Positions 1 through 25,261 of a stretch of DNA of 25,261 bases are shown in pieces. The stretch is taken from IMG/VR virus record IMGVR_UViG_3300047548_000439, positions 1 through 25,261 of that record; one strand, given 5' to 3'. Under the pieces are notes generated by a model that was given only the letters and a program-made list of their open reading frames with translations, did no database searches and was not told where the DNA came from. The DNA comes from a virus. Made by a program: the position numbers and the translations under genes. Each line of letters begins with the position of its first letter. The stretch's first letter is position 1.

Positions 1-2
1 TT

Positions 3-158
3 GAAAATACTTGTAAGGAAGAAAAAGACGTTAATTGGGGAGTAGAAAATCTTCATATTATTAGAAATAAATTACAAAAAAAGAGTACCTCACCAGAAGA
101 GGTACTCGGAAAAGAATTAACGGAGTATTATAGTCAATTTGACATTAAATACTCTTGA
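3..158 (+). CDS. 3' end of an unidentified gene (partial)
   Basis: An open frame enters from the left edge and encodes the last 51 residues of a protein that ends QFDIKYS, with a TGA stop at 156-158. The piece is hydrophilic and contains a run of charged helix-like sequence (IRNKLQKKSTSPEEVLGKEL). I do not recognise the family. It runs tail to tail with the leftward heptose-epimerase gene and overlaps its last 25 bases. Because that neighbour is a surface-sugar gene, this one may belong to the same sugar cluster, but that is inference from position only. A terminator-like hairpin for this strand lies at 236-274. Confidence 0.6.
   Translation, partial: ENTCKEEKDVNWGVENLHIIRNKLQKKSTSPEEVLGKELTEYYSQFDIKYS
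76..107 (-). terminator. Intrinsic terminator for the leftward epimerase gene
   Basis: A perfect 9-bp inverted repeat (GAGTACCTC at 83-91, GAGGTACTC at 99-107) has a 7-nt loop. Read on the minus strand it is followed at once by seven T residues (82-76), the classic Rho-independent pattern. It starts 27 bases past the stop of the leftward epimerase gene, so it fits that gene. No T run follows it on the plus strand. It lies wholly inside the coding end of the rightward gene. Confidence 0.8.
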
Positions 159-931
159 ACTGTTTTGAATTTATAATCACCAATCCATTTCATATCAGCA
201 CAAGTATAATCTTGATATTTACCTTTAAGATATTTGGGGAAGTCGATGTATTCGATTTCCCCTTTTTCTTTTTCTGCAACTAATTCAGCAACTTCTTGAA
301 ATGAAATTGGATTGCCAGTACCTAAATCATAGATTCCCGATGGTGAGTTGTTATTTAAAACAACATCAACAATATCATCTACACAAATAAAATCTCTTAA
401 AAACTTATCAGATCCCTTAAACAATTTTAATTTACCATTTTCATGAATTTGCTTGGTAAATTTGGAAACTGGACTTGCTTGATCTGCCTTATGATTCTCA
501 CCATCACCATAAACATTAAAGTATCTAAATCCTTGAATGCTTGAAAATTTATCTAAATTATCTTGAACAAAGTAATCTATCTGTAACTTTGTAATTGCAT
601 AGTAATTTAATGGATTAATTATTTTTAAATCTTTTGTTTGATTTCCATATACTGATGCAGATGATGCATATTTTACTGGAGTACCATATTGAATTGCTTT
701 TTCAAATAAAAATAAAGTAAAGGCAACATTATTGTGATGAAGGGTTTGAATGTTTTTTTCGGTTGTTGATGAGATTGCTCCTTGATGAAGTATTAATGAT
801 ACTTCATTCCATTTATTAAAATTACTGATAAAATTATAAGCATCTTCTTTTTCAACTTCTATTACTGGGCCATTTATTTTCTTTAGAAAATTTTTACCAA
901 TAAATCCCCGACTTCCTGTTAATATTATCAT
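134..931 (-). CDS. hldD: ADP-L-glycero-D-manno-heptose-6-epimerase (HldD/RfaD-like)
   Basis: This 265-aa protein is an extended short-chain dehydrogenase/reductase. The N-terminal nucleotide-binding loop is GSRGFIG (residues 6-12). The motif HQGAISSTTE (49-58) closely matches the HldD signature. The catalytic triad appears as Ser91 in ASSASVYG and YAITK (Tyr111, Lys115), followed by RYFNVYG (136-142) and RDFICVDDIVDV (180-191). HldD converts ADP-D-glycero- to ADP-L-glycero-D-manno-heptose for the lipopolysaccharide core in the cytoplasm. It is somewhat shorter than the roughly 310-aa E. coli enzyme. Marine T4-like phages often carry LPS-sugar genes, and a role in altering the host surface is an inference. 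It is the only leftward gene here, with its own extended -10 element (950-958) and terminator (76-107). A related NAD-dependent sugar epimerase is the alternative. Confidence 0.88.
   Translation of the reverse strand: MIILTGSRGFIGKNFLKKINGPVIEVEKEDAYNFISNFNKWNEVSLILHQGAISSTTEKNIQTLHHNNVAFTLFLFEKAIQYGTPVKYASSASVYGNQTKDLKIINPLNYYAITKLQIDYFVQDNLDKFSSIQGFRYFNVYGDGENHKADQASPVSKFTKQIHENGKLKLFKGSDKFLRDFICVDDIVDVVLNNNSPSGIYDLGTGNPISFQEVAELVAEKEKGEIEYIDFPKYLKGKYQDYTCADMKWIGDYKFKTVQEYLMSN
236..274 (+). terminator. Intrinsic terminator for the rightward gene ending at 158
   Basis: GGGGAA (236-241), a G/T wobble pair (242/256) and TCGA (243-246) pair with TCGA (252-255) and TTCCCC (257-262) around a 5-nt loop. 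This gives an 11-bp stem followed by TTTTTCTTTTT on the plus strand. It is oriented to stop rightward transcription arriving from the gene that ends at 158, about 78 bases upstream. It lies inside the epimerase coding region, where it encodes residues around EIEYIDFPKY on the opposite strand. Confidence 0.65.
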
Positions 932-949
932 AAAAATAGTTTATTTTGC

Positions 950-958
950 ATTATACCA
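950..958 (-). promoter_or_regulatory. Extended -10 promoter element for the epimerase gene
   Basis: On the minus strand the sequence reads TGGTATAAT, a perfect TGn extended -10 with a consensus TATAAT box, 19 bases upstream of the epimerase ATG. No good -35 is present 16-18 bases further upstream, which is usual for extended -10 promoters. This would be read by the host housekeeping sigma factor, in contrast to the phage late boxes on the other strand. Confidence 0.55.
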
Positions 959-980
959 TTTTTTTGGTTTTTAGTATACT

Positions 981-988
981 TATAAATA
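981..988 (+). promoter_or_regulatory. T4-type late promoter (TATAAATA) before gp13
   Basis: This is an exact TATAAATA, the T4 late -10 box recognised by gp55, 27 bases upstream of the gp13 ATG. It heads the run gp13 to gp17, where I see no further exact late box. The short leader carries no clear Shine-Dalgarno sequence. Confidence 0.75.
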
Positions 989-1014
989 TTTTTATATAGT
1001 AGTAGTCTTTATAA

Positions 1015-1830
1015 ATGGCACAACCATCTTCTAGGGCAGAGTTGAAAGAATACTGTCTCAAGCAACTAGGAAAGCCAGTTTTAGAAATCAATGTAGATGA
1101 TGATCAGATTGATAATCTGATGGATGATGCTATTCAATATTTCCACGAAAGGCATTTTGATGGTATTGAAAGAGTATTTTTAAAGCATCAACTACAACCA
1201 GGAGAAAAGGATATATTACGATCTGGGAAGGATATAACTACTGCTTCTTCTTCAGTTGGTATTTCTACAGTGTCTTGGGAAGAATCAATTAATTTCCTAA
1301 AATTACCAGATACTATTATTGGTGTTAACAGTGTATTTAAAGTTGACTCTAGTACTATTTCTAGTGGTTTGTTTAATATTAAATATCAAATCTTTTTGAA
1401 TGATTTATATTATTATGGTGCATTAGATCTTTTGAATTATGCAATGGTAAAAACACATTTGGAAGACATTAGTAGAATCTTAACTCCAGATGTTCAATTA
1501 AGATTTAATAAAAAACAGCACAGATTGTATTTGGATATTGACTGGAAACAAGTTGATCCAGATACTTATATAGTTTTAGATTGCTATAGAATTGTAGATC
1601 CTGCAGATTTCCCCAAAATCTATAATGACTTTTGGTTGAAGAGATATCTCACTGCACTTATTAAAAGACAGTGGGGACAAAATATGATTAAATTCAATGG
1701 AGTTCAACTTCCTGGGGGTATTACATTGAATGGAAGACAACTGTATGAAGATGCGATTAGAGAGTTAGAAGATATAGAACAAAAACTCAAGTCAGAGTAT
1801 GAAATGCCACCTTTAGATCTTATAGGTTGA
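1015..1830 (+). CDS. 13: Neck protein gp13 (head completion)
   Basis: The 271-aa protein matches the T4 gp13 neck family in its opening (SSRAELKEYCLKQLGKPV), in ISTVSWEES, and in the C-terminal IKRQWGQNMIKFNGVQLPGG. T4 gp13 has 309 residues. gp13 and gp14 form the neck that seals the filled head and connects it to the tail. It is the first gene after an exact late promoter (981-988) and is followed after one base by gp14. No convincing ribosome-binding site precedes the ATG. Identification rests on family resemblance and on gene order with gp14-gp15. Confidence 0.9.
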   Translation: MAQPSSRAELKEYCLKQLGKPVLEINVDDDQIDNLMDDAIQYFHERHFDGIERVFLKHQLQPGEKDILRSGKDITTASSSVGISTVSWEESINFLKLPDTIIGVNSVFKVDSSTISSGLFNIKYQIFLNDLYYYGALDLLNYAMVKTHLEDISRILTPDVQLRFNKKQHRLYLDIDWKQVDPDTYIVLDCYRIVDPADFPKIYNDFWLKRYLTALIKRQWGQNMIKFNGVQLPGGITLNGRQLYEDAIRELEDIEQKLKSEYEMPPLDLIG

Positions 1831-1831
1831 T

Positions 1832-3232
1832 ATGTCTCCATTAAATCCATATTTTTTACAAGGTTCTCCAAGCGAGCAAAGACTCGTTCAGGATTTAATT
1901 AATGAGCAGTTATCCATTTATGGGCAAGATGTTCTTTATATGCCAAGAAAGATTATCAATGAAAAAAAGATAATCAAAGAAATTATTGTTTCCAAGTTTG
2001 ATGATAGTTTTAGACTTGAAGCATATATCTCAACATTCAATGGGTTCGGTGGAAACGGAGATATTCTTTCCAAGTTTGGAGTAAGAAGCACAGATGAGAT
2101 AACTTTTATTATTTCAAAAGAAAGATACGAAGATTTTATTACTCCTAAATTGGGTTTATTTAGAGATCCAAATGTTAAATTAAAAAATAGACCCGAAGAG
2201 GGAGATTTAATTTATCTTCCTCTAGATAATGCATTGTTTGAAATAAAATACGTAGAGTTAAAAACTCCATTCTATCAACTTAATAATCTTTATACTTATG
2301 AATTAAGATGTGAACTCTTTGAGTATGAAGATGAAATTATTGATACTGGAATTGATGATGTTGATGAAAATGTAAAGGACTTTGGTTATATTGCAACTAT
2401 CCAGATGGTTGGTGCTGCTGCTTCTACAGCAGTATTAAGAACTACATTAGCATCCTCATTAGCACCAGGAGTTCCAGCAAACTCTGTCAATTCTATTGAT
2501 ATTTTGAATGGTGGTAGTGGATATAAATCAGCACCAATAGTGGATATTGATAGTCCAGTTGGTGGTGGTGTTACTGCAAAAGCAATAGCAATACTTGATC
2601 GTGGATCTATAAGTAGAATTCTAGTTACAAATCCTGGAATAGGATATACTACTCCACCAAGGGTTAAAATAAAGTCAAACTCATCTAGTGGTTCTGGTGG
2701 AATAGCAACAGCAATACTAAAAACTGGATCCCTGGGTCCTATAGAGATTGTTTCTGGTGGTGTTGGATATTCCACTGCACCAATAATAACAATTGCACCT
2801 CCAAATATATTCAATTATCCACAATCATATGTGGCAAAAGCAGAGGCAATCGTAAATTCTTCTGGATCAATTTCTTCAGTAAGATTTACAAATGCTGGTA
2901 TTGGTTATGGAATAACACCAGCAATTGAAATTACTTCTCCTATTGGAATTTCTACTGGAGATTATGAATTTAATGAGGTTGTTAGAGGTGTTTCCACAGG
3001 AACTAGTGCGTATGTTAAGGATTGGAATTATGATACTAGAATACTAAAAGTATCTATAATTAATGGCAATTTTGCACTTGGAGAAACTATAGTCGGAGCA
3101 GCAGCAAGTTATAAAGTTCTTTCAGTAGAGACTGATAACATATATGACAATTATGCCGAGAATAAATCTATTCAGGAAGAAGCAAGTACAATTATAGATT
3201 TCTCCGAAAGTAATCCATTTGGTACTTTCTAA
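1832..3232 (+). CDS. 14: Neck protein gp14 with inserted GxGY repeats
   Basis: The 466-aa protein begins MSPLNPYFLQGSPSEQRLVQDLINEQLSIYGQDVLYMPRK in pattern, typical of T4-like gp14. T4 gp14 has 256 residues. The N-terminal half (about 1-165) holds the recognisable neck domain. Residues 220-370 contain four repeats carrying GSGY, GIGY, GVGY and GIGY, each followed by a P-x-I/V-x-I strand. A further beta-rich stretch follows (about 378-432), and the extreme C-terminus FSESNPFGTF looks conserved. The extra domain probably projects from the neck as whisker-like or fibre-like decoration, which is inference. It starts one base after gp13 and lies in the same late operon. Confidence 0.9.
   Translation: MSPLNPYFLQGSPSEQRLVQDLINEQLSIYGQDVLYMPRKIINEKKIIKEIIVSKFDDSFRLEAYISTFNGFGGNGDILSKFGVRSTDEITFIISKERYEDFITPKLGLFRDPNVKLKNRPEEGDLIYLPLDNALFEIKYVELKTPFYQLNNLYTYELRCELFEYEDEIIDTGIDDVDENVKDFGYIATIQMVGAAASTAVLRTTLASSLAPGVPANSVNSIDILNGGSGYKSAPIVDIDSPVGGGVTAKAIAILDRGSISRILVTNPGIGYTTPPRVKIKSNSSSGSGGIATAILKTGSLGPIEIVSGGVGYSTAPIITIAPPNIFNYPQSYVAKAEAIVNSSGSISSVRFTNAGIGYGITPAIEITSPIGISTGDYEFNEVVRGVSTGTSAYVKDWNYDTRILKVSIINGNFALGETIVGAAASYKVLSVETDNIYDNYAENKSIQEEASTIIDFSESNPFGTF
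2492..2941 (+). repeat. Four degenerate GxGY repeats inside gp14
   Basis: Residues 221-370 of gp14 hold four units of about 41-46 residues. Each pairs a short strand ending in GxGY (residues 228-231, 269-272, 310-313, 356-359) with a following T/A-P-x-I-x-I strand and a Gly/Ser-rich turn. The repeat is at protein level; the DNA copies have diverged. No T4 gp14 counterpart is known to me. Confidence 0.8.
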
Positions 3233-3255
3233 ATAGTAAATAAACGTTACGTAAA

Positions 3256-4302
3256 ATGCTTGGAACTTATTATTATCACGAAATTATTAGAAGAACCATA
3301 ATATCTTTTGGTACTCTTTTTAATAATATTCACATAAAGCACGAAAATGAGAATGGTGATGACGTTAGTTTAATTAAGGTCCCAATTGCATACGGACCTG
3401 TGCAAAAATTCTTAGCAAGACTTGACGAAAAGCCAGACCTAAGGAAAAAGGTTGCAATTACATTGCCAAGAATGTCATTTGAAATGACAACTATACAATA
3501 TGATTCTTCTAGAAAAGTTTCCACAGTACAAACATTTCAAGCAAATAGAGATGGTGTTGGTCCTGTAAAAGTTTATATGCCTGCACCATATAATATTGGG
3601 ATTCAACTTAGTATTATAAGCAAGTATCAGGATGATATGCTTCAAATTATTGAGCAAATTCTTCCTTTTTTCCAACCACATTTTAATTTAAGTATTGATT
3701 TAGTAAATTCTATTGGAGAAAAAAGAGATATTCCAATAGTTTTGGAAGGAATTTCAATGAGTGATGATTATGAGGGTGATTTTTCCACTAGAAGAAGTTT
3801 AGTATATACTTTAAATTTTACTGCAAAAACATCTTTATTTGGACCAATATCAGATTCTTCAGATAGTTTAATTAAAAAAGTTCAAGTTGATTATTACACC
3901 AATACAGAAACAAAAAATGCATCAAGACAACTGAGATATACTGTTGAACCAAGAGCATTAAAAGATTATAATAATGATGCAACTACAGTTCTATCGCAAG
4001 ATGTAAATGATGTAATTACTCAATTTAATGTTTCTGATTCTTCGGCATTACAGGAAGAGACTTATATTATGGTAAATGAAGAATCTATGTTTATTAAAGA
4101 TATTACTGGAAATAGACTGACAGTTTTAAGAGGTCAAGATAATACAATCCCAGCAATACATGAAGAGGGAGATGCTCTCAATGTAATTAATTCCACAGAT
4201 AATGAGTTAATTGAATATGGTGATGATTTTGGATTTGATGAAAATTATTTTGATTTTGGTGATGGTAAAGTGTATAGTCCCAGAAAGGGTATTGATGTAT
4301 GA
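3256..4302 (+). CDS. 15: Tail sheath stabiliser/tail terminator gp15
   Basis: The 348-aa protein opens MLGTYYYHEIIRRTIISFGTLF, characteristic of T4 gp15, which caps the tail at its head-proximal end and joins it to the neck. The family core runs to about residue 235 (GPVQKFLARLDEKPDL, RDIPIVLEGISMSDDY, and LVYTLNFTAK leading into FGPI). T4 gp15 has 272 residues; the extra length is a C-terminal domain at about 244-314 with YIMVNEESMFI and ITGNRLTVLRGQ, plus an acidic tail. It lies 23 bases after gp14, and its stop overlaps the gp16 start as ATGA. Confidence 0.9.
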   Translation: MLGTYYYHEIIRRTIISFGTLFNNIHIKHENENGDDVSLIKVPIAYGPVQKFLARLDEKPDLRKKVAITLPRMSFEMTTIQYDSSRKVSTVQTFQANRDGVGPVKVYMPAPYNIGIQLSIISKYQDDMLQIIEQILPFFQPHFNLSIDLVNSIGEKRDIPIVLEGISMSDDYEGDFSTRRSLVYTLNFTAKTSLFGPISDSSDSLIKKVQVDYYTNTETKNASRQLRYTVEPRALKDYNNDATTVLSQDVNDVITQFNVSDSSALQEETYIMVNEESMFIKDITGNRLTVLRGQDNTIPAIHEEGDALNVINSTDNELIEYGDDFGFDENYFDFGDGKVYSPRKGIDV

Positions 4303-4742
4303 AAAACGATTTTGACGCAATAAATGATTCTTTAGATATAGAAGCATCCCCAATAACAAAAGAAATTATTTCAGAACCATCTAATATTGTAAGAAAATCT
4401 CCAAAGAAAGGAGAAGATGACCCAGATGCTGATTATGATTATACAAGAGGACAATTGTATTCATTAATTGAGAAGGGACAAGAGGCAATAGATGGCATTC
4501 TTGAGATAGCACAACAATCAGATTCTCCTAGAGCATTTGAAGTTGCAGGTCAGTTAATTAAGAATGTTGCAGATACAACAGATAAATTACTGGACCTTCA
4601 GCAAAAAATGAAAAAGTTAAAAGAAGAAGATCCATCAGCACCAAAAAGTATTACCAATAACAATACAATGTTTATTGGTTCTACAGCAGAATTACAAAAA
4701 CTTCTTAAGCAGAATCTGCAATCAGCAGAAGATTCTAAATAA
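4299..4742 (+). CDS. 16: Terminase small subunit gp16
   Basis: The 147-aa protein resembles T4 gp16, the small DNA-packaging subunit that forms a ring and helps the large terminase recognise and cut concatemeric DNA. The central helical core is visible as DYTRGQLYSLIEKGQEAIDG, then the SDSPRAFEVAGQLIK stretch and DKLLDLQQKMKKL, flanked by disordered acidic and polar tails. The length is close to T4 gp16 (164 aa). The start ATG overlaps the gp15 stop by four bases, suggesting translational coupling. It is followed by an accessory gene rather than directly by gp17 as in T4. Confidence 0.9.
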   Translation: MKNDFDAINDSLDIEASPITKEIISEPSNIVRKSPKKGEDDPDADYDYTRGQLYSLIEKGQEAIDGILEIAQQSDSPRAFEVAGQLIKNVADTTDKLLDLQQKMKKLKEEDPSAPKSITNNNTMFIGSTAELQKLLKQNLQSAEDSK

Positions 4743-4763
4743 TTAGAGAACTTATTCTTAAGA

Positions 4764-5744
4764 ATGAAAACTTTTTCACAATTTCTTCTAGAAGCAACTG
4801 ACCCAAAGGGACCTATCAAAAAGTATATGTCCCCAGAGGAGATTGCGAAGAAGCATAAAATCTCTCTTGATACTTTAGAACCAGAATTAAAAAAGGGAAT
4901 TAAAATAGAGAGTGAGCATACTGGAGATAAGAGAATGGCAAGAATGATTGCCCTTCAGCATCTGGAAGAACTTCCAGACTATTATACAAGATTAAAAAAG
5001 GCAGAGAAAGTTAATGAAGAAACAAAAAGTGGTGATTCTTCTTTGCGTGACTGGTTTACTAAGAGTCGTGCTTCTGATGGCACCCCTGGTTGGGTTCAAC
5101 TGGGTGGTAAATATGCGGGAAAACCCTGTGCCAAGCAACCAGGACAAACTACAAAACCAAAATGTGGTTCCAGTAAAATGAAGGCAGCACTCTCTGATGA
5201 GGAGGAGCAGAAAGCATTTGAACGTAAGAATCGTCAGGACCCAAATCCAGACAGAGAAGGTAAGGCAAAGATGGTTGCCACAGAAGAGAAAGATGCTTGT
5301 TATTCAAAGGTAAAGTCTCGTTATAAGGTTTGGCCTTCTGCTTATGCTTCTGGTGCTTTAGTTAAGTGTCGCAAAGTTGGAGCAAAGAACTGGGGAAATA
5401 AGTCAGAATCTTATGATTACTCCAATTGGAGAGAAGACTTTAAAGCAACAGAATATGAGTTCTTTGATGTCATTAAACCAGACCCAATTAAATCAAGTTC
5501 AGTATCCGAGAATTATACAAGAGTACAGTCTCGTGGCACGACTTACAGTATTGTGCTAAACTGGAGAGGTAAGTACCTGGGAGTTCAGATGTTCTTCCCA
5601 CAATTCACAAGACCTTCTAAGGAACAAGTGACGTTTGAAGTATGCAAACTATATCCAGGTGCTAGGGTTTTGTCTTTCAACCCAGCAGTTAAAGACCCAA
5701 CAAAACCCTTGCTATTTACTGGAGAAATAAATGGATCCAAATAA
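4764..5744 (+). CDS. Modular accessory protein with capsid-targeting-like N-terminus (DUF5661- and DUF5872-like)
   Basis: The 326-aa protein has several distinct parts. Residues 1-10 (MKTFSQFLLE) resemble the T4 capsid-targeting peptide (MKTYxEFxxE type), and LLE before Ala11 fits the gp21 cleavage rule (L/I-x-E). Residues 22-80, with KKGIKIESEHTGDKRMARM and HLEELPDYYTRL, look like DUF5661. Residues 93-210 hold a GWVQLGGKYAGKPCA stretch and then SRYKVWPSAYASGALVKCRK, a Cys-containing module common in phages (DUF5872-like). Residues 250-310 form a separate beta-rich domain around YSIVLNWRGKYLGVQMFFPQ. Its function is unknown. The inference is a protein packed into the prohead and processed there. 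It sits between gp16 and gp17; the next small gene overlaps its end by 14 bases. The middle part is richer in G+C than its flanks, hinting at a different origin. Confidence 0.75.
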   Translation: MKTFSQFLLEATDPKGPIKKYMSPEEIAKKHKISLDTLEPELKKGIKIESEHTGDKRMARMIALQHLEELPDYYTRLKKAEKVNEETKSGDSSLRDWFTKSRASDGTPGWVQLGGKYAGKPCAKQPGQTTKPKCGSSKMKAALSDEEEQKAFERKNRQDPNPDREGKAKMVATEEKDACYSKVKSRYKVWPSAYASGALVKCRKVGAKNWGNKSESYDYSNWREDFKATEYEFFDVIKPDPIKSSSVSENYTRVQSRGTTYSIVLNWRGKYLGVQMFFPQFTRPSKEQVTFEVCKLYPGARVLSFNPAVKDPTKPLLFTGEINGSK

Positions 5745-5910
5745 AATTGTTCTTGAGAATCTAACCAAAAACTTTGAATACGAAAAAATCGCAAGAGAAA
5801 TTGATGCTTGCGATGACGTAGATGACCTTAAAAATATCGCAAAATCATACGTAAAACTTCATTTAAAATATCAGGAAACATTAGCAGGTTTGAATTTTAA
5901 TAGTTTATGA
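5731..5910 (+). CDS. Conserved-looking 59-aa protein before gp17
   Basis: This small gene encodes MDPNKIVLENLTKNFEYEKI and onward to LAGLNFNSL, 59 residues. It is predicted to be mainly helical, with a charged first half (AREIDACDDVDDL) and a basic, amphipathic second half (KSYVKLHLKYQETL). It starts inside the end of the preceding modular gene (14-base overlap), and its stop overlaps the gp17 start as ATGA, so it is tightly packed and very probably translated. Similar short helical proteins occur at this position in marine T4-like phages as far as I recall. Its function is unknown; a terminase accessory role is only a positional guess. Confidence 0.7.
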   Translation: MDPNKIVLENLTKNFEYEKIAREIDACDDVDDLKNIAKSYVKLHLKYQETLAGLNFNSL

Positions 5911-7559
5911 CTGAAAAACATTATAAGGGGAATCCCAATCTAAAGGCAGAAAATGTAGAGATTGAATTTACATCTGAACAAATTCAAGAATACTTAAGAT
6001 GCAAAAGTGATCCAGTTTACTTTGCAATGAACTATGTCAAGATTGTTTCTCTTGATGAAGGTTTGATTCCCTTTGAAATGTATGATTTCCAGAAGGAACT
6101 CATTTCAAACTTCCACAATAATCGTTTTAATATTGCTAAACTACCTCGTCAGACTGGCAAATCTACGACGGTAGTTTCTTATTTGCTTCATTATGCCTTG
6201 TTTAATGATAACATAAGAATTGCAATTCTTGCAAACAAAGCAGAGACTGCAAGAGAACTTTTGGGAAGATTGCAACTTTCTTACGAAAACCTACCAAAGT
6301 GGTTGCAGCAGGGTGTTGGTTCTTGGAACAAAGGTTCTCTTGAACTTGAAAATGGTAGCAAAATCGTAGCAGCATCTACCTCATCATCTGCTGTCCGAGG
6401 AAACTCATTCAACATCATCTTCCTGGACGAATTTGCGTTCATTCCAAACCATATTGCAGAACAGTTCTTCAGTTCTGTATATCCTACTATTTCTTCTGGT
6501 AAATCGACCAAAGTTATCATCATTTCAACCCCCAACGGAATGAATATGTTCTACAAACTCTGGCACGATGCCGAGAGGGGAAGGAATGGGTATATTCCCC
6601 TGGAAGTTCACTGGAGTGCTGTTCCTGGTAGAGATGCTGCGTGGAAAGAAGAAACCATTAGGAACACTTCAGAACGTCAGTTCACTCAGGAGTTTGAGTG
6701 CGAATTCCTAGGTTCGGTCGATACACTTATTGCTCCGTCAAAACTTCGTTCAATGGTCTATGAAGACCCACTCACTTCAAATAAAGGTCTTGATGTCTAT
6801 GAGCATCCAGAGAAAGACCACACTTATATGATGACAGTTGACGTTGCTAGAGGAACAGGAAAAGACTACTCTGCATTTATTGTCGTTGATATTACATCAT
6901 TCCCATATAAACTTGTAGCAAAATATAGGGACAATGATATAAAACCAATTCTATTTCCGTCAATTATTGATAAAGTAGGAAGGGCATATAATTATTCTTT
7001 TGTTCTTGTTGAAGTAAATGATATTGGTGAGCAGGTATCTAATATGCTTCACTTTGATTTAGAATATAGCAATCTTTTGATGTGTGCGATGAGAGGTCGT
7101 GCTGGTCAGTTGGTCGGACAGGGATTCTCCGGAAAGAAATCTCAACTTGGTGTGAAGATGTCTAAGAATGTTAAAAAGGTTGGCTGTTCTAACCTCAAGA
7201 CTATTGTAGAAGACGATAAGGTTATTATTAAAGATTATGAAGTTATTAGTGAATTAACAACATTTATTCAACGTAATCAGTCATTTGAAGCAGAAGATGG
7301 ATGTAATGATGACCTTGCAATGTGTTTGGTTATTTTCTCTTGGTTAATCGTTCAACCTTACTTCAAGGAGATGACCGATAATGATATCCGCAAGAGAATT
7401 TACGATGAACAAAAAAATCAAATTGAGCAGGATATGTCCCCATTTGGTTTTATTTCTGATGGGTTAACTGATATGGAAACAACATTCGTGGATAAAGATG
7501 GAGATAGATGGTATACGGATGAATATGGTGATATGTCATATATGTGGGATTACAGATAA
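5907..7559 (+). CDS. 17: Terminase large subunit gp17
   Basis: The 550-aa protein is the ATP-driven packaging motor and headful nuclease. The N-terminal ATPase shows the Walker A loop RQTGKSTT (81-88), Walker B IFLDE (171-175, Asp174 and Glu175) and the coupling motif IISTPNG (205-211). The RNase-H-like nuclease domain begins at MMTVDVARGTGKDYSAF, with Asp312 as the likely first metal ligand; further candidate acids lie in VEVNDIGE and in NDDLAMCLVIF. The length is close to T4 gp17 (610 aa). It overlaps the upstream small gene by four bases and is followed by the zinc-ribbon gene in a TAATG overlap. Together with gp16 and the gp20 portal it fills the head. Confidence 0.97.
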   Translation: MTEKHYKGNPNLKAENVEIEFTSEQIQEYLRCKSDPVYFAMNYVKIVSLDEGLIPFEMYDFQKELISNFHNNRFNIAKLPRQTGKSTTVVSYLLHYALFNDNIRIAILANKAETARELLGRLQLSYENLPKWLQQGVGSWNKGSLELENGSKIVAASTSSSAVRGNSFNIIFLDEFAFIPNHIAEQFFSSVYPTISSGKSTKVIIISTPNGMNMFYKLWHDAERGRNGYIPLEVHWSAVPGRDAAWKEETIRNTSERQFTQEFECEFLGSVDTLIAPSKLRSMVYEDPLTSNKGLDVYEHPEKDHTYMMTVDVARGTGKDYSAFIVVDITSFPYKLVAKYRDNDIKPILFPSIIDKVGRAYNYSFVLVEVNDIGEQVSNMLHFDLEYSNLLMCAMRGRAGQLVGQGFSGKKSQLGVKMSKNVKKVGCSNLKTIVEDDKVIIKDYEVISELTTFIQRNQSFEAEDGCNDDLAMCLVIFSWLIVQPYFKEMTDNDIRKRIYDEQKNQIEQDMSPFGFISDGLTDMETTFVDKDGDRWYTDEYGDMSYMWDYR

Positions 7560-7792
7560 TGGACATAGAAGAACAATTTGAAAGAGAATACTTATTTTTA
7601 ACTGAAAGAACTTGTAGAGTTTGTAAAGAGACTAAAGATCTTATTGATGGATTCTACTTGACACGTAAAGGCAGGGGAAGTATTCCATCTGCCTATTCTT
7701 ATGAATGCAAGATATGTACTATAAAAAGAATACAAGAAAGTAGAAAAATAAAACATAAATTGAGTAATAATTGGGAATATCCAGATTGGTAG
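7559..7792 (+). CDS. Small zinc-ribbon protein, HNH-associated type
   Basis: The preferred start is the ATG at 7559, which overlaps the gp17 stop by one base (TAATG), giving 77 residues; an in-frame ATG at 7544 is less likely. Two Cys pairs (CRVCKETKDLIDGFYLTRKG, then YECKICTIKRIQ) form a probable four-cysteine zinc site. This CxxC-x-K...F...CKxC layout is common in the N-terminal zinc ribbon of phage HNH endonucleases, but no HNH catalytic segment follows. It may be a stand-alone nucleic-acid-binding protein or a remnant of an HNH nuclease. Its location next to gp17 is notable because some packaging systems use an HNH partner near the terminase; that link is inference. Confidence 0.7.
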   Translation: MDIEEQFEREYLFLTERTCRVCKETKDLIDGFYLTRKGRGSIPSAYSYECKICTIKRIQESRKIKHKLSNNWEYPDW

Positions 7793-7831
7793 TTGTTCAC
7801 TGGCAGTTTCCCCAACTTAAAGAGTGCAAAT

Positions 7832-7839
7832 TATAAATA
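7832..7839 (+). promoter_or_regulatory. T4-type late promoter before gp18
   Basis: An exact TATAAATA lies in the 83-base gap before gp18, 36 bases upstream of its ATG. It is followed by a leader with a strong AGAGGT ribosome site (7864-7869). It should drive gp18 and gp19. Confidence 0.8.
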
Positions 7840-7875
7840 TTATTAGACAAAATAGACTTCTTCAGAGGTAAACAG

Positions 7876-10317
7876 ATGGCGGTAAATTTAGTATCCCCTG
7901 GGGTAAATGTGAGAGAAGTTGACTTGACTATCGGTGGCATTTCCCAGGCCGCTCAGCAAGTCGGTGCATTTTGTGGTCCATTTGAAAAGGGTCCAGTAAA
8001 TCAACCAATTTTAGTTGAAACAGAACAAGACTTACTAAAATATTTTGGAAAGCCACAGTCTGCTGATGGACAAAATGAGTATTGGTTAGTAGCTTCATCA
8101 TATTTGTCATATGGTGGTGTTCTAAGAGTAGTAAGAACTAATTCTAGTTCCGCAACTCTTCTAAATACTGCTCATGTTGGAGTTGCAGGAACAGTATCTA
8201 ATTTTAGAATTGAAAATAAAGAAGATTATCTTACAAACTATGCCGATGACACTAACTGGTATTTTGCAGCAAAAGAACCAGGAAGTTGGGCAAACAATTT
8301 AAAAGTATGCATGATTGATAATGCTGCTGACCAAATCATCAGTGGAATTAATACTCAATTCTCCACTATAATTGGATTAGCAACAGCATTTTCCGTTTCA
8401 AACGTAACTGTAGGAATTAATACCACTATTATTTCTGGTATTAATACTTCAGGAATAACTTTGGAAACTTTGGTCCAAACTGATACTCCTAGCAACGGAA
8501 TTCAAGAAAGAACCGCAATTATTAGCATTAGTGGTGCCAATGGTGGAACAATTGTTCTAGAGGAGCCTTCAACAAATACCTCACCTTTAACAACAACTTT
8601 AAGATTTGGTTCACAGACAACATATGAATCACCAAATCAAATCCAAGTTGGTTATGCAGTAACACAAAGATTAAACAAAACTGGTGTTGAGGGATCTACT
8701 GTTGTTACATATGATGGATTTTTAAGAGGATTAGTTACTGAAGTAGGTGTTAATCAAATAAGTGTTAGAATCACAGATAGAGTTAATTCTTCTGGAGTAT
8801 CAACTCCAGTAGAGTACAAAAATCCAGGTTCATCCACTGGTTTAAATGCATCATCATTTGATACATTTAGTGAAACCAATTATTATATCTCCCCATCTGG
8901 TGGTTCACCAGTACAATATAGTCTTTCAAATTCAACTATACTTGATTGGTACGATCAACAAACATTAGGACTTTCCAATAATACAGTATATTGGAGAAAC
9001 ATTGCATCTAAGCCAGGTACATCTCAGTATGCATCAGAAAGAAACTCTAAGTATGATGAAATCAACATAGTTGTTGTTGATGATACTGGATCAGTAACAG
9101 GAATTAGTGGAAATATATTGGAGAAATTTATTGGTTTATCAAAAGCAATTGATGCTAGAATTTCCCCATCAGAATCAGTATATTATAAAACATATATTGA
9201 AAATAGATCAAATTATATTTACTCCGGTGCAAACCATACAGGAACAGCATCAAATATTATCCCACAAACTGGCACTACTAATGTATTTGCACTTACATCT
9301 GGAAGTTGGTCATCCGATGCACAAAATACAATATTTAATTCTATAGGAAGAAAGGCATACGCATTGTCTGCAGGATCAGATTATAGCGGTACAAATGGAG
9401 TTGGTGGGTTCTCAGTAACTACTTCTGAAGTAATCTCCTCATATGATGTATTCACAAATCCAGCAGAATATGAAATTAATTATATAATTAGTGGTCCTTC
9501 TGCAGCATCTTTATATGAATCTCAAGCAAAGGCAAATGCAATGATTGCTCTTGCAGAAAGTAGAAAAGATTGTGTTGCAGTAATTTCCCCACACCGTGAT
9601 GGAGTCGTTAATGTTACAAATTCAGAAACACAAACAAATAATATCATAGAATTTTTTGAACCATTGTCATCAAGTTCATATGCAGTTTTTGATAGTGGAT
9701 ATAAGTATACATACGATAGATTTAATTCCAAGTTTGTGTACATTCCTTGCAATGGAGATGTTGCCGGACTAATGGCAAGAACATCCATTCAAGATTATGC
9801 TTGGTTCTCCCCAGCAGGAAGCTCAAGAGGTGCATTAAATAATGTAGTTAAGTTGGCATACAATCCAACTCAGGCACAACGTGATGCACTATACACAAGA
9901 AGAGTGAATCCTATTATTTCTTCTGCTGGTGCTGGATTTATCCTATTTGGAGACAAAACTGCTTTGGGATATTCCTCAGCATTTGATAGAATCAATGTTA
10001 GAAATTTATTCCTAACTATAGAAAAAGCAATTGAAAGAGCAGCAAGAGCTCAACTATTTGAGTTCAATGATATTGTAACAAGATCCAATTTTATTAATAT
10101 TGTCGAACCATATCTACGTGATGTAAAAGGAAAGAGGGGAATTACCGATTTCGTCATTATTGCTGACGAAACTAATAATACTCCAGATGTTATTGATTCC
10201 AATCAATTTAGAGCGGACATTTACATTAAACCAGCAAGATCTATTAACTTTATTGGTCTAAACTTCATTGCTACTCGCACTGGAGTTAGCTTCTCTGAAG
10301 TAATCGGAACCGTTTAA
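7876..10317 (+). CDS. 18: Tail sheath protein gp18
   Basis: The 813-aa protein is the contractile tail sheath subunit. The N-terminus MAVNLVSPGVNVREVDL and LRVVRTNSSS, the core SGPSAASLYESQAKANAMIALA, and the C-terminal domain (RVNPIISSAGAGFILFGDKT, IEKAIERAARAQLFEFND, and IYIKPARSINFIGLNFIATRT in phase) all match the T4 gp18 family. T4 gp18 has 659 residues, so about 150 residues are added, chiefly in the central protrusion domains (about 140-480), which are rich in Ser, Thr, Asn and Gly. It has its own late promoter and a strong ribosome site, as expected for an abundant protein, and is followed by gp19 after 19 bases. Confidence 0.96.
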   Translation: MAVNLVSPGVNVREVDLTIGGISQAAQQVGAFCGPFEKGPVNQPILVETEQDLLKYFGKPQSADGQNEYWLVASSYLSYGGVLRVVRTNSSSATLLNTAHVGVAGTVSNFRIENKEDYLTNYADDTNWYFAAKEPGSWANNLKVCMIDNAADQIISGINTQFSTIIGLATAFSVSNVTVGINTTIISGINTSGITLETLVQTDTPSNGIQERTAIISISGANGGTIVLEEPSTNTSPLTTTLRFGSQTTYESPNQIQVGYAVTQRLNKTGVEGSTVVTYDGFLRGLVTEVGVNQISVRITDRVNSSGVSTPVEYKNPGSSTGLNASSFDTFSETNYYISPSGGSPVQYSLSNSTILDWYDQQTLGLSNNTVYWRNIASKPGTSQYASERNSKYDEINIVVVDDTGSVTGISGNILEKFIGLSKAIDARISPSESVYYKTYIENRSNYIYSGANHTGTASNIIPQTGTTNVFALTSGSWSSDAQNTIFNSIGRKAYALSAGSDYSGTNGVGGFSVTTSEVISSYDVFTNPAEYEINYIISGPSAASLYESQAKANAMIALAESRKDCVAVISPHRDGVVNVTNSETQTNNIIEFFEPLSSSSYAVFDSGYKYTYDRFNSKFVYIPCNGDVAGLMARTSIQDYAWFSPAGSSRGALNNVVKLAYNPTQAQRDALYTRRVNPIISSAGAGFILFGDKTALGYSSAFDRINVRNLFLTIEKAIERAARAQLFEFNDIVTRSNFINIVEPYLRDVKGKRGITDFVIIADETNNTPDVIDSNQFRADIYIKPARSINFIGLNFIATRTGVSFSEVIGTV

Positions 10318-10336
10318 ATTTTAGAGGTACTCAAAA

Positions 10337-10975
10337 ATGGCATCATCAAATATCCCAAGTTATAGAGAAAGAACTCTAGACAAATTTAAAGCCAAATTAA
10401 TTGGAGGTGGAGCAAGACCAAATCTATTTGAGTGTGAATTAAATTTCCCAGACGGACTAGATGTTACTAAAGATGAAGACTTTTCATTTATGATAAAGGC
10501 AGCAAGTCTTCCTGCTTCAAATATTAATGTTATTAATATTCCTTTTAGAGGAAGAAATTTAAAAGTTGCTGGAGATAGAACATTCGATCCTTGGACAATC
10601 ACTGTTATTAATGACACTAACTTTAAAATTAGAAATGCATTTGAGAAGTGGATGAACTTTATTAACAGACACGATGATGCTGCAGGAGTAATCACACCAG
10701 CAGCATATCAAGTGGAGATGAAGGTGTTCCAATTAGGAAGAGGTATTGCATCCGATTCCACAAGAGGAGCAGTTCCAGGTACTGACGATAAAATGCCAGT
10801 TCTTAAAGCATATAAGTTTTATGGAGTTTTCCCAACTTCAGTTAGTGCAATTGATGTATCTTATGATAATGCTGATGCAATTGAAGAATTTACTGTAGAT
10901 TTACAGGTTCAGTGGTGGGATACTGTGGATGGTGAGGGAACTAAGATCTTAGGCACAGCAGAGAACTTCTACTAA
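10337..10975 (+). CDS. 19: Tail tube protein gp19
   Basis: The 212-aa protein matches T4-like tail tube subunits, which stack as hexamers inside the sheath. The signature stretches are DFSFMIKAASLPASNINVIN, FRGRNLKVAGDRTFDPWTIT and NAFEKWMNFINRHDD, followed by a final beta strand DLQVQWWD. T4 gp19 is 163 aa; the extra residues are an N-terminal extension and a loop around 120-150. An AGAGGT ribosome site (10323-10328) precedes the ATG by 8 bases. It lies downstream of gp18 and probably shares its late promoter. Confidence 0.95.
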   Translation: MASSNIPSYRERTLDKFKAKLIGGGARPNLFECELNFPDGLDVTKDEDFSFMIKAASLPASNINVINIPFRGRNLKVAGDRTFDPWTITVINDTNFKIRNAFEKWMNFINRHDDAAGVITPAAYQVEMKVFQLGRGIASDSTRGAVPGTDDKMPVLKAYKFYGVFPTSVSAIDVSYDNADAIEEFTVDLQVQWWDTVDGEGTKILGTAENFY

Positions 10976-10978
10976 GAT

Positions 10979-10986
10979 TATAAATA
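10979..10986 (+). promoter_or_regulatory. T4-type late promoter before gp20
   Basis: An exact TATAAATA starts four bases after the gp19 stop and 36 bases before the gp20 ATG. Transcription would begin about six bases past the box, inside the hairpin at 10984-11008, so only read-through transcripts from gp18-gp19 would carry that hairpin whole. Confidence 0.8.
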
Positions 10987-11008
10987 TTAGAAACAGTTTT
11001 TCTAATAT
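10984..11008 (+). repeat. Inverted repeat in the gp20 leader
   Basis: ATATTAGAAA (10984-10993) and TTTCTAATAT (10999-11008) form a perfect 10-bp stem with a 5-nt loop in the 39 bases between gp19 and gp20. No T run follows, so it is not an obvious terminator. It overlaps the late promoter and ends six bases before the gp20 start codon, where it could hinder ribosome entry on transcripts read through from gp19. Confidence 0.6.
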
Positions 11009-11014
11009 ATTATA

Positions 11015-12694
11015 ATGCCAAGATTATTTGGATTTAAAATCGAGGAACCGGAAGATAAATCTTCAAAGATTATCTCTCCGGTTCCTCCTAATGATGAGGA
11101 CAAATCAGATTTCTATCTGTCTAGTGGATTTTATGGACAGTATGTTGATATTGAGGGTGTATATAAATCCGAAGGAGATTTAGTTAGAAGATATAGAGAA
11201 ATGGCACTTCATCCAGAGGTTGATAGTGCCATTGAAGATGTTGTAAATGAAGCAATTGTTTCGGATTCCGATGATTCCCCTTTGCAGATTGATTTATCCA
11301 ATTTACCAGCAAGTGATAAGTTAAAGGATAAAATTAGAGAAGAATTTAAATATATCAAAGAAATTATGGACTTCGATAAGAAGTGCCATGAAATTTTTAG
11401 GAATTGGTATATTGATGGAAGAATTTTTTATCATAAAGTAATTGATATAAACAAACCACAAGAAGGGATCAAAGAGATACGATATATTGATCCACTTAAG
11501 ATTAGACACATCAGAAGACTAAAGAAAGATCAAAAAGATTTGAGATCTGCACTAAGTAAGATTAATTCGGATTCAAATGTAATTGATTTTAACCCTCCAG
11601 AGATTGAAGAGTTTTATTTGTATAATCCAAATCAACTCTCTTCAATGACTGCAACCTCTGGTTCTAATTTCAAATCAGAGGCAAGACAAGTAAGAATTTC
11701 ATCAGATTCAATTACTTACATTACTTCTGGATTAGTAGATAGGAATAAACAGACAGTATTATCACATTTGCATAAAGCAATCAAGGCACTCAATCAACTT
11801 AGAATGATTGAGGACTCTTTGGTTATCTACAGATTATCTCGTGCTCCAGAACGTAGAATTTTCTATATTGATGTTGGCAATCTACCAAAAATTAAGGCAG
11901 AACAATATCTTCGTGATGTGATGAATCGTTATCGCAACAAGTTGGTATACGATGCAAATACTGGTGAGATTCGTGATGATCGCAAGTATATGGCAATGCT
12001 TGAAGATTTCTGGTTGCCACGTAGAGAAGGCGGAAGAGGAACAGAAATCACTACACTTCCTGGTGGTCAGAATCTTGGAGAACTTGCAGACATTGAGTAT
12101 TTCCAAAAGAAACTTTATCGTTCTTTGAACGTACCAGAAACTAGATTAAATTCAAGTAGTGGATTCAGTCTAGGTCGTTCTTCTGAAATTCTTAGAGATG
12201 AAATTAAATTTACTAAGTTTGTTGGAAGATTAAGAAAGAGATTCTCAAATCTTTTCAATGATATGTTAAAAACTCAACTTATCTTGAAGAATATTGTATC
12301 CGTAGAAGATTGGGAGACTCTTTCGGATCATATTCAATATGATTATTTGTATGATAATCATTTCTCAGAACTAAAAGATACAGAACTATTAAATGATAAA
12401 CTTGCTGCTGCAGCAGCAATGGAACCATATATTGGTAAGTATTTTTCATTAGAATATGTTCGTTCCAAGATTCTGAAGCAGAATGATGGTGAGATCAAGG
12501 AAATTGACAAGCAAATTCAGAAAGAAATTAAAGCAGGATTAATTGTTGATCCTAAACTTGTTGTTTCACAACAACAAGCATCAATGCAACCAATGGATCA
12601 AGAAATGGATATGGGGCAGGAACAACCACCAGAACAACAATCTGGTGCTGCAATGGGAGAACCAGTAATGGAACCCCAAGCAGGGGAAATATAA
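11015..12694 (+). CDS. 20: Portal vertex protein gp20
   Basis: The 559-aa protein is the dodecameric portal through which DNA is packaged and ejected. Family hallmarks include YREMALHPEVDSAIEDVVNE (about 62-81), FRNWYIDGRIFYHKVID, KEIRYIDPLKIRHIRRL, the LSRAPERRIFYIDVGNLPKI segment, EDFWLPRREGGRGTEITTLP and SSGFSLGRSSEILRDEIKF. T4 gp20 has 524 residues; the extra length is mainly a Gln/Met/Pro-rich C-terminal tail (about 522-559). It has its own late promoter (10979-10986) but no obvious Shine-Dalgarno sequence. A long hairpin lies inside codons 10-25. A late promoter for gp67 overlaps its stop codon. Confidence 0.97.
   Translation: MPRLFGFKIEEPEDKSSKIISPVPPNDEDKSDFYLSSGFYGQYVDIEGVYKSEGDLVRRYREMALHPEVDSAIEDVVNEAIVSDSDDSPLQIDLSNLPASDKLKDKIREEFKYIKEIMDFDKKCHEIFRNWYIDGRIFYHKVIDINKPQEGIKEIRYIDPLKIRHIRRLKKDQKDLRSALSKINSDSNVIDFNPPEIEEFYLYNPNQLSSMTATSGSNFKSEARQVRISSDSITYITSGLVDRNKQTVLSHLHKAIKALNQLRMIEDSLVIYRLSRAPERRIFYIDVGNLPKIKAEQYLRDVMNRYRNKLVYDANTGEIRDDRKYMAMLEDFWLPRREGGRGTEITTLPGGQNLGELADIEYFQKKLYRSLNVPETRLNSSSGFSLGRSSEILRDEIKFTKFVGRLRKRFSNLFNDMLKTQLILKNIVSVEDWETLSDHIQYDYLYDNHFSELKDTELLNDKLAAAAAMEPYIGKYFSLEYVRSKILKQNDGEIKEIDKQIQKEIKAGLIVDPKLVVSQQQASMQPMDQEMDMGQEQPPEQQSGAAMGEPVMEPQAGEI
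11042..11087 (+). repeat. Long near-perfect hairpin inside the start of gp20
   Basis: GAGGAACCGGA (11042-11052) pairs exactly with TCCGGTTCCTC (11077-11087). Inside this, AGATAA (11053-11058) pairs with TTATCT (11070-11075), and TCTT (11060-11063) with AAGA (11066-11069). Only one A (11059) and one C (11076) are bulged, giving about 20 paired bases. It begins 27 bases after the start of the ATG. There is no T tract behind it, so it is not a terminator; a translational or RNA-processing control element is the leading guess. Confidence 0.75.
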
Positions 12695-12697
12695 ATA
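12690..12697 (+). promoter_or_regulatory. T4-type late promoter overlapping the gp20 stop
   Basis: An exact TATAAATA includes the last bases of gp20 (stop codon TAA at 12692-12694) and stands 28 bases before the gp67 ATG. It should serve the prohead-core genes gp67 and gp68 and the structural genes after them. Confidence 0.78.
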
Positions 12698-12724
12698 AAA
12701 ATAGTTATCTAAATTAATTGAATT

Positions 12725-12889
12725 ATGGAAGAACTACTGGCAATGTTTGCAAATGATGAATCTCCAGCAGAGATTAGTGATGCAATCAAGGGAATGCTAT
12801 TCACTAAGTCTGCAGAAAGAATTGAAGCAGTGAAACCTTATGTTGCTGCTTCAATGTTCGGTCTTGATGATTCATCCGAAGAAGAGTGA
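12725..12889 (+). CDS. 67: Prohead core protein gp67-like (54 aa)
   Basis: A 54-aa gene reads MEELLAMFANDESPAEISDA through FGLDDSSEEE. It is short, acidic at its C-terminus, and placed between gp20 and gp21, where T4 and cyanophages carry gene 67. gp67 is a small core protein of the prohead, needed for correct head shape and later digested by gp21. The helical segment IKGMLFTKSAERIEAVKPYVAA in outline agrees with that family. The start follows an exact late promoter by 28 bases. There is no clear Shine-Dalgarno sequence, so expression may depend on a leader-proximal AUG. Confidence 0.8.
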   Translation: MEELLAMFANDESPAEISDAIKGMLFTKSAERIEAVKPYVAASMFGLDDSSEEE

Positions 12890-12898
12890 GTTATTAAA

Positions 12899-13213
12899 AT
12901 GAAATCATACAGACAATTTATTTCAGAATCAGTTAATATTGCTGGTGATTTCAACGGAAATCTATACATCAACGGTTCTGAAAGTTCATCAGAACCAGTT
13001 GGTGAATCATTTCTTGCAGATGTAGTTTGGGAAGGAAAACTATATCGTATGGAAGTAGAAGGAAGAATGTTAGATAAGAATAAACTCACAGAACAATTGC
13101 AGGGAGAATACCCAGGAGCAATCGTTCATAACGTTTATCCAATCACAGAAAATTCTTTAAAAGTAAGAAAAGCACAAAGATATCAACCAGAAAGACTAAC
13201 TTGGACTGACTGA
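12899..13213 (+). CDS. 68: Prohead core protein, gp68-like, with capsid-targeting-like N-terminus
   Basis: The 104-aa protein starts MKSYRQFISESVNIAG; residues 1-10 resemble the T4 capsid-targeting peptide, and ISE before Ser11 fits the gp21 cleavage rule. A beta-alpha body follows (FLADVVWEGKLYRMEVEGRM, KLTEQLQGEYPGAIVHNVYP) and a basic tail with RKAQRYQPERLTW. Such proteins sit between gp67 and gp21 in cyanophages and are usually named gp68, although resemblance to T4 gp68 is weak. It probably belongs to the prohead core. It begins 9 bases after gp67 and ends one base before the next gene. A perfect 8-bp inverted repeat lies within it at 12974-12996. Confidence 0.65.
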   Translation: MKSYRQFISESVNIAGDFNGNLYINGSESSSEPVGESFLADVVWEGKLYRMEVEGRMLDKNKLTEQLQGEYPGAIVHNVYPITENSLKVRKAQRYQPERLTWTD

Positions 13214-13214
13214 T

Positions 13215-13949
13215 ATGGGTTTTAAAAATTATATTTGGGATGAAAATTTTGAATTGAATGTTGCTCGTGGTAAAACCCGTGGTGCGTCATCAGTTCATAA
13301 ATTTGGGGCAACTCCATCACAATCAACAAACACAACTGCAACCGTTTGGGATAAAGAAAATACTCTTTATCCTTGGAGTGCTTTTAATAGTCCAGGAGTT
13401 CTTGTAGCAGCACAAGTTGGTGCAGATGATAATGGGAAAGTTATTACTATTATTGGTCTAGATTCAAACTGGGATATTATAGAAGAAGATTTTACTTTAT
13501 CCAGTTCGGGAACAGTTTCTGGAACTAAAATCTTTAAGAGAGTTTTTAGGGGATTTGTAAAATCTGGTGATACTAATGTAGGACGACTTAATTTCTCCAG
13601 AGGTGGAACAGAAGTTCTTAGAATTAATGCAGGACTTGGACAAACTCTAATGACAGTATATACCATTCCAAATGGATATACCGGTTATCTTTATCAGGGA
13701 GTATGCACTGCACAAGCATCTGCTGATGCTACTGGATTTATGATGGTGAGGTATAACACAGTTGGTCAAGCATTTAGAGTGGGTCATACATTTGAAGTTA
13801 GTGGTTCTGGTGGACCATATCTATATAAATTTGCATTCCCAATTCAACTCACTCAACACTCAGATATTGATATAAGACTTACCACAAGAAGTAATAATGG
13901 TAGATATACTGCTGCTTTTGATTTATTACTAGTTAAGAACGAACTATAA
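13215..13949 (+). CDS. Putative virion structural protein, beta-rich (244 aa)
   Basis: This protein is inserted between gp68 and gp21, where T4 has no gene. It begins MGFKNYIWDENFELNVARGK and contains TVWDKENTLYPWSAF, VITIIGLDSNWDIIEEDFTL, GLGQTLMTVYTIPNGYTGYL and a C-terminal AAFDLLLVKNEL. This pattern of Gly/Ser/Thr-rich strands with a T-x-Y-x-I-P-x-G motif recurs in many marine phage genomes as an unnamed structural protein. No signal peptide or membrane segment is seen. Its position in a late head-gene run suggests a head decoration or minor virion protein, which is inference. It starts one base after the preceding stop. Confidence 0.72.
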   Translation: MGFKNYIWDENFELNVARGKTRGASSVHKFGATPSQSTNTTATVWDKENTLYPWSAFNSPGVLVAAQVGADDNGKVITIIGLDSNWDIIEEDFTLSSSGTVSGTKIFKRVFRGFVKSGDTNVGRLNFSRGGTEVLRINAGLGQTLMTVYTIPNGYTGYLYQGVCTAQASADATGFMMVRYNTVGQAFRVGHTFEVSGSGGPYLYKFAFPIQLTQHSDIDIRLTTRSNNGRYTAAFDLLLVKNEL

Positions 13950-13986
13950 GAAATAATAAATAACTAATAAAGTCTTTATTATACCA

Positions 13987-14256
13987 ATGCAAAGAACAAA
14001 ACTAATCACTACTGAGATTGCAATGCCAACTACTGCTGGCACTGCTTCCAGTATTAGTGAAGCAACTTGTGTGAGATTATATAACGGTTCTGGAGCAGCA
14101 GCAACTGTAAGTATTTCTACTGCAGTGGGTGCAGCAACTACATTATCATTTACTATGCCAACTGGCACAGTTGAATTCTTACAAAAACTCCCAACCGATG
14201 TGATTTTTGCATCAGCAAATACAGTAAAAGTAGCAAAAGTAGGATTTACCAACTAA
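13987..14256 (+). CDS. Small beta-rich putative structural protein (89 aa)
   Basis: The 89-aa product is rich in Ala, Thr, Ser and Val and predicted to be all beta: TCVRLYNGSGAAATVSIST, then a strand pair TLSFTMPTGTVEFLQKLPTD, then ANTVKVAKVGFTN. A pattern of VRLYN, an alternating strand and a P-T-D-x-I/L-x-A turn is shared by many small proteins near capsid genes in marine phages. I know no function for them. It lies 37 bases after the 244-aa protein and 5 bases before gp21, so it is probably a late virion gene. A head-decoration role is a guess. Confidence 0.68.
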   Translation: MQRTKLITTEIAMPTTAGTASSISEATCVRLYNGSGAAATVSISTAVGAATTLSFTMPTGTVEFLQKLPTDVIFASANTVKVAKVGFTN

Positions 14257-14261
14257 GAACA

Positions 14262-14912
14262 ATGAAACTAATCACAGAAGAAATCGAAAAGGTAAAAGTT
14301 ATTACCGAAGAAAAGAACGGTAAAAAATCCCTTTTTATTGAAGGTATTTTCCTCCAAGCAGATAAACCAAACAGAAACAAGAGACTCTATGAAATGAGAA
14401 CTCTTGAGAGAGAAGTCAAGAGATACAACGAAAACTTCATTCAGAAGGGTCGTGCTCTTGGTGAACTCGGACATCCTGATGGTCCTACTGTAAACCTTGA
14501 TAGAGTTTCACATAAAATTTGTGAACTTTATAGAGATGGAAGCAACTTTATTGGTAAAGCAAAAATCCTAGAAACCCCAATGGGTAAGATTGCTGCTTCT
14601 CTTCTTGGTGAAGGTGTAATGCTTGGTGTTTCTTCTCGTGGTGTTGGTTCATTGCTTCCAACAAATGAAGGTTATTCAGTTGTCGGTGAAGACTTTATGT
14701 TAGCAACTGCTGCGGATATCGTAGCAGATCCTTCTGCTCCTGATGCATTTGTATCTGGAATTATGGAAGGCAAAGAATGGGTCTGGGAAGGTGGAATTCT
14801 TCGTGAGCAATTAGCACAGAAGACTTATAAGAGAATAAATACATTAGTTGACCAAAAAGCACTTGACGAACAGAAACTTAATCTGTTCCAAGACTTTTTA
14901 TCAAATCTTTAA
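14262..14912 (+). CDS. 21: Prohead maturation protease gp21
   Basis: The 216-aa protein is the T4-type prohead serine protease that digests the scaffold and trims head proteins after L/I-x-E. The catalytic His is probably His71 in LGELGHPDGP, and the Ser is Ser124 or Ser125 in LGVSSRGVG; the fold is that of the herpesvirus-like assemblins. T4 gp21 has 212 residues. Its start follows the 89-aa gene by five bases. Substrates visible in the window include gp22, gp67, gp68, gp23 and probably the protein at 4764-5744. The C-terminal tail after about 178 may be removed by self-cleavage, as in T4. Confidence 0.95.
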   Translation: MKLITEEIEKVKVITEEKNGKKSLFIEGIFLQADKPNRNKRLYEMRTLEREVKRYNENFIQKGRALGELGHPDGPTVNLDRVSHKICELYRDGSNFIGKAKILETPMGKIAASLLGEGVMLGVSSRGVGSLLPTNEGYSVVGEDFMLATAADIVADPSAPDAFVSGIMEGKEWVWEGGILREQLAQKTYKRINTLVDQKALDEQKLNLFQDFLSNL

Positions 14913-14914
14913 TT

Positions 14915-14922
14915 TATAAATA
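14915..14922 (+). promoter_or_regulatory. T4-type late promoter before gp22
   Basis: An exact TATAAATA begins three bases after the gp21 stop and 46 bases before the gp22 ATG. It is the nearest late box upstream of gp23, which has none of its own, so it may serve both scaffold and major capsid protein. Confidence 0.8.
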
Positions 14923-14960
14923 AATATAGAATCACGATATAAGTAAATCGGAGAGTTCAA

Positions 14961-16166
14961 ATGTCCCGTGGTAAAAATTTACAAGAAATGGAAACAGGCA
15001 CTAAACAATCTAAAACTGCTGTGAATGCAAATGCTTCTGCAGCAGAACCAATGCACAAACTTGCACCTGGTGCAGTTGCCGGTCAAACCGGTAATTGGGA
15101 AGACCTTGGTGGTCCTACTCCAGAAAACTATAAGTCCACCGATGATTCAGCAAAGCTGAAGACTCCTGGAGCAACTTTAGCACAAGTTAAAGATGTAGTT
15201 AACAAAGGTGCTAAGGCAGCAGACCCAATGAAGGGTATGAAAGAGGAGTCTGAGGAAATCGAAGATGAGGATCTCGTAGAAGACGAGTATGAACTCGAAG
15301 AAGGTGAAGAGGAGCTAGAAGAAGCTGCTAAGAAATCTTCCAAAGAAGATGAGGAAGATGAAGAGGATGAGGAAGATGAAGAGGATGAGGACGAAGAGGA
15401 CGAAAAAGAGAAGGCAATGAAGGAAGCATTCATTGCTATTGAAAATGAGATTGAAGAGGATGTAAATGCTCTTCTTTCTGGTGAAGAACTCTCCGAAGAA
15501 TTCAAAGACAGAGCAAAGACAGTTTTTGAAGCTGCTTTGAATGCTAGAACTCAGCAAATCGAAGAAGCAATTTCACATCATTATGAGCAGAGACTTGTAG
15601 AAGAAGTCGAAGCAATCAAAGAAGAACTAACTGATAGAATTGATTCCTACCTTGAGTATGTTGCTGACGAGTGGATTCAAGAGAATGCACTTGCAGTTGA
15701 GCAAGGAATCAAAACTGATATGACCGAATCATTCCTTGAAGGAATGAAGGGTCTTTTTGAAGAACATTATGTAACAATCCCTGAAGATAGATATGATGTG
15801 CTTGAGAGCATGGTAGATAAACTTGATGAAATGGAGACAAAACTCAACGAGCAGATCGAAAGAAATGTTGCTCTAAATAAGAGACTAGCAGAATCAGTAA
15901 CTGACGTAATTTTTGCGGAAGTTTCTGAAGGACTTGCACTTTCACAGAAAGACAAGCTTGCTTCTCTTGCAGAAAATGTTGAGTTTGGTAGTGAAGAAGA
16001 CTATCGTGAGAAACTAGTCGCATTGAGGGAATCATATTTCCCATCTAATGTAGTTACTCAGAGAAGCACTCAAGATTATATGGCTGAAGAGACAGATTAC
16101 TCACAACCAGTTACTGGAACAATGGGTGCTTATCTTCAGGCACTTGAGAGAGTTTCCAAAAAGTGA
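14961..16166 (+). CDS. 22: Prohead scaffold protein gp22
   Basis: The 401-aa protein is the main scaffolding core protein, on which gp23 assembles and which gp21 later degrades. Residues about 95-150 are almost solid Asp/Glu, encoded in part by an 18-bp tandem repeat. The following helical, coiled-coil-like region (about 150-345) runs from AFIAIENEIEEDVNALL through ENVEFGSEEDYREKLVALRE, as in T4 gp22 (269 aa). The extra length is the N-terminal polar region plus the acidic block. Many L/I-x-E sites are present, as expected of a gp21 substrate. A GGAGAG ribosome site (14950-14955) precedes the ATG. Confidence 0.93.
   Translation: MSRGKNLQEMETGTKQSKTAVNANASAAEPMHKLAPGAVAGQTGNWEDLGGPTPENYKSTDDSAKLKTPGATLAQVKDVVNKGAKAADPMKGMKEESEEIEDEDLVEDEYELEEGEEELEEAAKKSSKEDEEDEEDEEDEEDEDEEDEKEKAMKEAFIAIENEIEEDVNALLSGEELSEEFKDRAKTVFEAALNARTQQIEEAISHHYEQRLVEEVEAIKEELTDRIDSYLEYVADEWIQENALAVEQGIKTDMTESFLEGMKGLFEEHYVTIPEDRYDVLESMVDKLDEMETKLNEQIERNVALNKRLAESVTDVIFAEVSEGLALSQKDKLASLAENVEFGSEEDYREKLVALRESYFPSNVVTQRSTQDYMAEETDYSQPVTGTMGAYLQALERVSKK
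15348..15383 (+). repeat. Tandem 18-bp repeat in the acidic block of gp22
   Basis: Two perfect copies of GATGAGGAAGATGAAGAG lie head to tail (15348-15365 and 15366-15383), followed by a decayed third copy to about 15401. They encode the DEEDEE stretch of the scaffold protein. Such a repeat can expand or contract by slippage and would change only the length of the acidic arm. Confidence 0.85.
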
Positions 16167-16219
16167 TTTTTATATCATAACAAAATCAAACTAACAATTT
16201 CCATAAAGAGGTAAAAACA

Positions 16220-17602
16220 ATGCAAATGTTCAACGCAGAACATCTGCAGGAAAAGTGGGCTCCACTTCTAGACTATAATGGTCTAGGTGAAATCAGAGAT
16301 TCCCACCGTAGAGCAGTTACTGCCGTCCTGCTAGAAAACCAAGAGAGAGCACTCCGTGAAGAGCGTGAGTTCCTCTACGAAACTCCAACTGTAAATACTG
16401 ATCCATCAGCAACTGGTGCTGCAGGTTTCAGTGGTGGAGCATCATCACCTGTTGCAGGTTTTGATCCAGTTCTAATTTCACTCATTCGTCGTTCAATGCC
16501 TAACTTGGTCGCATATGACCTCGCAGGCGTTCAACCAATGAATGCTCCAACTGGTCTCATCTTCGCAATGCGTTCGAAGTATGTTGATCAGAATGGTGCA
16601 GAAGCACTATTCAACGAAGCAGATACCGCATTCTCTGGTCAGAATGCTGGTTATGGCAACACTGCTGGTATGACCAATCCAGGTGCTGGATTTGGTTCTA
16701 CCACACAAACAGGCTCAAACCCAGGTGTTCTCACCCCAGCTGGTGGAACCTACAATGTGGGCCAGGGTATGAGCACCTCTGAGTCAGAAGCACTTGATGG
16801 CAGTGGATCTTCTGCATTCAACGAGATGGCATTCTCAATCGAGAAAGTCACCGTTACTGCAAAGTCCAGAGCACTCAAGGCTGAGTACTCACTAGAGCTT
16901 GCACAAGACCTCAAGGCAATCCATGGTCTGAATGCTGAGGCTGAGTTAGCAAATATTCTCTCAACAGAGATTCTTGCTGAAATCAACCGTGAAGTTATCA
17001 GAACCATCTACAAGATTGCTGAGCAGGGTGCAACCCTCAATACCGCAACTTCAGGTGTATTCGACCTCGACGTTGATTCCAACGGTCGTTGGTCAGTTGA
17101 GAAGTTCAAGGGTCTTATCTTCCAAATCGAGCGTGATGCAAACCAGATTGCACAAAGAACTCGTAGAGGAAAGGGCAACATGATTCTCTGCTCCGCAGAC
17201 GTTGCTTCAGCACTCACCCACGCAGGACTTCTTGACTACACCCCTGCACTCAATGCAAACCTAAACGTTGATGACACTGGCAATACCTTTGCAGGTGTTC
17301 TCAATGGTCGTTACAAGGTTTACATTGACCCATATGCAGCAAACAACAGTGCTAACCAGTACTACGTTGTTGGTTATAAGGGTTCTTCACCTTATGATGC
17401 AGGTCTCTTCTACTGCCCATATGTACCTCTCCAGATGGTACGTGCAGTTGGTGAGAACAGCTTCCAGCCAAAAATCGGATTTAAGACTCGTTATGGTATC
17501 GTTGCAAACCCATTTGCTGAAGGTACTAATGCTGGTCTTGGCCGTCTTGAAGCAAACAGCAACCGTTACTACAGAAGAGTACGTGTTGACAACCTAATGT
17601 GA
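16220..17602 (+). CDS. 23: Major capsid protein gp23
   Basis: The 460-aa protein is the HK97-fold major head protein of T4-like phages (T4 gp23: 521 aa). Signature stretches include FDPVLISLIRRSMPNLVAYD, AGVQPMNAPTGLIFAMRSKY, EYSLELAQDLKAIHGLNAEA and the C-terminal KIGFKTRYGIVANPFAEG. The propeptide is probably cut by gp21 after Glu54 (LYE before Thr55), by analogy with T4. A strong AGAGGT site (16207-16212) precedes the ATG, but I see no TATAAATA in the 53-base gap after gp22. Its G+C is clearly higher than in neighbours, with many C-ending codons, as expected of the most strongly translated gene. Two terminators follow. Confidence 0.98.
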   Translation: MQMFNAEHLQEKWAPLLDYNGLGEIRDSHRRAVTAVLLENQERALREEREFLYETPTVNTDPSATGAAGFSGGASSPVAGFDPVLISLIRRSMPNLVAYDLAGVQPMNAPTGLIFAMRSKYVDQNGAEALFNEADTAFSGQNAGYGNTAGMTNPGAGFGSTTQTGSNPGVLTPAGGTYNVGQGMSTSESEALDGSGSSAFNEMAFSIEKVTVTAKSRALKAEYSLELAQDLKAIHGLNAEAELANILSTEILAEINREVIRTIYKIAEQGATLNTATSGVFDLDVDSNGRWSVEKFKGLIFQIERDANQIAQRTRRGKGNMILCSADVASALTHAGLLDYTPALNANLNVDDTGNTFAGVLNGRYKVYIDPYAANNSANQYYVVGYKGSSPYDAGLFYCPYVPLQMVRAVGENSFQPKIGFKTRYGIVANPFAEGTNAGLGRLEANSNRYYRRVRVDNLM

Positions 17603-17620
17603 TCCATCACTAGGTTTTTT
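17591..17620 (+). terminator. First of two tandem terminators, overlapping the gp23 stop
   Basis: AACCTA (17591-17596) pairs with TAGGTT (17611-17616), and after a two-base bulge GTGA (17599-17602) pairs with TCAC (17607-17610) around the loop TCCA. A T run ends at 17620. The stop codon of gp23 (17600-17602) is part of the stem. Confidence 0.65.
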
Positions 17621-17648
17621 GAGGGGGGTCTTCGGACCCTCTTTTTTT
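17621..17648 (+). terminator. Second tandem terminator after gp23 (UUCG tetraloop)
   Basis: GGGTC (17626-17630), the stable loop TTCG, and GACCC (17635-17639) form the core stem, extended by weaker pairs, and seven T residues follow (17642-17648). This is a textbook intrinsic terminator that separates the capsid genes from gp3 and the replication genes. Confidence 0.9.
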
Positions 17649-17685
17649 ATGCAAATAAATATTACTATAGATTGATATCTTGGAT

Positions 17686-18231
17686 ATGGATCAAGCATCT
17701 CCGTTACAAAGACAAATTTCTAATAGAAATTTTTTATCCCCAGTTGGGTTTAAATTTAATTTATCTAAAGAACCAAAGGTAGATTTTTTCTCTAATTCTG
17801 CCTCAATTCCTGGTATAAATTTAGGGGTTGCTGTTCAACCAACATACTTAAAGGATATACCTATCCCTGGAGATAAATTAACTTATAATGATTTCACTCT
17901 TCGTTTTATGATAGACGAAGATATGGAAAATTATTTAATTATTCATAACTGGTTGAGGGGATTTGGATATCCAGAATCACCAGAAGAATATCAAAAATTA
18001 TTAGATAATGATAGTTATTCTCCAGGAAGACAAACGGCAATCAGTGGTCAATCCGAAGGGACATTGTTGATATATAACAGCAATTATCAACCTACTGCTT
18101 CCGTAACTTTCCAAGGAATGTTTCCAACATCATTAACTTCTATAGAATTTAATGCGAAAGAAACTCAAATAAATTACATAGAAGCAGAAGTAGTATTTAA
18201 ATACACAATTTATAATATTAGAAAATATTGA
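17686..18231 (+). CDS. 3: Tail completion and sheath stabiliser gp3
   Basis: The 181-aa protein, taken from the ATG at 17686 rather than the TTG at 17680, matches the gp3 family that caps the tail tube (T4 gp3: 176 aa). Recognisable parts are FLSPVGFKFNLSKEPKVDFF, SASIPGINLGVA, IPIPGDKLTYNDFTLRFMID and the C-terminal FQGMFPTSLTSIEFNAKET. In cyanophages gene 3 follows gp23 in this way. It lies just after the tandem terminators; the upstream AAATAAATA (17653-17661) resembles, but does not match, the late box. It is followed three bases later by uvsY. Confidence 0.85.
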   Translation: MDQASPLQRQISNRNFLSPVGFKFNLSKEPKVDFFSNSASIPGINLGVAVQPTYLKDIPIPGDKLTYNDFTLRFMIDEDMENYLIIHNWLRGFGYPESPEEYQKLLDNDSYSPGRQTAISGQSEGTLLIYNSNYQPTASVTFQGMFPTSLTSIEFNAKETQINYIEAEVVFKYTIYNIRKY

Positions 18232-18234
18232 TTT

Positions 18235-18663
18235 ATGGATATTGACGAAATTCAAAGATTATGGGAACAAGATTCAAAAATAGATCCAGACAATTTGCAC
18301 CAAGAGTCTATTAATATTCCATCTCTTCACTCTAAGTATTATAAAATTTATAATAATATAATTTTACTTAAAAAAATAGAAGAGAATAAATTTAAAATTC
18401 TTAAGAAAGAAAAGTGGTTATATTTTTCTGGGAAAGCAGATCCAGATGTTTATAAAGAAAATCCCTTTGATCACAAAGTGCTAAAAAATGATTTAGAAAA
18501 ATATCTAGATGCAGATGAAGATATTTTAAAATCAACTTCAAAAATTGAATATTATCAAGTAATGATAAACTATTTGGAAAGTATTTTAAAAACAATTTTA
18601 AATAGAACTTACCAAATAAAAAATGCTATCGAATATATGAGATTTACTGCTGGTTATGACTGA
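18235..18663 (+). CDS. uvsY: Recombination mediator UvsY
   Basis: The 142-aa protein has the size (T4 UvsY: 137 aa) and pattern of UvsY: N-terminal MDIDEIQRLWEQDSKIDPDN, then LHSKYYKIYNNIILLKKIEE, a Lys-rich region with KKEKWLYFSGK, and a helical C-terminus for oligomerisation (TYQIKNAIEYMRFTAGYD). UvsY loads the UvsX recombinase on single-stranded DNA coated with gp32, during recombination-dependent replication and repair. It starts three bases after gp3 without a visible ribosome site and overlaps the uvsW start by eight bases, the same pairing as in other cyanophages. Confidence 0.88.
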   Translation: MDIDEIQRLWEQDSKIDPDNLHQESINIPSLHSKYYKIYNNIILLKKIEENKFKILKKEKWLYFSGKADPDVYKENPFDHKVLKNDLEKYLDADEDILKSTSKIEYYQVMINYLESILKTILNRTYQIKNAIEYMRFTAGYD

Positions 18664-20119
18664 TATAATTATCCAAAAAAAGAACGAAATATATTTAAAA
18701 GTTGATGCTGATCCGCATATTCATCAGGAATTGTCGGAGTATTTTACTTTTGAAGTTCCTGGTGCAAAATTTATGCCTCAGTATAGAAGTAAGTATTGGG
18801 ATGGAAAAATAAGATTATACAGTACCCATACTGGTGAAATATATGTTGGTCTTTTGGATAAAATTGTGTCTTGGGCAAAAAGATATGAATATTCAGTAGA
18901 ATTTAAAGATAATAAATTTTATGGAACTCCTTTAGAAGAAAACGAAATGATTTCTTATGAAGGAGTAAAGGAATATATGACAAGAATATCAAGTCATAAA
19001 CCAAGAGATTATCAAGTTAATGCTGTTTATGATGCTCTTAGATATAATAGAAAACTTTTAATTTCTCCAACAGCATCTGGAAAATCATTAATGATTTATT
19101 CCGTTGTTAGATACTTTTGCGATAAAAATCATAAAATTTTATTAGTTGTTCCTACTACATCTCTAGTGGAACAAATGTATAAAGACTTTTTAGATTATGG
19201 ATGGGATTCTGAATCATATTGCCATAAAATTTATTCTGGAAAAGAAAAGAACACTAATAAAAGTGTGGTAATTACTACTTGGCAGTCAATATATAATTTG
19301 CCAAGGTCATTTTTTGATTCTTTTGATGTTGTAATTGGTGATGAAGCTCATTTATTTAAATCAAAATCTTTAGTTTCTATTATGACAAAACTAGATAATG
19401 CAAAATATAGATTTGGATTTACTGGAACCTTAGATGGTTCTCAAACACATAAATGGGTTCTTGAGGGATTGTTTGGTCCTTCGTATAAGGTAACCCAAAC
19501 AAAAGAACTAATAGAAAAAGGACATTTATCAAAACTTCAAATTAAAATTTTATTACTAAAACATAGTCCACATAAATTTAATGAATTTGAAGAAGAAATA
19601 CAATATCTAATAGGTCATGAAAAAAGAAACAATTTTATAAAAAATCTTGTTCTTGATTTGAAAGGAAATAGCTTAGTGTTATTCAATAGGGTTGAGGCTC
19701 ATGGACTACCTTTATATGAACTTATAAATAATTCTGCATCAAAGGAAAGAAAAATATTTTTTGTTCATGGTGGAGTTGACACAGAAGAAAGAGAACTGGT
19801 TAGAGAAATTACTGAAAGAGAAGATAACGCAATTATTGTTGCTTCTTACGGAACATTTTCTACAGGAATTAACATTAGAAATTTGCATAATGTTATCTTT
19901 GCTTCACCAAGCAAATCAAGAGTCAGAAATCTTCAATCAATTGGAAGAGTTTTAAGAAAAGGAAATAACAAAACTCAAGCAATTCTTTATGATATTGCAG
20001 ATGATATTACTTATAACTCTAAAAAAAATTATACATTAAATCATTTAATTGAAAGAATTAAAATTTATAATGAAGAAGATTTTAACTATGAAATAATTAA
20101 AATCAATTTTAAAAACTAA
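18656..20119 (+). CDS. uvsW: RNA-DNA and branched-DNA helicase UvsW
   Basis: The 487-aa protein is a superfamily 2 helicase close to T4 UvsW (about 500 aa). It has an N-terminal DNA-binding domain (LSEYFTFEVPGAKFMPQYRS, KYWDGKIRLY), then PRDYQ (116-120), Walker A SPTASGKS (137-144), DEAH (230-233), the motif FTGTL (256-260) and motif VI QSIGRVLRKG (428-437). UvsW unwinds R-loops and Holliday junctions and so moves the phage from origin-driven to recombination-driven replication. It overlaps uvsY by 8 bases and its stop overlaps the next start as TAATG. An internal TATAAATA (19723-19730) is probably fortuitous. Confidence 0.95.
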   Translation: MTDIIIQKKNEIYLKVDADPHIHQELSEYFTFEVPGAKFMPQYRSKYWDGKIRLYSTHTGEIYVGLLDKIVSWAKRYEYSVEFKDNKFYGTPLEENEMISYEGVKEYMTRISSHKPRDYQVNAVYDALRYNRKLLISPTASGKSLMIYSVVRYFCDKNHKILLVVPTTSLVEQMYKDFLDYGWDSESYCHKIYSGKEKNTNKSVVITTWQSIYNLPRSFFDSFDVVIGDEAHLFKSKSLVSIMTKLDNAKYRFGFTGTLDGSQTHKWVLEGLFGPSYKVTQTKELIEKGHLSKLQIKILLLKHSPHKFNEFEEEIQYLIGHEKRNNFIKNLVLDLKGNSLVLFNRVEAHGLPLYELINNSASKERKIFFVHGGVDTEERELVREITEREDNAIIVASYGTFSTGINIRNLHNVIFASPSKSRVRNLQSIGRVLRKGNNKTQAILYDIADDITYNSKKNYTLNHLIERIKIYNEEDFNYEIIKINFKN

Positions 20120-20520
20120 TGTCTGAAGAATTTTATGCAATTATTAAATTAATATCTTCCGAAGAGATATTTTCTAAAGTATGTTCCTGTGACGAAGAAG
20201 ATAGAACTATCTTGATACTTGAGGATCCTGTTATAATTGAAACAGTAACCCTTCAAAAGTATTCTGTTGAAGGATATAAAATAAATCCTTGGATTAAATT
20301 TACTGATGAGACTACTTTTTTACTTGATATGGAAAAAGTTATAACTATCTCTGAAGTACGTGATAAAGATATAATTTCAATATATGAAAAGTATATAAAA
20401 TCAAAAATTAAAAAAAAGAATAAAAAAGATGTATCTCCAAATATGGGATACATCTCATCAATTAGTGAAGCAAGAATCTTATTAGAAAAACTTTATAAAT
20501 CAGAAGATATTAAAGACTAG
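20119..20520 (+). CDS. Conserved small protein between uvsW and gp55
   Basis: The 133-aa protein has an N-terminal beta-rich part (FYAIIKLISSEEIFSKVCSC, TILILEDPVIIETVTL, GYKINPWIKFTDETTFLLD) with a strand pattern resembling small LSm-like barrels, then a Lys-rich linker (about 93-104) and a helical end. A similar protein occupies this place in other T4-like cyanophages as far as I recall, always without a known role. Its ATG overlaps the uvsW stop by one base. Because LSm-like proteins bind RNA, an RNA-linked role is conceivable but unproven. A minus-strand terminator-like hairpin lies in its 3' half (20427-20455). Confidence 0.7.
   Translation: MSEEFYAIIKLISSEEIFSKVCSCDEEDRTILILEDPVIIETVTLQKYSVEGYKINPWIKFTDETTFLLDMEKVITISEVRDKDIISIYEKYIKSKIKKKNKKDVSPNMGYISSISEARILLEKLYKSEDIKD
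20427..20455 (-). terminator. Terminator-like hairpin on the antisense strand
   Basis: AGATGTATC (20427-20435) and GATACATCT (20447-20455) form a perfect 9-bp stem with an 11-nt loop. Read on the minus strand it leads straight into a T-rich tail interrupted by A and C (20427-20409). On the plus strand no T run follows. The stem is AT-rich, and no leftward gene lies to its right in this window, so this is tentative. Confidence 0.35.
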
Positions 20521-20561
20521 TATGATTATCAACCCTAACAGAGTTATTTTACTTAAATTGC

Positions 20562-20597
20562 TTTGACTTGTCAAATGCATCTTTTTTGTGTTATTAT
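20562..20597 (+). promoter_or_regulatory. Possible promoter and operator-like dyad before gp55
   Basis: A -35-like TTGACT (20563-20568) lies within a dyad TTTGAC-TT-GTCAAA (20562-20575). A TGT-TATTAT extended -10 (20589-20597) follows, but the spacing of 23 bases is too long for a normal pair, so the -10 may act alone. It lies in the 115-base gap between the small protein and gp55, the only sizeable gap in this module. Confidence 0.35.
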
Positions 20598-20635
20598 GTC
20601 TGTATTATAACAAAGAACTAACGCATAAAATTTAC

Positions 20636-21109
20636 ATGAATACCAAAGCAACTAAAAATCCACATTATGTTAACAATAAGGAGTTTCACGAGGCTCTAGT
20701 TGTACATAAAAAGAAGGTGGAACTGGCAAAAGAGAAAAATGCTCCACCACCAATGATATCAAATTACCTTGGGGATTGTTTTTTAAAGATTGCTACTCAT
20801 TTATCATATCGTCCAAATTTTGTCAACTACATGTTTAGAGAAGATATGATAAGTGATGGTGTGGAAAATTGTGTAAATTATATTAATAATTTTGATATAG
20901 AAAGAACTAATCCATTCGCATACTTTACTCAAATTGTTTATTATGCTTTTCTTCGTAGAATCCACAAAGAGAAAAAGCAAATGGAGATTAAGGAGAAAAT
21001 TATTGAACGTAGTGGATATGATGAAGTTTTTTCTGTTGATGGAGATGGGTTTAGTTCTTCTGACTATAATACAATCAAAGATAATATTCAAATGAAATTG
21101 TATCAATGA
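20636..21109 (+). CDS. 55: Late-transcription sigma factor gp55
   Basis: The 157-aa protein directs RNA polymerase to TATAAATA late promoters. It matches T4 gp55 (185 aa) in HYVNNKEFHEAL, FREDMISDGVENCVNYINNF, and NPFAYFTQIVYYAFLRRIHKE in phase, the sigma region-2-like core. The ATG at 20636 is chosen because homology starts there; the in-frame GTG at 20588 would add 16 unrelated residues over promoter-like DNA. The end is short and ends in DNIQMKLYQ instead of the T4-type clamp-binding tail SLDFLFE, so contact with gp45 may differ. The stop overlaps the gp47 ATG (ATGA). Confidence 0.92.
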   Translation: MNTKATKNPHYVNNKEFHEALVVHKKKVELAKEKNAPPPMISNYLGDCFLKIATHLSYRPNFVNYMFREDMISDGVENCVNYINNFDIERTNPFAYFTQIVYYAFLRRIHKEKKQMEIKEKIIERSGYDEVFSVDGDGFSSSDYNTIKDNIQMKLYQ

Positions 21110-22149
21110 AATTAGGTATCATTACTGATACTCATTATAATTTTAAAAAAGCAAATAAAAACTTTCATGAATACTTTGCAAAATTTTATAATGAGATTTT
21201 TTTCCCAAGACTAAAAAAGGAAAAACTAAAAACTGTTATTCACATGGGAGATGCCTTTGATAATAGAAAAGGTATTGACTATTGGGCATTGGAATGGGCA
21301 AAAGAAAATGTTTATGACAAATTCCAAGAACTTGGTATAACTGTTTATAACATCGTTGGGAATCACGACGTTTATTATAAAAATACTAATAGAATTAATT
21401 CAATTGACTTGCTCTTGAATCAATATGAGAATGTAATTCCAGTATCTTCTCCTTTGGAAGTTTCATTTGATGGATTAGATACTTTATTGCTTCCTTGGAT
21501 ATGTAATGAAAATCAGGAAAAAGTTTTTGATTTACTTCAAAATACAGAAGCAAAAGTAATATTTGGACACTTAGAGTTAAATGGATTCTCTGTATTTCCT
21601 GGGCAGGTACAGAAAGGTGGAATGGACAAAACAATCTTTGATAAGTTTGATAGAGTCTATTCTGGTCATTATCACACTCGTAGTGATGACGGAAAGGTAT
21701 TTTACTTAGGTAATCCATATCAGATGTTCTGGAATGATTATGGGGATGATAGGGGATTTAATATATTTGATACCGAAACATATAAAATAACCTTCCATAA
21801 AAATCCTTTTAATATATTTGAAAAAGTATATTACGAAGATGGTGATATCTCAGAAATAGAAGATATTAGTTTTACTGATAAAATAGTAAAGATAATAATT
21901 AGAAAAAATAATAATCAAAAAGAATTTGACAAATATTTAAATTTTATAACTAACTTTAATCCATTGGAGGTTAAAGTCATTGATATGATGGACATTGACG
22001 ATACTTCTGTTGAATATTCGGATACAGAGATTGAGGATACAATGACCATTCTTAATAAATATATTGAAGACTCTGACTTTGAGTTTGATAAAAATAAAAT
22101 CAAATCTATTGTTGGAGAAGTATATAAACAAGCACTTGAATTAGAGTAA
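21106..22149 (+). CDS. 47: Recombination nuclease subunit gp47 (Mre11/SbcD-like)
   Basis: The 347-aa protein is a metallophosphoesterase nuclease. The metal-binding motifs appear in order: DTH (8-10), GDAFDNR (48-54), GNHD (85-88), GHLELNG with His155, and SGHYH (186-190). T4 gp47 has 339 residues. With gp46 it forms the phage counterpart of Mre11-Rad50, which resects DNA ends to start recombination-dependent replication and helps degrade host DNA. It overlaps gp55 by four bases and the DUF3110-like gene by one. The C-terminal region (about 250-347) is acidic and helical and probably binds gp46. Confidence 0.96.
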   Translation: MKLGIITDTHYNFKKANKNFHEYFAKFYNEIFFPRLKKEKLKTVIHMGDAFDNRKGIDYWALEWAKENVYDKFQELGITVYNIVGNHDVYYKNTNRINSIDLLLNQYENVIPVSSPLEVSFDGLDTLLLPWICNENQEKVFDLLQNTEAKVIFGHLELNGFSVFPGQVQKGGMDKTIFDKFDRVYSGHYHTRSDDGKVFYLGNPYQMFWNDYGDDRGFNIFDTETYKITFHKNPFNIFEKVYYEDGDISEIEDISFTDKIVKIIIRKNNNQKEFDKYLNFITNFNPLEVKVIDMMDIDDTSVEYSDTEIEDTMTILNKYIEDSDFEFDKNKIKSIVGEVYKQALELE

Positions 22150-22436
22150 TGTATATACTTTCAATAAAAGGAAAAGAAGATGAAGGGGCATATGCAGTCC
22201 CAGATGATGATGGAGAGAAGTCCTTGTATTTTTTTCTGGACGAAGATGATGCAGAAAGATATGCAGGACTTTTAGAGGCAGAAGATTATCCTCCAATGTC
22301 AGTAGTTGAAGTTGACCCAGAATTGGCAGTTAAAACTTGCGATGCTTATGGGTACAATTATGTTATAATACCACCAGATGAATTTGTGATACCCCCAAGA
22401 AATAATGATTTTATTCGAGAAAATAAGATTTCGTAA
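22149..22436 (+). CDS. DUF3110-like protein between gp47 and gp46
   Basis: The 95-aa protein begins MYILSIKGKEDEGAYAVPDD and contains LYFFLDEDDAERYAGLLEAE, DYPPMSVVEVDPELAVKTCD and YNYVIIPPDEFVIPP. This matches the DUF3110 pattern, a family found chiefly in cyanobacteria and their phages. Its function is unknown; the family is small, soluble and acidic, and no catalytic motif can be seen. The ATG overlaps the gp47 stop (TAATG), and the gene overlaps gp46 by 32 bases, so it is translated in the same run as the two nuclease subunits. A regulatory or bridging role for the gp46/47 complex is speculation from position. Confidence 0.78.
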   Translation: MYILSIKGKEDEGAYAVPDDDGEKSLYFFLDEDDAERYAGLLEAEDYPPMSVVEVDPELAVKTCDAYGYNYVIIPPDEFVIPPRNNDFIRENKIS

Positions 22437-24120
22437 TTTTTTATCAACAGGAAATCAGTTCACAGAAATAAATTTTAATAAGAATCCAACAACATTAGTT
22501 GTGGGGTCAAATGGAAGTGGAAAGTCTACTTTATTGGATGCTTTGTGCTTTGGGTTATTTAATAAAGCATTCAGAAAAATTACAAAAAGTCAATTAGTAA
22601 ATTCTACTAATGAGAAAGATTGTTTGGTTGAAATTGAATTTTCTATTGGAACTAATAAGTGGAAAATTGTAAGGGGAATAAAACCAAATCTCTTTGAAAT
22701 TTATAAGAATGGTTCTCTTTTAGACCAGGAAGCATCGGCAAATGACCAACAAGAATGGTTAGAGACTTTTGTGCTAAAACTGAACTATAAGTCATTTACT
22801 CAGATTGTTATCTTGGGTAGTGCTTCATATATACCTTTTATGCAACTTTCTGCTGCAAATCGTAGAGAGATTGTGGAAGATTTGCTGGACATTAAAATAT
22901 TTTCTTCAATGAATTCTGTTGTCAAAGAAAAGATTAAAAGACTTAATGAGAAATTCAAAGAAGAGTCCATTAAGGAGGTTATGACGGAAGAAAAAATTGA
23001 GATGCAAAAAGAGTTTATTGAAAATATTGAAAAGAATGGAGAGAAAAATATAAAGTTAAAGAATACAAAAATTAAAGAACTCCAAGATAGCATTGAGTTA
23101 TTAATTGAAGATACTGATAAAAAAAATTCAATATCTGCCGATTTGCAAAAGCAGAGTGAAGAACTTGGAGACCCAACAAAAAAACTTAAACAACTTTCTT
23201 CTCTGAAAGGTAAACTATCCCAAAAGGCATCAACAATTAAAGAGCAGCATCAATTTTTTGATAATAATACGGTATGCCCTACTTGCACCCAAACCATTGA
23301 TGAAGATTTTAGGTTAAATAAACTTAGTGAGTTTCAAGATAAAGTAAAAGAAATTGAAGTTGGTTATAAAGAAATTAAGACTCTTATAGAAAATGAGGAA
23401 CTTAGGGAATCTGAATTTGCAAAAATTGCAAAACAAATCAATAACATAAACAATGAAATTTCTAGCAACAACATTAAAATTTCTCAATTTAATAAGCAAT
23501 CAAAAGAACTTGAATATGAAATTCAAGAGATTGCCGATGGAATTAAAAACACAAATACTGAGAGGAATAAGTTAAAGAAACTTCAAACAGAATTGAAAGA
23601 AATTGGTGATTCAAAATCTAAGTATAAAGAAGATGTCTCCTATTTTGAGTTTGTTGCTTCTATGTTGAAGGATGGAGGCATTAAATCAAAGGTCATTAAA
23701 AAATATCTTCCATTGATGAATGCCCAAATCAACAAGTATTTGAATTTGATGGATTTTTATATTAATTTTTCTTTTGATGAAGAATTTAAGGAAAATTTGA
23801 AGTCACCAATTCACGAAGACTTTACTTATGAATCTTTCAGTGAAGGTGAAAAAATGAGAATAAATCTTGCTATTCTTTTTACTTGGAGAGAAATTGCAAG
23901 AATGAAGAATTCTGCAAATACAAATCTTCTAATTCTTGATGAAGTATTTGATAGTTCTTTAGATGGAAATGGAATTGACTACTTTAGTAAAATAATCAGA
24001 TATATGCTAAAAGATACAAATGTATTTGTAATTTCCCATAAAACAGATGAAATGATGGATGCATTTGACGACGTAATCAAGTTTGAGAAAGTTAAGGGAT
24101 TTAGCAAAATTGCCTCTTGA
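22405..24120 (+). CDS. 46: Recombination ATPase subunit gp46 (Rad50/SbcC-like)
   Basis: The 571-aa protein is an SMC-type ATPase (T4 gp46: 560 aa). Walker A GSNGSGKS lies at 34-41, the zinc hook CPTC at 291-294 between long coiled-coil arms (about 170-285 and 300-410), the ABC signature FSEGEK at 478-483 and Walker B LILDEVFD at 509-516. Other conserved stretches are IVILGSASYIPFMQLS and MLKDGGIKSKVIKKYLP. It partners gp47 in end resection. Its start lies 32 bases inside the preceding gene. The stop codon is part of the -35 box of the next promoter. Confidence 0.97.
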   Translation: MILFEKIRFRNFLSTGNQFTEINFNKNPTTLVVGSNGSGKSTLLDALCFGLFNKAFRKITKSQLVNSTNEKDCLVEIEFSIGTNKWKIVRGIKPNLFEIYKNGSLLDQEASANDQQEWLETFVLKLNYKSFTQIVILGSASYIPFMQLSAANRREIVEDLLDIKIFSSMNSVVKEKIKRLNEKFKEESIKEVMTEEKIEMQKEFIENIEKNGEKNIKLKNTKIKELQDSIELLIEDTDKKNSISADLQKQSEELGDPTKKLKQLSSLKGKLSQKASTIKEQHQFFDNNTVCPTCTQTIDEDFRLNKLSEFQDKVKEIEVGYKEIKTLIENEELRESEFAKIAKQINNINNEISSNNIKISQFNKQSKELEYEIQEIADGIKNTNTERNKLKKLQTELKEIGDSKSKYKEDVSYFEFVASMLKDGGIKSKVIKKYLPLMNAQINKYLNLMDFYINFSFDEEFKENLKSPIHEDFTYESFSEGEKMRINLAILFTWREIARMKNSANTNLLILDEVFDSSLDGNGIDYFSKIIRYMLKDTNVFVISHKTDEMMDAFDDVIKFEKVKGFSKIAS

Positions 24121-24144
24121 CTGTTCTGAAAAACCTGGTATACT
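24117..24144 (+). promoter_or_regulatory. Sigma70-type promoter overlapping the gp46 stop
   Basis: TTGACT (24117-24122), a 16-base spacer and TATACT (24139-24144), with an extended TGG before the -10, give a near-consensus housekeeping promoter. Transcription would start near 24151. It would supply the DUF3310-like gene and the sliding clamp early in infection. Confidence 0.7.
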
Positions 24145-24188
24145 TAAAACGGACCCTTAATAATGATGTTGAAGTGGAAGAAAACTTT

Positions 24189-24599
24189 TTGAATTTGAGT
24201 TATGGTGATAACACCCTCCCATCCCAAGAGTTTTGGTACAATGACGGAATTAGTCTTACTGGAAATCCCCACCATTCTCCTGATACAATTACATTTAATA
24301 TGAATACTGATAGTAATAAAAACGGATTTTGGAAATACAATGAAGACAAAATCCTCAAACAACTTGAGGAATACCTTGCAAGTACTTATAGTCAACACTA
24401 TGTTGACCGAACTGGTGGTGGAAAAGAGCAGACTCTAGACAAAATCAAACACAATCGTCGTGAAGGATTTTGTGCTGGTAATGTGACCAAGTACATTGAC
24501 CGATATGATACAAAGGGTACTCCCAGACAGGACTTGTTTAAAGTCCTTCATTATACTATGCTCTTAATTAATCATCTGAACCTTATTGAAAACAAGTGA
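24189..24599 (+). CDS. DUF3310-like protein upstream of the sliding clamp (start uncertain)
   Basis: The recognisable part runs from DTITFNMNTDSNKNGFWKYN through KILKQLEEYLASTYSQHY to REGFCAGNVTKYIDRYDTKG and DLFKVLHYTMLLINHL, the layout of DUF3310, a small phage family of unknown role sometimes linked to nucleotide metabolism. The frame is open from 24117, but a strong promoter covers 24117-24144, so a start downstream of about 24151 is more likely. A TTG at 24189 with GGAAG eight bases upstream is chosen here (136 aa). Others are GTG 24174, TTG 24195 and the first ATG at 24300, which would cut into the conserved part. The gene stops 13 bases before the sliding-clamp start. Confidence 0.65.
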   Translation: MNLSYGDNTLPSQEFWYNDGISLTGNPHHSPDTITFNMNTDSNKNGFWKYNEDKILKQLEEYLASTYSQHYVDRTGGGKEQTLDKIKHNRREGFCAGNVTKYIDRYDTKGTPRQDLFKVLHYTMLLINHLNLIENK

Positions 24600-24612
24600 A
24601 TTGATACCTTAT

Positions 24613-25261
24613 ATGAAACTTTCTCCTGAGACTATTACAACACTTAAGAACTTTGCTTCTATTAACCAATCCATCTTGGTTAAGAATGGTTCTAAACTTC
24701 GCACAATTAGTGTGATGAAGAACATTCTTGCCGAAGCAGAAGTTAAGGAAACTTTTCCTAAGGACTTCGCAATTTATGACCTTAACCAGTTTCTAAATGG
24801 TTTGAGTCTTCATCAAGACCCTGACCTTGATTTTTCTAATGACACTCATCTCATTATCCGAGAAGGAAAACGTAGGGTAAAATATTTCTTTGCTGACCCA
24901 GAAGTTATTGTGACACCACCTGATAAGGAACTTGAACTTCCCTCTCAGGATGTTTGTTTCCAATTGGAGCACTCTCAACTTGATAAACTGATTAAAGCAT
25001 CTGCTGTTTATCAACTTCCAGACCTTTCAGCAGTTGGTGAAGCAGGTGTGGTGAAACTCGTTGTTCGTGATAAAAAGAACGACACATCTAACGAGTTTTC
25101 TATTATTGTGGGTGAAACTGATAGTGAGTTTACTTTCAACTTCAAAGTGGAAAACATTAAGATTATTCCTGGGACTTATGATGTTGTTGTATCCAAGAAA
25201 CTCCTTTCTAAGTTTACTAATGAAAAATATAATTTGAATTATTATATTGCCCTTGAACCTG
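24613..25261 (+). CDS. 45: Sliding clamp gp45 (3' end beyond window)
   Basis: The frame opens with MKLSPETITTLKNFASINQS, almost the T4 gp45 start (MKLSKDTTALLKNFATINSG), and continues for 216 codons to the window end without a stop. Conserved stretches are FAIYDLNQFLNGLSLHQDPD, VCFQLEHSQLDKLIKASAVY and FTFNFKVENIKIIPGTYDVV. T4 gp45 has 228 residues, so only about ten or so are missing. The trimeric clamp holds DNA polymerase gp43 on DNA and, in T4, also activates late transcription together with gp55. It sits 13 bases after the DUF3310-like gene and probably uses the promoter at 24117-24144. Confidence 0.95.
   Translation, partial: MKLSPETITTLKNFASINQSILVKNGSKLRTISVMKNILAEAEVKETFPKDFAIYDLNQFLNGLSLHQDPDLDFSNDTHLIIREGKRRVKYFFADPEVIVTPPDKELELPSQDVCFQLEHSQLDKLIKASAVYQLPDLSAVGEAGVVKLVVRDKKNDTSNEFSIIVGETDSEFTFNFKVENIKIIPGTYDVVVSKKLLSKFTNEKYNLNYYIALEP

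Follow-up and report, generated by a model that had tools for sequence, protein, structure and literature searches.

An mRNA hairpin selected for shape rather than sequence just inside the portal gene gp20 of marine T4-like cyanophages and their relatives

Results

The gp20 locus carries a strong hairpin behind an open start region

The window, by which we mean the whole 25,261-nucleotide stretch of viral DNA analysed here, contains the portal gene gp20, preceded by a T4-type late promoter (Table 1). The core of this promoter, TAAATA, precedes gp20 in 112 of 112 relatives at a median of 28 nt from the ATG, and NATAAATA is a described cyanophage late promoter, known from S-PM2 (PMC2984593). The late leader that the inferred transcript start would give is unstructured (z 0.12), and the weak structure at 10993-11041 contrasts with the hairpin that directly follows it.

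Table 1. Features around the start of gp20 in the window
Feature	Position	Strand	Remarks
T4-type late promoter TATAAATA	10979-10986	+	28 nt 5' of the ATG
Expected late leader with the first 27 nt of gp20	10993-11041	+	Weakly structured; no Shine-Dalgarno (SD) sequence
gp20 portal ORF	11015-12694	+	Pfam Portal_T4, E 6e-187, residues 55-504
gp20 hairpin, 5' arm	11042-11062	+	Codons 10-16; A11059 bulged
gp20 hairpin, outer stem	11042-11052/11077-11087	+	11 bp, unbroken
gp20 hairpin, inner 5'-arm pairs	11053-11058 and 11060-11062	+	9 inner pairs
gp20 hairpin, loop UCAA	11063-11066	+	From the fold
gp20 hairpin, 3' arm	11067-11087	+	Codons 18-25, for ..IISPVPP; C11076 bulged

The original prediction placed a near-perfect 46-nt pairing with an unbroken 11-bp outer stem at 11042-11087, beginning 27 nt after the start of the gp20 AUG. 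Folding of this plus-strand segment bore this out, yielding 20 bp at -26.0 kcal/mol with the outer stem intact and an offset of exactly 27 nt from the A of the ATG at 11015. The hairpin had also been described as far stronger than others in the window, and it does have the lowest 46-nt folding energy on either strand of the entire 25 kb; the next strongest 46-nt fold lies at 14008 on the minus strand. An intrinsic terminator is ruled out, as anticipated, since the sequence 3' of 11087, CTAATGATGAGG, has no T run on the plus strand and the hairpin is absent from the terminator scan. An Rfam search returned no family at the gathering score, the weak E-value matches being due to chance, and a tRNA search found none.

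Codon-shuffled folding had been named in advance as a check, and its outcome favours structure: when the segment was recoded synonymously using gp20 codon usage, none of 20,000 versions folded as strongly as the native hairpin, the recoded versions averaging -5.5 ± 3.2 (s.d.) kcal/mol. Against dinucleotide shuffles, the 151-nt context of the hairpin yields a z of -3.7. Because the Portal_T4 match begins only at residue 55, the hairpin encodes a variable N-terminal arm outside the conserved domain; residues 1-73 of T4 gp20 are disordered (PMC4493910), which explains how this stretch can carry an RNA element.

Two further features of the leader were seen. A leader hairpin (TATAAATATTAGAAA / TTTTCTAATATATTATA, window 10979-11014), whose 5' strand contains the late promoter, is weak in the window and stronger in some relatives (L077, ACTGGGAATGGCCCAGT; L088); it would form in read-through mRNA, while late mRNA would be without much of it, and just 21% of 112 gp20 leaders have a z below -2. 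In addition, the relative L001 (L001:2950-3020) shares 99% identity with the window across the N-terminal part of gp20, yet neither its leader, which is entirely different, nor its first codons match; this suggests a recombination breakpoint at the gp20 start.

The hairpin recurs across Kyanoviridae with different letters

Five scans of viral contigs, each using another gp20 query and including the window's own, were combined with 20 annotated phages (out-group references included) to give 420 gp20 starts. Removal of near-duplicates over codons 8-35 left 116 representatives, nearly all of them Kyanoviridae, which we sorted into clades A (window type), B (S-RIM2 type), C (ACG-2014i type), D (P-SSM2 type) and E (Methylophilales phage Melnitz type). 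By eye, nearly all representatives have a hairpin in a similar place made of different letters, as in the arms GGGAGAAGCAGUC/GAUUGUUUCUCCC of L003, GGAGAACGAUAGAU/AUCUAUCGUUUCUCC of L008 and GAAGAAGGUCCC/GGGACCUUCUU of S-RIM8.

For each representative, the strongest 50-nt fold with a start anywhere from +20 to +70 (segment +20 to +120) was compared with that of synonymous shuffles. The native gp20 fold was significant at p<=0.05 in 107 of the 116 and at p<=0.01 in 91; two of the nine genes without a significant hairpin belong to out-group phages, and these nine indicate that the hairpin is not strictly essential. By start of the 50-nt window, the mean z moves from +0.13 at 0 to -2.8 at +30, and from +90 onwards it stays near -0.5 except for another rise between +170 and +180. 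Dinucleotide shuffles from -1.9 to +2 kb in 56 representatives likewise identified +25 as the most structured place (z -3.1), with the -25 and 0 windows unstructured.

Stems are about 18-20 pairs long in most clades. Their register is less constant: in clade D the C-rich SPVP codons pair downstream instead of upstream, shifting the stem to +54 from the usual position near +30, that is, by 20-25 nt, and within clade A the register slides between subclades. No loop or bulge is conserved across clades.

Other folds are found nearby. In many relatives the gp20 hairpin is immediately followed by another perfect one, in the NEDSSD codons (for example AAGUCCGAUGA/UCAUCGGACUU in Sf-FS3, and at about +72 to +104 of gp20 in L085, L008 and L077). 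Further into the gene, the +175 window ranks second in structure around gp20 when the relatives are taken together (z -2.1), and the window itself has a 9-bp hairpin, AATGGCACT/AGTGCCATT, at 11200-11233 in the codons of the conserved MALHPEVDSAI motif.

The two arms change together, and the pairing favours RNA over DNA

Compensating changes in the arms of relatives, the other check proposed at the outset, were found across lineages. Since the sliding register of clade A means that no single clade-wide structure can be written, we used an arm swap, in which each hairpin is given the 3' arm of another member of its clade. Native hairpins average -21.8 kcal/mol against -15.3 for swapped ones (p 2e-18), a mean cost of about 6.5 kcal/mol that rises to about 10.6 in the window's own clade A (-19.9 native, -9.3 swapped).

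Clade E provided a gap-free alignment of 43 sequences, in which eight pairs have changed on both sides, with 38 such cells against 13 expected. The covariation score of 0.267, against 0.154 for the shuffles, was reached in 0 of 500 of them; since shuffling keeps relatedness, such counts are not strict probabilities. Shifting the partner by 1-3 columns makes the score collapse. In L413 and L415 a T-A pair has become A-T at the price of amino-acid changes in both arms. Clade D agrees, with 91.5% of cells paired and just two double-changed pairs, a clade that varies so little that the counts alone are weak, and the near-identical relative L002 differs from the window by one compensated pair, T11056-A11072 to C-G.

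An inverted repeat of this kind exists in the DNA too, and T4-type phages have hairpin-cutting enzymes, so that a palindrome near the portal gene could in principle serve as a replication, recombination or packaging site. Selection on the RNA is favoured by two asymmetries. Measured against codon shuffles, folding is stronger for the mRNA strand than for the complementary one (z -4.74 versus -3.88; 85 of 116 genes, p 3e-8), and with strand-neutral stem calling G-U cells outnumber A-C cells by 172 to 120. The position is moreover set relative to where the reading frame begins, and the arms have no DNA motif in common. We therefore disfavour a DNA-level site and regard it as very improbable.

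The signal is specific to gp20

We ran the same fold test on orthologues of 16 genes at all loci. gp20 stands out with a mean z of -4.07 and 92% of genes below -2, the next gene reaching 46%; the runners-up by mean z are gp15 (-1.76), uvsW (-1.68), gp19 (-1.61) and gp14 (-1.55), and gp23, gp18, gp55 and gp47 lie between -0.3 and -0.8. Strong structure inside the start is thus not a general property of all genes, the others averaging a z of about -0.8 at +30. Nor is it a rule for low-copy structural genes: three genomes had hinted at one, but in the larger set the low-copy genes gp13 and gp3 have no such structure and the 138-copy gp19 has some, so dosage is not a general rule.

Beyond Kyanoviridae the gp20 signal is mostly absent from other T4-like phages. 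No hairpin was found in gp20 of RB49, phiR1-RT, Thanatos-1, 44RR, an Acinetobacter phage, Vibrio K476 or Rhizobium LG08; a moderate fold was seen in the T4 relative phage 132 and in Rhizobium phage RHph_I1_9.

Individual strong hairpins do occur just inside other genes, namely gp17 of ACG-2014i (L424:13669, z -6.8) and gp15 of S-SSM7 (L423:12017, z -4.3), and in the window the small genes at 13987-14256 and 12899-13213, between gp20 and gp21, have strong folds inside their starts (z -2.8 and -3.0).

These results also bear on the idea that the hairpin is a functionless by-product, either of linker codons or a peptide that happen to be palindromic or of template switching that made the repeats. 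The linker is indeed low in complexity, charged and variable. Yet codon shuffles and recodings that keep the peptide lose the fold, arm swaps and the clade E covariation show the arms changing together, the position is similar in nearly all relatives, and template switching would not target one gene. Taken together, this leaves the by-product reading scarcely credible.

Discussion

A selected mRNA shape

We are highly confident that the gp20 hairpin is a selected mRNA secondary structure in Kyanoviridae, the marine T4-like cyanophages and their relatives. It is a coding-region structure that beats synonymous recodings and shows compensatory changes; what is selected in gp20 is the shape of the mRNA, the exact sequence being free and the start region before the stem open. 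The arms may drift provided that their complementarity stays, and the position is kept just inside the ORF. The original prediction of an RNA structure in the portal mRNA is thus strongly supported, because compensating changes, the excess over codon shuffles, the preference for the mRNA strand and the specificity to gp20 all point the same way. Motif, loop and exact register all vary, and the sequence is free even within one clade, so selection most likely acts on how stable the stem is mechanically and not on a particular binding motif.

A stem of this kind could also be the target of a reader that represses or inactivates the gp20 message. The reader might be a protein or nuclease specific for double strands, such as host RNase III, or a phage protein that recognises shape, which may be free gp20, in autoregulation, or a phage Sm-like protein. 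Long, sequence-independent stems are what a double-strand reader needs, and mRNA hairpins serve as protein operators in T4-type phages, that of gp43 being one instance (PMC3014915). The variable loops and bulges and the displaced register of clade D speak against such a site, as does the fact that bulges and mismatches are common and that two complete helical turns without interruption are more than most stems reach. The original prediction also raised a cleavage site, and no published cleavage was found. An RNase III site takes about two helical turns of duplex, and the window's stem has 20 bp with two bulged bases. We consider this reading unlikely. The window does have a gene with an Sm_like domain at 20119-20520 (PF16243, E 8e-10), a possible phage RNA-binding protein; the gene at the corresponding position in S-SSM7 carries the annotation methylamine utilization.

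A possible brake on early elongation

Head assembly is nucleated by the portal, which is present in 12 copies, and the original prediction saw in the hairpin a plausible means of slowing portal translation. This is compatible with the data and is the leading mechanism, but low copy number alone is an insufficient explanation, given that gp13 and gp3 have no hairpin. We tentatively propose, as the simplest reading, that the hairpin slows early elongation and in this way tunes the synthesis of the portal, and we give this brake somewhat less than an even chance. An initiating ribosome does not reach as far as the stem with its footprint, so a direct block of initiation would not be expected and the stem would act on ribosomes in the first codons. 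Each ribosome would have to melt the stem within its first 5-15 codons or so, and one held there would cover the start codon or queue near it. Held ribosomes would lower and even out the rate of portal synthesis, without wasted long partial chains, and would thereby help to match portal supply to that of gp23 and gp22. The disordered N-terminal arm of gp20 would accommodate the residue changes that maintaining the stem requires.

Whether SD motifs are present in the leader is informative here. Most gp20 leaders have no SD-like motif, as is true of most other genes of the same phages; by a stricter test none of the representatives in clades A, C and D has one and all in clade E do. The hairpin is kept in each of these clades, with or without an SD, which favours a role after initiation. 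Against the brake, elongating ribosomes can unwind stems, and the offset of clade D differs from that of the rest.

A further point against it comes from the start region, which opens slightly more easily in native sequences than in codon shuffles (7.8 versus 8.6 kcal/mol for -15 to +19; easier in 89 of 113) and so fits the opposite, stimulating role. The main rival to the brake builds on this: the hairpin would act as an insulator or beacon that locks up pairing partners, leaving the start open and raising initiation on an often SD-less leader. In its favour, the unstructured start region adjoins the hairpin, SD-like motifs are missing from most gp20 leaders, and lack of local structure suffices for SD-less initiation (PMC3121790). 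However, accessibility improves by only about 0.8 kcal/mol, for which the stem is far stronger than required, and most other SD-less genes of these phages are without such a hairpin. The SDs of clade E, where the hairpin is still kept, weaken an SD-less beacon as the sole cause. We assign this rival a low probability.

Returning to the early-elongation brake, a far-reaching form of it would be a family-wide portal governor, read by stem stability alone and housed in the disordered N-terminal arm, that sets the number of portals and hence of heads; this we regard as rather less likely than not.

Implications and comparison with known systems

gp20 has long been used as a marker gene in cyanomyovirus surveys, and the hairpin in it clearly exemplifies selection that acts on the shape of an mRNA, not on its sequence, inside an essential structural gene of a globally abundant virus family. 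The old question of how one portal ring is balanced against hundreds of capsid subunits becomes testable with synonymous mutations alone, and the N-terminal portal residues of these phages may reflect an RNA constraint rather than protein function. In the open-access literature that we searched, we found no earlier description of the gp20 element.

Several known elements resemble the gp20 hairpin in part. The alphavirus downstream hairpin (DLP), a eukaryotic element about 27 nt after the AUG that helps initiation without eIF2, is likewise a stable hairpin at a similar offset inside an ORF, but there is no homology between the two, the offset of clade D differs and the function in gp20 is putative. 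The translational ramp, an early-elongation slowdown usually ascribed to rare codons or weak average structure, shares a slow region just past the start codon that spaces ribosomes, as proposed for gp20, where by contrast there is one conserved stem in one gene. Among conserved structured RNAs of T4-like cyanophages, manA, wcaG and PhotoRC-II (PMC2864571) sit in potential 5' UTRs of metabolic or photosynthesis genes, and none lies in gp20.

Further parallels are the T4 late-gene hairpins of e, soc, 49, I-TevI and 25, which act at the SD or AUG (PMC3014915). Like those of e, soc, 49 and I-TevI, the gp20 element is an mRNA hairpin that acts in cis where a late gene begins, near a TATAAATA promoter. 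Hairpins of the e/soc type pair the SD and/or the AUG, whereas the gp20 stem starts at +27, wholly inside the coding sequence, and leaves -25 to +20 unstructured; in gene e the late promoter lies in the 5'-strand coding region, a likeness to the leader hairpin at 10979-11014, while the promoter at 10979-10986 is far upstream of the gp20 hairpin. With SD and AUG unpaired and the promoter outside the helix, the gp20 hairpin is not an SD-sequestering element of this type. The conserved stem of T4 gene 25 (PMC3014915) is, like that of gp20, kept in many relatives at a structural gene, but it occupies the translation initiation region in T-even phages, and the gp20 hairpin sits past the start codon and belongs to a different gene in a different phage family.
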